Under the pieces are notes generated by a model that did not search any database, had not been told where the DNA came from, and saw only the letters and a program-made list of their open reading frames with translations. From Coleofasciculus sp. FACHB-1120 (GTDB lineage Bacteria; Cyanobacteriota; Cyanobacteriia; Cyanobacteriales; FACHB-T130): DNA of 64,000 nt. Each line of letters begins with the position of its first letter. Within the stretch, counting starts at the first letter, position 1. The stretch spans positions 1 through 64,000 of the forward strand of contig NZ_JACJTV010000023.1 of the NCBI RefSeq assembly GCF_014698845.1, read 5' to 3'. A program made the position numbers and the translations under genes. This document shows positions 1 through 64,000 of this stretch, piece by piece.

Positions 1-44
1 CCGTATTTGATAATTTGAGCAGATTGGCACTTGGGGCAGTTCAT
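1..44 (-). CDS. IS1-family transposase, N-terminal fragment (runs off window)
   Basis: An ATG at 44-42 on the minus strand opens a frame reading MNCPKCQSAQIIKYG before the window ends. The Cys-Pro-x-Cys pair followed by a basic residue, Tyr and Gly is the start of the zinc-finger InsA part of IS1-family transposases, which bind element ends before transposition. Only 14 to 15 codons are visible, so whether the gene is intact cannot be told. The ORF is too short to be found by length alone; the call rests on motif recognition. Confidence 0.5.
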   Translation of the reverse strand, partial: MNCPKCQSAQIIKY

Positions 45-107
45 TAAGTTGTCTGCAATGATTGAGGTTCTTGGTTGACCAGCCTACCATTACTATGCGG
101 GACTACC
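1..107 (-). mobile_element. IS1-like insertion sequence, partial (cut by window edge)
   Basis: The reverse complement of 1-44 starts a transposase ORF whose first residues form a CPxC zinc motif typical of IS1-family InsA proteins. About 60 bases upstream of the start codon lies a candidate terminal repeat: on the minus strand it begins GGTAGTCCCGCATAG near base 107. The end of the element would then fall only about 14 bases from the 3' end of the first glycosyltransferase gene. The element boundary is inferred, because the other end lies outside the window. Confidence 0.5.
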
Positions 108-121
108 TATTTTTGCTGGGT

Positions 122-1195
122 TTACAAATATCGCTGAAGGACTTGGGCAGTTGCTTGTCCAGTTTTTGTCCAGCTAAATTGACTGGCTCTAGCGAGACTA
201 GCTTGACGAAGACGCGATCGCAACCCTGAATCCGTGGCTACTGCTTGCATGGCTTCGGCAATTTCCCCCACGTTGTAGGGATTGACTAAAAGGGCAGCGT
301 CACCCGCGACTTCTGGCAGCGAGGAGAGATTGGAAGTAATTACAGGGGTGCCGCACGCCATTGCTTCTAAAACGGGCAGCCCAAAGCCCTCCCAGAGGCT
401 AGGGAAGACGAGAGCGATCGCTTGATTAATTAGCGTCGGCAATTCCTCGTAAGGAACGTAATCTAAAAATTTTACTTGATTCTTTATACCTAGCTGTTCC
501 GCTTGCGCCATCAACACAGGCGTATAACGTTTATCGCCAGATCCAGCTATCCATAGTTCATTGTCACAACAACTCGGTAAAGTAGCGAAAGCGTCAATCA
601 AGCGAGCAATATTTTTGTAGGGATCGTGACGACCGATGTAGAGGAAATAATTGCGGGTAAGAATATCTAGGAAGCGAAAATGATTCGCGTCATAAGCCAA
701 ATGAATTGGCGTAATTCTGTCTTCTGGGATGCCGAAGAAGTCAATAATATCCTGAGCAGTGGCGCTAGAGTTACAGATAATATGCTCAGCTTGCGCTAAA
801 ACTTGGGGAATGTAGTAGCGGAAGTAGGGCGTTAGGGGAGAAAAACGTTTGGGAAACCGCAGCGGGATGAGGTCGTGAACCATTACCACCGAACGGCAAT
901 CCGTATATAACGGCGCTTCTGGAACTGGGGAAAATATTAAACTAGAATTCAATTTTTTGTAAATTTCGGGCAACCGCCGCTGCGTCCACAGCAGGCGGAA
1001 AAAATGTCCTTTTGACCCTTGTGCAGGGGTTAGATTAGGCGAAACTGGGTAGCAGCGATAGTTGGGAAAAGTTTGGGCTGTCAGCAAGGTCGGATTGAGA
1101 GACTGGAGATGCGGAAAAAGATTGACGGCATAGGTGCTGATGCCAGTAGGTTTGGAAAAAATGAAGGAAAGATTGACTAGCAGTGGAGACAACAA
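122..1195 (-). CDS. Glycosyltransferase family 4 (GT-B)
   Basis: A 357-residue GT-B glycosyltransferase that would transfer a sugar from a nucleotide-sugar donor to a growing surface polysaccharide at the cytoplasmic face of the membrane. The C-terminal half carries the GT4 signature: GRHDPYKN at about residue 190, then [17 protein letters not shown] near residue 270, whose glutamates bind the donor. The N-terminal [12 protein letters not shown] stretch is the usual glycine-rich start of this family. The predicted start is a TTG and the first Met-like residues are hydrophobic; no obvious Shine-Dalgarno precedes it. It is the last gene of the minus-strand polysaccharide locus. Donor and acceptor cannot be read from sequence. 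Confidence 0.9.
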
Positions 1196-1197
1196 AG

Positions 1198-1317
1198 TTA
1201 GTATCTCTTTTTTAAATAGAGGAAGACGCCGTAAAGTTTACCCAATGCGACAGACGGTTTTACTACAAGTAGGATGAGCGCATAGAAAACAAGGCGGATA
1301 AACCGTAGCGATCGCAT
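1198..1317 (-). CDS. Possible small membrane protein (39 aa)
   Basis: An ATG at 1317 opens a 39-codon frame that stops at 1198, two bases before the TTG start of the GT4 gene. The product starts MRSLRFIRLVFYALILLVV, a basic head followed by one hydrophobic segment, and ends in LKKRY, so it would be a single-pass membrane peptide. The tight spacing to the next gene suggests translational coupling if it is real. I do not recognise a family. It may instead be leftover coding sequence from a decayed gene. Confidence 0.3.
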   Translation of the reverse strand: MRSLRFIRLVFYALILLVVKPSVALGKLYGVFLYLKKRY

Positions 1318-1320
1318 AGT

Positions 1321-1437
1321 TTATCCCATATTATATAAATCAAAATTTTGACTCAAGACAGGAGCCAGTAGTTGAGTTAATAGCAAACGCTTCCAACCTT
1401 CTCGTGGAGATAGCTTACCAAGAATTTTTGATTTTAG
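1321..1437 (-). pseudogene. Possible C-terminal gene fragment
   Basis: On the minus strand, 1437-1321 is an open stretch of about 38 codons with a protein-like composition (it includes LSPREGWKRLLLTQLLAP) ending in TAA. It has no start codon and is closed upstream by a stop at 1440-1438. This looks like the tail of a lost gene between two glycosyltransferases. I cannot name the family. The rest of the 399-base gap up to 1594 is AT-rich and holds nothing I recognise. Confidence 0.25.
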
Positions 1438-1594
1438 TTACAATAATAATTAGAAAATAAAAATACTGAAGTTGAAGCTATACCTATGTAAAATATTACT
1501 AATAGTATAGGGGCTCTTCTTAGATATTTTTCTAAGTATAATTTGCTGCATATTTATTTAAAAATCGGGTTATTTTTATTTATAGATAAATCCT

Positions 1595-2896
1595 TTACTT
1601 ATATAAATTAGATAGTAATTCTTGAGCCGATTCTTGCCAAGAGAAAGGCTTATATTCCGTCTTAAGTCGATTTACTAACTGATTATAATATGCGTCTGAG
1701 CTAAGCAGATGTGTTAAGGCTTTATACAGTTCTTGTGGTTGATTAGGATCGAAGTAAATACAGAAGTCTCCCCCTACCTCCGGTAGAGAGCCACCAGTGC
1801 TTGCAATTACAGGTTTGTAGTGTTGTAATGCTTCTACAACTGGTAATCCAAATCCTTCATAGAAGGATGCTTGAACTAGGCAGTAGCAGTTTTCATATAG
1901 AAGTTGTAGCTGAGAATCAGTAATTGAACCGAATATGTGCATGAACCTTCCATACTTCTTATTTAATTCAATTAGCCTGTCTGTCTCTAGATCCCATCCC
2001 CGATTTCCTGCAAAGACTAAATGAACGTTTTCATTTGAGTCTCCTAATAAGTCAAAAGCTGCAACGATAGTTTTAATATTTTTATGAGGAACTAAGCTAC
2101 CTACTACCAAAATATATTGCTCATTCAAAACAGACTTAAATTCTGTATCCTCACTACCGTTATCATCAGTAACTTGGAATTCTTGAGATTTAATAGAATC
2201 GCATCCTAGACGAAAACTTGTTACTACTTGATTAGGATTTGTATTCGGCAATATGCCTTTTTCCTTTGCCTCAAGGTAATCTTTAGCACTTTGTCTGGAT
2301 ATCCCTATAACTCTATCGACTAAGGAAGAATACTGAATAAAAAACTCAGAGAAAGCTTTACAAAAATCCTTCGAGCAAAATTCTGGAAATTTTAGCGGGA
2401 TTAAATCGTAACATACTAACACAATAGTTACACCGTGATTTTTCAATCTTTTTAAAAAGTTGTAGTACGAATTAGGTAAATCCCAATTTGAATCAACAAT
2501 TAAGTAAACATCTTCTGGTGAAAGCTTAACTCCTTCAAAGGCATCAGATTCTTTCAATGTAGTAATTGAAGGTTTATAAAACAAATATTTAAAAAACGAC
2601 GCTTTTCTAATTTTATTATTAGCTTTGTAAACAAACAAGTTAAATTTATTAATTATTTTAGTAATAACTGGGTTACTAACTAGATTGCTTTTACTAGCCT
2701 GGGTTTCATTCTCCGGGTATAGAGAAGTGACTTTACTAATAAAGTTTCCATCAAATTTAACTGGAATTGCTTTTATATTAGCGTTAGTCAAACTGAGCTT
2801 GGTTAACTCTAATGTAAGCTGGCGAACTACTCGATGGATACCTGTATTCTTGTATGTATGATTAGCTGTATGGGTGCAGTCTATAAAAATTCTCAT
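1595..2896 (-). CDS. Glycosyltransferase family 4 (GT-B)
   Basis: A 433-residue GT4 enzyme. It starts MRIFIDCTHTANH with a following TGIHRVVRQLT segment, a start seen in cyanobacterial and proteobacterial mannosyltransferase-like GT4 proteins. The donor-binding half shows GSLVPHKN near residue 270 and YEGFGLPVVEAL near residue 355. The gene is AT-rich compared with the housekeeping genes of the window, as are its neighbours, which is common in laterally exchanged polysaccharide loci. It probably adds one sugar to the repeat unit made by this locus. The exact linkage is unknown. Confidence 0.88.
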   Translation of the reverse strand: MRIFIDCTHTANHTYKNTGIHRVVRQLTLELTKLSLTNANIKAIPVKFDGNFISKVTSLYPENETQASKSNLVSNPVITKIINKFNLFVYKANNKIRKASFFKYLFYKPSITTLKESDAFEGVKLSPEDVYLIVDSNWDLPNSYYNFLKRLKNHGVTIVLVCYDLIPLKFPEFCSKDFCKAFSEFFIQYSSLVDRVIGISRQSAKDYLEAKEKGILPNTNPNQVVTSFRLGCDSIKSQEFQVTDDNGSEDTEFKSVLNEQYILVVGSLVPHKNIKTIVAAFDLLGDSNENVHLVFAGNRGWDLETDRLIELNKKYGRFMHIFGSITDSQLQLLYENCYCLVQASFYEGFGLPVVEALQHYKPVIASTGGSLPEVGGDFCIYFDPNQPQELYKALTHLLSSDAYYNQLVNRLKTEYKPFSWQESAQELLSNLYK

Positions 2897-2980
2897 TTGA
2901 ATACCAACTTATAAGTAAATAGAATTTTTAAATTTCGGACAAGTTTGTTTAATCTAAATTCTCTGAGATTTTCTGTTTTA

Positions 2981-3925
2981 TTAATTTTTTTTCTTGAACC
3001 ATGCATTTCTTAGTTTGAACCATGCATTTCTTAACTTCCAGAATTTGCTAGCTTCCATTCCTGCTATTTTACCTTCTAATTCAGCATTTTTTATTTCTAT
3101 TGCTGTAATCTGGCTTTCCATCGCAGAAATTAAGACCCTCCGTTCCTCAGAAAGTTTTTGAATTACATGAATAAATTCTTGTAATTCTATAATCCCCTCT
3201 TGTAATTTTGATATTCTCTTTCTAACCCAATAATCGGTTTGAAATAATGGAATTTGATTTTGAATCTTAAACATTTCACTAAGCGTTGCTTTTATATCGC
3301 CAGATAACCCTCCTTGATAATAAGAGAAAATGGTTCTAGGATAGTAAAATACATTTATTTCTTTATGCTCTATAAGCCTAGCAAACCATTCATAATCTGC
3401 TGAAATCCTGTAATTTTCGTTAAACAAGCCTAATTTGGTAAACAAACATGCATTAAAAAAAATAGCCCCTTGAAGAAATAAAGCGCCGTATATCATTGCT
3501 TCAGGAATATCGTTTGGAAGTGGAGACTTCCAAACGCTTGTCTCTTTATGTAATAGAGGATTAGGTCGGAGATGTGTATCCCCATAAAGAAATTCACAGT
3601 TAGGATGTGCTGAGATAAAATCTACTACATCACTAACTACATGGGTATCATATAAATAATCATCTGAATTTAGAAAGTTTATAAAACAACCTGTGGCTAA
3701 ATGGATTCCTTTATTCATAGCTTCATACAATCCATTATCAGGTTCGCTGATAATTTTTGTAATGCTGCTATCATAACGAGCAATGATTTCTTTAGTTTTA
3801 TCTTTAGAATTGCCATCAATAACAATATATTCAATATCTTTATAAGTTTGATATATTACACTTTGAATAGTTTTTTCTATCGATTTTTCAGAGTTTTTGC
3901 AGACTGTAATAATCGAGATTTTCAT
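2981..3925 (-). CDS. Glycosyltransferase family 2 (GT-A)
   Basis: A 314-residue GT-A enzyme. The nucleotide-sugar site is visible as ISIITVCKN at the N-terminus, the VIDGNSKDKT motif near residue 37, SEPDNGLYEAMNKG near residue 60 and the metal-binding NSDDY near residue 86. After about residue 235 there is a predicted coiled coil rich in Glu, Lys and Ile. The C-terminus carries a duplicated LRNAWFK heptad, explained by a 21-base direct repeat at the 3' end of the gene. GT2 enzymes of this type often initiate or branch surface glycans. The acceptor is unknown. Confidence 0.9.
   Translation of the reverse strand: MKISIITVCKNSEKSIEKTIQSVIYQTYKDIEYIVIDGNSKDKTKEIIARYDSSITKIISEPDNGLYEAMNKGIHLATGCFINFLNSDDYLYDTHVVSDVVDFISAHPNCEFLYGDTHLRPNPLLHKETSVWKSPLPNDIPEAMIYGALFLQGAIFFNACLFTKLGLFNENYRISADYEWFARLIEHKEINVFYYPRTIFSYYQGGLSGDIKATLSEMFKIQNQIPLFQTDYWVRKRISKLQEGIIELQEFIHVIQKLSEERRVLISAMESQITAIEIKNAELEGKIAGMEASKFWKLRNAWFKLRNAWFKKKN
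2990..3032 (-). repeat. 21-base direct repeat at the 3' end of the GT2 gene
   Basis: The segment TTGAACCATGCATTTCTTA occurs twice in immediate succession near the 3' end of the GT2 gene. It encodes the heptad LRNAWFK twice, just before the stop codon. The two copies differ at very few bases, so the duplication appears recent. The 7-residue period continues the register of the preceding coiled coil. Confidence 0.8.
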
Positions 3926-4023
3926 AGTATTTCTATTGGATTCATAAGTTATCTAACTCCTAAATTACTTGGTAGCCATCAATTAAGAGTTGAATTTATA
4001 GTATGGATTTTGACGAAATAATA

Positions 4024-4728
4024 TTAGAATTTATTCACCTTAATTACTAATCCTCCCCCTATGTAGTTAATTTTAACAGTATATTCTACTCGTCCTTTCA
4101 AATCTTCATTTAAAAACTTCTCTACTGCCAGTCTTACTTCGTCTCCTTCCACATCATCAACAAAAATAAATTCTGGTGTAGCTGTAAGAGCCAGCTTTAA
4201 ATCTGCATACTGGTTTTCAAAATCATGAGCAGCATCAACTACTACAAAATCCGACAAGCTAGGCAGATGATCTAGGGTTCGCAAATTTACCTTGATTAGC
4301 TCATATTTATTAAATTCTCGCTCTTGAAATAACTGCTTGGCGACCTCCTGAGGCTGCCAAGGTAAGCCGTTATCGTGGCGTATGTTTTCCCCAAACATAT
4401 CAAGTCCAATATACGATGCACCAGGAGTAGCGCTTATATAAGCATCAGCACTAGAACCAGCATGAGTTCCTATCTCTAAAATTTTTTTAGGGGATATTGT
4501 TTTGGAAACAGCAAAAAAGCAACGATATTTATGCTTAAAAGCTTCTTCTTGTTTTAAGTAATATTCTTGATCGTACTGCGTGAAAACACTATATTTGGAA
4601 TTGGGCAGCCAATCACAAATAAAATAGTTTTCGTAGAATCTCCTTAGAAAAACTTCCGAGCTTGTAGGGTTTCTTATTAGGGCTAAATCTTTAATTTTCT
4701 TGCCTATCTTTTTAATGCTTGAGATCAT
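4024..4728 (-). CDS. Class I SAM-dependent methyltransferase
   Basis: A 234-residue protein with the AdoMet-binding motif I KILEIGTHAGSS near residue 90, an acidic strand-2 residue in YIGLDMFG, and a motif II-like FVVVDAAHDFENQ near residue 165. This pattern matches the Methyltransf_24 group often found inside polysaccharide and secondary-metabolite clusters. It would methylate a sugar or another small acceptor. It sits between two glycosyltransferase genes on the same strand, which supports a role in decorating the glycan. Confidence 0.8.
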   Translation of the reverse strand: MISSIKKIGKKIKDLALIRNPTSSEVFLRRFYENYFICDWLPNSKYSVFTQYDQEYYLKQEEAFKHKYRCFFAVSKTISPKKILEIGTHAGSSADAYISATPGASYIGLDMFGENIRHDNGLPWQPQEVAKQLFQEREFNKYELIKVNLRTLDHLPSLSDFVVVDAAHDFENQYADLKLALTATPEFIFVDDVEGDEVRLAVEKFLNEDLKGRVEYTVKINYIGGGLVIKVNKF

Positions 4729-4859
4729 GATTTAAACTCTGATAATTGGAATTGGGTTAAATAGAGTAGCTCAGCTTGCTAAAATCTTCGTTCTTTTTAC
4801 AAATTAGGGTGTTCATCATTTTCCGAAAATTATTTTACTTTTTATTGTCTTAATCAAAT

Positions 4860-6176
4860 TTAGCAAAAGATTCCTTGCTTGCTGGGTTCTTTTGCGGCAA
4901 CGCCTAATACATCAGTTTTCTCAAATTGTACTACACGTTTCAGGTAATCTATCCAACGCTCACCCTGAGCTTTAAGCGTAAACTCTTGTTCTACTATCGC
5001 TCTTCCTGCCCTACCGAATTCTTGGCATTTAGCTGGACTTTTCATAAAAAAATCAATTTCATTAAGCAATGCTTGGGCGCTAATCTCATTTGCTAATCGT
5101 GCATTGACATCATGCCGTGCTATTTCAGGTATGCCCCCAATATTGAAGGCCACTACAGGTAAGGAGCAGGCTGCGGCTTCGCAGAAAGTTTGACCAAATG
5201 CTTCTTCCAAAGAAGTTCCCACAAAAATATCAGCAGCGCTGTAAACTAAGACCATTTTTCGGTAATCTCGCAATAGCCCCGTTCCCTGGACACCTTTAAT
5301 TTGATGAGATTCAGCACCAAAAACGACAAAATGTGCTTTCTGTTGAAGTTGTGATACTATTTCACAAAAGATATGTCCACCTTTACGATAGTCACTCATA
5401 TTGACTGCTCCACCCAAAATAACAAAGCAGTCTTGGGGAATCCCTAGTAACTGACGAGCTAATGACTTATCTATTTTTCTAAACAGCTGCTCATCCAATC
5501 CATAGTAAACACAATCAGCATAGTGAAGTCCTGTCAGAGCTTGTCGTGCCATCTTGAGAGTCCACTGGCTATTGGCTGCTAAAGGAACTCCCTGAGAACC
5601 GCAAAATATTTCTCGACGCAAAACCCATTCATCAAAAATTTTGTCTGGAGCAAGAGACGGGTACTGATCCCAGGTAGGGCAGCTGTCATTACAACCAATT
5701 TCGTAGCGATGGCACTCCCCAGGGTAGGCACATCGACCCGTTATTAAATAAAAGTCGTGCAAAAATGCAATTGCTACGCACCCAAGTGATTGTAGTGCGG
5801 GAAGTAGCTTAAGCGACCACCCAGCACCGTGAAGGTTACCTAAAATTATCACATCAGGATATCTAAGACTTGCTTCCAGTACAATACTATCGATAATAGA
5901 TGACTGACTTACACCGTAATGGGAGTGTAGGTAAGGTAAACCACTCATGCCTAGCCAAGAACCAGTTGCTTTAGCTGGGATAAAAGGCACATTTTCTTCT
6001 TCAGCACCAGGTGTCCAGCAGAGAGCTGCAACATCATGACCCATTAGAAGAAACGATTGAATTTGACGTAAGAGAGCCAACCCCGCTCCATACTGAAAAC
6101 CTAAATCATTAATGAATAGTATACGCAAACTCTGACCACTCGAAAGTTTATTTCTAATACTCTGTAGGCTCATCAT
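4860..6176 (-). CDS. Glycosyltransferase family 4 (GT-B)
   Basis: A 438-residue GT4 enzyme. The N-terminus ILFINDLGFQYGAGLALLRQ is a typical acceptor-side Rossmann start. It has a Cys-rich middle (GRCAYPGECHRYEIGCNDSCP, spread over residues 147-168) as seen in a subset of GT4 proteins. The donor half shows MSDYRKGG near residue 260 and EEAFGQTFCEAAACSLPVV near residue 325. ATG codons at 6176 and 6173 are both possible starts. An 80-base copy of part of this gene lies just upstream of it at 6449-6528. Confidence 0.88.
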   Translation of the reverse strand: MMSLQSIRNKLSSGQSLRILFINDLGFQYGAGLALLRQIQSFLLMGHDVAALCWTPGAEEENVPFIPAKATGSWLGMSGLPYLHSHYGVSQSSIIDSIVLEASLRYPDVIILGNLHGAGWSLKLLPALQSLGCVAIAFLHDFYLITGRCAYPGECHRYEIGCNDSCPTWDQYPSLAPDKIFDEWVLRREIFCGSQGVPLAANSQWTLKMARQALTGLHYADCVYYGLDEQLFRKIDKSLARQLLGIPQDCFVILGGAVNMSDYRKGGHIFCEIVSQLQQKAHFVVFGAESHQIKGVQGTGLLRDYRKMVLVYSAADIFVGTSLEEAFGQTFCEAAACSLPVVAFNIGGIPEIARHDVNARLANEISAQALLNEIDFFMKSPAKCQEFGRAGRAIVEQEFTLKAQGERWIDYLKRVVQFEKTDVLGVAAKEPSKQGIFC

Positions 6177-6225
6177 CAGTTAAATATCCTGCTTTTTTAA
6201 AGAAAAATAATTAATCTTGATAAAC

Positions 6226-6300
6226 AGCTCAGTTTGTTCATATTAATATTGGTTGAGGAAGCTCCCTGGTAATTCAATCAATTGACGAACAAACTGAGCT
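6226..6300. repeat. Inverted repeat, 14-bp arms
   Basis: Bases 6226-6239 (AGCTCAGTTTGTTC) and 6287-6300 are perfect reverse complements, separated by 47 AT-rich bases. It lies between the GT4 and methyltransferase genes. It is not followed by a T-run, so a terminator is unlikely. It could be the terminal repeats of a small non-autonomous element or an RNA processing site. Confidence 0.6.
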
Positions 6301-6448
6301 ATCACTCCTATTAATATAGCCTTCTGTACAAGGTTCTTCAAGAAGTAATATTCCTCATATGGATAATGCCACACTAGAATCGAATATTTTTCTTACATTC
6401 AGTTACAATGATGTAAAATTGAGCGCCTAATTGCACCTTGATTAGCAT

Positions 6449-6528
6449 TTAGGTAGGGTAAGCCAGCCATACCTAGTTAAGAACCAGTTGCTTTAGCTGA
6501 GAAAAAAGGCACATTTTCTTCTTCAGCG
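6449..6528 (-). pseudogene. Fragment duplicated from the neighbouring GT4 gene
   Basis: Bases 6449-6528 align without gaps to 5928-6007 inside the adjacent GT4 gene, with most positions identical (for example CAAGAACCAGTTGCTTTAGC against TTAAGAACCAGTTGCTTTAGC). The match starts and stops abruptly and the fragment has no start codon. It is best explained as the relic of a second, now deleted copy of the GT4 gene. It ends just before the stop codon of the downstream-lying methyltransferase gene. Confidence 0.8.
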
Positions 6529-6539
6529 CCTTTGATCTT

Positions 6540-7553
6540 TTATCGGAGGTTTGTAGGCGTTTTAAATTTTAATTCAATTGTTTGTTTGAGATATTCTGGA
6601 TAGCTAAGTTGTTGACGATTCTGTTCGACCTCTGTCGTGTCAATTGCGTAAAGAATATGATAATGATCAGATGGAGCTTTATAGCGTTTGACTTTGTAAG
6701 GAGGTATTCCTACCAAATTGAGAAAATCCATTATCAGCCCATCTGTCATCTGAAAGCTGTGATAAATCAGGTTACCACTTTGGCTTTTCCAACCCGAGTG
6801 GAGATCCAAACGATGCTCGTTGATGTCTACAGCACCTGTATCAAAAATGACCATTTCTTTGGCTAAGTTAATAACTCGGAGCAATCCGAAAAAGGGAAAC
6901 AAAAAATGGTTATGTACTTCTGATAAAAAAACAATATCGTGCTGGGGAACAGTCAAGTCTAGTAAAGCATCCGTATTAACGAATGAAACGTTTTTATGTC
7001 CCAGTATATCGGCTGACCATACGGCACTTTCATACTGACGCTGAATAATTTCTACTCCGGTTACGTGAGATGCACCCAGCTCAGCAAATCGAAAACTAAA
7101 AAATCCATTTGAGCTACCTAGTTCTAGTACCGATTTTCCGACAACATTGGGCAATATATCTTTGATGTAGAACCACTTAGGCCAAGGACGCAAAATAGAA
7201 GCTTCCTGACCAGTGAGTCTTTTTCCTAGAGTATTAACACCCCCTTCATCTATGAAAGCCCAATTATGATTAGAAGTAGACGTTATTTTGTGATGTGGAT
7301 AATCGATTCTTTGAAACCAATGAGGACAAAAAGATTGAATGCGCGTTGCTATTTCTCCTTTTAGAGACTCCTTGGTTTGAGGAGAATCATCTTTTTCCAG
7401 GATTTTCCTAAGGGTTACTACAGCCTCTTCTAATTTCTCTTCGGAGAATAGAGGTATTACTGGACTATCTTCAAAAGGTTCCCTTTGGTTACTTGTATTA
7501 ACTGCTCCAGTACGATGGATGTAATTCCCAAGGTCTAACTCTTCTCTAGTCAT
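6540..7553 (-). CDS. Class I SAM-dependent methyltransferase
   Basis: A 337-residue protein. The AdoMet site is clear: VGKSVLELGSSNGFFSF near residue 137 is motif I, and VTGVEIIQRQYESA follows as strand 2 with its acidic residue. The tail is compatible with the tRNA-mo5U34 or DUF1698-like methyltransferase fold (FYIKDILPNVVGKSVLEL context). Because it lies inside a glycan locus, a sugar O-methyltransferase is also possible. Its start codon overlaps the 3' end of the upstream gene by 8 bases, so the two are translationally coupled. Confidence 0.8.
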   Translation of the reverse strand: MTREELDLGNYIHRTGAVNTSNQREPFEDSPVIPLFSEEKLEEAVVTLRKILEKDDSPQTKESLKGEIATRIQSFCPHWFQRIDYPHHKITSTSNHNWAFIDEGGVNTLGKRLTGQEASILRPWPKWFYIKDILPNVVGKSVLELGSSNGFFSFRFAELGASHVTGVEIIQRQYESAVWSADILGHKNVSFVNTDALLDLTVPQHDIVFLSEVHNHFLFPFFGLLRVINLAKEMVIFDTGAVDINEHRLDLHSGWKSQSGNLIYHSFQMTDGLIMDFLNLVGIPPYKVKRYKAPSDHYHILYAIDTTEVEQNRQQLSYPEYLKQTIELKFKTPTNLR

Positions 7554-10473
7554 ATTTTTTTACTTTTGCAAGATTTTGTTTAAATTTAGCATTGAATTCT
7601 TTTAGCTCATCTATAAAAGGTAGATTATCACCATATGTTTTCTGCTGCTCGTGGCGTCTAAAAAGTGATAGGGAATCTGGAATGTGAACTATATTAGCTC
7701 CATGATAGGCCATTCGCACCCAAAGTTCATAGTCCATGCTGTAAAACAGGCTTTCATCAACTTGGGCCCCGGAGCGTTCCCAAATTTCTCGTGTAAAAAA
7801 AACTTCTGGTTGATAGAAAAAGTCTGCTTTTTGCCAAGAACCATCAATGTCTAGTAGTCGCTCAAGAGGCAGAGAAACTACCTTGCCAACTGGCATAACG
7901 TTATGATGCGTTTTGAAGGGTCTTTGGTTATTTCCTAGAGTAAGCAGACAGCCTCCAGCTACTAGGTCTGTAGTATAGGTGTCAAAAGCCATAGCTACTC
8001 GGAAAAGCGTCCCCGGTAAATATCGATCATCACTATTAAGCCATGCCAAGATATTACCAGTGGCATGACTAAAACCTTTATTAAGAGCATGAGATTGCCC
8101 TCGATCGGGTTCGCTTACACAATAAGCTAGTTCACAACGGTATCGCTCTAGAATAGTCGGAGTGTTATCGCTAGATCCACCATCAATCACTATGTATTCA
8201 AGGTTGGGATATCCTTGCAAAAGTACAGAGCGCAAGGTTTCTTCCAGATAAGCTCCTTGATTGAGGCTGACTGTAACAACGGATATTTTGGGCCAAGGTT
8301 TTCCAGACGGCAAGGTTGAAGGAACTTGAGGGACAGAGTAATTCCACGGCCACTGTAACAGTGGATCATCTGTTGATTTTTGCCAAAATGCATCTAACCA
8401 AGTTTGAGGCGGAGTTTTATAAAATAGTAAATCTTTAAGTATCCTCTCTGGAGAATCCCATCCCTGTTTAAGTAAGCGCTCGTTTGAAGTAACACCAAAA
8501 AACATAACTTTATTTTTGGGCGACAAACGGCCTTTCAGCAGCAGGAGAGTTTCTTCTGGAATCTTTGTATTTAGCAACAAGCAGTCATAATCACCAAAAT
8601 TTATTCTGTCTGTTGCAATCATCCACTCACTTAGTTCTATAGGAAGGGTTTCAAAACCATAGGCGAGAAAATTGTTTTGATAACTTTTAGAATTTATACA
8701 CGTTACCTTCGTATTGGTTTTTGAAAGTAGATTTAGAAAATGTAAATTATCTTTTGATGGATTGATACAAAGAACTTTATTAATTTCCGCTAAGCAGCTA
8801 GATAAAAACTCAGATGTCTCTAAATTAACATCTTCTCCAAGACTCCTGGCATTTATAAAAGCTTCAATACTGGGTGAGTCAATCTCAATGTTAGCATTCA
8901 CTATCTCTTGTCCCTCTTGTCCGGAAGTTTGAACTTCGGAAGAGGGAGGAATACTGATTGAAGCGTTGGAACGAAAAATTGTAGATGGCTTCCAGCGATC
9001 GCGGAATAACAGGTTATAAACAGGAACAAATAAGTTATAATTTCGGTAAATAAAATTATATAGACCAGTTTTATTCAAGAATGTTTTAATCAGTTTCCTA
9101 ATAGCTGCTTTATTAGTTGTTAGAAAAGCAAGTTCTTCTAGTAAGTGGTTGTTAGAAGCTTGCAATCCATGAACTGTATTATGTAAGTGGTTGTTAGAAG
9201 CTTGTAGCTGCTCAATTGTATATTTTAAGTAGTTGTTCGACTGATATAGTTCATCGATTAGGCGCGAACGCACCACATTAAGTGAGTGCAGCTGTTCTTT
9301 TAGGTGACTAACTAAGTGCTTTTGCTCGGCTAAGGATACTTCTAAAGTAGAGTTTTTATCCTGTAACTCTTGTACAGTAGACTTTTCCTGTGCTAAAGCT
9401 ACGTCTAAACGTTGTAGCTCCTGACCACGGTACTCTATATCTACTTGAGATTGGTGCCACTGAGATTGAAAATTCCCTAAATCTGTCTGAGTCTGTTCCA
9501 GTTGTGATTGAGTCTGTTCCAGTTGTGATTGAGTCTGTTCCAGTTGTGATTGAGTCTGTTCCAGTTGTGATTGAGTCTGCTGCCATTGTTCCTCAATCTG
9601 GTGCCGTAAATCAGTTGCTTGGCTAAGCGATTTGTCACGGAACTCAATGATTTTCCAAAGAGCATCGACTTTTTGTTCAACTTCCATATTTTCATAACCT
9701 AATAACTTATCTGCTTGCTGGCAGTTTGCATCTAAACTAGCTGCAAGATAGGCTTCACACTCATGGTTGCTTTTCATGACAGTTATCTTCTCCAGTTTAT
9801 TTCCTCTACTAGAAGTGAGAAGAGTGTTATCTCCCGTGCAATACTCAAATTTACTAAATTCGGTAGTAAAAGAATCATTATAGTTAATACCAAGAGTATC
9901 ACATATTTGTTTCAGCTCTTTTTCCGGTTCTTGGCAAAAAATTTCGTAGTGAAAGACTGGATACATCGATACTGCTTGTGCATAAGCTAAGTAATAAGTC
10001 CCAAATTCTTGAACGGATAAGTTTCGGAACTGTTCAAAGGTGCGTGTTATAGATTCATAAACATCAGCAGAACGACGTGTTAACACTATAGGACGATAGC
10101 TAAAACCATAATGTGAGAGATACAGTTCTTGCTCTAAAAATACGCTAGGAACGTATATGTCATTGCTGGCCTTAGCCAAAAAGTTCAAAGTTACCCAATC
10201 TCGAATAATTAAATGGCTGCCCTGCTGTTGCACAGATGTTGCTAGCCACTGTATTTTTTCTGCATAGCTTTTCTTAGCAAACCCAGGAAAATCTGTAGGT
10301 GACAGCAACTTGAACCAGTCTCGTGCCTGAACTTCAATGGGGACAACTGAGGCATGAGGATTCACTTCTGAGAGAACAATGTTACCTGGTATACAGCCCA
10401 AACAACGGTTGATTAAGGTGCCGCCAGAGCGAGCAAAAGCATATATTATGGGGAAAGTTGTAGTTGTTAGCAT
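7546..10473 (-). CDS. Sulfotransferase-coiled coil-GT2 glycosyltransferase fusion
   Basis: A 975-residue multidomain protein. Residues 1 to about 230 look like a sulfotransferase: FARSGGTLINR is the PAPS 5'-phosphosulfate loop and VLTRRSADVYES resembles the 3'-phosphate motif. Residues of about 265 to 450 are a long coiled coil that includes four perfect QTQSQLE heptads. Residues 520 to 720 form an unassigned region. From about residue 725 there is a GT2 domain: ISVVTVSLNQ, VIDGGSSDNT, SEPDRGQSHALNKG, NSDDRY. The likely role is glycosyl transfer combined with sulfation of the surface glycan. That the N-terminal domain is catalytically a sulfotransferase is inferred from motifs only. Confidence 0.82.
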   Translation of the reverse strand: MLTTTTFPIIYAFARSGGTLINRCLGCIPGNIVLSEVNPHASVVPIEVQARDWFKLLSPTDFPGFAKKSYAEKIQWLATSVQQQGSHLIIRDWVTLNFLAKASNDIYVPSVFLEQELYLSHYGFSYRPIVLTRRSADVYESITRTFEQFRNLSVQEFGTYYLAYAQAVSMYPVFHYEIFCQEPEKELKQICDTLGINYNDSFTTEFSKFEYCTGDNTLLTSSRGNKLEKITVMKSNHECEAYLAASLDANCQQADKLLGYENMEVEQKVDALWKIIEFRDKSLSQATDLRHQIEEQWQQTQSQLEQTQSQLEQTQSQLEQTQSQLEQTQTDLGNFQSQWHQSQVDIEYRGQELQRLDVALAQEKSTVQELQDKNSTLEVSLAEQKHLVSHLKEQLHSLNVVRSRLIDELYQSNNYLKYTIEQLQASNNHLHNTVHGLQASNNHLLEELAFLTTNKAAIRKLIKTFLNKTGLYNFIYRNYNLFVPVYNLLFRDRWKPSTIFRSNASISIPPSSEVQTSGQEGQEIVNANIEIDSPSIEAFINARSLGEDVNLETSEFLSSCLAEINKVLCINPSKDNLHFLNLLSKTNTKVTCINSKSYQNNFLAYGFETLPIELSEWMIATDRINFGDYDCLLLNTKIPEETLLLLKGRLSPKNKVMFFGVTSNERLLKQGWDSPERILKDLLFYKTPPQTWLDAFWQKSTDDPLLQWPWNYSVPQVPSTLPSGKPWPKISVVTVSLNQGAYLEETLRSVLLQGYPNLEYIVIDGGSSDNTPTILERYRCELAYCVSEPDRGQSHALNKGFSHATGNILAWLNSDDRYLPGTLFRVAMAFDTYTTDLVAGGCLLTLGNNQRPFKTHHNVMPVGKVVSLPLERLLDIDGSWQKADFFYQPEVFFTREIWERSGAQVDESLFYSMDYELWVRMAYHGANIVHIPDSLSLFRRHEQQKTYGDNLPFIDELKEFNAKFKQNLAKVKKYD
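9491..9574 (-). repeat. Four perfect 21-base tandem repeats in coding sequence
   Basis: The 21-base unit GTCTGTTCCAGTTGTGATTG plus A occurs four times in a row without a mismatch. Each copy encodes one heptad of the coiled coil (QTQSQLE on the minus strand). Perfect identity at silent positions means recent expansion by slippage, and a copy number that may vary between strains. It is coding, with no spacers, so it is not a CRISPR array. Confidence 0.9.
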
Positions 10474-10583
10474 GAGTTTTGAAAAAATTAATAATTAGAT
10501 TATGCAAGCCTGTAATTTGTTGTGTTTTTCTCATAGCTCGCTCAGATACTAAAAACCGAAGAAAGGAAAATCCTTTATTTTTG

Positions 10584-12359
10584 CTACCGTTTATACATCC
10601 ATTTGGGCAAAATTATTTTAAGAATAAATTTGTAATCAAATTTATTTGGTTTGTATTGTAGAAATTGAAAATAGCATTTTAAAGCCTGCTTTCTACTTCT
10701 TCTTTTACCTTGAATGTCTTCTATAGCTTCCTCGGCTGCACGTTTAGCGATGTCAGCTATCCACTCTTCTAATTTTTGTTGAACCTCTCTTCTTTTTTTA
10801 ACATTAATATCCTTCAAAAGAGGTTTATTTTTGCGATAAACATATTGTACAGATGCTAAATGCTGGGCTGCATCTGAACTAGAAAGCCCCTTATTATGAA
10901 TGCGTGACTCGCTTAATAGCTCGTTGGAGTAAATTGTTCGATATTGTTTTGATAAACGAATGCGTATATCAAAATCTTCATATAATTTTAGCTTTGGATC
11001 GTGAAATCCGATTTTCTTCAAGGCTGCGTATGGTATTAATTCCATACGAAAAAGATTGCGTTTTGGGAATTCCCTAGCAAAAGTCTGGCAAAAAACCTCA
11101 CCGTGGGGAGGCACCTCTCCTTCCGCCCAAACCCCAAAATGAATGCCATCTACTGTCATATAGTAGTTGTTTGAAAAAGCGATTTGTGCATTTGGATTTT
11201 GTTGAAGCAACTTCGCTTCTTTTTCAAGTTTAGTAGGGAGATATCTGTCGTCACCATCGACGTAAGTAACATAGTCTCCCGTTACTGCTTGTAGGGCATC
11301 TATCCGAGTCTGCGCTATGCCTTGATTGCAAGTATGATAAATTGGTGTTATTAGCTCAGGATAACGAGAAGCGTAAGCAGCAATCACTTCTTGAGAACCA
11401 TCACTAGAGCAATCATCAACAATAATAACCTGACTTGGAGGCAAAGTTTGAGCCAAAACACTTTCAATTGCCTCAATTAAATACTTCTTTTGATTATAGG
11501 ATGTAATATAAACTGATATTTTTAAAGAGTTTTCCTTCAAACTAGGAAAGCTATGTACCCCACTACTATCGAAATACTCTATCCCTTTCCACTCTTCTTT
11601 AGTTGTTCGCCAAGTTGGATAAAAGCGATCCATTAAGCTTCCACACCAATAATCAAACGTTGCTCGTTCTTGCCCAGTCCATATAGTCCAGTGATAAGGC
11701 TCACGTTTAGCTACATTATGACGTTTAGCTTGTGGAATAACAGGAGTTTTTAAACCCATCCAGTCGATGATTTCGGGCAACTTTAAGTTAATTTCTTCTA
11801 AATGTAATATTCTAAAACGCTCAGCAGCGTGTTCATTTAGGTCAGCTTCAATAATCCGATTAACATAGCTCCAATACCAACAGCAACGTCCAAAACGATC
11901 CAGTTTGCTCCATTCATCAGGACTCATATCGCCACAGCGATCACCTTCAATTCGACCGTCTATCCAAGCTTGCTCAATTAGTGAGCATTCCTCATAATGG
12001 TCGTGATTTTCTGAGTGACCAGTATACCATTGCTTTTGATATGTTGATGCCACTACATCTAATCCATTACGAATTAACCATATATATTGGGCTTCAGGAA
12101 ATGCTTCTACTAAAACTGGAATAATTAGAGATAAGGTTTGATTCGATTCACAATATATAGAGTTATTAATTGTAGAATTACGAGTCTCCAATAAAATCTT
12201 TTTTATTTCTTCGGCCTTGATAACTCCATAACGATAGGCAGATGATTCTCCAATTAACTCTGGAGGTGGTTCATGTAGACATACGCATCCATTAACTATA
12301 GACAGAGTTTCAGCAATTGTTGTTGTTCCAGATCTACCTGTACTCACTATAAAAAACAT
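10584..12359 (-). CDS. Sulfotransferase-GT2 glycosyltransferase fusion
   Basis: A 591-residue fusion. Residues 1 to about 270 are a sulfotransferase domain: FFIVSTGRSGTTTIAETL is the PAPS-binding loop and YIWLIRNGLDVVAS is the 3'-phosphate motif. From about residue 279 a GT2 domain follows: ISVYITSYNQKKYLIEAIES, VIIVDDCSSDGSQ, YVDGDDRYLP at about 369. The C-terminus is Lys/Arg-rich. It shares domain order with the 975-residue neighbour but lacks the coiled coil. The most likely job is to build and sulfate a glycan for export by the adjacent ABC transporter. Confidence 0.85.
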   Translation of the reverse strand: MFFIVSTGRSGTTTIAETLSIVNGCVCLHEPPPELIGESSAYRYGVIKAEEIKKILLETRNSTINNSIYCESNQTLSLIIPVLVEAFPEAQYIWLIRNGLDVVASTYQKQWYTGHSENHDHYEECSLIEQAWIDGRIEGDRCGDMSPDEWSKLDRFGRCCWYWSYVNRIIEADLNEHAAERFRILHLEEINLKLPEIIDWMGLKTPVIPQAKRHNVAKREPYHWTIWTGQERATFDYWCGSLMDRFYPTWRTTKEEWKGIEYFDSSGVHSFPSLKENSLKISVYITSYNQKKYLIEAIESVLAQTLPPSQVIIVDDCSSDGSQEVIAAYASRYPELITPIYHTCNQGIAQTRIDALQAVTGDYVTYVDGDDRYLPTKLEKEAKLLQQNPNAQIAFSNNYYMTVDGIHFGVWAEGEVPPHGEVFCQTFAREFPKRNLFRMELIPYAALKKIGFHDPKLKLYEDFDIRIRLSKQYRTIYSNELLSESRIHNKGLSSSDAAQHLASVQYVYRKNKPLLKDINVKKRREVQQKLEEWIADIAKRAAEEAIEDIQGKRRSRKQALKCYFQFLQYKPNKFDYKFILKIILPKWMYKR

Positions 12360-12539
12360 AAGTGCCTCAGTTTATTATTTGAATTAATTTTAAATTGTAA
12401 TTTGTGCATTTTATCATTATTAATGATTCAATGTTTATTCAAGAAAAGCCTTTATAAAATAAATATTATTAATTTTATTTACTTATTTAATTATTTTTCA
12501 TAAATTTCCTTTTTTTTGCTAACCAGCTTTGTTAAGTAA

Positions 12540-13035
12540 TTAAAGGTTTGTAATAATTAATCTCACGTTAATAATTTCCTCCAAAAATTTTAAGTTTGGC
12601 GTTGATATAGATAATATCCCCTTAGTTTTAAGAATTTTAAAACTTCTTTAGTTGTAAAAATTATATTAACTCTCAAATGCTCAAAAACTTCATTAAATAA
12701 AATTGCATCAAAAAAATATCTGGGGAAGGGAGACTTTCTAAGTCTACATCACATTTTTTTATATTTAAATTAAGTTTAGTTATTGCATTTTGAAAGCGAT
12801 TAGGTAGAATATCTACTCCATAAATGTTGTATTGAAATTTGTTTAATGCGTCAGTTAGTATTAGTGGTATTGATTCGCCCGTGTGCATAAATTTGAAACC
12901 AATTGCCAAAATATGCTCATCAGGCTCTATCAGTTTTAACGCTTCATCAATTGCCGTTAAACTTGTTATCAATGGAGCCTCACTTTCTACTTGAATAAGT
13001 CTGTTTGTTAGTTGTTTGTCATTCCGCATAGGCAC
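12540..13035 (-). pseudogene. Decayed class I methyltransferase
   Basis: The first frame (start GTG 13035 or ATG 13029) runs to a stop at 12673 and encodes the N-terminal AdoMet half: HILAIGFKFMHTGES, then YGVDILPNRF. At a run of seven T (minus strand) near 12714 the frame breaks. In the next frame the protein continues as DAILFNEVFEHLRVN, the classical motif of this family. A second shift near 12620 is needed to continue as ILSISTPNLKFLEEII before the final stop at 12540. Two frame changes make a pseudogene likely. A sequencing error could explain one of them. It lies between the ABC transporter and the sulfotransferase fusions on the same strand. Confidence 0.8.
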
Positions 13036-13136
13036 CTGTATTTTTATAAGGTTTAAGCTTTAACTTTAGTGAAAGCAAGTTTTGGTATCATATCAAGCAT
13101 TTCGTAGCCATTAACAAAAGCTTTTTTATTCTAAGT

Positions 13137-14390
13137 TTATGATTTGATTTCATCCACAGCTAGTTCCAGAATCTTTATTTTTAAATCAACAATCCCTAAA
13201 AATTTTTTCCTGCTAGATGGTAAAACTTCAAAAGTTAAGATTTTTGACTGTTTGTCTATTGGGAAAAAGTGATTATCTGATTGACGCTCTTCTAAAACTG
13301 CTGTTAAAAAGTAATTTCCTTCTGCTAATGATACTTTAAATGAAAATATTACAGTTTGCCTAATTATTTTTTCTGATTGATTGGTTTTTGAAAGTCTTAA
13401 ATATTGACCTCCAATAGGAAGCATTTTGCGATCTTGAACAAATAAGCTAAAGGAAGGATGATTAAGAGAACTTAAAAATTCTATTTGGAATTTAACTTTT
13501 ATTTCATCTCCCAGTGCAAAAGCGCCATGTAAACAGTCTATATCTATAAACTCTGCTTGTATGATTCTTCCTTCATCTGTACCAAATGCAATCCCTCTAT
13601 CACCAGCTAACGAATGTTTTTTCTTTACAGGTGAGCTTCCTGAGAGCAATTTTCTTTGCTCATCGCGCATATCTAAAAAATATAATTCTGCCAGATCATC
13701 AGGGGAGCCAAACCCTCTCTCTTTCCCATTGACAAGATAAAGCACATCTTCACAAAGCAGCTTAACAGCTCCAATATCGTGAGAAACAAATAGAATTGTA
13801 ACTCCAGATTGAGTTAAATGCTCTAATCTTTCAAAGCATTTAAACTGAAAAGCAGCATCGCCCACAGCTAACGCTTCATCAATAATTAAAATATCAGGTT
13901 CTATATTGACAGACACAGCAAAAGCCAGCCTTACTACCATACCGCTGGAATAAGTTTGAACTGGCTGATCGATAAAGTCACCAATGTCAGCAAAAGCAGC
14001 GATTTCATCAAATCGCTGCTCCATTTCCTGGCGGCTCAGCCCCAGAATAGCCCCATTGAGGAATACATTCTCACGACCAGTAAACTCAGGATTAAAGCCA
14101 CTGCCCAATTCTAGCAATGCGCCAATCCTACCATTTACCTCAATGCTACCTGAGGTTGGAGTCAGGGTGCCTGCAATAATTTGCAATAAGGTACTCTTCC
14201 CAGAGCCATTGCGACCAATAATTCCAACAGTTTGACCCTTGAAAACCTCTAAGTTAATGTCTCGCAAAGCCCAAAATTCTTGAGCATAAGTGCGTCCTGG
14301 TAATAAAATTTCCTTCAATCGATCTACAGGATGTGGATACCGCTTAAAACACTTTGAAACATTCTTCAAAGAAATAGCAATTTCACTCAT
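13137..14390 (-). CDS. Polysaccharide ABC exporter ATPase (Wzt type)
   Basis: A 417-residue ATPase that powers export of a lipid-linked polysaccharide across the inner membrane. Walker A is GIIGRNGSGKST at about residue 55. The ABC signature is TYSSGMVVRLAFA near 143, and Walker B is ILIIDEALAVGD near 165. After the nucleotide-binding domain, residues of about 265-410 form a beta-rich extension like the Wzt C-terminal domain, which binds the glycan's terminal modification. Such extensions mark exporters that recognise a chain capped by methyl or similar groups, and this fits the methyltransferases in the locus. The permease gene lies 44 bases upstream. Confidence 0.92.
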   Translation of the reverse strand: MSEIAISLKNVSKCFKRYPHPVDRLKEILLPGRTYAQEFWALRDINLEVFKGQTVGIIGRNGSGKSTLLQIIAGTLTPTSGSIEVNGRIGALLELGSGFNPEFTGRENVFLNGAILGLSRQEMEQRFDEIAAFADIGDFIDQPVQTYSSGMVVRLAFAVSVNIEPDILIIDEALAVGDAAFQFKCFERLEHLTQSGVTILFVSHDIGAVKLLCEDVLYLVNGKERGFGSPDDLAELYFLDMRDEQRKLLSGSSPVKKKHSLAGDRGIAFGTDEGRIIQAEFIDIDCLHGAFALGDEIKVKFQIEFLSSLNHPSFSLFVQDRKMLPIGGQYLRLSKTNQSEKIIRQTVIFSFKVSLAEGNYFLTAVLEERQSDNHFFPIDKQSKILTFEVLPSSRKKFLGIVDLKIKILELAVDEIKS

Positions 14391-14434
14391 GACACAACTG
14401 ACGCAAACACCACAACTCTTACATTCAACTATAA

Positions 14435-15292
14435 CTAGAGTACATCAGCAAATGCCGGACGTAATTTTCTATACACCCATAAGCCTCCAGAAAACATCAC
14501 AACAGAAACTACTGTAACGACCATCCATTCTCGCCAGTGCTGCACCTCTCCTACCAGCACCAAATCTCTATATACTTCTGCGATTGCTGCCATAGGATTC
14601 AACCAAAACACCCAGCCTCGCCATTGTTCTGGAATTGCTGACGCTGGATAGATAAGGGGTGTCATGTAAAACCAAAGATTCAAGATAACTGTTAGTGTCT
14701 GAGGAATATCCCGCAAAAATACTGTCAGACCTGCTGCTAAATAGCCTAACCCTGCCGTCAACAATAACTGCGGTAGCCAAACTAAAGGCAACAGCGCCAA
14801 TGTAGTGTGTAGAGTTCCAGCCGATACCGCTACCAACACAATCAATGCCATCAAGCCAAGCGAAATTTCAATAAACGTCGATAAAATCGGCACCAGCGGT
14901 AATAAAGCTAGCGGAAACACTACCTTCTTGACCAAGTTTGGTTGCCCTATCACTGACCTCGCTGCCTGGGTAAGTCCACTGTTAAACGCAATCCAGGGAA
15001 GCAAGCCCGCAAATAGCCATAAACCATAGGTAATATTATTCGTTGGCAAACCTTTCAGACTCAGCTTTACCTGCAAAACAATTGAGAAAACATAGGTGTA
15101 AATCAGCAACTGCGACAGCTGATTGACCAAAGGCCACAAATTGCCCAATACCGAACCCTTATATCGTGCTTCCAAATCCCGCCGCACCAGGGTTCTCAAT
15201 AAATCTAACTTTGCCCACCACAGGTCATTAACCGGCAGCCAATGCCTCACCCTGCCAGCCTTGCGAACAACTGCTTTCATCGACTTCAACAA
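14435..15292 (-). CDS. Polysaccharide ABC exporter permease (Wzm type)
   Basis: A 285-residue ABC-2 type permease with about six hydrophobic segments. The N-terminal DLLRTLVRRDLEARYKGSV is the amphipathic entry helix typical of Wzm and TagG. The membrane part follows with LGNLWPLVNQLSQLLIYTYVF, and the conserved NPMAAIAEVYRDLVL stands near the last helices. It pairs with the ATPase 44 bases downstream. This is the first gene of the minus-strand locus, so its promoter should lie in 15293-15700. Confidence 0.92.
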   Translation of the reverse strand: MLKSMKAVVRKAGRVRHWLPVNDLWWAKLDLLRTLVRRDLEARYKGSVLGNLWPLVNQLSQLLIYTYVFSIVLQVKLSLKGLPTNNITYGLWLFAGLLPWIAFNSGLTQAARSVIGQPNLVKKVVFPLALLPLVPILSTFIEISLGLMALIVLVAVSAGTLHTTLALLPLVWLPQLLLTAGLGYLAAGLTVFLRDIPQTLTVILNLWFYMTPLIYPASAIPEQWRGWVFWLNPMAAIAEVYRDLVLVGEVQHWREWMVVTVVSVVMFSGGLWVYRKLRPAFADVL

Positions 15293-15726
15293 ATCCCACT
15301 ACACTCCCACAACCAAAACACGAAGCCACTTTTTTCTATGAAGCTGAGTCAAACCTTAGAGTTCCCATTGTCGCTTATTGGCATTTGTTTGGTTTTGTCA
15401 CAAGTCTAGTCTATTAAGTTAAAGATGATATAGGAAATTTACTGCAATACAAGCAGAAGTTTTACGAGTGACAGTTTATGCCAAGAGTCCAAGAGTCAAG
15501 CGTAACAGTCTCAATGTCATCTTGGTGCTAGAGAGCCAAAGTGTCAGAGCAAAAAAATAAGTGTAAAAACCTTCCCTGAGTATTGACCAGAGGAAATCTG
15601 AACCCGGAAGAAAGCGATGTCCTAAGAGGACGACCTTCGGTTCGCCACCACTTAAGCAAACCAATCTTCGAGGTTTTGCCCTAAACTGTGGAATGATTTG
15701 GAATGGTTCATTGCATCGGAGCAGTA
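15293..15726. other. Divergent intergenic region between wzm and petP
   Basis: About 430 bases between two divergently read genes. It should hold the promoters of both the polysaccharide locus (minus) and petP (plus). I see no hairpin with a T-run, no RNA gene and no convincing -10/-35 pair. The bases GGAG at 15718-15721 are the likely ribosome binding site of petP. Confidence 0.5.
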
Positions 15727-15921
15727 ATGGAGATCGGTCAAAAAGTTAAAGTATACCGCCTCAGAGACAGGGTTTCTCCCGCTGTTGCTAATAAACTGGG
15801 GAAAGTCGGCAGCATCAAAGGCTACAAAATGACGGATGGTAGTGGCGTTGGCGTCGTCGTGCAATTTGACGACAACTCGACCACTTGGTTTTTTGAAGAT
15901 GAACTGAAACCCGCACAATAA
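15727..15921 (+). CDS. petP: Cytochrome b6f complex subunit PetP (DUF2862)
   Basis: A 64-residue protein starting MEIGQKVKVYRLRDRVSP and containing GVGVVVQFDD and WFFEDEL. This is the small SH3-like cytosolic subunit PetP (Ssr2998 in Synechocystis), which tunes electron flow through the cytochrome b6f complex. I chose the ATG at 15727 rather than the in-frame ATG at 15703, because family members start at MEIGQ and a GGAG lies 5 bases upstream. The ATPase gene follows after only 6 bases, so the two are probably co-transcribed. Confidence 0.88.
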   Translation: MEIGQKVKVYRLRDRVSPAVANKLGKVGSIKGYKMTDGSGVGVVVQFDDNSTTWFFEDELKPAQ

Positions 15922-15927
15922 GAACAG

Positions 15928-17025
15928 ATGGCCCTGATTTTAACGTTTTTGGGCAAAGGCGGCACGGGTCGCACCACAGTCGCGATCGCAGCCGCCAAAC
16001 AACTGGCAAGCAAGGGAGCGCGAGTGCTACTTGCCGGACAAGATCCCGGTCCCACTCTCGGATTGCTTCTGGGGGCGTCCCCTAGCCCTGATCCCCAGGA
16101 ACTAGAGCAAAATTTACAGGTAGTACAGTTCCAGTCTGCCGTGCTACTCGAACGCAGCTGGGAAGAAGTCAAAAAACTGGAGGCACAGTATCTCCGGACG
16201 CCTCTGCTGAAAAATGTCTACGGTCAGGAGTTGGGCGTTCTGCCAGGGATGGACAGCGCCTTGGCTCTCAACGCCATCCGCGAGTACGAAGCCAGTGGCA
16301 AATACGACGTAATTATCTACGACGGCAGCGGCGACCAGACCACCCTGCGGATGCTGGGGATGCCAGAGATCCTCAGCTGGTATATTCGCCGCTTCCGGAA
16401 AGTGGTGGAAGATTCCGACCTGTGGAGAACCGTTTCGCCGTTCATTCAACCCATTAGCAGCGCTGTTCTCAACGTGTCATGGAGTGGGGATAACTTTGCC
16501 CAACAGCCCACCAATGAGGTGAACAATCTGCTGGAGCGAGGGAGAGCAGCAGTCGCTGACCCTAACCGCGTTGCCGCCTATTTGGTGACGACGAGTGCGC
16601 CAACTGCTGTTTCTACTGCCCAGTATTTTTGGGGCAGTGCCCAACAAGTCGGGCTGACCGTAGGAGGCGTCTTGCTCAACCAAGAGTCGGTCACAGAAGC
16701 CATTTCGGAAAACTTTACCCCGCTTGCGGTCAGCTCCCTTCCCAGCTCGCCACCAGGTGACTGGCAACCGCTGATAGACGCCCTCCCGGATTTGCGCCAA
16801 GTTTCGGGGCTACCCAAACCGATCGAGATTGACATTCCAGGTCGTCAAGTACGTCTATTCTTGCCTGGTTTTGATAAAAAGCAGGTAAAACTCACCCAAT
16901 ACGGGCCTGAAGTTACTATCGAAGCCGGAGATCAGCGGCGCAATATCTCCTTACCCCCCCAGTTAAGCGGTCAACCCGTCAAAGGCGCTAAATTTCAAAA
17001 TAGTTACTTGGCGATTTCGTTCTAA
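15928..17025 (+). CDS. Get3d-type (ArsA/Get3-fold) ATPase with alpha-crystallin-like tail
   Basis: A 365-residue P-loop ATPase. The nucleotide loop reads GKGGTGRTT at residues 9-17: the first signature Lys is present, while the usual second Lys is Arg. Switch-like DGSGDQT follows near residue 131. From about residue 297 to the end (IEIDIPGRQVRLFLPGF onward) there is a small heat-shock-like beta domain. Get3-fold proteins with this tail are the Get3d group of cyanobacteria and plastids, thought to bind hydrophobic clients such as tail-anchored proteins. Placement next to petP and chlG agrees with a thylakoid role. The client is unknown. Confidence 0.85.
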   Translation: MALILTFLGKGGTGRTTVAIAAAKQLASKGARVLLAGQDPGPTLGLLLGASPSPDPQELEQNLQVVQFQSAVLLERSWEEVKKLEAQYLRTPLLKNVYGQELGVLPGMDSALALNAIREYEASGKYDVIIYDGSGDQTTLRMLGMPEILSWYIRRFRKVVEDSDLWRTVSPFIQPISSAVLNVSWSGDNFAQQPTNEVNNLLERGRAAVADPNRVAAYLVTTSAPTAVSTAQYFWGSAQQVGLTVGGVLLNQESVTEAISENFTPLAVSSLPSSPPGDWQPLIDALPDLRQVSGLPKPIEIDIPGRQVRLFLPGFDKKQVKLTQYGPEVTIEAGDQRRNISLPPQLSGQPVKGAKFQNSYLAISF

Positions 17026-17043
17026 TTGGTCATTGAGAATTGG

Positions 17044-17110
17044 TAATGGGTAATAGGTCTTGATAATGACCATTACCCGTTACCCATTACCTATTACCTA
17101 TTACCCATTA
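17044..17110 (+). repeat. 14-bp stem hairpin just before chlG
   Basis: TAATGGGTAATAGG at 17044-17057 is the exact reverse complement of 17097-17110. Between the arms are more partial copies of the ATTACCC/ATTACCT heptamer, a tandem heptamer repeat family common in filamentous cyanobacteria. The right arm ends 4 bases before the chlG start codon, so in RNA the hairpin would cover the ribosome entry site. Confidence 0.8.
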
Positions 17111-17114
17111 GCAA

Positions 17115-18107
17115 ATGACAACCGACAAACAAGAAAAAATCAATAACAACCCATCTGAGCGCAGTGCGAAAACTCGGCAACTGCTAGGCATGAAAGGTGC
17201 CGCTCCTGGCGAGACTTCTATCTGGAAAATCCGCTTGCAGCTGATGAAGCCGATTACCTGGATTCCTTTGATTTGGGGTGTTGTCTGCGGTGCGGCTTCT
17301 TCCGGTGAATACACTTGGACTCTGGAAAATGTCCTGAAAGCGGCTACTTGTATGCTGCTATCGGGACCTATTTTGGTTGGGTATACCCAAACTTTAAATG
17401 ATTTTTACGATCGCGATATCGACGCGATTAACGAACCCTACCGTCCGATTCCCTCTGGTGCCATTTCTGTTCCCCAAGTGGTGACGCAAATTTTGCTGCT
17501 GTTATTTGCGGGGTTAGGGCTTTCCTACGTTTTAGATAGATGGGCAGGGCATGATTTTCCTACCATCACCTGCATTGCTTTGGGCGGTACGTTCCTCGCC
17601 TATATTTACTCTGCGCCACCGCTGAAGCTGAAGAAAAATGGCTGGTTGGGTAATTACGCACTAGGTGCCAGTTACATCGCTCTGCCCTGGTGGACGGGTC
17701 ACGCGCTGTTTGGGGAGTTAAACCCTACGATTATGCTTCTGACGCTGTTCTACAGTTTGGCGGGGTTGGGAATTGCCGTAGTGAATGACTTCAAGAGTGT
17801 TGAAGGCGATCGCCAACTCGGTCTACAATCGCTTCCGGTGATGTTTGGCGTTGGAACGGCTGCATGGATATGCGTACTCATGATCGATATCTTTCAAGCT
17901 GGAATTGCCGCGTATTTAATTAGCATCCACCAAAACCTTTATGCGGCAATCTTGATATTACTCATCATCCCTCAAATCACTTTTCAGGATATGTATTTTC
18001 TGCGCGATCCCCTGAAAAATGATGTGAAATATCAAGCGAGCGCTCAACCATTCCTAGTTCTAGGAATGCTGGTTGCTGGTTTGGCTTTAGGTCATGCTGT
18101 TTATTAG
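17115..18107 (+). CDS. chlG: Chlorophyll synthase ChlG
   Basis: A 330-residue integral membrane UbiA-family prenyltransferase that attaches the phytyl (or geranylgeranyl) chain to chlorophyllide, the last step of chlorophyll a synthesis. The first Asp-rich motif is NDFYDRDIDAINEP near residue 95, followed by RPIPSG. The second is NDFKSVEGDRQLGLQSLP near residue 223. About eight or nine hydrophobic segments are visible. Length and N-terminus match cyanobacterial ChlG. There is no Shine-Dalgarno sequence and a hairpin abuts the start. It is third in the petP-Get3d-chlG series. Confidence 0.97.
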   Translation: MTTDKQEKINNNPSERSAKTRQLLGMKGAAPGETSIWKIRLQLMKPITWIPLIWGVVCGAASSGEYTWTLENVLKAATCMLLSGPILVGYTQTLNDFYDRDIDAINEPYRPIPSGAISVPQVVTQILLLLFAGLGLSYVLDRWAGHDFPTITCIALGGTFLAYIYSAPPLKLKKNGWLGNYALGASYIALPWWTGHALFGELNPTIMLLTLFYSLAGLGIAVVNDFKSVEGDRQLGLQSLPVMFGVGTAAWICVLMIDIFQAGIAAYLISIHQNLYAAILILLIIPQITFQDMYFLRDPLKNDVKYQASAQPFLVLGMLVAGLALGHAVY

Positions 18108-18112
18108 TAAGT

Positions 18113-18428
18113 TTGCTTGAACAATTCCCTGGCTGGAATTGCCTGGGCTGTGAAGGTTTCCGAGTAATGGCTACTTTTCCTAAATCAATGAGAAATAGGT
18201 CAGGTGCCAAGCCAAGTCTAAGTGATCGCCGAAAAAAGGGGGGATTAACAATTCAGGGCGATGAGTTGTGGTCTCTTGTAGACAACCAGGACAACAAGCA
18301 TTCTTGTCTAGTTAGCCCTGGATGTAGATACTTGTGAAAAGGCTTATTGCTTTGATGAACTTCTTCCCTATCCCTATTCAAGGATCTGGCTGTGGGAGAA
18401 ATTTACAATTTCCCTCGACTTGGAGTGA
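18113..18428 (+). pseudogene. IS1-family transposase remnant
   Basis: One frame (18113-18337) contains DELWSLVDNQDNK, matching the DE.WSFV..K.N(K/Q) block of IS1-family transposases. At about 18312 the continuation LALDVDT is in another frame, after an in-frame stop. That is the segment that should directly follow the block in an intact protein (WLALD.DT). After it the similarity fades, and the frame ends at 18428. At least one frameshift and missing ends make this a decayed copy. It begins 6 bases after the chlG stop codon. Confidence 0.65.
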
Positions 18429-18451
18429 CAAAAGAGCAATATGCCATTCAG

Positions 18452-20083
18452 CTACTGAGTTGTTTTTGCTTCCCAGAATTCAAATTTGTAGCCTTTAAAA
18501 GCTAGATCAAACTTGTAACCCTGTCTTCTCTCAAGTTCTTCTCGCAAAGTTTCAGAAGCATCGAATAAAAACACCTCACTGAAACCATCAGCAGCTAGAA
18601 ATGTTTTTGGTTGGCTCACCAACTGTAGCTGTACTTTTGGACTGAGCAGATGGCTGAGAGACAATACACTTCCCGGAATCTTAGTATCGCTAATCACAAG
18701 TGGATAGGAAGCTTGGTTAACGATGCGAGCCACTTGAGGATTATAAGTGTCCATAAACTTGTTCCACCATACTTCTGCGGGGAAACTGATCGCACAAGAT
18801 AAGACTCCGCATGAAAGCACAGTAACCATCAAAAGCTGCCACAGTTTTTGTTGCTGGATGGAATTAAAACTCCAAGTAATTTTACTCGTTAGAAGAAAAG
18901 CAACCGCTATCTGTATTCCTAAATAACAGGGAATTAGATATCGTGGTGCTGTAGATAAAAATCCCCCAGTCAGTAAATCTCGTAGCATTAGGGGAATAAC
19001 CGCCATCCCAGTAAAAGTCAAAATAAATAACCAAACTTTCACAGGAGTATGGCGACAGAGGAAATAAATCGAGTAACCAACCAAGATTAAAGTTAGAGGG
19101 ATGGAGAAAGGGTCATCATAACCAATTGGATCGAACCAGTTACCACTAGGATCTACATCTAAGAAAATATTGCTGAGATTACGAGTCCACCATTTAACTA
19201 AAGTAAATAAGTTGGGTGGCTTTGGAGCTGATGCAACTCTATCAATGATGCGATCGCTACTGAAAACAACCAAAATCCAGGGTACAAAGGTTAAACTAGC
19301 CCCTATTGCTGCAAGCAAATAAGCAATAAAAGCTTTATTTTCTCGATGGATTTTAGTTAAAGTGACATAAATGCCATGACCAATTAAAGTCAGCCCAAAA
19401 AACAAGTTTGAATAGAGTCCCAACGCCGCTGTTACGGCATAAATTATCCAACTTAGCTTAGTCTTAACCCGGATAGCTCGCAGCAGTGCTGCACTCGATA
19501 GCAAGACTGCCACCGTCCACAAACTATACTGCCGCGCTTCCTGCGCGTACAGTACGTGCAAGGGAGAAATAGCGATGATAGCGATCGCTATCCATCCCGT
19601 CAGCGACGACTCAAATAATTCTCGGCACAGCCAATAAATGCAAGGGAATGCTAGCAAACTAATTAGGGCACCCAAACTCCTTACCACTGCTACTGAACTG
19701 CCAAAGCACTGCACCCAAAATCGCGCCATCACGTAATATAACGGCGGATGCTCTGGGTATTGTGCCAGCACCTGCATGGTATCAATTAAGTCTTTTTCTG
19801 AATTGGGGCGCTGATACTTTTGCAAGTCTTCGACACTGATGAGGCGGCCATCAAAAAGTTTTTGTTGTACTTCTGGTTTGGAATAACCAGAAATCCGCAT
19901 TGAGGTAAAAGCTTCATCGTGTTGATAGACTTTCCGATCTAAATTTGTGAATCGAAAAAATATGCCTAAAACCAGTACGATGATGACTAAAAATCGTAGC
20001 CAAGTTGGAGGAAGTTCCCAGGAGCGGGAACTTCGGCTATTTAGTTTAGTATTACTGCTAACCTGACTCCCAGTATTTAGCAT
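18452..20083 (-). CDS. Membrane glycosyltransferase, GT39/ArnT type
   Basis: A 543-residue polytopic protein with about ten or more hydrophobic segments. The first periplasmic loop after helix 1 contains the catalytic-type motif VYQHDEAFTSMR, and EHPPLYYVMARFW near residue 115 follows. Both are typical of the GT-C fold enzymes that use a polyprenyl-phosphate sugar donor. The hydrophilic C-terminus (about residue 430 on) is a soluble domain. It would transfer sugars outside the cytoplasmic membrane. It is transcribed alone. Substrate unknown. Confidence 0.82.
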   Translation of the reverse strand: MLNTGSQVSSNTKLNSRSSRSWELPPTWLRFLVIIVLVLGIFFRFTNLDRKVYQHDEAFTSMRISGYSKPEVQQKLFDGRLISVEDLQKYQRPNSEKDLIDTMQVLAQYPEHPPLYYVMARFWVQCFGSSVAVVRSLGALISLLAFPCIYWLCRELFESSLTGWIAIAIIAISPLHVLYAQEARQYSLWTVAVLLSSAALLRAIRVKTKLSWIIYAVTAALGLYSNLFFGLTLIGHGIYVTLTKIHRENKAFIAYLLAAIGASLTFVPWILVVFSSDRIIDRVASAPKPPNLFTLVKWWTRNLSNIFLDVDPSGNWFDPIGYDDPFSIPLTLILVGYSIYFLCRHTPVKVWLFILTFTGMAVIPLMLRDLLTGGFLSTAPRYLIPCYLGIQIAVAFLLTSKITWSFNSIQQQKLWQLLMVTVLSCGVLSCAISFPAEVWWNKFMDTYNPQVARIVNQASYPLVISDTKIPGSVLSLSHLLSPKVQLQLVSQPKTFLAADGFSEVFLFDASETLREELERRQGYKFDLAFKGYKFEFWEAKTTQ

Positions 20084-20105
20084 ATCGCTTTTCCTATATC
20101 CTCTT

Positions 20106-20198
20106 TCAATCCACCAATATCAAGTGCTTAAACTTAGCCTTAAAAGGCTGCATATTCTTTTGATTAGCCTCTGCACGCTTTTCAGAACCACGAGCCAT
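20106..20198 (-). CDS. Possible 30-residue basic protein
   Basis: An ATG at 20198 opens a 30-codon frame ending in TGA at 20106, just upstream of the GT39 gene. The product begins MARGSEKRAEANQKNMQP and then FKAKFKHLI. It is strongly charged, compact and protein-like, unlike a random AT-rich frame. There is no clear ribosome binding site. I do not recognise the family. It could be a real micro-protein or a conserved relic. Confidence 0.35.
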   Translation of the reverse strand: MARGSEKRAEANQKNMQPFKAKFKHLILVD

Positions 20199-20869
20199 CT
20201 AATTTTGTAGATAAAAATTTAAGGTTCCCGTAAAAACACGTAACTTGTGGAAATTGGTTTTTTCTCGTTTTGTAGATATGAGCTAAAAAAGATTAAGTAA
20301 AAATACGTAGCTCTTTAGGATTACTTCCGCTATATCCTAAGCAATCCCTAGGGGAAATACTGACCTTCAAGAGAGTCTTTACGAAATCTTTACAGAAAAT
20401 TCATCATTTCCTGGCAAATAACAAAGATTTGATAAAATGTTCTCTAAGCTACAGACAGGTTAATAATTTGGTCGTTTGATCAAAAATCAATCTTTGATTG
20501 AATCTCAGCAATATTACGGGTTCGCGCTGAAAAAATGGAAGTTTAATAGTTTTAACTGAAGAGACTGGTAGTTTTACGGATAGACCAACCTTACAGCAAC
20601 AGATGCGCCGCTTCGCGTCTACAGAAAGCCTTTAGATTAGCGAATATATTGGGCGTTGCACGTGAAGCGATCGCTTCGCCCTTATCTTCTTCCCACCTCG
20701 CTATCAACGCCAGCTAATTTTCATCAAGGATAGCGATCGCTTCGGTGCGATTAATTGATATCAAAACTGAAAATCATGAGTTTTAAACTGGAGAAAACAG
20801 GTTTTGTCTGTATAGCTGCGGTTTCAACCGCCAAGTCAATCTTAAGTTGACACTTGATGGGTTCCAGCA
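20199..20869. other. Intergenic region without recognisable genes
   Basis: About 670 bases between the GT39 gene and the downstream end of the two-gene signalling unit. It contains HIP1-type GCGATCGC sites (near 20672 and 20734), flanked by TTCGC, and a short GCGCCGCTTCGCGTCTA segment near 20606. All are typical of repeat-rich cyanobacterial spacers. I see no ORF, RNA gene or T-tailed hairpin. Confidence 0.5.
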
Positions 20870-22438
20870 TTAGACCGAATCGCCGCTGTTTTTCAAAATA
20901 GCGCATTGGCAATCCGATTCTGGATGGCACGAATGAATCGGAATTTTAATCATGAACTCCGTCCCCTGCCCAGGTGCTGAAATACACGTCATCTGACCAC
21001 CATGTTTTTTGACTACAATCTGGTGGCTAATCGACAATCCCAAACCTGTACCTCTACCCTCTGGTTTCGTCGTAAAGAAGGGATCGAATAGGCGATCGCG
21101 TACTTCCTCTGGCATACCGGGGCCAGTATCCCCAATCCAAATCGTCACAAACTCATTGTCAGTTACTTCGGTGCGAATCCGAACCGTGCTACGGCAAAAG
21201 AAAATCTCCTCAGGCGATCGCTCTTCGTCATACTCCTCCAAAGCATCCATTGCATTCACCAGCAGATTCATAAACACCTGGTTGAGTTGCCCCGCAAAAC
21301 ACTCTACCGGCGGCAGATTGCCATATTCTTTGACCAGTTGAATCCCTGGATGTCTGGCGCTAGCTTTGAACCGACTGTGCAAAATCAGTAGCGTGCTATC
21401 TAACCCAGCATGAATATCCACTGGCTTCATTTGGGTTTCATCCACGCGGGAAAAAATTCGCAACGACAAAATAATCTCGCGGATGCGGTCAGCCCCAACT
21501 TTCATCGAACTCAGCAATTTGGGCAGGTCTTCAATCAAAAATTCTAAATCTATCGCTTCAGCGTGTTCCTTAATTTCAGGTGGTGGTGCAGGAGTGTACT
21601 TCGCATAGAGGCTCAAGAGGTCGAGCAAATCTTGGGTATAGTGATGGGCGTGAGTGAGATTCCCATAGATGAAGTTAACGGGATTGTTAATTTCGTGGGC
21701 GACACCCGCTACCAATTGTCCCAAACTGGACATTTTTTCACTATGAACCAGTTGGCTTTGAGTTTCTTGAAGTTGGCGGAAGGCAAGTTCAAGCTGATGT
21801 ACTTTTTCTCGATAGCGTGCTTCTGATTCCTGTAAGGCTGCTTCAGTAGAGATGCGTTCTTGGATCTCCTGTTGCAGATGCTGATTTGATTGGGTCAACA
21901 GCTGATTGGATAGGAAAAGTTCAGCCGTCCTTTCTTCTACCCGCCCTTCTAACTCGGATGTAAGTTCTAAAAGTGCTTTCTCTGCCTTAGTCCGCTCTTG
22001 GATCTCTTGTCCCAGATGCACATTTTGTTCCTGCAATCTTTTAGCCAGAGTTCGCAAGCGTAAATGAATTTGAACACGGGATAAGACTTCTTCATGTTGA
22101 AGCGGCTTAGTAATGTAATCCACTGCCCCAAGATTTAATCCCCTGATTTTATCTACCGTCTCAGAAAGCGCCGTCATAAAAATCACGGGGATGTCTTTCG
22201 TTGATTCCTTAGCTTTCAACTGCTGACAGGTTTCAAATCCATCTATCCCCGGCATGAGTACGTCTAATAAAATGAGGTCGGGTGGGGCATAATCAATCTG
22301 AGCAATTGCATCCTCACCATCCTGCGCCACCAATACTTGAAAGCCTGAATTTACCAAAAAATCGAACAACACTCCTAAATTTGTAGGATTATCATCAACG
22401 ATTAAAATAACCCCATTTTCAATATTTGAAGAGTTCAT
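20870..22438 (-). CDS. REC-histidine kinase
   Basis: A 522-residue signalling protein. Residues of about 10-125 form a receiver domain (ILIVDDNPTN, phosphoacceptor Asp in LILLDVLMPG near 58, and the conserved Lys in YITKPL). A long coiled coil of about 130-235 follows. The dimerisation helix has its phospho-His in VAGVAHEINNPVNF near residue 247. The ATPase domain has NLLVNAMDAL, DTGPGMPEE and GRGTGLGLS. It is probably the partner of the 1989-residue kinase directly upstream: their genes overlap by one base. The signal is unknown. Confidence 0.93.
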   Translation of the reverse strand: MNSSNIENGVILIVDDNPTNLGVLFDFLVNSGFQVLVAQDGEDAIAQIDYAPPDLILLDVLMPGIDGFETCQQLKAKESTKDIPVIFMTALSETVDKIRGLNLGAVDYITKPLQHEEVLSRVQIHLRLRTLAKRLQEQNVHLGQEIQERTKAEKALLELTSELEGRVEERTAELFLSNQLLTQSNQHLQQEIQERISTEAALQESEARYREKVHQLELAFRQLQETQSQLVHSEKMSSLGQLVAGVAHEINNPVNFIYGNLTHAHHYTQDLLDLLSLYAKYTPAPPPEIKEHAEAIDLEFLIEDLPKLLSSMKVGADRIREIILSLRIFSRVDETQMKPVDIHAGLDSTLLILHSRFKASARHPGIQLVKEYGNLPPVECFAGQLNQVFMNLLVNAMDALEEYDEERSPEEIFFCRSTVRIRTEVTDNEFVTIWIGDTGPGMPEEVRDRLFDPFFTTKPEGRGTGLGLSISHQIVVKKHGGQMTCISAPGQGTEFMIKIPIHSCHPESDCQCAILKNSGDSV

Positions 22439-25400
22439 TAATTTTTTCCTACATTCCTTAAAAATTCGCGGATCTTTTTAACTTGGAAGCCTTTAGCTAA
22501 TTGACGCAATTCGCCTGAAAAAGGCGCATATTTAATATCCAATTCTTCTAGTTGATCGCTTCGCTCCACAATGCCTTTAAGATCGCCCTTCATTGCTAAA
22601 TCAAATAAAGCTGAAATTTCCTCTGCTGAGGGAGCCACGAATGAGTGTTGACTGCCTTGGCTCTTAAACTGATAATTTTCTTTTTTGTGGACTGTTTCTA
22701 GTTGATTTTCGTCTTCTTCATAAACCCATTCCAGCCCCAAGTGAAGCTGTAATTTTTCTAAAAGCTCTGGTATTCGGACTGGCTTGGGTAGAAAATCATT
22801 GCAACCTGCTTCCTTACTTTTGTTCAGGTCGAAATCAAAAACGCTAGCAGAGGTGCCAATCACTATCACCTCTTTCAGTTCGGGCGATTGCCTGATGCGA
22901 CGAGTCGTTTCAAAGCCATTCATCTCAGGCATCATCAAGTCCATTAAGATGCAATCGGGATTAAACTCAGACGCCTTCTTCAGACAGTCTTGTCCATCTA
23001 TCGCCTCTACAATTTCAAACCCTAAAGGCAACAGCATCTTGACTAAAATTAAACGATTTTCTCGCTTATCATCTGCTACGATAATTTTCCGCTTATAACC
23101 TTTAAATCCGGCAATATTTCTTTGCTTTTGTTTGCTACCTTCAGTGTATTGAAAAACTTCAGGTAAATCTAAATCAAAGAAGAAGACACTGCCTTTTCCT
23201 AAAATACTCTGAACTTGAATCTCGCCGCCCATCATCTGGACTAATTGGCGGGTAATTGCCAGTCCTAACCCGGTTCCCTCAGCTTTTCGATGGTTGTCCC
23301 CCACCTGCTGGAACGGCAAAAATATCTCTTCTAATTGCTCTGGTGGCATACCAACGCCTGTATCTTCCACATGGAACCGGATTTTGCCTTCGTAATAACC
23401 GACTTTAAAAGCTACGCCTCCAGTTTCAGTAAATTTGACGGCATTGCCGAGTAAGTTCAGCAAAGCTTGCCGTAATCGTTTCTCGTCAGCCCTGACACCT
23501 GTGGGAAGTTGAGTAATCTGCTCGTAAATCAAAGAAATTCCTTTTTGTTCAGCACGGATGTTACAGATTTCGGCAATACCTTCTAGAAATTCTGGAAAAT
23601 GAAAATCTGTTGGGTGAAGTTCCATTTTCCTGGCTTCAATTTTGGAAAGGTCTAAAATGTCATTAATCAGGTTTAGCAGATGGTCGCCGCACTGGTGAAT
23701 AATACCTAAACCATCTTTTTGTAAATCAGTTAAACTTTTGTCTCGCTTGAGGATTTGGGCATAACCTAAAATGCCATTGAGCGGTGTCCGCAATTCATGG
23801 CTCATGTTTGCGAGAAAATCACTCTTAGCGCGGTTGGCTGATTGAGCAATTTCCTGGGCTTTTTTCAAATGGACATTCTTTTCTTGTAACTCCAGCGTTC
23901 GCTCTTCTACTTTCGCTTCCAGAGTACGACTGTATTCTTCTAATTGTTGGTTGGCAGATTCTAAGTGGGCATAGAGTCGTGCATTTTCTAGAGCGATCGC
24001 AGCCTGTCCTGATAACATTCGCAACACTTCTACCCGCTTCGGCGTAAAAGCGCCAGCAATCAGGTTGTTTTCTAGGTACAGGATGGCACTTAGCTTACCT
24101 TGAGATAGGATAGGCGCACACAAAATTGATTTTGGTTTGTGTTGAGTAATGTAGGGGTCGGTGTTAAAAATTTCCTCGTGGCTAGCATCGTTTAAAACGA
24201 CATCTTTCTGAGTTCTGATGACGTAATTAAGTACCGAGATAGGCAATTGTCCAGAAGTTGATACTGGTACAGATTGCAGCACTTGGACTTCATCTGGAGT
24301 CCCTGCTGCTTCTATAACAAGTTGGCGCTCTTTTGATAGGATAAGCAAGCCAGTTTCAGCACCTGCGTTTTCTATCAAAATCTTCATTAACTTGTCGAGC
24401 AAGTTAGGTAGAACAATTTCTCCAGAAATGGCGACAGATGCTTTCATTACAGTTCCCAAATCTAGCAACCCTGTTCGAGTGCCTGTAGTGGTCGAAGAGG
24501 CAATCGTCATCGTATGAACGAAAGGGGTTTCAGTGGCAACAGGCGATCGCATTATTAATTGGGGATATCTTTCCTCCAAATCTTGGATTTTAGCTAAAGC
24601 TCCCCATTTCATATAGCCATAGTACGCATCCGTCATGTAAGTCTTAGCAATCTTCTCTCTGCCAAGGGATAGCTGAAACTCAGCCGCCAGTTCATTTGCT
24701 AAGGCTTCTTCCTGGATATATTTCTGTTCCGCTGCTTCTTTAATTGCTCGTTCGTAATAATCCATTGCTTGGTCATTTTGTCCCAAAACCCGCGCTTTTT
24801 CTGCCTCTACTAAGTCGTACTTATGCTGGAAGTTCGACGGAGCATGGAACGCCCAAGTCTTCATTTTTTCTTGATTCGCTGCCACTTCACTGAGGTATTG
24901 TTCTTTCTCCTTTGCTTGGGTTGCTGGATACAGTGCTAGAAGGGCAAGAGAGTGGTAGAAGTTGTAGAAGATATTATGAATTGTTCCCACCCCGAAGTTA
25001 GCATTTTGTGATGCTAAAGTTGCACTGGCTACTGTTCCCTCGTAATCTTTAAATGAATAAAGTAGAATTATTTGAGCCACATAATAAAGAAGCCGCAGAG
25101 TTCCATTGTTGCCGTGTTTTATAACTGGTAGCATTTCTTCTTCATTAAAAATGTCGCCCGTTAAACGCAATTTATCTGGCGCTTTTCCGAGGAAATTTTT
25201 AATTAGCTGGTAATAAATTTTGATAAACCCAATATCGTAATCTTGTTTGCATTTAATAGCCAAAACGAGATACTTTTCATGTTCGCTTTCAAGTTTTTCA
25301 AGTTGCTCCCCTTTGAAAAATGCAAAATTGCAATAATTCGCAGCATCATGACAAGCAAACTCTAAATCTCCGACTTCTAAACCACTCTGAATGCCATCAC

Positions 25401-28400
25401 TCAAAGGTTCTAGGTTTTCCCTAATATGCTCTTTCCAGTGGCTGATAAGAGCATACATTATACAAATAATCTTAGATTTTAAGGTGTTGCAGTTAAGTTT
25501 TTTCAACAAGGGAATGGCTAGTTTCCCGAATTGATATCCAGAATCTATATCTCCCGTTGCTCCACACAAGAGACAGCCATAAAAAGCATAGGCGTAAGCG
25601 GATTCGGGAGAATTTCCATAGTCGATAGACAAAGAGATCATCGTAAAAAGAACTGGCGGCAGCATCGCGGCATTTCCTAGATAAGCCGCTGTTACGATCG
25701 CTTTTAATATCCGCATGGCTGCAAGTTTATCGAGATCAACCATTAACGGCAGGTCAGCTAAATCATCAATAATTAGATATTGAGGGGGTTCTTGTTCCAG
25801 GCGAATGCCGAACATTTCTAGAACGGTAACTCCGGTATCTATCGCTGATTGCAGATTGCTTTGAGCTATATCAAACTGAATTTTTAACTCATACACCTTG
25901 ACTTTTTCCAAGAGTGTTTTTGCATATTTGAGGAGAACATCAGAAAGCTGAGTCAACTGCTCAAAGTTACCGATTAAGTATTCAGCTTCTGCTGCTTCCA
26001 AGTAGAGGGTAAAGGTCAGGGCATATTGAATTTCCCAGCTATCGGAGGACAAAAGTCCCAAACCCACATTTAAATATTTGACAGCGGACTCATGGGCAGT
26101 TGCTGCTTTAGCTCTTTGACCAGCGATAAGATTGAGTTGAGCTAGTTCGTATTTTTCCGGCTCAGAATGGAGTAAGTCAGTCCCGTAATTAAGTTGGTTA
26201 ACCAGCGCAAAAATATTTTCTTTTTGTTCTTCCGGCGTCGTTCTTTGTAGTAGCAATTGACCAATTGTTAGATGAGTCTGTTTTTTCTGCTCATTAGGAA
26301 TCAGAGAATAAGCGGCTTGCTGTACGCGGTCATGTAAAAACTTGTAGTCAACCTTAAGGTCAGTTAAGGTAATACTCCCCGCTTCTTCCTGGCTAAATAC
26401 GAGGGGAATTTTGTATTCATTGTTCAAAGGCAAAATTAAACCTGCCTGAAGTGCCGACCACAATTGGGTGGCAGTAACTAAGGAGGATTCTTCATGGACA
26501 ACACTCAAAACTTCTAAATTAAAAGTGTTGCCAATACAAGCTGCCAATTTTAATACTTTCTGCGTCTCATCGGACAGTTTCTGGATATTTCTAGCAATCA
26601 ACTCGACGACATTATAATCGGTGATACCAATCGCTTGAATTTGCTCGATATTCCACTGCCACTCACCTAAGCGCAAGTTATAAACCAGCAAATCTTCCTG
26701 GTAAAGTGTTTTGAGGAGTTGAGTTAAGAAGAAAGGATTTCCCTGGGTTTTGCTAAAAAATAACTCCGCTAGCAGTTTTGCTTGAACCGATTCATTTAAA
26801 GTATCGGCGATTAATTCTTTAACATTCAGTAGTTGTAAAGGTTGAAGTACAATATCATTTACCGTCGCACCCGCTTCTCTAATTTTATCAATTGTTTGAA
26901 CTGTCGGATGCGTGGGAAAAACTTCGTTATCTCGATACGCTCCAATTAGCAATAAATACTTGTTATCAGTATCGATAATCAGTAATTCAATTAATTTAAG
27001 CGATGCCGAATCCGCCCACTGCAAGTCATCCAGAAAGATAACTAAAGGATGTTTTTTAGTTGTAAATACGCCAATAAATTGTTTAAATACTCGGCTGAAG
27101 CGGTTTTGCGATTCAGTTGCTCCAAGTTCCGGAACGGGCGGCTGTTTGCCGATAATCAGTTCGATTTCGGGAATCACGTCTGTAATGACTTGCCCGTTAA
27201 CGCCTAAAGCAACTAAGAGTTTCTCTTTCCAAAGTTGAATTTCTGCTTCGCCCTCAGTTAGGAGTTGCAGAGTTAAGGATTGGAATGCTTCAATTAGGGA
27301 AGCATAAGGAATATTGCGCTTAAACTGATCGAATTTACCCGCAATAAAATATCCCCGTTTCTGGACAATGGGTTTGTGAACTTCATTTACTAGAACAGTT
27401 TTACCAATTCCGGAATAACCGGAAACAAGCATCATTTCCCCAGTACCATCGGAGACGCGCTCAAAGGTATTTAACAGGGTAGCAACTTCCGCCTCACGAC
27501 CATAAAGCTTTTGAGGAATCAGTAATTGACCTGCTTTGTCAGCACTGCCGGGAATAAAGTCGGAAATCGTTCCGGTAGTCTGTAGCTTCATTAGACAGAT
27601 TTCTAAGTCAAACTTCAAACCATCTGCACTTTGATAGCGGTCTTCAGCATTTTTAGCTAACAATTTCATTACAATCTTGGAAATTGCCTCTGGAATTTCC
27701 GTATTTAGTTGATGAGGTGGAAGTGGCATTTTGGCGATATGGCTGTGTACCAATTCCAGAGGCTCAGTAGCATTAAAAGGCAATTCACCTGTGAGCATTT
27801 CATAAAAGGTGACACCTAGAGAATAGAAGTCGGTGCGGTAGTCAAGCGACCGATTCATTCTCCCGGTTTGTTCCGGTGACATATAGGCGAGAGTACCTTC
27901 GAGTAAGGTGGGGTTGCCAAGGGTTTGGTTTTCTCTTTCTAGACGAGAAGCAATGCTAAAGTCGATGATTTTAACTTGCTTTGTCTCTGGATTAATGATG
28001 ATATTTTGAGGTTTAATATCTTTATGAATAATCTGGGCTGAATGCAGTTGAGCAAGCGTGGATGCTAGCTGAATGGCTATGTTTAAAAATTCGCTTAAGT
28101 CTAAAGAGCAATCGCTAATATAATTTTTTAGCGAGATTGCCCCAAAATCTGACAAGATAAGCGCTAGACCATTCTGATAATTTTCTAAAGCTAAGGGCTT
28201 GACAATTCCTTCTATATCTACTAAGTTTTCTAAAATTTTATATTCATGTTTTAACCGAGTTAGCTCTTCTAAGGTGGGATACTCGGCTTTGATCGCTTTA
28301 ACGATCGTTGAAGTTTCATCCAACTGCCTGGAAGCACGATAAATAACGGTATTGATGCCTTCATGTAGGGCTTCAACGAGTTCGTAACCGGGAAGGGGAA

Positions 28401-28407
28401 GAATCAT
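22438..28407 (-). CDS. Ser/Thr kinase-AAA ATPase-GAF-histidine kinase-REC hybrid
   Basis: A 1989-residue protein. Domain order: Ser/Thr kinase at about 5-270 (HKDIKPQNIII catalytic loop, IIDFSIAS); AAA/STAND-type ATPase from about 300 (Walker A GYSGIGKT near 330, Walker B-like LVIFLDDLQWAD); a long helical repeat region; GAF at about 1320-1470; histidine kinase with phospho-His in FLANMSHELRTPLNG near 1535 and ATPase motifs DTGVGMPPE and GTGLGLA; receiver with Asp in CILMDLMMP near 1821; and a C-terminal tail. In the kinase loop HRD reads HKD and the DFG site reads DFS, so Ser/Thr kinase activity may be altered. Such hybrids are typical of filamentous cyanobacteria. Confidence 0.95.
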   Translation of the reverse strand: MILPLPGYELVEALHEGINTVIYRASRQLDETSTIVKAIKAEYPTLEELTRLKHEYKILENLVDIEGIVKPLALENYQNGLALILSDFGAISLKNYISDCSLDLSEFLNIAIQLASTLAQLHSAQIIHKDIKPQNIIINPETKQVKIIDFSIASRLERENQTLGNPTLLEGTLAYMSPEQTGRMNRSLDYRTDFYSLGVTFYEMLTGELPFNATEPLELVHSHIAKMPLPPHQLNTEIPEAISKIVMKLLAKNAEDRYQSADGLKFDLEICLMKLQTTGTISDFIPGSADKAGQLLIPQKLYGREAEVATLLNTFERVSDGTGEMMLVSGYSGIGKTVLVNEVHKPIVQKRGYFIAGKFDQFKRNIPYASLIEAFQSLTLQLLTEGEAEIQLWKEKLLVALGVNGQVITDVIPEIELIIGKQPPVPELGATESQNRFSRVFKQFIGVFTTKKHPLVIFLDDLQWADSASLKLIELLIIDTDNKYLLLIGAYRDNEVFPTHPTVQTIDKIREAGATVNDIVLQPLQLLNVKELIADTLNESVQAKLLAELFFSKTQGNPFFLTQLLKTLYQEDLLVYNLRLGEWQWNIEQIQAIGITDYNVVELIARNIQKLSDETQKVLKLAACIGNTFNLEVLSVVHEESSLVTATQLWSALQAGLILPLNNEYKIPLVFSQEEAGSITLTDLKVDYKFLHDRVQQAAYSLIPNEQKKQTHLTIGQLLLQRTTPEEQKENIFALVNQLNYGTDLLHSEPEKYELAQLNLIAGQRAKAATAHESAVKYLNVGLGLLSSDSWEIQYALTFTLYLEAAEAEYLIGNFEQLTQLSDVLLKYAKTLLEKVKVYELKIQFDIAQSNLQSAIDTGVTVLEMFGIRLEQEPPQYLIIDDLADLPLMVDLDKLAAMRILKAIVTAAYLGNAAMLPPVLFTMISLSIDYGNSPESAYAYAFYGCLLCGATGDIDSGYQFGKLAIPLLKKLNCNTLKSKIICIMYALISHWKEHIRENLEPLSDGIQSGLEVGDLEFACHDAANYCNFAFFKGEQLEKLESEHEKYLVLAIKCKQDYDIGFIKIYYQLIKNFLGKAPDKLRLTGDIFNEEEMLPVIKHGNNGTLRLLYYVAQIILLYSFKDYEGTVASATLASQNANFGVGTIHNIFYNFYHSLALLALYPATQAKEKEQYLSEVAANQEKMKTWAFHAPSNFQHKYDLVEAEKARVLGQNDQAMDYYERAIKEAAEQKYIQEEALANELAAEFQLSLGREKIAKTYMTDAYYGYMKWGALAKIQDLEERYPQLIMRSPVATETPFVHTMTIASSTTTGTRTGLLDLGTVMKASVAISGEIVLPNLLDKLMKILIENAGAETGLLILSKERQLVIEAAGTPDEVQVLQSVPVSTSGQLPISVLNYVIRTQKDVVLNDASHEEIFNTDPYITQHKPKSILCAPILSQGKLSAILYLENNLIAGAFTPKRVEVLRMLSGQAAIALENARLYAHLESANQQLEEYSRTLEAKVEERTLELQEKNVHLKKAQEIAQSANRAKSDFLANMSHELRTPLNGILGYAQILKRDKSLTDLQKDGLGIIHQCGDHLLNLINDILDLSKIEARKMELHPTDFHFPEFLEGIAEICNIRAEQKGISLIYEQITQLPTGVRADEKRLRQALLNLLGNAVKFTETGGVAFKVGYYEGKIRFHVEDTGVGMPPEQLEEIFLPFQQVGDNHRKAEGTGLGLAITRQLVQMMGGEIQVQSILGKGSVFFFDLDLPEVFQYTEGSKQKQRNIAGFKGYKRKIIVADDKRENRLILVKMLLPLGFEIVEAIDGQDCLKKASEFNPDCILMDLMMPEMNGFETTRRIRQSPELKEVIVIGTSASVFDFDLNKSKEAGCNDFLPKPVRIPELLEKLQLHLGLEWVYEEDENQLETVHKKENYQFKSQGSQHSFVAPSAEEISALFDLAMKGDLKGIVERSDQLEELDIKYAPFSGELRQLAKGFQVKKIREFLRNVGKN

Positions 28408-28801
28408 TTTTAGAAGAGTATGGGTAACATCAACTGGGAATAAATTTATGGAAATCCCTAATAATAAGGATAATTCGCCACTCGATTTATCGTTCCCAAA
28501 CTGCCCTACAAATTCTCGAATCCTAAATAAAGCTCAATATTTAGACATAGAAGTTAGCATTTCTCCGCCTTCAGCTTGATGGCGCAAGCGTTTGGATAAG
28601 ATTAACCACAAAGCTACTCGGACACTGAGGAAACACGAAGTTCTTGATCTTTGTGTCTGAGTGCCTTTGTGGTTTAAAAAAGCAATTTTTTGGCAAAGGG
28701 ATTTAGAAATGGAGTTTCTGCTTGGTTCTAAGTCCTTACTTTCACGTAGCAGAGTTTACAGCCATAAATACAAATCTCAGTACAAATACTCCAGCCAAAA
28801 T
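28408..28801. other. Intergenic region upstream of the giant kinase
   Basis: About 390 bases between the kinase start and the end of the permease pseudogene. It should contain the promoter of the two-gene signalling unit. A 74-base inverted repeat (28602-28675) is described separately. A 44-codon plus-strand frame at 28448-28582 has no recognisable features. Confidence 0.45.
28602..28675. repeat. Imperfect hairpin repeat (ACCACAAAG family)
   Basis: TTAACCACAAAGCTACTCGG and its continuation pair imperfectly with 28652-28675, which reads GTGTCTGAGTGCCTTTGTGG on the plus strand. The sequence resembles short palindromic repeats dispersed through cyanobacterial genomes. No T-run follows, so a terminator role is not supported. 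Confidence 0.65.
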
Positions 28802-29902
28802 TCACACGGCTAAACTGATTTCATGTGCTTTACCTTGAAATGTTTTCACCAGTGGATAAGTCATAAATCCAATTGATAAACCTTCGGCAATTGAGTAAGT
28901 CAAAGGCATTAGGAGAATGGTCAAAAAAGAGGGAATCGATTCTGCAGGATCTTCCCAACGAATTAGACGGACATTTCCTGCCATCAAGACGCCAACAACG
29001 AGCAGTGCGGGTGCTGTGGTAAAGGCGGGAATTGCTGCCAATAAAGGAATAAAAAATATCGACAAAGTAAATAAGGCGGCGATGACAACGGCAGTAAACC
29101 CGGTGCGTCCCCCTTCCGAGACGCCAGCAGCTGACTCAATATAGGTCGTGACGGTGGAAGTTCCCAGAATTGCCCCCACGGTGGTTCCTACGGCGTCTGC
29201 CATTAGCGCTTCACTCGCGCGGGGCAGTTCCCTATTTTCATCAATGTAACCTGCCTGGGTGCCGACACCGGCGAGAGTGCCGATCGTGTCGAAAAGATCG
29301 ATGAACAGAAAAACAAAAGTGACGGTGATTAAATTCCAAATGTTAGTTTGGTTAATCTGACTCAATCCCTGGAAAGCTTGACCAAGTAAATCTCCGGGCC
29401 ACTGAGGAAGTGCGATAATTCCAGAGGGCGGGGATACGATGCGAAGAATCCATCCCAGCAAGGCAGTGGAGAGAATTCCCCATAATAGCGCTCCTTTGAC
29501 GCGGCGAGCGACAAAAGCAAATGTGATCAGAATTCCCGCAATCGCTACCAGCGTTTGCGGCTGTTGCAAGTTTCCCAAGGCAGTTTTCGTGACTGGGTTC
29601 GCCACAATAATCCCCGCACCCCCCGTTTTCAGATCGCCAGCTAAGCCGATATAAGCGATAAATAAACCAATTCCCGCCGCTGTAGCTTGTTTGAGGCATT
29701 CAGGAATGGCGCGGATAATTTGGGTGCGAATATTCGATAGCGTCAAGGCAATGAAAATTAGCCCCTCGATTAAGACAGAGCTGAGGCCAACTCGCCAATC
29801 GATTTTTAGCGCCAAAACGACAGAAAAGGCAAAAAAGGCATTCAATCCCATTCCTGGTGCGAGGGCAAACGGATAATTTGCTGTTAATCTCATCATCAAA
29901 GT

Positions 29903-29931
29903 CGCGAACTGACAAGTCAGCGCTTCGCTAT
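29903..29931. repeat. 29-base mini-palindrome repeat, copy 1
   Basis: The 29-base segment CGCGAACTGACAAGTCAGCG plus CTTCGCTAT is identical to 30118-30146. Its core CTGAC-AA-GTCAG is a perfect short palindrome flanked by GCG/CGC. Here it interrupts the permease reading frame. The sequence around it fits a 20-base insert with a 3-base CGC target duplication. Confidence 0.85.
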
Positions 29932-30117
29932 CGCGCTGGAAATTGCCGTTGCGATCGCCAACTCCCCAAATAAATCCTGCGGTTGTTCCAGAAAAATAGC
30001 ATTTGACAAAATTCCCGGATTGACTGCCAGAATATATGCCATTGTCATAAACGTGGTCACGCCTGCCAAGACTTCGGTGCGAAAGTTGGTGTGAAATTCC
30101 TCAAATTTAAAAAATCG

Positions 30118-30146
30118 CGCGAACTGACAAGTCAGCGCTTCGCTAT
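30118..30146. repeat. 29-base mini-palindrome repeat, copy 2
   Basis: Identical in all 29 bases to 29903-29931 and in the same orientation. It lies at the 5' end of the same permease gene, where it would encode NSEALTCQFA in frame, directly before the conserved ARFFKFEEF start. It may have displaced the original N-terminus. Confidence 0.85.
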
Positions 30147-30332
30147 TGCACCCTGCCACCTGTTCGGCGGGCGCGAAGATCCGTGACTGGCAACGACTTC
30201 ACTCTTGCTCAACTTATCCTTATTCATTTTTTTGTTTGACACACGCTCTACTCAGAGTAAAGTTTTATTGAGAAATTTTTGGGATGATGCTACACAGTTT
30301 GGAAATGCCTTGAAGCGTTTGAGCAGGTTTTT

Positions 30333-31964
30333 ATGTTCTTGTTAAACAAACGTTCTATCAGCCAACGGTGGTTCTGGATTGGAATGGCTGGCGTATTCTT
30401 GGTTTCGTTTGCCCTGCGCTTTTGGGGGCTAGAACGATTTAATACTTTAGTGTTTGATGAAGTTTACTATGCAAAGTTTGCCAACAACTATTTAACCCGG
30501 ACTCCCTTTTTTGATGGACATCCCCCTTTGAGCAAGTACATCATTGCCGTGGGGATGTGGATAGGCGATCGCTTGCCGTTCGGGAAAGATACGATGAACG
30601 GGTTGACGGGTTCTCTGCATTCCCCTTGGAGTTACCGTTGGCTAAATGCCCTGACTGGCTCGTTTATTCCCTTAGTGCTGGGAGGAATCGCCTATCAACT
30701 CACTTATCGGCGCAGCTATGCGTTAATCGCTGCTATCTTTGCCGCCGCCGATGGTTTATTCCTGGTGGAGTCGCGCTATGCCCTGAATAACGTTTATCTG
30801 GTTATTTTTGGGCTGTTAGGACAGTGGTTTTTCTTATTAGGACTCGCAAATCAAGCGATGCGGCGCTGGTTTTGGTTAGCGCTAGCCGGTATTTTTTTCG
30901 GAGCGTCAGTGGCTATCAAGTGGAATGGCTTGTGGTTTCTGTTAGGTGCCTACTTTATGTGGGGTTTTGCCTGGGCGATGCAATGGGTGCAACAGGCAAT
31001 GGACAAAAGGAGCAAAAAAGCTGGAGAACCTGGCAGTAGAGGAGCTGAGGAGCAGAGGCGATTTTTTCCTCATTCCTCACGCCAGACTCCTAACTCCTTA
31101 GTCCTAACCCCTGACTCCTCACTCCTAACGCCTAACCCTTCAGTCTTCAGTCCTCAGTCCTCAGCCCTGACTCTGACACCGTTGCAAAACCTGACGCAGC
31201 TGAATTTACTACACGTTTTAGTAAATTTAGCAATCATCCCATTCCTTTTTTACGCCGTTAGCTGGATTCCTCACATTCAACTCAACCCAGAATTTGGATT
31301 TTGGGAGGTGCAAAGGCAAATTCTGGCATACCACCAACGAGTGGGTGATGGGCCGACAATTCATCCTTACTGTTCCAGATGGTACACCTGGCTGTTGATG
31401 CTGCGCCCGGTGGCGTACTTTTACCAAACGGCTCAAAATACGAGTGCGACGGTACCCCAATTCCCGCCTTTGCCAAGAGGGACAGGCAATGTGATTTACG
31501 ATGTCCACGCGATGGGGAACCCAGTTCTGTGGATTCTTTCAACGGCGGCAATTTTACTGCTGCTGTTTTTGCTAGCTCAACACTTCTTGACTGGCAAAGG
31601 GTGGAAAATTACCCCAAGCGCCTCAACTTGGATTGCCTTGTACTTGGTTCTGAACTGGCTGGCGAATGTGCTGCCTTGGGTACGGGTAACTCGCTGCACG
31701 TTTTTGTACCATTACATGGGAGCGTCTGTGTTTGCAGGGTTGGCACTTGCCTGGATTGTCGATAGGTGGCTGCAAAGTCCGGCGCGTCAGTTAAGAGCGA
31801 TCGCGCTGACGGTAATTTTTGCGATCTTGGCAGCTTTTGTGTTCTGGATGCCAATCTATTTAGGTTTGCCCTTATCCCCCAGACATTATCAAATCTTGAT
31901 ACCGCGCTTCAATGTTCGGTATTTGCCACCTTGGTTGCGCCAGTGGGTGCCCAATTGGATTTAG
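30333..31964 (+). CDS. PMT-family membrane glycosyltransferase
   Basis: A 543-residue GT-C protein resembling protein O-mannosyltransferases. Helix 1 is followed by the catalytic-type FDEVYYAKFANNY near residue 40, and GHPPLSKYII follows near 62. Ten or so membrane segments come after that. Another family feature is the large loop ending in IHPYCSRWYTWLLMLRP near residue 345. It would transfer mannose or a similar sugar from a polyprenyl phosphate to secreted proteins. Residues of about 228-282 are a low-complexity stretch derived from an intergenic repeat. The ATG at 30333 gives a normal signal-anchor start. Confidence 0.85.
   Translation: MFLLNKRSISQRWFWIGMAGVFLVSFALRFWGLERFNTLVFDEVYYAKFANNYLTRTPFFDGHPPLSKYIIAVGMWIGDRLPFGKDTMNGLTGSLHSPWSYRWLNALTGSFIPLVLGGIAYQLTYRRSYALIAAIFAAADGLFLVESRYALNNVYLVIFGLLGQWFFLLGLANQAMRRWFWLALAGIFFGASVAIKWNGLWFLLGAYFMWGFAWAMQWVQQAMDKRSKKAGEPGSRGAEEQRRFFPHSSRQTPNSLVLTPDSSLLTPNPSVFSPQSSALTLTPLQNLTQLNLLHVLVNLAIIPFLFYAVSWIPHIQLNPEFGFWEVQRQILAYHQRVGDGPTIHPYCSRWYTWLLMLRPVAYFYQTAQNTSATVPQFPPLPRGTGNVIYDVHAMGNPVLWILSTAAILLLLFLLAQHFLTGKGWKITPSASTWIALYLVLNWLANVLPWVRVTRCTFLYHYMGASVFAGLALAWIVDRWLQSPARQLRAIALTVIFAILAAFVFWMPIYLGLPLSPRHYQILIPRFNVRYLPPWLRQWVPNWI
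31010..31180 (+). repeat. Intergenic-type repeat inserted in coding sequence
   Basis: The DNA shows runs of GGAGCTGAGGAGCAG and then many near-copies of ACTCCT/CAGTCCT (for example GACTCCTCACTCCTAACGCC). This repeat text is common in cyanobacterial spacers and also seen at 56370-56415. Here it is read in frame and adds a Ser/Thr/Pro-rich loop to a membrane glycosyltransferase. Confidence 0.75.
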
Positions 31965-32046
31965 GAAAGTCTTGAAGGTTGAGGGTTGAGTAATGAGTTT
32001 GAAATTTCCCTGTTTCTCTCACCATTAAAAACTCAACCCTCAAAAT

Positions 32047-32682
32047 TCAATTTCTGATGAATAAAGCGCGATAAACGGGTTCGTCGCGAGAAAGAGTAGT
32101 GATTTCGCGTTCAGTTGGTACTGGTAGGGGATTCGTGTCTAACCAGTCGTCACCACCCTGTCTTTGGAAAGCTGGGGAAGAAGAGAAGCGATCGCGCATT
32201 TCTACTGCGATCGCCTCAACATCTGACTGAACAAAAACCACTCCTCCACTAACCAGGTACTTTGCCAGAACTTCTAGCATTTCTGGCTGCACCACGCGGC
32301 GTTTGGCGTGTCGATTTTTAAACCACGGATCGGGAAATTGAATCGTGACGCGCTGCAAGGTGCCGACTGGCAAAGAACTCAAAATAGGATTTAATGAGTT
32401 ATTGGCATTACAAAATAAGTAGTGAAGATTTTCTAATTGCGCCTGCTGTTTCCATTCATTAGCTTCTTCTACCAACGTTTCTCGAATTTCTAAACCCAGA
32501 TAATTCCAATCGGGTTCTACAGTCGCCATTTTCAACAAAAACCGCCCCTTAGCACACCCAATATCTAAATGCAGCGGCTTCGTCGGATCGGCATAAATAT
32601 TCTGCCAGTCAGGAGGATTTACCGGCGTTTGATACTTGGAGGAAAGTGGATTAACGTGTTGGCGAACTCGGACGGGTGACAA
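32047..32682 (-). CDS. trmB: tRNA (guanine-N7)-methyltransferase TrmB
   Basis: A 211-residue methyltransferase that makes m7G at position 46 of tRNA. The AdoMet site reads [17 protein letters not shown] near residue 38. The family signature [16 protein letters not shown] lies near residue 115, and [10 protein letters not shown] near the C-terminus is the usual end motif with its conserved Thr and Glu. The length is normal. It is convergent with the PMT-type gene. The start ATG at 32682 gives the usual short N-terminus. Confidence 0.95.
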
Positions 32683-32770
32683 TATGAAACTCCTTTTTTG
32701 GATGTTAGCGATTCAGCAAGTCAATATCATTCAATACAAAGTTTTTACCGCTCCCTAACCCTTTCCTAAA

Positions 32771-32940
32771 AGGCTACGGTGTATACACAAGTCTTCTTGA
32801 ACTTGCAAGTCCCATTTTGATCCCCCCAACCCCCCTTGAAAAGAGGGGCGAATTAAGTCAAAGTCCCCCTTAAAAAGGGGAATTTAGGGGGATCAATCAA
32901 CGTTTTGCTACTTAATAAAAGATATGTGTACACGGTAAAG
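32771..32940. mobile_element. MITE-like element with terminal inverted repeats
   Basis: The left end GGCTACGGTGTATACACAAG (from 32772) pairs imperfectly with the right end, whose reverse complement reads CTTTACCGTGTACACATATC. Inside lies a second inverted repeat, TTGATCCCCC at 32817-32826 against GGGGGATCAA at 32887-32896, filled with runs of C and G. There is no ORF. Size and structure fit a non-autonomous miniature element. The C-rich core is also a common cyanobacterial palindrome family. Confidence 0.65.
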
Positions 32941-33079
32941 CAGGGAAGAGGGTTGGGGGTTAGGTTTTGATGCCAACTTGGCGAGCTACTGCTTCGCGTG
33001 CGGAAGAGAATGTAGCAAAGGTTATGATCGACGGGGATCGCTATTATTACATTCCCTCGTCCATTTTTGCGTTGGCGCT

Positions 33080-34180
33080 ATGAGTCTCAATTTTCGTTTT
33101 GCTGTCATCAGTGACTTACACATCGCACTTCCTAACACGATTACGGATCATCCCAGCCGTTTTCACATGGTAGAAGTCAGTATCCCAGCATTGGAGATTG
33201 TACTGAGTCATCTGGAACAACTCAACTTAGATTTTCTGTTGATACCGGGAGACTTAACGCAGGACGGGGAACCAGAAAATCATGCTTGGCTGCAAAAACG
33301 TCTCTTGAAGCTACCTTTCCCAGTCTACGTGGTGCCGGGGAATCATGATGTACCCAGTTTACTACCCACTGATAGCACCATTGGACTCCAAGAGTTTCCC
33401 CACTATTACCAACAGTTTGGCTACGAGAATCTAGAGCAACTGTATTACACGAGTCAAATTCTACCCGGAGTGCGCTTAATTGGGCTGAATTCCAATAATT
33501 TTAGCGATCGCGGAAAACAGATAGGGCGTTTGGATGATACTCAGTTGGCATGGCTGCAACAACATCTGAAAGAGATTGATGATGAGTTAGTGATGGTGAT
33601 GGTGCATCACAATATCGTCGAGCATCTACCCGGACAATCCAGCCACCAGTTAGGGCGTCGGTATATGCTGGAGAATGCGCCAGTGCTGCTGCAAATACTC
33701 CGCGAGGCGGGGGTAAATCTAATTTTTACAGGGCATTTGCATATTCAGGATATTGCTCGCGATCGCGGTGTTTATGACATCACCACAGGTTCTCTGGTTA
33801 GCTATCCTCATCCCTACCGGATTTTGAACTTCCGCACCGATAACCAAGGCAAAAAATCCTTGCAGATTGAGTCGCATCGGGTGGAATCTGTCCCCCATTT
33901 CCCAACGCTGCCACAATTCTCACGAGATTGGATGGGCGATCGCTCGCTTCCCTTCATGCTCAAGTTGCTGACTGAGCCACCCTTAAATATCCCGATGACA
34001 GAGGCAGAGGGACTCGCCCCCAATTTACGCTATTTCTGGGCAGATGTTGCCAAGGGGGATGCTTTATTTGATTTCTCCCACTTCCCCCCAGTCGCCAAGC
34101 ATTATTTCGAGTCATTTGGCGCGATCGCTCCCGATGGCACCCCCGCCCTCATCGACAATTCCACAACTTTATCTCTTTAA
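33080..34180 (+). CDS. Metallophosphoesterase (CpdA-like)
   Basis: A 366-residue calcineurin-like phosphoesterase with the full set of metal-binding motifs: AVISDLHIA at the N-terminus (D-x-H), LLIPGDLTQDG (G-D), VVPGNHDVPS (G-N-H-D), MVHHNIVEH, and FTGHLHIQD (G-H-x-H). Class III cyclic-nucleotide phosphodiesterases share this pattern, but other phosphoester substrates are possible. I chose ATG 33080, where the conserved domain begins. A longer frame from a TTG at 32978 adds 34 residues without family support. Confidence 0.88.
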   Translation: MSLNFRFAVISDLHIALPNTITDHPSRFHMVEVSIPALEIVLSHLEQLNLDFLLIPGDLTQDGEPENHAWLQKRLLKLPFPVYVVPGNHDVPSLLPTDSTIGLQEFPHYYQQFGYENLEQLYYTSQILPGVRLIGLNSNNFSDRGKQIGRLDDTQLAWLQQHLKEIDDELVMVMVHHNIVEHLPGQSSHQLGRRYMLENAPVLLQILREAGVNLIFTGHLHIQDIARDRGVYDITTGSLVSYPHPYRILNFRTDNQGKKSLQIESHRVESVPHFPTLPQFSRDWMGDRSLPFMLKLLTEPPLNIPMTEAEGLAPNLRYFWADVAKGDALFDFSHFPPVAKHYFESFGAIAPDGTPALIDNSTTLSL

Positions 34181-34320
34181 CCTAATTCACCAGCTATTTA
34201 ATCTACCTTTAGTAGGATGCTGTTCAAACTTTACCTTCAGTAGAGTTTGACTAAAGTGGTATAACATTGATTAAGCTTTTTTCAGTCTAGATATAAGTCT
34301 CTAAATCCACGCTCTACATC

Positions 34321-34512
34321 GTGACCTTAACAGTAGACCAACGAAACTGGATAGAAGAAAGTCGTCATAGCCATCGCGGAAGTGCCATGTTGTTTGCGCC
34401 GATGGTGGAATTCAACGTGATGGCTGAGATTGGAGATACCCCACCATAGTTGAGTCACAGCGATTTAGAGGCGATGCTAAACAAGAAGGCGATCGCATTG
34501 GAAAATTACTGA
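34321..34512 (+). pseudogene. Possible gene remnant with an internal TAG
   Basis: From GTG 34321 a frame reads MTLTVDQRNWIEESRHSH and continues to FAPMVEFNVMAEIGDTPP. It meets TAG at 34447, then runs on in the same frame as LSHSDLEAMLNKKAIALENY to TGA at 34510. Composition is protein-like on both sides of the stop. I do not recognise a family. It is probably a decayed small gene. Confidence 0.3.
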
Positions 34513-34874
34513 ATCGATTTTCCTGATTTTCCTAAAACTTATGCAGGTGCAACTGATAACTCTGCCTGCTCATAGTAACTATCTCTAAAGCTAAATTTCT
34601 TAGGATTTTAAGCTTCTTTGACTTGCAGAAATTAGAGAGTAATTCTGGTAAAAGATTGTTGTATCTATCACCATCACTCTTGGCATGACTGTGATTAGTA
34701 GAACTCCAGCTTTGCTAGTATCTTTCCTTCAATTACTAACGCAGGTTAATGACTTGAAATCAAAAACAAGGTTCTTCTGATTAACCCGCACTAATTTGGC
34801 TCAAAAGATAGTTGCTCTCATAAATCATCAAGGATTAATTTTAGTAAAAAAGATGATTTTGGAGTGCATTTGCC
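34513..34874. other. Intergenic region before the first acyltransferase
   Basis: About 360 AT-rich bases. It should contain the promoter for the two hexapeptide acyltransferase genes. I see no ORF, hairpin with T-run or RNA gene. A GGAG at 34860-34863 is too far from the GTG start at 34875 to be an ideal ribosome site. Confidence 0.4.
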
Positions 34875-35639
34875 GTGAGTATCGACATATCTTCTAAAAA
34901 TTTTCACCGCGAATCCTCAATACAGAATCCTCAAGTACCGTCACGTCGGTCGCGAGTAAAAGAAGCTGTATTAATGAACCTAATCGGCGGGATTCGGCGA
35001 CCTCTAGGCCCCTTGTTGCGGAGATTACTATACCCCATTATTTTGGATCAAGTAGGCAAATCTCTATACATTCAAGCTGGGGTTGAACTTGTCGGTGCTA
35101 GTTGTATTGAAATTGGAAATAATGTCAAACTTCTTCGAGACGTTCGCCTCAATGCTTGCGGAAAAAATAGTAAAATTTCTCTGAAAGATTTAGTCTGTCT
35201 CGATCGCGGCGTTGATATTAACGTGACGGAACACGGGAACTGCCAAATTGAGATTGGTGAACGGACACATATTTCTCCCTATACCTGTTTAGGTGGTCCC
35301 GGTAATATCAAAATTGGCAAGTTCTGTTTAATTGCATCACACGTGGGAATTTATGCTAACAATCATAACTTTGCCGATCCTACAGTTTATATATGGAAGC
35401 AAGGAGTCACTTGCAAAGGAATTACCATCGAAGATGACTGCTGGCTAGGTACTGGAGTGAAAGTGCTGGATGGGGTCACGATTGGTCGCGGAAGTATCAT
35501 CGGTGCAGGTGCAGTTGTTACAAAAGATATTCCCCCTTGCTCAATTGCAGTAGGAGTTCCTGCTAAAGTCATTTCTCAGCGAAATTCTATTAGCAATCCC
35601 TCAGCAAAGGAAGTGGGTGTTCAAGTTACAGACTCCTAA
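34875..35639 (+). CDS. Hexapeptide-repeat acyltransferase (LbH), paralog A
   Basis: A 254-residue left-handed beta-helix transferase with a GTG start. Hexapeptide turns run from about residue 75 to 240 (IEIGNNVKLL, IGERTHISPY, IEDDCWLGTGVKVLDGVTIG, GAGAVVTKDIPP). The catalytic His is likely in ANNHNF near residue 160. Such enzymes O- or N-acetylate sugars in cell-surface glycans. It is about 60% similar by eye to the next gene and probably arose by tandem duplication. The spacing of about 120 bases could allow co-transcription. Confidence 0.85.
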   Translation: MSIDISSKNFHRESSIQNPQVPSRRSRVKEAVLMNLIGGIRRPLGPLLRRLLYPIILDQVGKSLYIQAGVELVGASCIEIGNNVKLLRDVRLNACGKNSKISLKDLVCLDRGVDINVTEHGNCQIEIGERTHISPYTCLGGPGNIKIGKFCLIASHVGIYANNHNFADPTVYIWKQGVTCKGITIEDDCWLGTGVKVLDGVTIGRGSIIGAGAVVTKDIPPCSIAVGVPAKVISQRNSISNPSAKEVGVQVTDS

Positions 35640-35759
35640 ACTTTTAATCAGGTCGAAAGCAGTATTGAGCCAGCAATACTGCTTTCACTCAAACAGACCA
35701 TTCCGGCTAAAAATCATTCGATATCTGGTTTAAAAAAGTCAGCTTTGGGGGAAATCGTA

Positions 35760-36548
35760 ATGAGTATCGAAAATAAACTCTATTCTTCACAGTGGAATCG
35801 CCGAAAAGAATCTTTATTGATTACATTACTGGGCTGGGTTCCCTTATCGCTGGGTTTAGCCCTGCGAAACCATTTGTACGGCAATATTTTAAGGCGAATA
35901 GGCACCTCTGTTTTGATTCAACCGGGGGTAGAATTTATCCGGGCCTGTTGTATTGAAATTGGAGATCAAACCAAAATTTTTCGAGGGACTCTCTTACAAA
36001 GTTATGACCAGGATAGTCAAATTAGTATTGAAGATCGGGTATCTATAGGACAGAACGTTTATCTATATGCTGGGGGGAAAAATAGTACAATCTTTTTAAG
36101 AAATAAAGTACGTCTCGATCGAGGCGTTGATATCAAAGTTTTGGACGATGGCTGTATTGACCTTGGAGAAAATACTTATGTTGGTCCGTATAGTTGCCTA
36201 TCTGGGCAGAAAATAAAAATCGGAAAGGATTGTTTAATTGCATCGCACGTCAGCATTTACGCTAGCAATCATAACTTTGAAGAGACTACACGCCCCATAA
36301 TCAGCCAAGGCTACAATTGCAAGGGAATTACCATCGAAGATGACTGTTGGTTGGGTAGTAAAGTAACCGTAGTGGATGGAGTCACGATTGGTACGGGCAG
36401 TGTTATCGGTGCAGGTGCAGTTGTAACCAAAGATATTCCCCCTTATTCGGTTGCAGTAGGCGTGCCTGCGAAGGTTGTTTCGAGGCGAAATGAGATTCCT
36501 GTTAATTCGGAAAAAGTTGGAGTTCAGGCAATTAACAGACTCCCCTAG
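35760..36548 (+). CDS. Hexapeptide-repeat acyltransferase (LbH), paralog B
   Basis: A 262-residue left-handed beta-helix acetyltransferase. Its C-terminal 100 residues nearly match paralog A (CKGITIEDDCWLGSK, VVDGVTIGTGSVIGAGAVVTK). It contains one extra coil of about 20 residues in the middle (YAGGKNSTIFLRNKVRLD). The ATG at 35760 gives MSIENKLYSS, which aligns with the MSIDISSKNF start of paralog A, so the upstream in-frame start at 35745 is less likely. It probably acetylates a surface sugar. Confidence 0.85.
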   Translation: MSIENKLYSSQWNRRKESLLITLLGWVPLSLGLALRNHLYGNILRRIGTSVLIQPGVEFIRACCIEIGDQTKIFRGTLLQSYDQDSQISIEDRVSIGQNVYLYAGGKNSTIFLRNKVRLDRGVDIKVLDDGCIDLGENTYVGPYSCLSGQKIKIGKDCLIASHVSIYASNHNFEETTRPIISQGYNCKGITIEDDCWLGSKVTVVDGVTIGTGSVIGAGAVVTKDIPPYSVAVGVPAKVVSRRNEIPVNSEKVGVQAINRLP

Positions 36549-36623
36549 AATCTAGGACAAATTTGCTTGGATGGTATCGTAGATGATTAGGGAACTGGTA
36601 ATCGATTAGAAGAGTGATAAGTG

Positions 36624-36705
36624 TTAAGTTTTGAGTTAGGGTAAAATTCTTTAATTTCAAAGTATAAAACTATACCCTTGAACAAAGCAAAGGGTCAAAA
36701 CTTAA
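36624..36705. repeat. Inverted repeat with 11-bp arms
   Basis: TTAAGTTTTGA at 36624-36634 is the reverse complement of 36695-36705. Inside are AGGGTA and TACCC(T), which extend the symmetry. It lies in the gap between the convergent acyltransferase and FIST genes. It could act as a weak bidirectional terminator or be a palindromic repeat. Confidence 0.55.
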
Positions 36706-36745
36706 ACCTTTTTCCGAATTTCCAATTATTTGAGAAACATCATTA

Positions 36746-37996
36746 TTAAGCTTGGCGACAGATACCAAACACTGAGGTGTAGCCATGTAGAAAAGTGCTA
36801 CCTGCAACAGGACCGATTTCACCATTACAGAAGAAACCAGCCACTGGGATGTCTTTTAGATAGCGACGGAATAGCTCGGAGTCAAAGTTGGGCTGCCCAT
36901 AAAGCCCTTCTCCTCGCCCCAAACAGGAGAACAGCAAGGCACCGGCAGGTGGAGAATCACTAGGTGCCTGTTTTTGATAACGCTGGAGGAGGAGTTCCAA
37001 GTCTTCTGCGGAGGTGAGGGCGTCTCGGAGGTGGAATTGGATGCGCTGACCAGGACGAACGCGATCGCCAATTGCGATCGCCCCCACTCTAGGATCTACG
37101 CCCAGCAAATTACGGATCAAAAAATCTCCCGGCTCCAGGTTTAACTTAAATTCATCCCGCACCAAGCCCACAAATAGCGAATGCTGTGCCAATTGTCGGT
37201 CTGTCTCGCTCAAATTCTCAATTAAATCCTGCAACACTTCCAGCGGCGTCCCAGATTTCCCGCCACAGTCATTCACATCGGCGCTATCCTCCTGGGGAGT
37301 CAGTTCCAGAAGAATATTCCGTTCTCCTTTGGCGATCCGATAAGGCTTCCCAATCGGGCGACAGCCCTGTGCCACAATTGTTTCCAGTACGATATTGCCA
37401 CTTAAAGCGACCCCCACCGTTCCTTCACGGTAGAGTTGGTAGTTACAAAACAAACCCGTGTTACTACCCATACTGCCAGCGCTAGCCAGACCCCCCACTT
37501 TCACTGACCCTGGATAAGCAAAATCCAGTCCTTGCAGTAAGTCATTAACCTTGGAAGAGAAAGGATCGGCTAACAAGATGAACTGAGGTTCATCAGCAGG
37601 TGATACGCCAATCAGGTCTACCCAATTATCCGGTGAGCTATCCAGGTCGGGCAAAGTATCGCTAGAAATCTCAAAAGAGTGAACATTCACTCCAGGAAGA
37701 TGAACCAAGCTGAGGCTTAATGCTGGTTCTCGTTCGACTTCTTCCACTTCGTCCTGCGAATTCATGCCAATGATGCCGCCGCCACCACAGCCAATCAGCG
37801 CCTTAACATTGAGTCGTTCTTGCAACAATGGCATCAGCCGCGAATATTCACTCGCATAGGCAGACGAGATGAACACCAGCCCCAAGTCAGCCGGTGCCTG
37901 TAACGCCAGGGTCGTGCGTTCAACCACTTCCGCGACTGCCGCTTCCAAAGACGGACGGGTTGATAAGGCGTTCGTCCACTTGATCTGGTTAACCAT
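36746..37996 (-). CDS. FIST domain sensory protein
   Basis: A 416-residue protein with the FIST N domain (GLVFISSAYASEYSRLMPLL, then ALIGCGGGGIIG) and the FIST C domain (IRNLLGVDPRVGAIAIGD, then GALLFSCLGRGEGLYG near the C-terminus, with a final CNGEIGPVAGSTFLHGYTSVF). FIST proteins are thought to bind small ligands such as amino acids and to feed into signal transduction. Here the protein stands alone without a kinase domain. ATG 37996 (MVNQIKWTNALS) matches the usual start better than the upstream frame start at 38059. Confidence 0.9.
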   Translation of the reverse strand: MVNQIKWTNALSTRPSLEAAVAEVVERTTLALQAPADLGLVFISSAYASEYSRLMPLLQERLNVKALIGCGGGGIIGMNSQDEVEEVEREPALSLSLVHLPGVNVHSFEISSDTLPDLDSSPDNWVDLIGVSPADEPQFILLADPFSSKVNDLLQGLDFAYPGSVKVGGLASAGSMGSNTGLFCNYQLYREGTVGVALSGNIVLETIVAQGCRPIGKPYRIAKGERNILLELTPQEDSADVNDCGGKSGTPLEVLQDLIENLSETDRQLAQHSLFVGLVRDEFKLNLEPGDFLIRNLLGVDPRVGAIAIGDRVRPGQRIQFHLRDALTSAEDLELLLQRYQKQAPSDSPPAGALLFSCLGRGEGLYGQPNFDSELFRRYLKDIPVAGFFCNGEIGPVAGSTFLHGYTSVFGICRQA

Positions 37997-38407
37997 AGGG
38001 ATTACACAAAAATGCGCTTTTGTAAGCCAATGCCCTTGGGTGGATTGGCAGGGTATCAAAGCATTATCATTACCCTAACACTCGCAAGGCACAGGTTGTA
38101 GAGTCCCATCACTTCAACACTAGAGGAGGAGTTAGCGAGTGGCAGTAGCGCCTTAACATTAGTTAATATGGTGAAGATAACCATAGATTAGCCGGTTAAG
38201 TGTATACTGGCAGCTCGGTGAGTCAGAAACGACCAAATCTTAAAAGATAAAGATCGATCCTGTTCAGGTGCTGTCTCTTGCTGATATGACAAAGAAAGAA
38301 TGACTGAAAACTTAGCGTCAGCGAGCAGAACACCTGATTGGAGATTGCCGATAACGGTCGAAATTCACCAGGTTTCCTGAATAAAACAAGAAACGGGGAC
38401 GGTAATT
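37997..38407. other. Divergent spacer and cp12 leader
   Basis: About 410 bases between the divergent FIST and cp12 genes. It must hold the promoters of both. Its last 150 bases contain a stem-loop (38264-38337) likely to lie in the cp12 5' untranslated RNA. ACGGGGACGG directly before the start codon may serve as ribosome binding site. No other gene is visible. Confidence 0.5.
38264..38337 (+). promoter_or_regulatory. Stem-loop in the cp12 leader
   Basis: TCAGGTGCTGTCTCTTGCTG (38264-38283) pairs with 38317-38337, whose reverse complement reads TCAGGTGTTCTGCTCGCTGA, leaving two small bulges and a 30-base loop. It lies 70 bases upstream of the cp12 start and has no T-run, so it is more likely an RNA regulatory or stability element than a terminator. 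Confidence 0.45.
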
Positions 38408-38629
38408 ATGAGCAACATCCAAGACCAAATTGAACAAGAGCGCGACCAAGCCCGGGCTGTCTGCGATACCAAGGGCGCAGGCTCCGGTGAGTGTGCGGCG
38501 GCCTGGGATGCCGTTGAAGAATTGCAAGCAGAAGCATCCCATCAGCGGGACACCAAGCCGAAGAATTCTCTAGAGCGGTATTGTGACGCTAACCCAGGAG
38601 CAGATGAGTGCCGGGTCTACGAAGAATAA
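38408..38629 (+). CDS. cp12: Calvin cycle regulator CP12
   Basis: A 73-residue intrinsically flexible protein that binds GAPDH and phosphoribulokinase in the dark to switch off the Calvin cycle. The N-terminal redox pair is Cys19/Cys29 and the C-terminal pair is Cys59/Cys68. The core AWDAVEELQAEASHQR binds PRK, and the tail YCDANPGADECRVYEE binds GAPDH. All four cysteines are present, so it should respond to thioredoxin. It is transcribed alone. Confidence 0.97.
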   Translation: MSNIQDQIEQERDQARAVCDTKGAGSGECAAAWDAVEELQAEASHQRDTKPKNSLERYCDANPGADECRVYEE

Positions 38630-39047
38630 ACTTAATTCGGTGCTAAATGTCACCAGTCCGAGTTGGTGTTCTCCGCACAAATTCACCGGATGATTTCCGG
38701 CATTTACAAGCAACAAGAACCTGATTGAAGTCGTTCGAGTTGCTTTTTTTTGGATTTGTGTAGCTATTTATACCAAGTATTTGGTTTGGATGCAATGGAT
38801 GCAATGGATGCAATGGATGCGATCGCACTGAAACGGCTTTCCGCAACAAATAAAAAAGAAGCTGTTTTTGATCGGGAAAGGAAAGATAAGGAAAAACAGA
38901 GAAAAAACCTTCCCTTGAAAGCCCCATCCCTTGCGTGTAGGAAGCTGTTGCAGACAATCAGCTCTAATGTAGATTAATTGAGTAGCAGTCGCACCTAGAC
39001 AGTTAAAATGAGTGGGTAAAAATTCCCCTTTCTGCCATACACAGCCA
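38630..39047. other. Spacer with a short tandem repeat
   Basis: About 420 bases between cp12 and the DUF3177 gene. It has a 9-base tandem repeat (38788-38820) and AT-rich filler. A 75-codon frame across it starts within the repeat region and looks like chance. No RNA gene or T-tailed hairpin is seen. Confidence 0.45.
38788..38820 (+). repeat. 9-base tandem repeat, about 3.5 copies
   Basis: TGGATGCAA is repeated three times perfectly, with a fourth partial copy that runs into a HIP1 GCGATCGC site. Noncoding. Copy number is likely to vary between strains. Confidence 0.85.
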
Positions 39048-39647
39048 ATGGACAATAACAACCTCTGGTTCCGACCGTTAGTTTGGATGGACTACCGGCT
39101 AGCGCTACTATTTACTGTTATCATTCCCCTGATTTTGCTGATCTGGGCTTTTATCCAGAAAGCTGATGCAATGGTGCGCTTGTTAATCATCTACTGGCGG
39201 GTTTCTAGTCTGCTGGCAATTACAATTTACCTGATGATTGCTGGATGGCCGATTTCCTATGTGTCTTCTTTTTTTGCTCGCCTCTTGATTCCCATATCCC
39301 TCTGGTTTTGGGTGGATATCAACGATGAAATTGACGATCAACCCCTGCGTCCTCTCAAGTTAGCGCTAACAGCGTGGCGTTGGGCTGTCAGTGTTTATCT
39401 AACATTGGGCGCTTTAGCTTTCCTTCCTTTCTTGTCTTGTGCATTTTCCCCAGGAGCGGTTCAGAAACCATTTTGTAACGTTTGGTTAGAAGCACCTAGG
39501 ATGTACAAACAGTATTTCCATCCCAGTTATACACCTCAATTTTTAGGCTTTTTGGCGATGGTGGGATTGGTGATTTACGTACTTTACTTGAGCTATTTTG
39601 TCCTAATCCGGTTGGGCAAGGAAGGACGCTCGGCTATGGAGCAGTAA
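39048..39647 (+). CDS. DUF3177 family membrane protein
   Basis: A 199-residue integral membrane protein with about five hydrophobic helices. It begins MDNNNLWFRPLVWMDYRLAL, the typical DUF3177 start found in nearly all cyanobacteria, and has WFWVDINDEIDDQPLRPLKLAL in the middle. The function is unknown. I chose ATG 39048, because the 12 residues added by the longer frame from 39012 are not family-like. Confidence 0.8.
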   Translation: MDNNNLWFRPLVWMDYRLALLFTVIIPLILLIWAFIQKADAMVRLLIIYWRVSSLLAITIYLMIAGWPISYVSSFFARLLIPISLWFWVDINDEIDDQPLRPLKLALTAWRWAVSVYLTLGALAFLPFLSCAFSPGAVQKPFCNVWLEAPRMYKQYFHPSYTPQFLGFLAMVGLVIYVLYLSYFVLIRLGKEGRSAMEQ

Positions 39648-39650
39648 AAT

Positions 39651-39713
39651 AATTAAAAATTAAAAATTAAAAAAGCATTCAGTTTTTTTTAATTTTTAAT
39701 TTGTATTTTTAAT
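39651..39713. repeat. A/T-only hairpin repeat
   Basis: AATTAAAAATTAAAAATTAA at 39651-39670 pairs with the TTTTTTAATTTTTAATTTG stretch at 39684 onward. This is the AATTAAAAATT repeat family of cyanobacteria. Being followed by T-rich sequence, it may also end transcription of the DUF3177 gene. Confidence 0.6.
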
Positions 39714-39747
39714 TGCTTCTCCTTAACACCTTACACTTTGCACCGAT

Positions 39748-40047
39748 ATGAGTAATACTGTTGGGCAGCGTCTAGAAGGATACACCGCCAAACGCCCCCA
39801 TGAAGTCCTGGTTGTCACGGCTGAAATTGCTGGTGAAGAAGACAAAATTGCCATTTTTAAAGGATATTCTAGTTCTTTGATGCGCCCAACAGCATTCGAT
39901 CCGGATGTGCCGGTGCTACCAGATGGGGCATCGATTATCTCTATTGATAGAGTCCTTTCCCCTTACAATCCAGAAGCCCCTCGTTATATAGAGCAAGGAT
40001 TGACTTGGGAGAAAATCCAACCGTTGTTGTTAGAGGTAGGAGTTTAG
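39748..40047 (+). CDS. Conserved cyanobacterial protein of unknown function
   Basis: A 99-residue soluble protein, MSNTVGQRLEGYTAKRP at the start, with IAIFKGYSSSLMRPT and DGASIISIDRVLSPYNP in the middle. It resembles a small conserved protein found across cyanobacteria and in chloroplast-targeted plant proteins, but I cannot name a function. It has no membrane segment, no cysteines and no recognised motif. Good length and composition support a real gene. Confidence 0.7.
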   Translation: MSNTVGQRLEGYTAKRPHEVLVVTAEIAGEEDKIAIFKGYSSSLMRPTAFDPDVPVLPDGASIISIDRVLSPYNPEAPRYIEQGLTWEKIQPLLLEVGV

Positions 40048-40284
40048 GTGAGCCATAGCAATGGAATCCTATTTGAGTTGTAAAATTCTCCGATCCTCTT
40101 CCTCTCTTACTTGGCGACCTCTGCGTCTAAAGCGCTAACCCGCATAGCTGCTTTAAACCAGTTCGTTAATCGAGATAATGTTCGCGAATCATTTAAGACT
40201 ACTAAAGTTAGTTGAGCTTTGCGAAGGTTAGGGAAGTGGCCAAGAAATAAACCTTACCTGTTTCAGGCAAGCCAAATCTAATAT

Positions 40285-40927
40285 TTGGATATTGTTAAAT
40301 TAAGGATTTTTAGGGACAAACTATTCTTGAATACATTACTGAAATCTCAACCTAGCCCCCTGAGATTTCTAGCTAAAATTCAAGAAATTAATCTAGGCTC
40401 AATCGCTAATAGTTTGCAAAATGTATTATTCTCAATCGAGATGAGAGCTGACCGTATCTGTCAAATTTTACTGTTTTTATGGAATTGCTCCCGATTAAAA
40501 GAAGCGGCTTAGTTGAGTATTATCCAGCGCAACTCAACCAGGTATTTATAAATATTTTGAGCAGTGGGATTGACGCGTTGTGAGAGCAAAACCAGCAATC
40601 CAGCCCACAGATTTTGATTCAGACGGAAATAGAAACAGAAAATACTTGGTTTGTATGAGTGCGGATTAGAGATGACGACCTCGGTATTCCCCAGAGATTC
40701 AAAACAAACTGTTCGATCCTTTTTTCACGACTAAGCTTGCGGGAAAAGGCACTTGGTTAGGACTGGCAATTTGCGCCCAAATTATGGAAAAGCATCAAGG
40801 CAAAATCGAGGTGAATTCGCAGCTAGGACTGGGAACCGAGTTTACACTCGTCTTGCCTAGCAAACATCCGAAGGCGATCGCACTCAGTAGCCACCTTGAG
40901 CTAGAGCAAGCCAACGGCAGACCCTAA
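40285..40927 (+). pseudogene. Decayed sensor histidine kinase (C-terminal part)
   Basis: The first frame to 40512 retains IQEINLGSIANSLQNVLFSIEMRADRICQI spread over residues 33-62, matching the linker after the phospho-His in kinases like the one at 20870. Further pieces of the ATPase domain are in different frames or behind stops: YPAQLNQVFINILSSGIDAL then TGA at 40591, and KLFDPFFTTKLAGKGT, GLAICAQIMEKHQGKIEV and GLGTEFTLVLP to a stop at 40927. The H box is missing. Several frameshifts and stops make this a clear pseudogene. Confidence 0.85.
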
Positions 40928-41000
40928 GAGAGGTTTGGGTTATTCCGGAAGGTGCTATCCTCCACTGTAAGTGTGTTGTGTGTTGGAGTGATTTAAAAAT

Positions 41001-42464
41001 ATGGTTTCATCCCCAAGCCGTCCTCAGCTCTCCAGTCCTGTGACTGAGGTAGAGCAAACAGGCATCCGGATTGGTATTAATCCTGCTTCCAGTTTCCTCT
41101 CTTTGCCAACAACTCCCCTGTTTGGCACCGATGGCATTCGCGGAAAAGCTGGAGAATTACTGAGTGCCTCCCTAGCCTTGCAAGTGGGTTTTTGGGCAGG
41201 TCAAGTGCTGCGGGCATCGGCAACCACCTCAGGGCCGGTGATTTTAGGGCAGGATTCTAGAAATTCCAGCGATATGTTGGCAATGGCACTTGCTGCTGGT
41301 TTAACGTCAGCGGGTCTAGAAGTGTGGAATCTAGGGCTATGCCCGACTCCCTGCGTGGCTCATCTCACCAGCGCCTCCCAAGCCGTGGGCGGGGTGATGA
41401 TCTCTGCCAGCCACAATCCCCCAGAAGATAACGGAATCAAGTTTTTTGGTGCGGATGGTACGAAGTTACCCCCCACGTTGCAGCAGGACATTGAAGCGGC
41501 TTTAAGAGGAAGGGCGAATTTCGCCACGTTGAATGGTAGCTGGGGACAGCATTATCATCGACCGGAGTTAGTGACAAATTATCTGGACTTGCTGAAGCGA
41601 TCACTTGCACCAGGGATCGGCCTAAAAGGTTTACGAGTCGTGCTGGATCTTGCTTGGGGCGCAGCAGTTCATTTAGCACCAGCGGTGTTTCAAGAGATGG
41701 GAGCAGAAGTTATCTGCTTGCACGATCGTCCCGATGGCGATCGCATCAATGTAAATTGCGGTTCCACTCACCTCGATTCCCTCCAGTCAGCCGTCAAAGA
41801 ACACGGTGCAGATTTAGGCTTTGCTTTTGATGGAGATGCCGACCGAGTGATGGCTGTCGATGCCCAAGGTCGCGTCGTTGATGGCGACTATATCCTCTAT
41901 TTCTGGGGCAACACCCTGCGACAAGCTGGGCAGTTGCCTGGGGATTTGATCGTGGCGACAGTCATGGCGAATTTGGGCTTTGAACGCGCCTGGAAACAGC
42001 TAGGCGGTTCTTTTGTGCGGACAGCCGTTGGCGATCAGTACGTACAAGCGGAAATGCTGCGGACTGGAGGAAAGCTGGGCGGAGAGCAATCGGGACATAT
42101 TCTCTGTCACCATTACAGTCTTACTGGAGATGGCTTGCTGACTGCTTTACATATAGCGGCGCTGGTGAATCGCACTGGGCAATCCCTCTCAGAACTGATT
42201 GATGCAAGCTTTGAGACTTATCCACAGCTGCTGCGGAATGTGCGGGTAGAAGATCGCGAGAAAAGACGGCATTGGCAAGAGTGCGATGCCGTGACGAATG
42301 CGATCGCTCAAGCGGAAGCGGCAATGGGAGACCAGGGAAGAATTTTAGTTCGCGCCTCTGGCACCGAACCTGTCATCCGAGTTATGGTGGAAGCCGCCAG
42401 TGCCCACCTAACAAATTACTGGACAGAACAGCTGGTTCTCGCAGTCGAGCAACATTTGGCGTGA
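41001..42464 (+). CDS. glmM: Phosphoglucosamine mutase GlmM
   Basis: A 487-residue alpha-D-phosphohexomutase that interconverts glucosamine-6-phosphate and glucosamine-1-phosphate for UDP-GlcNAc synthesis. The active-site serine is in [13 protein letters not shown] near residue 134, the metal loop is [12 protein letters not shown] near 274, the sugar loop is GGEQSGHI near 362, and the phosphate-binding loop is [12 protein letters not shown] near 449. The N-terminal 35 residues are an extension over the usual start (LFGTDGIRG). It supplies precursors for cell wall and glycans. Confidence 0.94.
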
Positions 42465-42565
42465 TTTTGATTTGAGATGCGTGGACGCGTGGATGCGATC
42501 GCCAATCCACGCATCTCAAATCAGGTGTGCCAAAATCGATGGGTACCGGCAGCTCAAGCGCCCCC

Positions 42566-44293
42566 ATGCCGAAATCAAAGCTAAAATCCAAAAAGTCCAA
42601 AAATTCAAAACAGCAGTCTCAAACGCCAACCCTAAGTCTTAAGGAGCAGTTACTTCAAAAGCGTAAGGCACAGCAGGCGCGAAAAGAATTCATTCAATTT
42701 GTCTTTGCCAGCGTGGGGATTGCCGCCGTCCTTGCTATCTTCCTATTTCTCTCCGCTGGACCAAAAGTAGCCTTAGCTTCTCTAGCTATTCCGGCTCTGG
42801 GGTTGTCCTATAAATATCCGCGCAAAGCCCTATGGGCGTTCCTCCTTTACCTACCGATTAATGGCACCGTCACCTATTGGATTGGCGGCGGAAATGTCCT
42901 CTTCCAGCTGGCTAAAGATGGAATTTATATTCCCGCACTGCTTGCCCTGATAAAGGAGTGCCAACAGAAAAAGCTGCCCATCCTAATTTCCAAAGATATC
43001 AAGCCGAGCTTGTACATTCTGTTGGTTTTTTCAGGACTGACGCTGCTTTTTGTTAACGGCTTCCTACAGTTTTCTGGCGGTAGGTCAGGACAACCCTTTT
43101 TGCAGGGAATTTTAGGTCTAAAAGTTTTTCTAGGGTACGTTCCCCTGGCTTTTTGTGCCTACTACCTGATCCGGACAAAAAAGGAATTGCTTTTCCTAAC
43201 GCGAATGCATCTGGCTCTCGCCATCATCTGCTGTATTCTTGGCTTTATTCAGTACTGGATGCTAACCAGCGGTAGATGTGTTGGCACCAGAGGACTGGTC
43301 GCTGATGCCTTGTTTAAAGCAACCCTGGATGCCAAGTGCTTTGTCGGTGGCGCTTTAGTTTACAGTCCAGAAGTCGGGATGATTCGTTTGCCAGGTACGT
43401 TTGTATCTCCCTGGCACTGGGCATGGTTCCTGATTGCCAATGCCTTTTTTACCTTTGCGACTGCCTTTTGCGACCCTTCATTTCTCTGGCGGATTGGCGG
43501 TTTGTTAGGGATGGCACTCGTCTTCGCCAATGCGGTGATCTCTGGTCAAAGAATTGCCCTGTCGCTAGTTCCCGTCGTCTTCGTACTGCTGCTCCTGCTT
43601 ACAGGTCAAGTAGCGAACCTCAAACGGTTTATTCCTGTTGGAGTCGGGCTAGGTGTAGTGTTGAGCATCGCCGCCGCCGCCAACCCAGCTTTAATTCAGG
43701 AGCGGATCGATAGTTTTGTCAGCCGCTGGAATGCTTCACCTCCCCAAGCATTTATCATGGACCAATTCAATTGGGCAATGAAGAAACAGCGGGGATTTTT
43801 GGGACGGGGTTTGGGAACCGCTACCAATTCCACCCGAATTTTTGGTGATGCAGCGCTGGTTGAAACTTACTACCCGAAGATTCTCTATGAAATTGGTCCA
43901 GTTGGCACACTGGCGTTCCTAGTGTTCGTGACTTGTTTGACAGCGATTACTTTCAAGATTTACCGCTCGGTAAAAGATAAGAGTTTACGCAGTTTTGGTG
44001 CCAGTTTTTGGGTTTTGATTCTAGTGTTGAGTTACAACACTTACTGGTACCCGCTGGATACAGATGTGGCGATTTACTACTGGTTTTGTGCCGGTGTTAT
44101 TTTTAGATTGCCGGAAATAGACAAGCAGGAACAAGAGAAACGATTAGCAGAGGAAGAAAATGAGGCTCAAACCACGAGGAAAGGACGCCGCAAATCAGCG
44201 AACGGAAATGAGGCTCAAACTAAGGAGAAAGGACGCCGCAAATCATCTGGAAGGCGTACTGTCGGCAAAACAAGCCCGGTACCTGCCACATAA
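42566..44293 (+). CDS. hpsL: HpsL-like polysaccharide polymerase/ligase
   Basis: A 575-residue membrane protein with a very basic N-terminus (MPKSKLKSKKSKNSK) and about ten to twelve hydrophobic segments. LSLKEQLLQKRKAQQARKEF, then SYKYPRKALWAFLLYLP and YWIGGGNVLFQLAKDG, resemble HpsL of the hormogonium polysaccharide system. The overall plan is like O-antigen ligases and Wzy polymerases, with a long loop after residue 200. The C-terminus has two KGRRKS repeats. Start codon is uncertain: ATG 42566, ATG 42539 and GTG 42527 are in frame. It leads a four-gene plus-strand block. Confidence 0.75.
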   Translation: MPKSKLKSKKSKNSKQQSQTPTLSLKEQLLQKRKAQQARKEFIQFVFASVGIAAVLAIFLFLSAGPKVALASLAIPALGLSYKYPRKALWAFLLYLPINGTVTYWIGGGNVLFQLAKDGIYIPALLALIKECQQKKLPILISKDIKPSLYILLVFSGLTLLFVNGFLQFSGGRSGQPFLQGILGLKVFLGYVPLAFCAYYLIRTKKELLFLTRMHLALAIICCILGFIQYWMLTSGRCVGTRGLVADALFKATLDAKCFVGGALVYSPEVGMIRLPGTFVSPWHWAWFLIANAFFTFATAFCDPSFLWRIGGLLGMALVFANAVISGQRIALSLVPVVFVLLLLLTGQVANLKRFIPVGVGLGVVLSIAAAANPALIQERIDSFVSRWNASPPQAFIMDQFNWAMKKQRGFLGRGLGTATNSTRIFGDAALVETYYPKILYEIGPVGTLAFLVFVTCLTAITFKIYRSVKDKSLRSFGASFWVLILVLSYNTYWYPLDTDVAIYYWFCAGVIFRLPEIDKQEQEKRLAEEENEAQTTRKGRRKSANGNEAQTKEKGRRKSSGRRTVGKTSPVPAT

Positions 44294-44342
44294 TTAAGGC
44301 AGCGATCGCTCAGTACTCAATTGCATTTCGGAGCAGTAAACC

Positions 44343-45314
44343 GTGAAGCCTTTGATTTCGGTAATTATCCCCACTTATGGACGTGAAGAACCTTTGCGGG
44401 ACACGCTCAAAGATGTCTTGCAGCAGGACTACCCAGCCTTTGAAGTTCTGGTGGTCGATCAAACCGCTACGCACCAGCCAGAAACTCAAGCGTATCTTGA
44501 GGAATTGGCAAACAGCGGTAAAATTCGCTGGTTTCGCTTAGATTGGGCAAGTTTACCCGGTGCCCGAAATTATGCGGTACGGCGGGCAGTTGGGGAAATT
44601 GTGTTGTTTATCGATGATGATGTCCTGCTAAAGCCTGGATATTTAGAGGCTCATGCTCGCAATTATTTAGATCGCCCGGAAGTAGGTGCAGTGGCGGGGC
44701 GAGTATTCGACCGGATGAAGTTGGAAGATTCCGGCAATAAGTTGACGATTGAGGATTTGCCCCCAGAAGCGATGGATCCTGGAATTGCCTGGTACCACAT
44801 AGACTTAGTGCATACCGTGAAGCCGCAGCGCGTTCTGACTGCCAGAGGCTGCAATATGTCTTTCCGGCGAGAAATTTTTACGAAGCACGGACTGCATTTT
44901 GATGAGCGGTTTCGAGGGAGTGCGGTGCGCGAAGAGTCGGATTTTTGTCTGAGGTTGCGGCAGACGGGGTATCAGATTTGGTATGACCCCGATGCCGATT
45001 TAGTTCACCTGGGAGAAGAAACTGGCGGCTGTCACGATATTAGTACGCGATCGCTCAAATACCAGTTAACCTTTTATCACAACCACTTCCTGCTGGGGCT
45101 AAAAAACCTTACCCCAAGCCAATGTCTGCGATTCTTTGCGAAGCTGTTTGACTGCCACGTACTGGGGCATCCTCCCTGCAATAAAAGCGGCTCCCCCTTG
45201 AAAATTTTGACTCGCTTTGTCTCCTACACTTTAGGCTTTCTCAACGCACTGGGTACAGTAATCCAATCCAGTTGGGAAGACGGGCAAATTTACACTCGTC
45301 AAGATGGTATTTAA
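44343..45314 (+). CDS. hpsN: Glycosyltransferase family 2, HpsN-like
   Basis: A 323-residue GT-A enzyme. The nucleotide site is ISVIIPTYGREEPL, with VLVVDQTA near 40, and the metal-binding motif is LFIDDDVLL near residue 92. ARGCNMSFRREIF follows near 172, then the general-base region REESDFCLRLRQTG. It has a hydrophobic C-terminal segment, as seen in HpsN proteins. It starts with a GTG, 49 bases after the hpsL-like gene. The name is inferred from resemblance and gene order. Confidence 0.75.
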   Translation: MKPLISVIIPTYGREEPLRDTLKDVLQQDYPAFEVLVVDQTATHQPETQAYLEELANSGKIRWFRLDWASLPGARNYAVRRAVGEIVLFIDDDVLLKPGYLEAHARNYLDRPEVGAVAGRVFDRMKLEDSGNKLTIEDLPPEAMDPGIAWYHIDLVHTVKPQRVLTARGCNMSFRREIFTKHGLHFDERFRGSAVREESDFCLRLRQTGYQIWYDPDADLVHLGEETGGCHDISTRSLKYQLTFYHNHFLLGLKNLTPSQCLRFFAKLFDCHVLGHPPCNKSGSPLKILTRFVSYTLGFLNALGTVIQSSWEDGQIYTRQDGI

Positions 45315-45333
45315 ACCAAAAGAACGCAAAGTA

Positions 45334-45373
45334 AACGCAAAGGAAAATTTTCTCTGCGAACCTCCTTTGCGTT
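45334..45373 (+). repeat. 10-bp stem hairpin after the HpsN-like gene
   Basis: AACGCAAAGG at 45334-45343 pairs with CCTTTGCGTT at 45364-45373. It is followed by A residues, not T, on the plus strand. It belongs to a dispersed AACGCAAAGG-type palindromic repeat and probably does not stop transcription into the next gene. Confidence 0.6.
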
Positions 45374-45405
45374 AAAAAAAGATTTTCGCTATTAGGAGTT
45401 GCGCG

Positions 45406-46581
45406 ATGAGGATTTTGGTCGCCAGTCACACTTATATTGTTGACCTCAACTGCGAGAAACTAAGGGCGTTAGCTCAACTGGAACCCGGAATTGAAGTAAC
45501 TGTCGTTGTACCTCGCCGGTGGCAGCCTGGGGGTGTCCAAAATAAGACGATTGAAACTCAGCTACGTCAAGAAGGCTCTTTTCAAATCGTGCCGATTTCT
45601 AATTTCAGCCAGAACAACCAAGGAATGCTGACCTTTGGGGCTGATTTAATTTCATTGTTGCGCCAGTTTCGACCCCAAATTATTCAAGTAGAACAGGGTT
45701 CAAAAGCTTTAGGGTATGCTCAGCTGATTACGCTCAATCGAGTGTTGGGGTTAAAGGCGAAAAATGTGTTTTTTACCTGGTGGAACTTGCCCTACGAGCT
45801 AAAATTTCCGGTTTCTTTGCTAGAAGCTTATAATCTCCGACATACTCACGGACTGATTGCCGGAAATCAAGATGGTGTGGATATCTTGCAGCAGCGCGGC
45901 TACCACGGCCTTAGCAAGGTGATGCCGCAGCTGGGTGTAGATGACAGACTGTTCTCGCCAACACCCCAGCCAGAATTGGCAGCAAAACTGGGGATTCAAC
46001 CGGATGAGTTTGTGGTCGGGTTTGTGGGGCGGTTTGTGGAGGAAAAAGGGCTGCTGACGCTGATGGAAGCGTTGAAAGGCTTACAATCACGCCCCTGGAA
46101 ATTGCTTTTACTCGGTCGCGGCCCATTGCAGTCAGTACTACTAGAACAAGCCGCTGAGGCGGGGATTAAAGATAGATTGATTTTGGTGGAAAGCGTTCCC
46201 CATGACGCAGTCCCCTGTTATATCAACTTGATGAATACCCTAGTGTTACCTTCGGAAACGACTTATAAGTTTAAAACTTTGACAGCCGCTGGTTGGAAGG
46301 AACAGTTTGGTCATGTGCTGATTGAAGCGATGGCTTGCCAAGTGCCTGTAATTGGTTCTGATTCCGGGGAAATTCCGCACGTCATTGGAGATGCGGGGTT
46401 AATCTTTCCAGAGAAAGATGCAGCAGCTTTGCAAAATTGCCTAGGGCAATTGATGGAACAACCAGATTTAGCCCAGAAGTTGGGTAAGCTGGGTTATGAA
46501 CGAGCGATCGCGCAATATACAAATATTGCATTAGCCAAGCAGCAATTAGATTTCTATCAACAGTTAGTCAAGAGTCAGTAG
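45406..46581 (+). CDS. hpsO: Glycosyltransferase family 4, HpsO-like
   Basis: A 391-residue GT-B enzyme. MRILVASHTYIVDLNCEKL is its N-terminal Rossmann start. The donor half shows VGFVGRFVEEKG near residue 205 and GHVLIEAMACQVPVIGSDSG near residue 305, with its conserved Glu residues. It lies between two other glycosyltransferase genes on the same strand and is likely part of the same polysaccharide pathway. Donor sugar unknown. Confidence 0.8.
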   Translation: MRILVASHTYIVDLNCEKLRALAQLEPGIEVTVVVPRRWQPGGVQNKTIETQLRQEGSFQIVPISNFSQNNQGMLTFGADLISLLRQFRPQIIQVEQGSKALGYAQLITLNRVLGLKAKNVFFTWWNLPYELKFPVSLLEAYNLRHTHGLIAGNQDGVDILQQRGYHGLSKVMPQLGVDDRLFSPTPQPELAAKLGIQPDEFVVGFVGRFVEEKGLLTLMEALKGLQSRPWKLLLLGRGPLQSVLLEQAAEAGIKDRLILVESVPHDAVPCYINLMNTLVLPSETTYKFKTLTAAGWKEQFGHVLIEAMACQVPVIGSDSGEIPHVIGDAGLIFPEKDAAALQNCLGQLMEQPDLAQKLGKLGYERAIAQYTNIALAKQQLDFYQQLVKSQ

Positions 46582-46617
46582 TCCTTAGAAACTGACAACT
46601 AACACCTGACAAACAAA

Positions 46618-47799
46618 ATGAAAATTTTACAAATTGTCCCTTCGATTTCTTTAGTTTATGGGGGTCCCAGTCAGATGGTTTTGGGGCTATCAGAAGCACT
46701 GGCGTCTGAAGGGGTAGAGGTGACGGTACTAACAACAAATAGCAACGGAGATGTCGGTCAGCCGCCCTTGGATGTGCCTCTCGACCGTCCGGTGGAACAA
46801 AACGGTTATCAGGTGCGTTACTTTCCCTGTTCTCCGTTCCGGCGCTATAAGTTTTCTCTGGATTTGTTGCGCTGGTTAGCAGGACACGCCGCTGAATTTG
46901 ATTTAGCTCATATCCATGCTTTATTTTCGCCTGTAACCACAGCGGCGGCGACTGTGGCGCGATCGCACCATTTACCCTATTTAATGCGTCCTCTGGGGAC
47001 GCTAGACCCCGCAGATTTACGCAAGAAGAAGCAGTTGAAGCAAATTTATGCGGCACTGCTAGAACGTCCCAATTTAGCAGGTGCGGCAGGAATTCACTTC
47101 ACCAGCCCCCAAGAAGCCAAGATTTCCGAACGCTTCGGAACTTCAACGCCGGACGTGGTAATTCCCTTGGGCGTCAAGCAGCCAACGATGCTCCCGAAAG
47201 GTCAAGCTAGAAGAGAATTAGGCATTCCGGAGACTCAGCCTTTGCTGCTGTTTATGTCTCGGATAGACCCGAAAAAGGGGCTAAATCTACTGATCCCAGC
47301 CTTGGAAAAACTTTTAGAAGAGGGCGCTGATTTCCATTTTGTGCTGGCGGGTGGGAACCCCCAAGATCCAACCTATGAGAACAAAATTCGCGAACAATTG
47401 CAAACGTCACCTTTACGCGATCGCACCACTATAACTGGATTTGTAACGGGTGAGTCGAAAACTGCTTTGCTACAAGATGCCGATTTATTTGTCCTACCTT
47501 CTTACTACGAAAACTTTGGCATTGCTGTAGCAGAGGCAATGTGTAATGGAACCCCAGTGGTAATTTCGGACCAAGTTTATATCTGGGAGGAAATTCAGCA
47601 AGCAGAAGCTGGCTGGGTTTGCGCTTGCGACGTGGATACTTTAACTGAACAATTACGTGAGGCACTGGCTGATGCTTCGGAACGACAGCGGCGGGGAATC
47701 AATGCCCAAGAGTACGCTTTGAAAAATTACAGTTGGAAAGCGATCGCTAAAGCAACTATCAAAGCTTACGAGAATATTATTAATAAATTAAGTAAGTAA
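46618..47799 (+). CDS. hpsP: Glycosyltransferase family 4, HpsP-like
   Basis: A 393-residue GT4 enzyme. It starts MKILQIVPSISLVYGGPSQM, with the Gly-Gly acceptor loop. The donor half shows FMSRIDPKKGLNLL near residue 208 and YYENFGIAVAEAMCNGTPV near residue 295. The gap to the HpsO-like gene is only 36 bases, so the two are co-transcribed. It is the last gene of the hps-like block. Confidence 0.8.
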   Translation: MKILQIVPSISLVYGGPSQMVLGLSEALASEGVEVTVLTTNSNGDVGQPPLDVPLDRPVEQNGYQVRYFPCSPFRRYKFSLDLLRWLAGHAAEFDLAHIHALFSPVTTAAATVARSHHLPYLMRPLGTLDPADLRKKKQLKQIYAALLERPNLAGAAGIHFTSPQEAKISERFGTSTPDVVIPLGVKQPTMLPKGQARRELGIPETQPLLLFMSRIDPKKGLNLLIPALEKLLEEGADFHFVLAGGNPQDPTYENKIREQLQTSPLRDRTTITGFVTGESKTALLQDADLFVLPSYYENFGIAVAEAMCNGTPVVISDQVYIWEEIQQAEAGWVCACDVDTLTEQLREALADASERQRRGINAQEYALKNYSWKAIAKATIKAYENIINKLSK

Positions 47800-48023
47800 G
47801 TAATAAACAAGTAGGGAGTTAGGACGATTTCTCGCGAGACAAACTTGGAAATCTCCCAGTCGCTGAAAGTGTTTCCCCTTCCTTGATGAGAACCGGGGAT
47901 TTTGCAGTCCATCGCACTCAGGAATGTCTTTAGCAGGGGATTTTCAGTTGCCTAGAGTGACAATAGGGAGCTAACCTTTAAACTCTAAATTAGTCCCTCC
48001 CCCGATCAATCCTAGAACCAATT

Positions 48024-49172
48024 ATGACCCTAACCTCCTCGATTAACAACACGACTCGGCTGCAACTTGCCCCTTTAGAAATCCCAACTCGTCTGCTGCT
48101 GGGTCCAGGTCCATCCAATGCCCATCCCGCCGTCCTTCAGGCGATGAATACCCCTCCGGTGGGGCACCTCGATCCAGCATTTTTAACCCTGATGGACGAA
48201 ATCCAGATGTTGCTGCGCTATGTTTGGCAGACAGAAAACTCTCTCACTATTGCAGTCAGCGGTACGGGAACGGCAGCAATGGAAGCAACCCTTGCCAACG
48301 CCACCGAACCCGGTGATGTGGTTCTGGTGGGCGTTAACGGGTACTTCGGCAACCGTCTCGTGGATATGGCAGGACGATATGGTGCGGATGTGCGAACGAT
48401 TACCAAACCTTGGGGGCAGGTGTTCCCCATAGACGAACTCCGAACTGCCTTAGAAACTCATCGCCCCGCGATTCTGGCTTTAGTCCATGCCGAGACATCC
48501 ACGGGGGCACGCCAACCGTTAGAAGGAGTTGGCGACCTCTGTCGTGAATTTGACTGTCTGCTATTGGTGGATAGTGTTACCAGTCTGGGGGGCGTGCCCT
48601 TGTTTCTGGATGAGTGGAAGGTTGACTTAGCTTATAGCTGTAGCCAGAAAGGGTTAGGTTGTCCTCCCGGTGCTTCGCCGTTTACGATGGGTTCCCGTGC
48701 AGTAGAGAAATTGCAACAACGTGGCACGAAGGTGGCTAACTGGTATTTAGATATGACCTTGTTGAGTAAGTATTGGGGCAAGGAACGCACCTATCACCAC
48801 ACTGCCCCGATTAACTTGTACTATGCTCTGCGGGAAGCGTTGCGTTTGATTGCAGAAGAAGGAATCGAAAATAGCTGGACGCGCCATCAAAAGAACGTCG
48901 AGTATCTCTGGGAAGGGTTAGAAAACTTAGGACTCGATCTGCACGTTAAACGAGAGTTTCGCCTGCCAACCCTGACAACGGTTTGCATTCCAGAAGGTGT
49001 GGATGGCAAAGCGATCGCGCGTCAGCTGCTCAACGAACACAATATCGAAATTGGGGGCGGACTGGGCGAACTCGCGGGTAAAGTCTGGCGTGTCGGTCTT
49101 ATGGGATTCAACAGTCGTCCAGAGACTGTGGATCGCCTCTTGGACGCATTGAAACAGGTCTTACCTCATTAG
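48024..49172 (+). CDS. Class V aminotransferase (alanine-glyoxylate type)
   Basis: A 382-residue PLP enzyme. The cofactor Lys is in YSCSQKGLGCPPG near residue 210, and LLLGPGPSNAHPAVLQAM at the start is the substrate-binding glycine loop. VHAETSTGARQPL and LLVDSVTSLGG (with the PLP-binding Asp) lie between. Family members convert glyoxylate to glycine with alanine or serine, which fits photorespiration. Homologues have been misnamed as a soluble hydrogenase subunit in cyanobacteria. A strong palindrome follows 37 bases after the stop. Confidence 0.9.
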   Translation: MTLTSSINNTTRLQLAPLEIPTRLLLGPGPSNAHPAVLQAMNTPPVGHLDPAFLTLMDEIQMLLRYVWQTENSLTIAVSGTGTAAMEATLANATEPGDVVLVGVNGYFGNRLVDMAGRYGADVRTITKPWGQVFPIDELRTALETHRPAILALVHAETSTGARQPLEGVGDLCREFDCLLLVDSVTSLGGVPLFLDEWKVDLAYSCSQKGLGCPPGASPFTMGSRAVEKLQQRGTKVANWYLDMTLLSKYWGKERTYHHTAPINLYYALREALRLIAEEGIENSWTRHQKNVEYLWEGLENLGLDLHVKREFRLPTLTTVCIPEGVDGKAIARQLLNEHNIEIGGGLGELAGKVWRVGLMGFNSRPETVDRLLDALKQVLPH

Positions 49173-49209
49173 TTGAGAATTGAGGGTGCTAAGAGAAACG
49201 CACCCTCCA

Positions 49210-49235
49210 AAAAGGCGATCGCGCGATCGCCTTTT
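49210..49235 (+). terminator. 26-base perfect palindrome, likely terminator
   Basis: AAAAGGCGATCGCGCGATCG plus CCTTTT forms a perfect palindrome of 26 bases built from two overlapping HIP1 sites. Its arm is GC-rich and ends in T4 on either strand. It lies 37 bases after the aminotransferase stop and fits an intrinsic terminator, although the T tract is short. Confidence 0.65.
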
Positions 49236-49591
49236 GTCCCAGTTCTGTCTGTCGTGATTCATCAATTTAGTGCCCAGCCTCTAATCAGGCTGTGGCAGCA
49301 TTTTTATCCCATTTCACTTTACATCTGCAACAGCTCCGTCTATTGCCTCCAATTCCTCAAGGGTTGGTCGAATCAGATTAGCATCAAAAAGTGAATTAAT
49401 ATTAGAAAGTGGAAAGTGTTGTAGTTATGTATATTTCTGGCTAAATGATGATGCCAGTTCATATCTCTTTATTAACCACATCTGTAATCCAATTTTGTTT
49501 TTTTTGGCAATATATATCACGCCCATCTCTTCGCTAGTTTCTGGGTAATTATTGTGAGATAGGATGCCAGAAAGAAGGAGAAAAAAGAAAG
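49236..49591. other. Spacer upstream of recJ
   Basis: About 355 AT-rich bases. It should hold the recJ promoter. AAGGAG at 49575-49580, about 11 bases before the recJ start, is a good ribosome binding site. No ORF or RNA gene is seen. Confidence 0.5.
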
Positions 49592-51964
49592 ATGTCACAG
49601 CAGCAACTTCAATGGCAAATCCATTCAACGGTTGAACCACCGGCGGCATTTATTGAAGAAGTCAGACTCCACGCCCCAGGATTACCCGGACATTATGCCG
49701 CACAGATGTTGTGGCAACGGGGGATTCGCGATATTGAGCAATTATCGGGGTTTTTAAATCCTCAGTTGTATCATCCGGCAAGTCCGTTTGAATTTGGGCA
49801 GGAAATGCAATGGGCTGTAGAAAGATTAATCAAAGCCCGTAACGCTGGGGAAAAAGTTGCCATTTGGGGAGATTTTGACGCTGATGGGATTACTGCAACA
49901 TCGGTTCTCTGGGATGGACTGGGACAGTTTTTTACCCAGCAGCAGCTAGTTTATTACATTCCTAATCGTTTAACCGAGTCTCATGGACTCAATGAACGGG
50001 GAATTGACGCCCTTGCCCAAGAGGGAACGAAGCTAATTGTAACTTGCGACACTGGCAGCACAAATCTGAAGGAAATTGAATATGCTCATCAGCTAGAGAT
50101 TGATGTAATTGTCACAGATCACCACACCTTGCCAGAGGAACGTCCAGCGTTGACAGCTATCATCAACCCCCGCTATTTATCCAATGAACATCCGATGTTT
50201 CACCTTTCCGGTGTGGCAGTTGCCTATAAGTTAGTAGAAGCACTTTATGAAACTTTGCCGGATGTTCCTCAACAGCCATTAGAAGATTTATTGGATTTAG
50301 TAGCAATTGGTTTAATTGCTGATTTAGTGCAGTTAAGCGGTGATTGTCGCTACCTGGCACAGCGAGGAATTTCAGTGCTGCAACAACAAACCAAAAAGCG
50401 AAATCGTCCTGGGGTTGCGCGTCTATTAGAATTGTGTCAGAAAAGTGGCGATCGCCCAACGGACATTTCTTTCGGTCTTGGCCCTAGAATTAATGCGGTT
50501 AGCCGCATTCAAGGCGATGCTTCTTTCTGTGTGGAGTTACTCACCAGCCGCGATGAAAAGCGCTGTCAGCAGTTGGCATTAGAAACAGAATTAGCCAATG
50601 CCCGTCGTAAATCGTTGCAAAAAGATGTCGCCACTGAAGTTAATAAAAAATTAAGCCAGTTGGACTTATCAACTACCAGCGTTATTGTTCTTTGTGATAC
50701 TCAATGGCCTGTCGGGGTTTTGGGTTTAGTCGCGGGGCAAGTGGCGCAGGAAACGGGGCGTCCTACGATTTTGTTAAGTACAGAGGGCGACTTGAGTGAA
50801 AACGCTTTAGCACGCGGTTCCGCCCGTTCTGTGAATCAAGTCGATCTTTACCAGTTGGTGAAAGCGCAAGAACACCTCTTACATCGATTTGGCGGTCATC
50901 CCTTTGCGGCTGGGTTGAGTCTCCTAGTTGATAAAATTCCCCTGTTTACAGAAGCTGTTAACCAGCAATTGCGAGCTTCTGTAGGTACCCCAGATGGGAC
51001 ACCTTTAGCGCCGATTGTGCAGGCAGATTTGGTGTGTACGGTCAGTGAATTAGGAAGAGATTTATTTTGGGAGCTGAAACTATTAGAACCCTGCGGAATG
51101 GGCAATCCCGCACCAAAACTGCTCATTCAAAATTGCTGGTTTGAGAATAGTTGGAATAGCAATACTCAGGACTTAAAAGGCGCAAAAGTTCAATATATCA
51201 AAACTACTTTTAAAATTCGGGATGACTCTTGCGAAACTGGATTTTCAGGAATCTGGTGGGGACATTATAAGGAAGAACTACCCCAAGGTAGATGCGATGC
51301 AATTGTCGAGCTTGATTTTAATAGCTACGAAAATCCCAATAAAGGGATCAGACCTCACTATGAAGTGCGGATAATTGCCGTGCGTTCTTTAGAACAGCCG
51401 CAGCCGTTAGGCACTCCGAACCAGATAGACTGGATTTTAGACTGTCGTGAGGAGTCCGCACTTGCTACTGCTGCGCTATCAGTGTTGCCAGTTCGAGAGT
51501 GCCCCAGTAGCTGGGATGAGTTGCAAGTGTGGTTCAGGCGGGCGATTCAGGCAAATCAAACCCTCGCGATCGCTTATCCTCCCCCAGAACCTGTTCCCCC
51601 CAGCCAAATCTGGCTGCAGCTGTTAGGAATTGCCAAATACCTCAGTCGCACGGGTCAAGAGGCGACGTATACTCAACTGCACCAGAAGTTGGGGATTAGC
51701 GATCGCACTTTGCAACTCGGATTAGAAGCAATCTCTCATCTCGGCTTCCATGTCAAACAACTCGACTGGATAATTCAAGTCACTTGGCATCCCCAGGAAA
51801 ATGCCCCTCATTTTGATTTAGAGAATGGACAATTGCCGAAAGCAGAGGAAGCCATCGAACAATTTATTGCAGCCGTTCAAGAAGAAAAATTTCGCCAAAG
51901 GTACTTTTATGAAATTCCTTTGTCTACCATTCAAGCGATGGCTTCTCAAACTACTATTTATTAA
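49592..51964 (+). CDS. recJ: Single-stranded-DNA exonuclease RecJ
   Basis: A 790-residue DHH-family 5'-3' exonuclease acting in recombination and mismatch repair. Metal motifs: WGDFDADGITATS near residue 92, TCDTGS near 150, VTDHHTLPE near 172, and GLIADLVQ near 240. The DHHA1 domain contains RFGGHPFAAGLSL near residue 430. After about residue 585 is a C-terminal extension ending with a winged-helix-like part (QEATYTQLHQKLGISDRTLQ). That makes it longer than E. coli RecJ (577 residues), as usual for cyanobacteria. Confidence 0.95.
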   Translation: MSQQQLQWQIHSTVEPPAAFIEEVRLHAPGLPGHYAAQMLWQRGIRDIEQLSGFLNPQLYHPASPFEFGQEMQWAVERLIKARNAGEKVAIWGDFDADGITATSVLWDGLGQFFTQQQLVYYIPNRLTESHGLNERGIDALAQEGTKLIVTCDTGSTNLKEIEYAHQLEIDVIVTDHHTLPEERPALTAIINPRYLSNEHPMFHLSGVAVAYKLVEALYETLPDVPQQPLEDLLDLVAIGLIADLVQLSGDCRYLAQRGISVLQQQTKKRNRPGVARLLELCQKSGDRPTDISFGLGPRINAVSRIQGDASFCVELLTSRDEKRCQQLALETELANARRKSLQKDVATEVNKKLSQLDLSTTSVIVLCDTQWPVGVLGLVAGQVAQETGRPTILLSTEGDLSENALARGSARSVNQVDLYQLVKAQEHLLHRFGGHPFAAGLSLLVDKIPLFTEAVNQQLRASVGTPDGTPLAPIVQADLVCTVSELGRDLFWELKLLEPCGMGNPAPKLLIQNCWFENSWNSNTQDLKGAKVQYIKTTFKIRDDSCETGFSGIWWGHYKEELPQGRCDAIVELDFNSYENPNKGIRPHYEVRIIAVRSLEQPQPLGTPNQIDWILDCREESALATAALSVLPVRECPSSWDELQVWFRRAIQANQTLAIAYPPPEPVPPSQIWLQLLGIAKYLSRTGQEATYTQLHQKLGISDRTLQLGLEAISHLGFHVKQLDWIIQVTWHPQENAPHFDLENGQLPKAEEAIEQFIAAVQEEKFRQRYFYEIPLSTIQAMASQTTIY

Positions 51965-52071
51965 AAAATGAGTGGGCGATCGCATTTGTTAGCGGCGTGA
52001 GTGCAGGGCGCGATCGCTTCATGGAATCCTTTGATTCCAGAAATTGATTGAATGATGATGTCATGCAAGCC

Positions 52072-53958
52072 TCAATCGCACTGCCAAATCTTGATAGTAT
52101 GATCCCGGCTGCCACTCACTAAAGTCTGCCCATCGGGACTAATTGCGATCGCATTCACATCTTTTGAATGCCCCTCAAGAGTATGTAAGACTTCTCCACT
52201 CGCCAAGTGCCACAGCTTAATCGTGGCATCTGCACTGCCACTTACGAGCGTTTGCCGATTCGGGCTGAAAGCAACCGCCCTCACCCAGTCTGAATGTCCC
52301 TCCAGGGTGCTGAGTAGTTGACAGCTATTGAGATCCCACAATTTAATCGTGTTATCGCTACTGCCACTAGCGAGGATTCTCCCATTGGGGCTGAAGGCGA
52401 TCGCATTGACATCTCTGGAATGCCCCACTAAAGTCTCCAACACTTGACCGCTACCCAGATCCCACAACGTAATACTGTTGTCACTACTTCCACTGGCGAG
52501 GATGTGTCCATTCGGGCTAATTGCAACGGAATTCACCCCGCGTGAATTCCGAAAGGTGTGTAATAGTTCGCCGCTATCCAGGTGCCAAATCTTGATAGTT
52601 TGGTCATCGCTACCGCTAGCGATCGCTTGTCCATCCGGGCTAATCGCGACAGATATAGAGATAACCGAGTCTAAATGCCCCGCAATTGTACAATTCACAG
52701 TACCCGCAGGCAAGCTCCACAATTTCAGGGTGTTGTCTACACTTCCACTTGCCAGGAGTTGACCGTTTGGGCTAAAAGCCACGGTTAAAACCGGCTTAGA
52801 ATGCTCAAGGAGAGAATTCAGCAATTTGCCAGTTTTCAGATCCCACAACTTGATCGTGCGATCGAAACCCCCACTAGCGAGAATTTGAGCATCTGGGCTA
52901 ATTGCAACTGACCCAATCGAGCTTAGATGATCCGTGAGTGTGCTTACCGCTTTCCAGGTCTGAGTTCGTAGCCTTGGTGAAGAGAGGAGAATGGTCGGTC
53001 TAGCGGTTGCTGATGAAAATTGTCTCAGTGGCGGTGGGAGTGGCAGTTGTTGTTGTGGCGCGATCGCTGCTAGATTCTTCTGGGGATTCAAATCTTCCAG
53101 TACCTCAGCCACTGATTGATATCGCTTTTTAGTGCCATTTTCGATTAGTTTGTCCAGAATCCGACCGAGTTCCTCGCTAACTGGATTATTGACCAAATAA
53201 TGCCGCCACACCCAAGCATCCTCAGCGGTATCAAATAAATCAAAAGGAGAAACTTGAGTTAGTAAATAGATGCACGTCACCCCCAAACTGTACAAATCGC
53301 TGGCAAAAACGGATTTTCCCCTAATTTGTTCGGGGGCAATATATTCAGGAGTACCAATCGTGGTTCCAGTTTTCAGCAGCGCTGTTCCCGTCACATATTT
53401 CGCCGCCCCAAAGTCAACCAGAACTATCTGTCCATCAGTTCGACGAATGATGTTAGCAGGTTTGATATCCCGATGAATGACGTTGTGTAAGTGGATAAAC
53501 TTCAGGACAGGCAGCAAACTGTGAAATAACTCCCAAATCTGGGTTTCTTTAAATGCACCTTCTAAGACCAGTGCTTGAGCTAAATTTTGCCCCTGGATAA
53601 ACTGTTGGACTAAATATTGCTGGTTATCTTGGCTAAAATGTGCCAACAGTTCGGGAATCTGTGGATGTTTGCCTAATTCATCCAACCGCACTGCTTCTTG
53701 TTTAAATAATTCTGCTGCTTTTTGGGCGTTGTTGGTGCCTAATGCTTGGGGAGCAAACTGCTTGATTACGCAACGCGGCTTCGAGGGTTTGTCTTCATCT
53801 ACTGCCAAGAAGGTTTTGCCAAAGCCACCTTGACCAATGAGCTTGATAGCTCGGTAGCGCTCTCTTAGCAATAATTTCGAGCCACAACCTTGGCAAAATT
53901 TACTCCCATTTGGATTGCTGGTGGCTGTCAGGCAATCGGGATTCAGACAATAGCTCAT
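52072..53958 (-). CDS. Ser/Thr protein kinase with seven WD40 repeats
   Basis: A 628-residue eukaryotic-type kinase. The N-terminus has a four-Cys zinc ribbon (Cys4, Cys9, Cys22, Cys25). The kinase domain of about 33-295 shows the glycine loop IGQGGFGKTFLA, catalytic VIHRDIKPANII, and VDFGAAKYV. Residues of about 338-628 form seven WD40 repeats (for example LASGSSDNTIKLWDLNS), enough for one beta propeller. It would phosphorylate a partner recruited by the propeller. It is convergent with recJ. Confidence 0.95.
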   Translation of the reverse strand: MSYCLNPDCLTATSNPNGSKFCQGCGSKLLLRERYRAIKLIGQGGFGKTFLAVDEDKPSKPRCVIKQFAPQALGTNNAQKAAELFKQEAVRLDELGKHPQIPELLAHFSQDNQQYLVQQFIQGQNLAQALVLEGAFKETQIWELFHSLLPVLKFIHLHNVIHRDIKPANIIRRTDGQIVLVDFGAAKYVTGTALLKTGTTIGTPEYIAPEQIRGKSVFASDLYSLGVTCIYLLTQVSPFDLFDTAEDAWVWRHYLVNNPVSEELGRILDKLIENGTKKRYQSVAEVLEDLNPQKNLAAIAPQQQLPLPPPLRQFSSATARPTILLSSPRLRTQTWKAVSTLTDHLSSIGSVAISPDAQILASGGFDRTIKLWDLKTGKLLNSLLEHSKPVLTVAFSPNGQLLASGSVDNTLKLWSLPAGTVNCTIAGHLDSVISISVAISPDGQAIASGSDDQTIKIWHLDSGELLHTFRNSRGVNSVAISPNGHILASGSSDNSITLWDLGSGQVLETLVGHSRDVNAIAFSPNGRILASGSSDNTIKLWDLNSCQLLSTLEGHSDWVRAVAFSPNRQTLVSGSADATIKLWHLASGEVLHTLEGHSKDVNAIAISPDGQTLVSGSRDHTIKIWQCD

Positions 53959-54039
53959 ACGGGCAACGAATCAGCTGAGTGAGTCTATCGTAACCGTGTC
54001 AGCAGCCGAATCATCGCACTATAAGTGACCCAGCGATCG

Positions 54040-54753
54040 CTACTGAATATTTCCCTGGTGTTCGCACTTAAAACCCCTTTGACGCCAATCTTTGATATCT
54101 ACATCCTTCAGGGGAATTAATTTTGAGCATTTAGGTTCATATACCTGACTCACCGTCGCCCACAACAAGCTACGAAATACGTCCAATCCTGTCTTGAAAG
54201 AGGATTCTCGATTGCCAGGAATGCCTTGTTCCGGAACAATTTCTGGCTCTACCCAAATGCCATGAACGCCTATGAGAATCTGTGCCAGCCACTTAGCTCG
54301 CGGTAGATGGGTGCCGGAAGTGATTAATTTGACTTTTTTTACTCCCCACTCGCGTAAAATCGGCACACCATAGTAGAAGTTGCCAAAGGTGGAGTCTGCA
54401 CACTTTTCTAACCAAACTTGCTCTATCGGAGCATTTTCCCGTTGAAAAATTAGCAAAATGCAAGGTTCGGCAGAACCTTGAGAAATTAATATACGGGTTT
54501 TCGGGTATTCTTTTGCTAGCTGAGCTACGTATATTTCCCTACCAATACTACCGCCTAAAACAAAATAGGCATCCACTTTCCCGGACGCTGCCGAGCGCAG
54601 AGTTAGCATAATAGTTAATAACCATGTCCCCAAGATGACGCTAAAGATAGCGATTCCCGGTAGCAGAAGTCGTCGCCATCGTCTGAAACTACCCGGACTA
54701 GCTGAGTTGATGCGATCGCGCACAGTAAAACTACCTCTGCGTTTTCCGGGCAT
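54040..54753 (-). CDS. YdcF/DUF218 family membrane protein
   Basis: A 237-residue protein with a basic N-terminus, one transmembrane helix (about residues 29-50) and a DUF218 domain: KVDAYFVLGGSIGREIYVAQ, ILISQGSAEPC, STFGNFYYGVPILREWGVKKV, and ITSGTHLPRAKW. The family includes proteins linked to envelope and vancomycin-related functions, but its activity is not settled. It is transcribed alone. Confidence 0.82.
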   Translation of the reverse strand: MPGKRRGSFTVRDRINSASPGSFRRWRRLLLPGIAIFSVILGTWLLTIMLTLRSAASGKVDAYFVLGGSIGREIYVAQLAKEYPKTRILISQGSAEPCILLIFQRENAPIEQVWLEKCADSTFGNFYYGVPILREWGVKKVKLITSGTHLPRAKWLAQILIGVHGIWVEPEIVPEQGIPGNRESSFKTGLDVFRSLLWATVSQVYEPKCSKLIPLKDVDIKDWRQRGFKCEHQGNIQ

Positions 54754-55048
54754 TTTGAGACTTTGAGTAGGGTATTGAACCGATGCTTAACACTACTTTA
54801 GCTAGCCAACCAATTTTGTTGTTCTTTTACTGTGGTGGCGATTACACTTAGGTATACAAAAATTTTTAGGAGAGTCTAGTTAAATTTAGACTGTTATCCT
54901 TGTTACAGAGACGAATAAGGAGGACACTGGGCGAACTGGCACAAAATTCATGCAGCCTGGTTAATTAACCTGAGTATCTTGGAAATAGTTCGTTTCAGGC
55001 GTCACGCGGTATCTACACATTAAACCCCACCCGTTCGAGCCATCGTTC

Positions 55049-56356
55049 ATGAATCCATCCCCAAAAAACTTTTCCTTGCTCCATGTTGCCTTCTTTGGTG
55101 GAGCGATCGCCACGACAGCAGCTTTGTCTTTCTTTGGCTCCTCCGTTCGCGCTGCCCTACAGGAAAGCCCAAAATCAGTTGTCGATGAGGCATGGCAAAT
55201 TGTCAACCGCGAGTATGTTGATGGCACCTTTAATCAGGTGGATTGGCAAGCAAAGCGGCAACAGATGTTGAAGAAAAACTATAATTCCCGCGAAGATGCC
55301 TACAAAGCAATTCGGGAAGCACTGGAAACCTTGGGCGATCCCTACACTCGCTTTTTAGACCCCAAACAGTTTCAAGCACTCACCAGTCAAACCTCCGGCG
55401 AACTCTCTGGCGTCGGTTTGCGCTTGGAACTCAACGAAAAGACTCAGGCTCTTACCGTTGTAGAACCCATTGAGAATTCCCCAGCCGTGAAAGCGGGACT
55501 CCAGACTGGGGACAAGATTTTGAAAATTAATGGCAAAGCCACGAAAGGGATGAGTGTGGAGGCTGCCGCTAACCTGATCCGGGGTGAGGTGGGAACGAAA
55601 GTTACCCTGAATCTCTCACGAGAAGGAAAAGGCGACTTTGATGTGACCTTGACCAGAGCGCAGATTGAAATAGCCGCTGTCCGCCAGTCGGTCAAGCAGG
55701 AAGGCAAGTTGCGCGTTGGCTATATCCGTCTGAATGAGTTTAGCGCTCACTCCGCAGAGCAGATGCGCCGCGCCATCCAATCTTTGAATAACGACAAAGT
55801 AGATGCTTTTGTGTTGGATTTGCGGGGAAATCCGGGTGGGTTATTGCACGCGAGTGTGGAAATTGCCCGGATGTGGATGGATAAAGGTGCGATTGTCCGT
55901 ACCGTAGACCGCAAGGGAGACAATGAGGCATTTACGACAAATGGCACGGCGCTGACTCAGTTACCCTTGGCGGTGCTGGTAGATGGCAACTCGGCAAGCG
56001 CCAGCGAGATTCTCTCAGGTGCGTTGAAGGATAATCGTCGAGCCACCATTATTGGCTCTCAAACCTTTGGCAAAGCCTTAGTGCAGTCGGTACATTCTCT
56101 CTCCGATGGTTCGGGTTTAGCAGTCACGATTGCCCACTACTACACGCCCAACAATACGGATATCAGCCACAAGGGGGTTACTCCTGACATCAAGATTGAC
56201 CTGAACGACGACCAGCGAAAGCGTCTGGGGACGAATCCATCGCTAGTGGGAACCCAGCAAGATCCCCAATATGCTCGTGCGATCGCGGCTTTGGAAAACA
56301 CCCGCTTTGCCCAACCCAATAAACCTCAACGGAGCCGACCGATTAGCGTCCGGTAA
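55049..56356 (+). CDS. Carboxyl-terminal processing protease (S41)
   Basis: A 435-residue secreted protease. Residues 1-35 form a signal or anchor (FFGGAIATTAALSFFGSSVRA). A PDZ domain lies at about 115-200 (GVGLRLELNEKT, then AGLQTGDKILKINGKAT). The catalytic part has FVLDLRGNPGGLLHASVE, the nucleophile Ser in VDGNSASASEI near residue 313, and the general-base Lys in TFGKALVQS near 338. Cyanobacteria have three such genes; CtpA processes the D1 precursor. I cannot tell whether this is CtpB or CtpC. It acts in the lumen or periplasm. Confidence 0.92.
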   Translation: MNPSPKNFSLLHVAFFGGAIATTAALSFFGSSVRAALQESPKSVVDEAWQIVNREYVDGTFNQVDWQAKRQQMLKKNYNSREDAYKAIREALETLGDPYTRFLDPKQFQALTSQTSGELSGVGLRLELNEKTQALTVVEPIENSPAVKAGLQTGDKILKINGKATKGMSVEAAANLIRGEVGTKVTLNLSREGKGDFDVTLTRAQIEIAAVRQSVKQEGKLRVGYIRLNEFSAHSAEQMRRAIQSLNNDKVDAFVLDLRGNPGGLLHASVEIARMWMDKGAIVRTVDRKGDNEAFTTNGTALTQLPLAVLVDGNSASASEILSGALKDNRRATIIGSQTFGKALVQSVHSLSDGSGLAVTIAHYYTPNNTDISHKGVTPDIKIDLNDDQRKRLGTNPSLVGTQQDPQYARAIAALENTRFAQPNKPQRSRPISVR

Positions 56357-56380
56357 GTGCGGAGGAAGTAAGGACTGAGG

Positions 56381-56415
56381 AGTGAGGAGTGGAGGGCTAG
56401 ACCTTACTCCTCACT
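56381..56415. terminator. Hairpin between convergent ctp and moaB
   Basis: AGTGAGGAGT at 56381-56390 pairs with ACTCCTCACT at 56406-56415, which is followed by TTTCT. The sequence belongs to the same ACTCCTCACTCCT repeat family seen inside the gene at 30333. The right arm overlaps the last codons of moaB. It could stop transcription of the protease gene. Confidence 0.55.
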
Positions 56416-56916
56416 TTTCTGTAGCTGGCTAACTAAGTGAACGAGTTCTGGCAAAATTAGCTGTTGGATGGCAAGTTTAACGGCATTGGTAGAACCGGGG
56501 ATAGAAAATACCAATTTGGTTTGATAGACACCGGCAACGGCGCGAGATGCGATCGCCCGCGAGCCAATTTCTTGATAACTGAGAAACCGAAACAATTCGC
56601 CAAATCCAGGCAAAATTTTTGAGAGCAAGCTTTCTAGAGCGTCATAGGTGGTATCTCTCGGCGCAATGCCAGTGCCTCCATTGAAGATCAAAGCATCTAG
56701 ATCCGGGCGTTGAGCGAGTGCTTGCAACTGCGCCCGAATTTGCTCCGGTTCATCTTTGAGAATGGCGTACTCTGAGACTGCGTGACCGGCATCTCGGAGT
56801 AACTGTTTAATCAATTGACCGCTTTTGTCGGTTTCGGGCGATCGCGTATCGCTAACGGTGATAACAGCGCAAGTCACTGTCATCCTCTCTGGGTCTGGGT
56901 GAGGCAGATTGGTCAT
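56404..56916 (-). CDS. moaB: Molybdenum cofactor biosynthesis protein MoaB/MogA-like
   Basis: A 170-residue protein of the MoaB/MogA fold, which adenylylates molybdopterin before molybdenum insertion. AVITVSDTRSPETDKSG at about residue 17, LIFNGGTGIAPRDTTYDAL near 76 (the conserved GGTG and the Asp), and FSIPGSTNAVKLAI near 137 are the family motifs. The length is normal. It is the only molybdenum-cofactor gene visible here. Confidence 0.93.
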   Translation of the reverse strand: MTNLPHPDPERMTVTCAVITVSDTRSPETDKSGQLIKQLLRDAGHAVSEYAILKDEPEQIRAQLQALAQRPDLDALIFNGGTGIAPRDTTYDALESLLSKILPGFGELFRFLSYQEIGSRAIASRAVAGVYQTKLVFSIPGSTNAVKLAIQQLILPELVHLVSQLQKSEE

Positions 56917-57108
56917 GGGTAAGCTATTCCCTTAACGGTTTTAAGTTTTTAAAAACGGGCTTTTCTGGGATATCTTACTGCCACACGGATATCCGGCTTA
57001 ACCCATTCCTCCGAATCTTGACTCCTGACTTTACTTAAGACTCGGTAGGGGCGCTGGCATTCAACACTATTCGGTTAAGGCAATATTTAGTGGAAATTGC
57101 CCGTCTAT

Positions 57109-57180
57109 AGAGACGCATTAGCGAAATGGTGCATTCGCGCGGCGGCACGTTAGTGCAGTGCAGCACCATTTCGCGTCTCT
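57109..57180. repeat. Long hairpin repeat, 12 + 7 bp stem
   Basis: GCGAAATGGTGC at 57121-57132 pairs with 57163-57174, and AGAGACG at 57109-57115 pairs with CGTCTCT at 57174-57180, leaving a 5-base bulge. It lies in the spacer between psb28 and moaB. The outer AGAGACGC/GCGTCTCT text is a dispersed palindrome family in cyanobacteria. The rest of this 349-base spacer (56917-57265) shows nothing else. Confidence 0.75.
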
Positions 57181-57265
57181 ACTGGAGGTTATTCGTCGGC
57201 AATATTAGCGTATCCGAAGCGGATTGCATGGGCATTGCCTGTGCCCGTAGCACTTAGCGCTTTAT

Positions 57266-57601
57266 TTAGGACTGGCTAAGTTCCAAACCATGATCTTTTG
57301 CATACCGTTGCATGAAGCGCATGAAGCGATCCCATTCTTCAGGAGACTTCATCAGGTAAGTCGCTTGGAGGTCTTTTGCTTGACCGTTGACAAATACGCC
57401 CTTGACTTCTCTGGTCAACAGTTCTCCTTCCTCGTCAACCATGTACATCCCAGTGATTTCTCCTGAGGTTTCGGTATTAAAGGCATTGGGGCTTTCAAAA
57501 TAAAACGTAGCGGTGCCATGAGCGCCACTCTTAGAGCGGGTTAGCTTTACATCCGGGATGACTTCTTCGTTGATACCTCTGGAAAATTGAATTTGAGCCA
57601 T
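57266..57601 (-). CDS. psb28: Photosystem II assembly protein Psb28
   Basis: A 111-residue soluble protein that binds PSII assembly intermediates near CP47 and cytochrome b559. It begins MAQIQFSRGINEEVIPDVKL and contains ATFYFESPNAF, GMYMVDEEGEL and FVNGQAKDLQATYLMKS, matching Psb28-1 closely over the full length. It is monocistronic. Its promoter must lie upstream of 57601, in the spacer to 58102. Confidence 0.95.
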   Translation of the reverse strand: MAQIQFSRGINEEVIPDVKLTRSKSGAHGTATFYFESPNAFNTETSGEITGMYMVDEEGELLTREVKGVFVNGQAKDLQATYLMKSPEEWDRFMRFMQRYAKDHGLELSQS

Positions 57602-58040
57602 AATTCTGCCACCAAGTTTTTATGATAGATAACTTAACATTTTCTCATTATTTAGAGCGGACTGCTTCAGCTTTTACGGGTGCTTTTGGGCACTTTAGTA
57701 CCTCTGATACGACCAAGAGCGTGAGTTAGGCGATCGCGTTCAAGTTGCTATTAGACATTTTTTTCTAAAAATTGGCAAAAATAAGCTTTTTCAAGGCATT
57801 TAGTAATAATTAATCTTTCAAACTCGACAATGCTACTCTAAGTGATGCTAGAAGGGAAAATTCGCTCAGAATCACCGATGCGATCGCTTTTTTGGGGTGA
57901 GATGAATTCTAAATTTTTTTCTCAGACTCAACTGCTTAATTCGCATCATCGCCTTCAATGATGCGCCGTTCGCTAGCTGTAGAGGTTAGTAGGGGTAGTA
58001 GTGCTTCCATCGCTGGAGTCGTTTGTGCAAGCACCCGTGA
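57602..58040. other. Spacer upstream of psb28
   Basis: About 440 bases that should contain the psb28 promoter. There are HIP1 sites (57731, 57880). On the minus strand a stretch near 57950-58030 reads open for about 40 codons (TTPAMEALLPLLTSTASERR), but it lacks a start and any recognised family. I see no RNA gene. Confidence 0.4.
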
Positions 58041-58066
58041 TGAGTTAGGGATGCTGCCCTAACTCA
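58041..58066. repeat. 10-bp stem hairpin downstream of cax
   Basis: TGAGTTAGGG at 58041-58050 pairs perfectly with CCCTAACTCA at 58057-58066, with a 6-base loop. It lies 37 bases after the cax stop codon (minus strand). There is no T-run on either side, so it is either an imperfect terminator or an RNA 3'-end stabiliser. Confidence 0.55.
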
Positions 58067-58102
58067 ATCACTCAAAATTTCCCAACGATCAAAAAACAGT
58101 CA

Positions 58103-59200
58103 TCAGGCAGGATGAAAGTAAAAAGCTGCTCCCAAGACGATGTAGGTTGCTAAGAGCAGTACACCTTCTAACCAGTTAGAGCGTCCGTCTAGGCTGATAA
58201 GATTGGCAACAGTGACAGCGATCGCTACCGCAATCACTTCAAAAGGATTGAAGTTGAGATCCATTGGTTGACCAATTACAACTCCTACCAGAACTAAAAT
58301 TGGAGCTACCAGCAGGGCAACTAATAAACTAGATCCCATCGCCACAGAAACAGATAAATCCATATTGTTTTTGAGAGCGACGTTGACCGCAGTTACATAT
58401 TCGGCTGCACCGCCAACGAGAGGTAACAGAACAACACCTGTAAATAAGGGAGTCAAACCCAAACCCTTTGTTGCTTCCTCCACCACTCCCACAAAAATCT
58501 CTGACTCAAAGGCAACTGCAACCGTAGAGATTACTAACACACCAATCCAGAGCCAAAGATTCGGTTTGTGGGCAGTTGATTCAGCTTCAGAACCTACTGA
58601 ATTTGGTGAGTCTAAATCGACTAATCCCACCTCGTAAAGATAGCTATGGGTTTTTAAAGAAAACAGTAGCGTCAGAGCATAAACTACGATTAACACAGTG
58701 GCAACTGTGAGGGAGAGATTGCGAATAGCATCGAGTGGAACACCATTTGAGGTATTGATGACTGTCGTGGGCAAAATAAGGGCGATCGCAGCTAGCGTCA
58801 TAGAGGAACCATTCACCCGCGCCACAATCGGTTTGAATTCCTGTTCTTTATAGCGCACTCCTCCTAATAGCATGGAAAGTCCCATGACTAGGAGTAAGTT
58901 ACTGATAATTGTTCCAGTGATACTTGCTTTTACAATGTCAACCAAGCCAGCATTGAGAGCAGCTAGGGCAATAATTAGCTCGGTCGCATTTCCAAAGACT
59001 GCATTTAATAATGCACCAATCGAAGGCCCTGTAACGATGGCGACTTCTTCAGTCGCAGTGCTTAACCAAATTGCTAGGGGAACGATAGCGATCGCTGATG
59101 TGATAAAAACTGCAAGCGAACCCCACTCTAAATATTCAGCGGCAATTGAAATCGGTACAAAAATTAGCAGGACGTAAGAAATAATTTTCTTGATTGACAT
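58103..59200 (-). CDS. Calcium/proton exchanger (CaCA family, Cax)
   Basis: A 365-residue antiporter with eleven or so hydrophobic helices and two inverted repeats. The first alpha repeat is GNATELIIALAAL near residue 72, and the second is LPLVGGAAEYVTAVNVAL near 265. Both hold the conserved acidic residue that binds Ca2+. A Glu/Asp-rich loop lies between them. It exports Ca2+ in exchange for protons. I chose ATG 59200 (MSIKKIISYVLLIFVP), which starts directly before helix 1; a longer frame begins at 59263. Confidence 0.9.
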   Translation of the reverse strand: MSIKKIISYVLLIFVPISIAAEYLEWGSLAVFITSAIAIVPLAIWLSTATEEVAIVTGPSIGALLNAVFGNATELIIALAALNAGLVDIVKASITGTIISNLLLVMGLSMLLGGVRYKEQEFKPIVARVNGSSMTLAAIALILPTTVINTSNGVPLDAIRNLSLTVATVLIVVYALTLLFSLKTHSYLYEVGLVDLDSPNSVGSEAESTAHKPNLWLWIGVLVISTVAVAFESEIFVGVVEEATKGLGLTPLFTGVVLLPLVGGAAEYVTAVNVALKNNMDLSVSVAMGSSLLVALLVAPILVLVGVVIGQPMDLNFNPFEVIAVAIAVTVANLISLDGRSNWLEGVLLLATYIVLGAAFYFHPA

Positions 59201-59411
59201 AGCAAATTGTGGCTGAAATTGCAGAGCATGATGAATTTCTCCCACCCGATGAGACGTAAACAAGCAGCAATGAGTTCTCCCCTGGATAGTTGAGACGAGT
59301 CATGCTTTCACTGCTTGATGTCATCGAGAATTGGGCACCTCTCACCTCTGTAAGAATATCTGGAAACTTGTCAATTGCACCCTGCCGTTTCTCGTATGCT
59401 GATGGAGAAGC

Positions 59412-59417
59412 AGGAGG
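59412..59417 (+). promoter_or_regulatory. Strong Shine-Dalgarno for the EamA gene
   Basis: AGGAGG, five bases before ATG 59423. It decides the start codon in favour of 59423 over the in-frame ATG at 59375. Confidence 0.75.
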
Positions 59418-59422
59418 ACTCG

Positions 59423-60325
59423 ATGCCAGACGACAAACGAGAGGAAGGAAGAACCGCGCTGCCCCCCAATCGAGTGGGAGTGGCTCTGATAGCTGTCTCC
59501 GCGACGGGCTTTGCAACGCTGGCGATCTTCGCTAAGCTTGCCTATGCGGAAGGGTTAGATTTGCCTAGTACCCTGGCTTGGCGGTTTACAGGCGCGGCGA
59601 TGGTACTCTGGGCTTGGCTAGTGTGGCGAGACGAGTGGCGCTTAAAACCGCAAGATGCGATCGCGTCCACCCTTTTGGGAGGTGTGGGGTATGCGATTCA
59701 AGCAACTCTGTTTTTTGGCGCTCTCGCTCATACCAGCGCTGGCGTTGCAGCTTTGTTGCTTTACACCTATCCCGCCTTTGTCACTGTCTTGACGTGGGTA
59801 ATCGAAGGCGATCGCCCTGGCTTCTACCGGAAGATTGCCCTCGGTTTAGCCCTCACAGGCTGTTTGCTGACTGCTGATTTAGGTGGAACCACCGTGCAGC
59901 CTTTAGGGTTGCTGCTGGGGATCGCATCGGGAGCCTGGTACGCACTTTACTTGACCTTTGGGGCGAGATTAGTGCGATCGCTCTCTCCGGTGACAACCAG
60001 CGCCTATCTGTCCTTGGGAGCCGCCCTATCTTTTATGGGAGCCGCTTGCTTGGGGCGGGGGCTAATTTTCCCCCAAACGACCGTCGCCCTAGGGACAGTA
60101 GCCGGATTGGCAGCGATCGCCACGGTGCTGCCCATCATTACCCTGTTCGCGGGGATTCAGCGGTTGGGAACCTCCAGAGCTGCCATTCTCTCCACCATTG
60201 AACCCGTGGTGACGGTGCTGCTGGGAATCGTTTTCCTGGGAGAGCAACTCGTAGGCAGACAAATATTGGGAGGGTTACTGGTAGTCAGTTCGGTAGTGTT
60301 AATTCAGGCGTTCCCTCAAGATTAG
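59423..60325 (+). CDS. EamA/DMT family transporter
   Basis: A 300-residue inner-membrane transporter with ten hydrophobic helices in two EamA repeats (AISATGFATLAIFAKLAY-like first helix; LGTSRAAILSTIEPVVTVLLG near the end). Substrates in this family include amino acids and metabolites. The specificity here is unknown. The start is ATG 59423 because AGGAGG lies at 59412-59417, five bases before it; an earlier in-frame ATG at 59375 lacks a ribosome site. The aromatic amino acid leader follows 200 bases downstream on the same strand. Confidence 0.87.
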   Translation: MPDDKREEGRTALPPNRVGVALIAVSATGFATLAIFAKLAYAEGLDLPSTLAWRFTGAAMVLWAWLVWRDEWRLKPQDAIASTLLGGVGYAIQATLFFGALAHTSAGVAALLLYTYPAFVTVLTWVIEGDRPGFYRKIALGLALTGCLLTADLGGTTVQPLGLLLGIASGAWYALYLTFGARLVRSLSPVTTSAYLSLGAALSFMGAACLGRGLIFPQTTVALGTVAGLAAIATVLPIITLFAGIQRLGTSRAAILSTIEPVVTVLLGIVFLGEQLVGRQILGGLLVVSSVVLIQAFPQD

Positions 60326-60521
60326 GCGCTTGATTTACCCTCGCAGGGGTCTTGACGCAATTTGATCCCTTTGCTAAGTTCATGAATGAATGAACTTATT
60401 GCATAAAACTTAAACAAAAGAGTGATAAGTTCCATAGCGACCTAGAAAAAAGTGGCTTTTGCCAAAATTCTCAGGTACGCAGTCAATTTTCAGAATTAGA
60501 CCCAATTAGACGCTTCCCCCT

Positions 60522-60587
60522 ATGTTCAGCAGCCGGTTCAGCAGCAGTTTTTACTTTTATTGGTTTAGGACGGTTCACCGGCAGTGA
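60522..60587 (+). CDS. Aromatic leader peptide 1 (attenuator)
   Basis: A 21-codon ORF from ATG 60522 to TGA 60585. Eight of its 21 residues are aromatic, including an unbroken FYFYWF run at residues 10-15 (60549-60566), preceded by an FSS repeat. The last codons (60572-60581) form the 5' arm of an antiterminator. A peptide of this composition has no use except as a ribosome-stalling sensor of Phe, Tyr and Trp tRNA charging. There is no Shine-Dalgarno before it. This is the first of two such units upstream of the DAHP synthase gene. Confidence 0.85.
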   Translation: MFSSRFSSSFYFYWFRTVHRQ

Positions 60588-60621
60588 ATCCAGTGCCCGC
60601 ATTGGAACCGCCCGGTGAACC
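60572..60621 (+). promoter_or_regulatory. Antiterminator stem of attenuator 1
   Basis: GGTTCACCGG at 60572-60581 is perfectly complementary to 60612-60621 (10 bp). Inside the loop, CCAGTG/CATTGG (60590-60605) forms a smaller hairpin. The 3' arm shares AACC (60618-60621) with the 5' arm of the terminator, so the two structures exclude each other. A ribosome stopped at the aromatic codons leaves 60572 onward free, and a ribosome at the stop codon covers it. Confidence 0.75.
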
Positions 60622-60650
60622 GCAGAGTAAAATCTGCGGTTTTTTGTTTT
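60618..60650 (+). terminator. Intrinsic terminator of attenuator 1
   Basis: AACCGCAGA at 60618-60626 pairs perfectly with TCTGCGGTT at 60633-60641, with loop GTAAAA, followed by TTTTGTTTT. This is a textbook rho-independent terminator located 30 bases after the first leader peptide stop. Confidence 0.9.
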
Positions 60651-60665
60651 AAGGAGCAACTTTTC

Positions 60666-60731
60666 ATGGTGATGACCTATTTCAGTAGCTGGTTTTATGG
60701 CTTTTATTTTTGGCCCACAAGTTCCGGGTAA
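60666..60731 (+). CDS. Aromatic leader peptide 2 (attenuator)
   Basis: A 21-codon ORF from ATG 60666 to TAA 60729, preceded by AAGGAG at 60651-60656 with 9-base spacing. Nine of the 21 residues are aromatic: it reads TYFSSWFYGFYFW over residues 4-16, with 4 Phe, 3 Tyr and 2 Trp. Like leader 1 it has an FSS motif before the aromatic run, so the two may be duplicates. The end of the ORF (60721-60728) doubles as the 5' arm of an antiterminator. An alternative start is ATG 60672. Confidence 0.92.
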   Translation: MVMTYFSSWFYGFYFWPTSSG

Positions 60732-60768
60732 ATAGCGTCATGCCAATGAATCGTCTATAGCCCGGAAC
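60721..60768 (+). promoter_or_regulatory. Antiterminator stem of attenuator 2
   Basis: GTTCCGGG at 60721-60728 is perfectly complementary to CCCGGAAC at 60761-60768. The latter is also the 5' arm of the downstream terminator, so only one of the two can form. The left arm starts 8 bases after the last Trp codon (60711-60713) and overlaps the stop codon region, where a terminating ribosome would mask it. Confidence 0.85.
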
Positions 60769-60791
60769 TAGAAAAGGTTCCGGGCTTTTTT
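60759..60791 (+). terminator. Intrinsic terminator of attenuator 2
   Basis: AGCCCGGAAC at 60759-60768 pairs perfectly with GTTCCGGGCT at 60777-60786, loop TAGAAAAG, followed by TTTTT. It is a strong rho-independent terminator 27 bases after leader 2 and 51 bases before the DAHP synthase start. Confidence 0.93.
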
Positions 60792-60841
60792 GTTAACTAT
60801 CTCGCCCTACCCAATCTTTTAACTTCAAGGAGACTCGAACC

Positions 60842-61741
60842 ATGATTAACGCCAAACTTGCCTCGCAATCCCACGCCAATCACCAAACTACTGTCAAACT
60901 TTCCGAACAAGTTTCCTTCGGTGGAACGGAACTTGCAATCGTTGGGGGGCCTTGTACAGTGGAAAGCTTGGAACAGATGGAAACGGTCGCTAGCCAACTC
61001 GGCGCTGCACCCGTTCAGGCGCTGCGTGGCGGTGTCTACAAACCCCGTACCTCTCCCTATGCGTTCCAGGGAATGGGAGTGGAAGGACTCCAGATTTTGG
61101 CAGATGTGCGATCGCGTTATGGCGTACCCGTCGTCACAGAAGTGATGTCAATTGGGCAAATAGAAGCGGTTGCGACTCACGCGGATATGCTGCAAATTGG
61201 GAGCCGCAATATGCAAAACTTCGATTTACTGAAAGCTTTGGGACAAGCTGGCAAGCCAATATTGCTCAAACGTGGTCTAGCTTCTACGATTGAAGAATTT
61301 GTCATGGCGGCTGAATATATTTTAAGCCACGGCAATCCTGATGTGGTGCTGTGCGAACGGGGTATCCGCAGCTTCGATAACTATACGCGCAATGTGCTAG
61401 ATTTAGGCGCGGTAGCGGCTTTGAAGCAGATAACCCACTTGCCAGTCATTGTCGATCCGTCTCATGCCGTCGGTAAGCGGGAATTGGTGGCACCTTTGGC
61501 AAAGGCTGCGATCGCCTGTGGTGCAGATGGCTTGATTATTGAATGTCACCCAGAACCCGAAAAATCCGTTTCCGATGCTCGTCAGGCGCTTTCTTTAGAA
61601 GATATGGTGGATCTCGTTCATAGTTTAAGACCTGTAGCCGCAGCGGTTGGGCGACGTATATCCGAAGTAGGGGCGGGTTTCAGTTTAAAACCCGCCCCTA
61701 TTCATTTCTCTGCCAAGAAACCATGTGGACTTACAGCTTAA
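60842..61741 (+). CDS. aroF: 3-deoxy-7-phosphoheptulonate (DAHP) synthase, type I beta
   Basis: A 299-residue enzyme condensing phosphoenolpyruvate and erythrose-4-phosphate, the first step of the shikimate pathway. Motifs: IVGGPCTVES near residue 38, GGVYKPRTSPYAFQGMG near 62, IGSRNMQNFDLLK near 120, LCERGIRSFDN, VDPSHAVGKRELV near 207 and ECHPEPEKSVSDA near 237. It lacks an N-terminal ACT or chorismate mutase domain, so control by end products must come from expression. AAGGAG at 60827-60832 has the same 9-base spacing as leader 2. The last 25 codons derive from a palindromic repeat. Confidence 0.95.
   Translation: MINAKLASQSHANHQTTVKLSEQVSFGGTELAIVGGPCTVESLEQMETVASQLGAAPVQALRGGVYKPRTSPYAFQGMGVEGLQILADVRSRYGVPVVTEVMSIGQIEAVATHADMLQIGSRNMQNFDLLKALGQAGKPILLKRGLASTIEEFVMAAEYILSHGNPDVVLCERGIRSFDNYTRNVLDLGAVAALKQITHLPVIVDPSHAVGKRELVAPLAKAAIACGADGLIIECHPEPEKSVSDARQALSLEDMVDLVHSLRPVAAAVGRRISEVGAGFSLKPAPIHFSAKKPCGLTA
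61668..61700. repeat. 13-bp palindrome inside the 3' end of the DAHP synthase gene
   Basis: TAGGGGCGGGTTT at 61668-61680 is the exact reverse complement of 61688-61700, with a 7-base loop. This GGGGCGGGTTT palindrome is a dispersed repeat in cyanobacteria. Here it is read as codons for the C-terminal tail of the enzyme and may also act as a partial terminator. Confidence 0.85.
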
Positions 61742-61764
61742 TCTTATTGATTGATTCTGCCGCG

Positions 61765-61865
61765 ATAGCAATCCTCTTTAAGTTGTACGCGAGTATTCGT
61801 CCGCCTTGTAGAGATATGGATTATGGCGTCTCTACAAGAGTTCGCGAATCATTTAGGATTGCTAT
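61765..61865. mobile_element. MITE-like element, 101 bases
   Basis: The ends ATAGCAATCCT (61765-61775) and AGGATTGCTAT (61855-61865) are perfect inverted repeats, and the symmetry continues imperfectly inward (ACGCGA against TTCGCGAA). A nested inverted repeat CTTGTAGAGA/TCTCTACAAG lies at 61805-61838. It has no ORF. The inner TTCGCGAATCATTTA text also occurs at 40183, so this is a dispersed family. A run-on of C/G-rich repeat follows at 61885-61915. Confidence 0.65.
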
Positions 61866-62029
61866 ATTTGCGTTCCTTCCTAGCTCCCTTTTTAAGGGGG
61901 TTGGGGGGATATACCGCAATTTATTCTTGTGGAAATATCCAAGTCCATCGCACATTTTTGAGTGTCTTTAATTGACGTAGAGGCGCGATAATCCTTGCTT
62001 CTACAAGGCAGGAGAAATATTAAGCAGAA

Positions 62030-62869
62030 TTACATCACATCTTTATTTTTTATTCTCACTCGCTCATAAAACTCCTCCATCACTTCAATAAAAGAACTAT
62101 CTTTCTTCCAAAAAGGCGGATAATCACCCTGTTTTTTAATCAAAATTGCTGGCAAACTTGCCAAAGATGCCACTTCAACCGTTTGAGGCAGTCGCTTAGT
62201 CCCCAGCCAAAATTCTCTGGGATTTATCTTCTCAGGAACCGGAACTTTTTCCAGTGGTGTATAGTAAGACGCTGAGGATTCTAAAGGGATTTCTTTTGCT
62301 GTGAGTTCAGTAGATAAAACCTCACCTAAAGGAGATTTTGCCAGTTCCGCTTGCAGTGCTTCTTTAGATAAGCCTCTGAGTTCAAACAACAGAAACGGAT
62401 TGTGGTCTAATTGGGACGCTACCAAGTAGTAGACACCCGCGATGTGTTTGCAGGGATTGGCATAATCTGGACAGGAACAGTTTGTTTTAAAATCTTTACG
62501 ATTGTGGGGGAGAAGATGCAATCCCAGGTCGGAAAAAGCATCTTCAATATTATCGGGAACTTCATTCATCAGCAGCTTAGAGACAAAGCTAGCTTTTGAT
62601 GAAAGGTGTTTAATCGCCTTCGACCAACTGGATTTATCAATCGGTGTAATTTCAATATTTATAATATAGGTCGGTTCTTTGTAAACTCCAAAATAGGGAT
62701 TGACTGAACCTTTAACAACAGCATTAATTTCATTCTGGTCAATTTTGTAGTGGAGAACTTTTCCTCCATTCGCATAAGAACGTCCTCGTCCTAATCTCGC
62801 AGGATCGGTAAAAGCTTCTAAGGCTTGAATGAAGCGTTTTCCCCACCAGGTACGGCTAAATTGAGCCAT
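62030..62869 (-). CDS. SWIM zinc-finger domain protein
   Basis: A 279-residue protein. It starts MAQFSRTWWGKRFIQALEAF, with ARLGRGRSYANGG near residue 25, the usual start of the SWIM protein partnered with SNF2 helicases. The zinc motif is NCSCPDYANPCKHIAGV near residue 130 (C-x-C-xn-C-x-H). No catalytic residues are visible. It is coupled to the helicase gene, whose stop lies 2 bases upstream of its start, so the two proteins probably form one DNA-acting complex. Confidence 0.87.
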   Translation of the reverse strand: MAQFSRTWWGKRFIQALEAFTDPARLGRGRSYANGGKVLHYKIDQNEINAVVKGSVNPYFGVYKEPTYIINIEITPIDKSSWSKAIKHLSSKASFVSKLLMNEVPDNIEDAFSDLGLHLLPHNRKDFKTNCSCPDYANPCKHIAGVYYLVASQLDHNPFLLFELRGLSKEALQAELAKSPLGEVLSTELTAKEIPLESSASYYTPLEKVPVPEKINPREFWLGTKRLPQTVEVASLASLPAILIKKQGDYPPFWKKDSSFIEVMEEFYERVRIKNKDVM

Positions 62870-62871
62870 GA

Positions 62872-64000
62872 TTACTCCAAGATTGCAGCTTTGTTAAGTG
62901 AAATCAGTTGTTTAAAGGCTTCGTTATCGAGTTCTGTCAGCCAAGCTTCATCGGTACCGACAACAACAGAAGACAGCTTTTTCTTATCTTCAATCATTTT
63001 ATCGATGCGTTCTTCCAAAGTTCCAATGGCAATAAATTTGTGAACAAATACATTTTTATTCTGACCAATCCGGAAAGCTCTATCTGTTGCCTGATCTTCG
63101 ACAGCGGGGTTCCACCAGCGGTCAAAGTGGAAAACGTGATTTGCTTTCGTTAACGTAATGCCAACGCCGCCAGCTTTGAGAGAGAGAATAAACACCGATG
63201 GTTCTGTTTCTGGATTTTGAAATTCGCTAATCATTTGTTCTCGCTTGTTGCGGTTGGTGCCTCCGTGAATGTAATAAGTGTTGTAATGGTAAGTATGTTT
63301 GAGGTATTTTTCTAGAGAGTCGCAAATTTCCTTGAATTGGCTAAAAATCAGCAAACTTTCGCCTTCAGAAATTGCTTCCTCGACCATTTCCGCCAGACGG
63401 CTGAGTTTATGCGATCGCGCGGTTGAAAATTCGCTCCCATCTTGTAAAAATTGCGCTGGATGATTGCAGATTTGTTTCAGCCTCAGCAAGGTTGACAAAA
63501 TTAACCCTTTGCGCTGAATTCCTTCGGAATCATTAATTTTTTCGCTCACATCTTTAACGACAGCTTCATAAAGAGAAGCTTGTTCTTTCGTCAAATTGCA
63601 ATATAGTTTCTGTTCAACTTTATCCGGCAGATCGTTAATAATTGATTGGTCGGTCTTGACTCGACGTAAAATAAAAGGCTCTACTAATTTCTTCAAGGTC
63701 GCAGACTTTACCCGATTATTATCTTTCTGAATTGGGATCTCAAAGCCTTTCCGAAATTGTGCTTCTTTCCCCAGGTAGCCAGGATTTAAAAAGTTAAAAA
63801 TTGACCATAAATCTAGTAACCTATTTTCTACTGGTGTTCCCGTTAGTGCCAGTCGATGGTTAGCAGTCAACTTTAAAATTGCCTTGGTTTGAGCCGCTTT
63901 AGGATTTTTGATATTTTGCGCTTCATCCACTACCACTCGATGCCACTTTAGACTATGCAAAAGTTTTTCATCTTTTCGAGTTAAAGTAAACGATGTAATC
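62872..64000 (-). CDS. SNF2-family helicase, C-terminal part (runs off window)
   Basis: The frame is open to the window end, so the visible 376 codons are the C-terminal part of a larger Swi2/Snf2 ATPase that moves along double-stranded DNA. Visible motifs: VVVDEAQNIKNP (II, DEAQ variant), LALTGTPVENRL (III), SLLIFSQFKEICDSL (IV), FILSLKAGGVGITLTKANHV (V) and DRAFRIGQNKNVFVHKFI (VI). Motifs I and Ia lie outside. The apparent start at 63960 is only an internal TTG. Confidence 0.93.
   Translation of the reverse strand, partial: ITSFTLTRKDEKLLHSLKWHRVVVDEAQNIKNPKAAQTKAILKLTANHRLALTGTPVENRLLDLWSIFNFLNPGYLGKEAQFRKGFEIPIQKDNNRVKSATLKKLVEPFILRRVKTDQSIINDLPDKVEQKLYCNLTKEQASLYEAVVKDVSEKINDSEGIQRKGLILSTLLRLKQICNHPAQFLQDGSEFSTARSHKLSRLAEMVEEAISEGESLLIFSQFKEICDSLEKYLKHTYHYNTYYIHGGTNRNKREQMISEFQNPETEPSVFILSLKAGGVGITLTKANHVFHFDRWWNPAVEDQATDRAFRIGQNKNVFVHKFIAIGTLEERIDKMIEDKKKLSSVVVGTDEAWLTELDNEAFKQLISLNKAAILE

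Follow-up and report, generated by a model that had tools for sequence, protein, structure and literature searches.

The 64,000 nucleotides analysed here (contig NZ_JACJTV010000023.1, positions 1 to 64,000; hereafter the window) come from the cyanobacterium Coleofasciculus sp. FACHB-1120. A DAHP synthase gene coding for 299 aa lies on the + strand at 60842-61741, and its product matches TIGR01361 (362.7 bits), NF006421 (399.7 bits) and PRK08673, all above cut-off. Two short ORFs precede it on the same strand. Leader peptide ORF 1 (60522-60587) runs from an ATG at 60522 to a TGA stop at 60587 and would encode MFSSRFSSSFYFYWFRTVHRQ, in which 8 of 21 residues are aromatic. Leader peptide ORF 2 (60666-60731; ATG at 60666, TAA stop at 60731) would encode MVMTYFSSWFYGFYFWPTSSG, with 9 of 21 residues aromatic. 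Leader 2 contains a second in-frame ATG at 60672 and is preceded by a Shine-Dalgarno-like site, AAGGAG, at 60651-60656 (+ strand, assigned by sequence). The gene upstream of the leaders is a transporter gene in the same direction.

Each leader is part of a module with an antiterminator and an intrinsic terminator, all on the + strand. In module 1, the antiterminator left arm (arm 1) occupies 60572-60581, inside codons 17-20 of leader 1, and pairs with the right arm (arm 2) at 60612-60621; the intrinsic terminator lies at 60618-60641, with a T run to 60646. In module 2, arm 1 (60720-60729) covers the last codons and the stop of leader 2 and pairs with arm 2 at 60760-60769, and the intrinsic terminator occupies 60759-60786, with a T run to 60791. 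In module 1, 3 nt lie between the end of arm 1 and the stop codon; in module 2, the arm extends into the stop codon.

The initial annotation had read this region as two tandem ribosome-mediated attenuators before a DAHP synthase gene. This claim is supported by computation, and so are the 21-codon leaders with 8/21 and 9/21 aromatic residues and the location of the antiterminator left arm in the 3' end of the leader ORF, in both modules. It had also stated that the terminator 5' arm is common to the antiterminator right arm. The overlap is almost complete in module 2; in module 1 it is restricted to the four bases 60618-60621.

Chance occurrence was gauged on 40 copies of the window generated by an order-1 Markov model. 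In these, short ORFs with at least 6/8 aromatics arose 0.8 times per 64 kb, and in no case did a terminator follow. The window itself contains three such ORFs, and the two with terminators are leader 1 and leader 2. The third is found on the + strand at 10646-10726, with no terminator after it. At the other side of the DAHP synthase gene, the stretch 62030-63999 (- strand) holds an SNF2-type helicase gene, partial at the window edge, whose best match is the SCO1167 family (429.7 bits, below the model cut-off of 1200). It is followed by a 279-aa protein without NCBIfam match, carrying a CxCx(n)CxH stretch which we take to resemble a SWIM finger.

Competing stems and compensatory changes

Two sets of loci were compared. 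The first comprises the genome of the window, 18 of 60 relatives and 80 named cyanobacterial contigs, 99 loci in all. The 97 loci with at least 380 nt upstream were used (two pairs are the same genome twice); the other two, L039 and L044, lie at contig ends with 47 and 102 nt upstream, respectively. The second set comprises 55 loci from other genera. Since these genomes were picked where covariance models of both modules matched, both modules are present in this set by construction. Four second-set loci (L199, L221, L234 and L240) are identical or at least 90% alike to first-set loci and were removed for the stem counts, leaving 51 non-overlapping genomes.

In the folded window sequence, the antiterminator is slightly preferred to the terminator when arm 1 is free, in module 1 (-37.6 versus -36.3 kcal/mol) as well as in module 2 (-27.7 versus -25.7 kcal/mol). 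When arm 1 is masked, the terminators form, with -20.7 and -20.5 kcal/mol, respectively. For a longer segment of module 2, the minimum free energy structure is the terminator and the centroid is the antiterminator.

The initial annotation had called for a covariation test of the stems. Compensatory changes are found in all four stems, and involve both arms of each antiterminator and both terminators listed above. After removal of near-identical rows, the first-set alignments retained 51 of 89 module 1 sequences and 62 of 95 module 2 sequences; L010, in which leader 1 stops before arm 1, was excluded from the former. In the 51 loci, antiterminator 1 pairs in 95.5% of the cells with 27 double-changed cells, and terminator 1 in 97.2% with 7. 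In the 62 loci, the figures are 93.4% and 7 for antiterminator 2, and 90.6% and 28 for terminator 2. These double-change counts were reached by none of 500 shuffles, except for one shuffle in the case of antiterminator 2. For the latter stem, controls with a slid register also gave at least as many double-changed cells, but far fewer pairs. The separate 51 genomes of the second set agree: antiterminator 1 pairs in 96.1% of the cells (35 double-changed), antiterminator 2 in 89.5% (28), terminator 1 in 100.0% (18) and terminator 2 in 91.2% (42), and no count was reached by any of 500 shuffles.

There are several weaker points. By a coarser measure, the number of pairs with any double change, 103 of 500 shuffles equalled or exceeded antiterminator 1 in the first set, and in the 51 second-set genomes antiterminator 2 and terminator 2 were matched by 181 and 168 of 500 shuffles, respectively. 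Moreover, neither the shuffles nor the partner swaps remove the relatedness of the sequences. The alignment-free test with these swaps, on 51 loci per module, is nevertheless in favour of the stems: mean scores for pairing with the own arm are 27.4 in module 1 and 22.4 in module 2, versus at most 24.3 and 20.3 in 200 partner swaps. A last weaker point is that the RNAalifold consensus chose the terminators and a local hairpin of module 1, and not the antiterminators. Such an omission can occur with mutually exclusive structures, and this may be the case here. The criterion of a mutually exclusive antiterminator and terminator is itself met, by the overlapping arms and the compensatory changes in all four stems.

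The local hairpin chosen by RNAalifold (GGUUCAC/GUGAAUC, 60572-60590, + strand, -6.9 kcal/mol) covers arm 1 and the leader 1 stop and is a candidate anti-antiterminator. The stop of leader 1 is TGA in 88 of 90 first-set and 48 of 55 second-set loci, and all three stop codons are in use in leader 2. Because TGA is nearly fixed in leader 1 and not in leader 2, the hairpin may be a conserved anti-antiterminator; this remains unproven, since no double changes were seen in its alignment. Another candidate, present in the window fold, joins AUGAC at the start of leader 2 to GUCAU 3' of the leader 2 stop. It was rejected and is not claimed: 81.6% of the cells pair, and 58 of 500 shuffles are at least as high.

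One may ask whether these elements serve attenuation at all. Theoretically, the upstream ORFs and terminators could insulate the DAHP synthase gene from the transporter gene, act on mRNA stability or translation, or form a ligand- or protein-binding RNA. The same direction of the upstream gene is consistent with this possibility, which we nevertheless regard as remote. First, the terminator arms compete with arms inside the ORFs, and the two change together. Second, no Rfam family reaches its gathering score in the window, and at E<=5 only two irrelevant subthreshold matches are found in 60330-60900; by the curated covariance models, the criterion of a T-box or other Rfam leader family is not met. 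Third, the interval from the upstream gene to leader 1 contains a -35-like box. This box belongs to a probable promoter at 60352-60380 (+ strand), with a -35 TTGACG (60352-60357), a 17-nt spacer and a poor -10-like TAAGTT (60375-60380). In 90/90 loci the 200 nt preceding leader 1 include TTGAC, and the interval from the leader 1 stop to aroF does so in just 4 of the 90. This places the likely promoter further upstream, near 60352-60380. However, its assignment is based on sequence and is weak for Coleofasciculus sp. FACHB-1120, because the -35, most often about 77 nt from the leader 1 start across loci, is at 170 nt in the window, and because a stricter promoter scan of the window found none.

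Aromatic runs and codon use

Typical first-set leaders read SYFYFWF..VHRE (leader 1) and WFYGFYFWPR.SSG (leader 2). The coding test was anchored on RNA arm 1 alone, with no demand for aromatic residues. This anchor finds module 1 in 93/97 first-set and 52/55 second-set loci, and module 2 in 70/97 and 35/55; the low recovery of module 2 is explained by the strictness of its motif. The aromatic run of module 1 has a pN/pS of 0.18 in the first set (82 distinct sequences) and 0.33 in the second, and that of module 2 has 0.29 (58 distinct sequences) and 0.43. For the codons between run and arm, the first- and second-set values are 1.37 and 1.48 in module 1 and 0.79 and 0.90 in module 2. Hence aromatic codons kept by purifying selection precede the arm, and the codons adjacent to it are neither aromatic nor under such constraint. 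The criterion of an ORF rich in end-product codons is met by composition (8/21 and 9/21) and by the pN/pS of the runs; translation itself is inferred.

The end of the run was also compared. In module 1, 82/82 distinct first-set sequences have a Trp four codons ahead of the arm's GTT; from this codon on, the aromatic content of three successive positions is 100%, 79% and 2% (94%, 83% and 12% in the second set). In module 2, it drops at the run end from 98% to 7% in the first set and from 100% to 14% in the second. A ribosome footprint extends about 11-12 nt beyond the A-site codon. With this figure, we infer that a ribosome stalled at the run end would cover just the first bases of arm 1, and that the Trp of module 1 would be about the last codon at which a stalled ribosome leaves most of the arm free. 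The criterion that arm 1 be covered at the stop and free on stalling is thus met by geometry only. In one locus, L010 (G037), a TAA closes leader 1 ahead of arm 1, and the arm sequence is still kept outside the ORF. This is a natural variant for asking how far the ribosome must travel.

Codon choice in the leaders (90-95 loci) differs from that of the downstream gene: TTT makes up 85% of Phe codons in leaders versus 29% in aroF. For Tyr, TAT accounts for 58% in leaders versus 32% in the downstream gene. This bias may reflect selection, either for slow decoding or for RNA without structure. A Shine-Dalgarno-like tetramer precedes leader 2 in 56/95 loci, and a Shine-Dalgarno-like site was seen before leader 1 in none of 90 loci.

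An arrest peptide would be another way of using such leaders. TnaC acts in this manner, with a free amino acid bound in the ribosome. By analogy, a nascent aromatic peptide could bind a free aromatic amino acid in the ribosome, without any sensing of tRNA charging. Residue order and identity are indeed well kept in the first set, and Gly or Ser stands inside run 2 in 64 of 72 first-set relatives, although in both cases the rows had been chosen by aromatic pattern. Against this, order and identity drift in other genera and the aromatic content stays, which favours codon counting; the TTT preference fits the sensing of decoding rate; and the last aromatic codons are placed such that a ribosome stalled on them would just leave arm 1 uncovered. 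We therefore consider an arrest peptide very improbable and retain attenuation by charged tRNA.

The two modules could also be tuned to different amino acids and constitute a true two-input gate. First-set runs of module 1 mostly contain a single Trp, at the end, and those of module 2 often contain two, one of them early. In contrast, the last 16 codons of ORFs chosen for at least 4/8 aromatics, tallied in 55 genomes, contain Phe and Trp in both leaders in 55/55, and Tyr in 54/55 (leader 1) and 52/55 (leader 2). Different tuning is thus unlikely. The AND gate proposed by the initial annotation is unsupported for the same reason: as far as codon content tells, the two modules share one set of amino acids as their signal, and we prefer to call them a cascade in series.

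A further suggestion, that a shared FSS motif marks a duplication of the module, is unsupported. FSS is found in only 13 of 90 leader 1 and 20 of 92 leader 2 sequences, and being rare in relatives it is poor evidence of duplication. The local alignment of module 1 with module 2 scores 34, above all of 500 mononucleotide shuffles (mean 18.5). However, duplication of one module into the other is not established, because both must encode aromatic runs, the control ignores codon structure, and FSS is rare.

Distribution and the DAHP synthase isozymes

Relatives lacking the ORFs and stems would have spoken against the attenuators, and the outcome favoured them. In the first set, both leaders are found by pattern in 88 of 97 loci, three of which were assigned by hand, and by eye in three further loci (L062, L100 and L112). 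Module 1 is absent in four of the 97 loci (L016, L019, L020 and L081) and module 2 in one (L021, the same as G032). In L110, leader 2 is frame-broken and without its usual in-frame stop. L081, where module 1 is missing, has a GC-rich hairpin just upstream of leader 2, which we take to resemble an insertion-element end.

Covariance models of both modules, built from first-set loci, were run on 388 genomes of the class; in one of the models (R1), two terminator pairs are offset by a column. Module 1 matches in 142 genomes and module 2 in 126, with one match each. Both models match in 120 of the 388, about a third of those sampled, and in 120/120 module 1 directly precedes module 2 on the same strand, with 5-176 nt between them. 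A short DAHP synthase (E <= 1e-100) is present in 142 of the 388 genomes. Among these, both models match in 117, module 1 only in 20, module 2 only in 5 and neither in none, so that at least one module stands before the gene in 142/142. The figure of 117 is probably a lower bound, because the class-wide searches used stricter filters. Ten of the 20 module-1-only genomes were read: six, all of genus g140, carry a diverged leader 2 (for example NWYYGFFY), one (G354) has a degenerate leader 2, and in three (G069, G102 and G136) no leader 2 is visible. All five module-2-only genomes were read, and two of them (G113 and G208) have a leader-1-like ORF. In four module-1-only genomes (G032, G102, G136 and G147), just 62-124 nt separate module 1 from the gene. 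Single-module lineages exist, represented by L016, L019, L020, L081, L021 (G032), G102, G136 and G147.

These losses raise the possibility that only one module works in each lineage, the other being a fixed terminator or a relic. The loss of either module in a few lineages is consistent with this. On the other hand, both modules keep their ORF, their stems and the compensatory changes, and 117/142 genomes match both models. We thus find a single working module unlikely and continue with two.

The linkage to the gene is tight. For the 60 best matches, 30 per model, the gene adjoins in all. Six genomes have a module match without a short DAHP synthase gene. One of these, G343, showed no gene in a 1,501-nt stretch. 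In another of the six, G170 (L181, C48 72600-75000), leader 1 is intact and is followed by part of module 1, which leads into what remains of a truncated and broken DAHP synthase gene; this genome, rated 100% complete, yielded no short DAHP synthase gene in intact form. A search of phages and plasmids for similar DNA gave no match. In a search for further such leaders across the genome, the aromatic-run pattern occurs at 8 places, one of which is leader 1, a count close to the 7 of the reversed-pattern control. Taken together, the ORFs, the stems with their compensatory changes, the coding constraint and the linkage to the gene are shown, by computation.

The controlled enzyme contains the catalytic domain (PF00793) and lacks the ferredoxin-like domain (PF18152), which carries feedback inhibition in related enzymes. 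A second DAHP synthase of 352 aa is encoded on contig C2 of the genome (299537-300595; L002 1225-2283). It is 52% identical to the first and has PF18152. No aromatic leader is found within 700 nt upstream of its match (about 424 nt before the ATG). The gene and a match to module 2 occur together in 122 genomes, and the distance from the end of the module to the first aligned residue never exceeds 182 nt there, which is too little for the 67-residue domain. The short enzyme is therefore likely to lack the domain in general, an inference from spacing. Of the 18 relatives having the short one, 17 also show a second DAHP synthase match. These observations are compatible with a division of labour, with RNA control for one isozyme and allostery for the other. 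This is a plausible hypothesis. With DAHP synthase downstream of the modules and the aromatic amino acids as the presumed signal, the criterion of a biosynthetic target gene is met.

A serial attenuator model and known systems

Conservation, compensatory changes, the coding signature, the geometry of the arms and the gene linkage support the core claim. It is very likely that the DAHP synthase without ferredoxin-like domain is controlled by two serial ribosome-mediated attenuators, which both sense the same set of charged aromatic tRNAs. This is a prediction by computation, with no expression or RNA-end data. The steps may be as follows. With plentiful Phe-, Tyr- and Trp-tRNA, a ribosome trailing RNA polymerase would reach the leader stop and cover arm 1, arm 2 would be free for the terminator, and transcription would end near 60646 or 60791. 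A shortage of any one of these charged tRNAs would make the ribosome stall upstream, within the aromatic run; arm 1 would then pair with arm 2, the terminator would be blocked, and the polymerase would go on. Translation, stalling, ribosome-polymerase coupling and the response itself are all inferred. Since readthrough would be required at both sites for a full transcript, basal level and induction should multiply, which would lower the basal level and widen the range. The steepness and tuning of the paired response remain inference; the steeper response from two terminators, expected by the initial annotation, has no expression data behind it.

A bolder reading may be considered, and we see no more reason to accept than to reject it: an ancient, widespread same-signal attenuator pair in cyanobacteria replaces feedback inhibition for a DAHP synthase isozyme without allosteric domain, and gives a steep two-checkpoint response to aromatic tRNA charging. 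If this were true, the conservation of the pair would imply ribosomes closely trailing RNA polymerase on the leader transcript. There is other work bearing on this point, as translation-independent mRNA localisation has been reported in cyanobacteria (Mahbub et al. 2020, via PMC7858274). The leader pair offers a natural reporter of transcription-translation coupling in these organisms. It also pairs an isozyme without regulatory domain with RNA-level control, and names leader segments for deletion or retuning when aromatic flux is to be raised in cyanobacterial hosts.

A 2016 comparative study (PMC4833913) states that reliable data on attenuation are lacking for cyanobacteria. In the open-access literature searched (open-licence papers only), we found no description of leader-peptide attenuation of a cyanobacterial DAHP synthase gene and, as the initial annotation had suspected, none of a tandem aromatic version. 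The relevant passages of PMC13378304, PMC9262611, PMC7693272 and PMC7007895 contain nothing on leader-peptide attenuation in cyanobacteria, and Naville and Gautheret 2010 (PMC2965389) do not use the terms Nostoc, Synechoc, Anabaena, cyano and aroF in their text. Attenuation of this kind is classical; the predicted same-signal serial pair, widespread in one cyanobacterial class, is new, as far as the literature searched shows. The present case, inferred by computation, has one module or both ahead of the gene in 142 of the 388 sampled genomes, and an unusual serial design.

Comparison with known systems shows both parallels and differences. The classical leader-peptide attenuators of enterobacteria are trp, pheA, his and leu. 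Leader-peptide attenuators are also present in Actinobacteria (PMC1262725). Like these, the cyanobacterial leader has an ORF with regulatory codons, a competing antiterminator and terminator, and a biosynthetic gene downstream. Unlike them, it has two complete units in series, each with all three aromatic amino acids and with arm 1 placed within the final codons of the ORF. Among predicted elements, uORFC-13-1 upstream of Acholeplasma aroF similarly combines a uORF of Phe codons and a terminator before a DAHP synthase gene; however, it is a single unit with 24 representatives, in Acholeplasma and unknown organisms only (PMC8632094). For the Phe/Tyr supraoperon of Streptococcus pneumoniae, two attenuator units for aromatic synthesis are predicted (PMC1173090, citing the Merino database), but this is a database prediction in which the attenuator type is not stated. 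Tandem riboswitches likewise place homologous units in series, and have been argued to give more 'digital' control (PMC9481103). The thrZ leader is an example of tandem T-boxes. In both classes, RNA aptamers sense the ligand or the tRNA directly, with no leader peptide. The Salmonella mgtCBR leader likewise combines a pair of leader ORFs with tandem attenuators, and the cyanobacterial locus shares this layout, two leader ORFs each with its own attenuator. The mgtCBR units, however, sense different signals, ATP and proline-tRNA, a design called a singular example in the abstract of that report (PMC3641672), whereas the cyanobacterial units should, by codon content, read the same ones.
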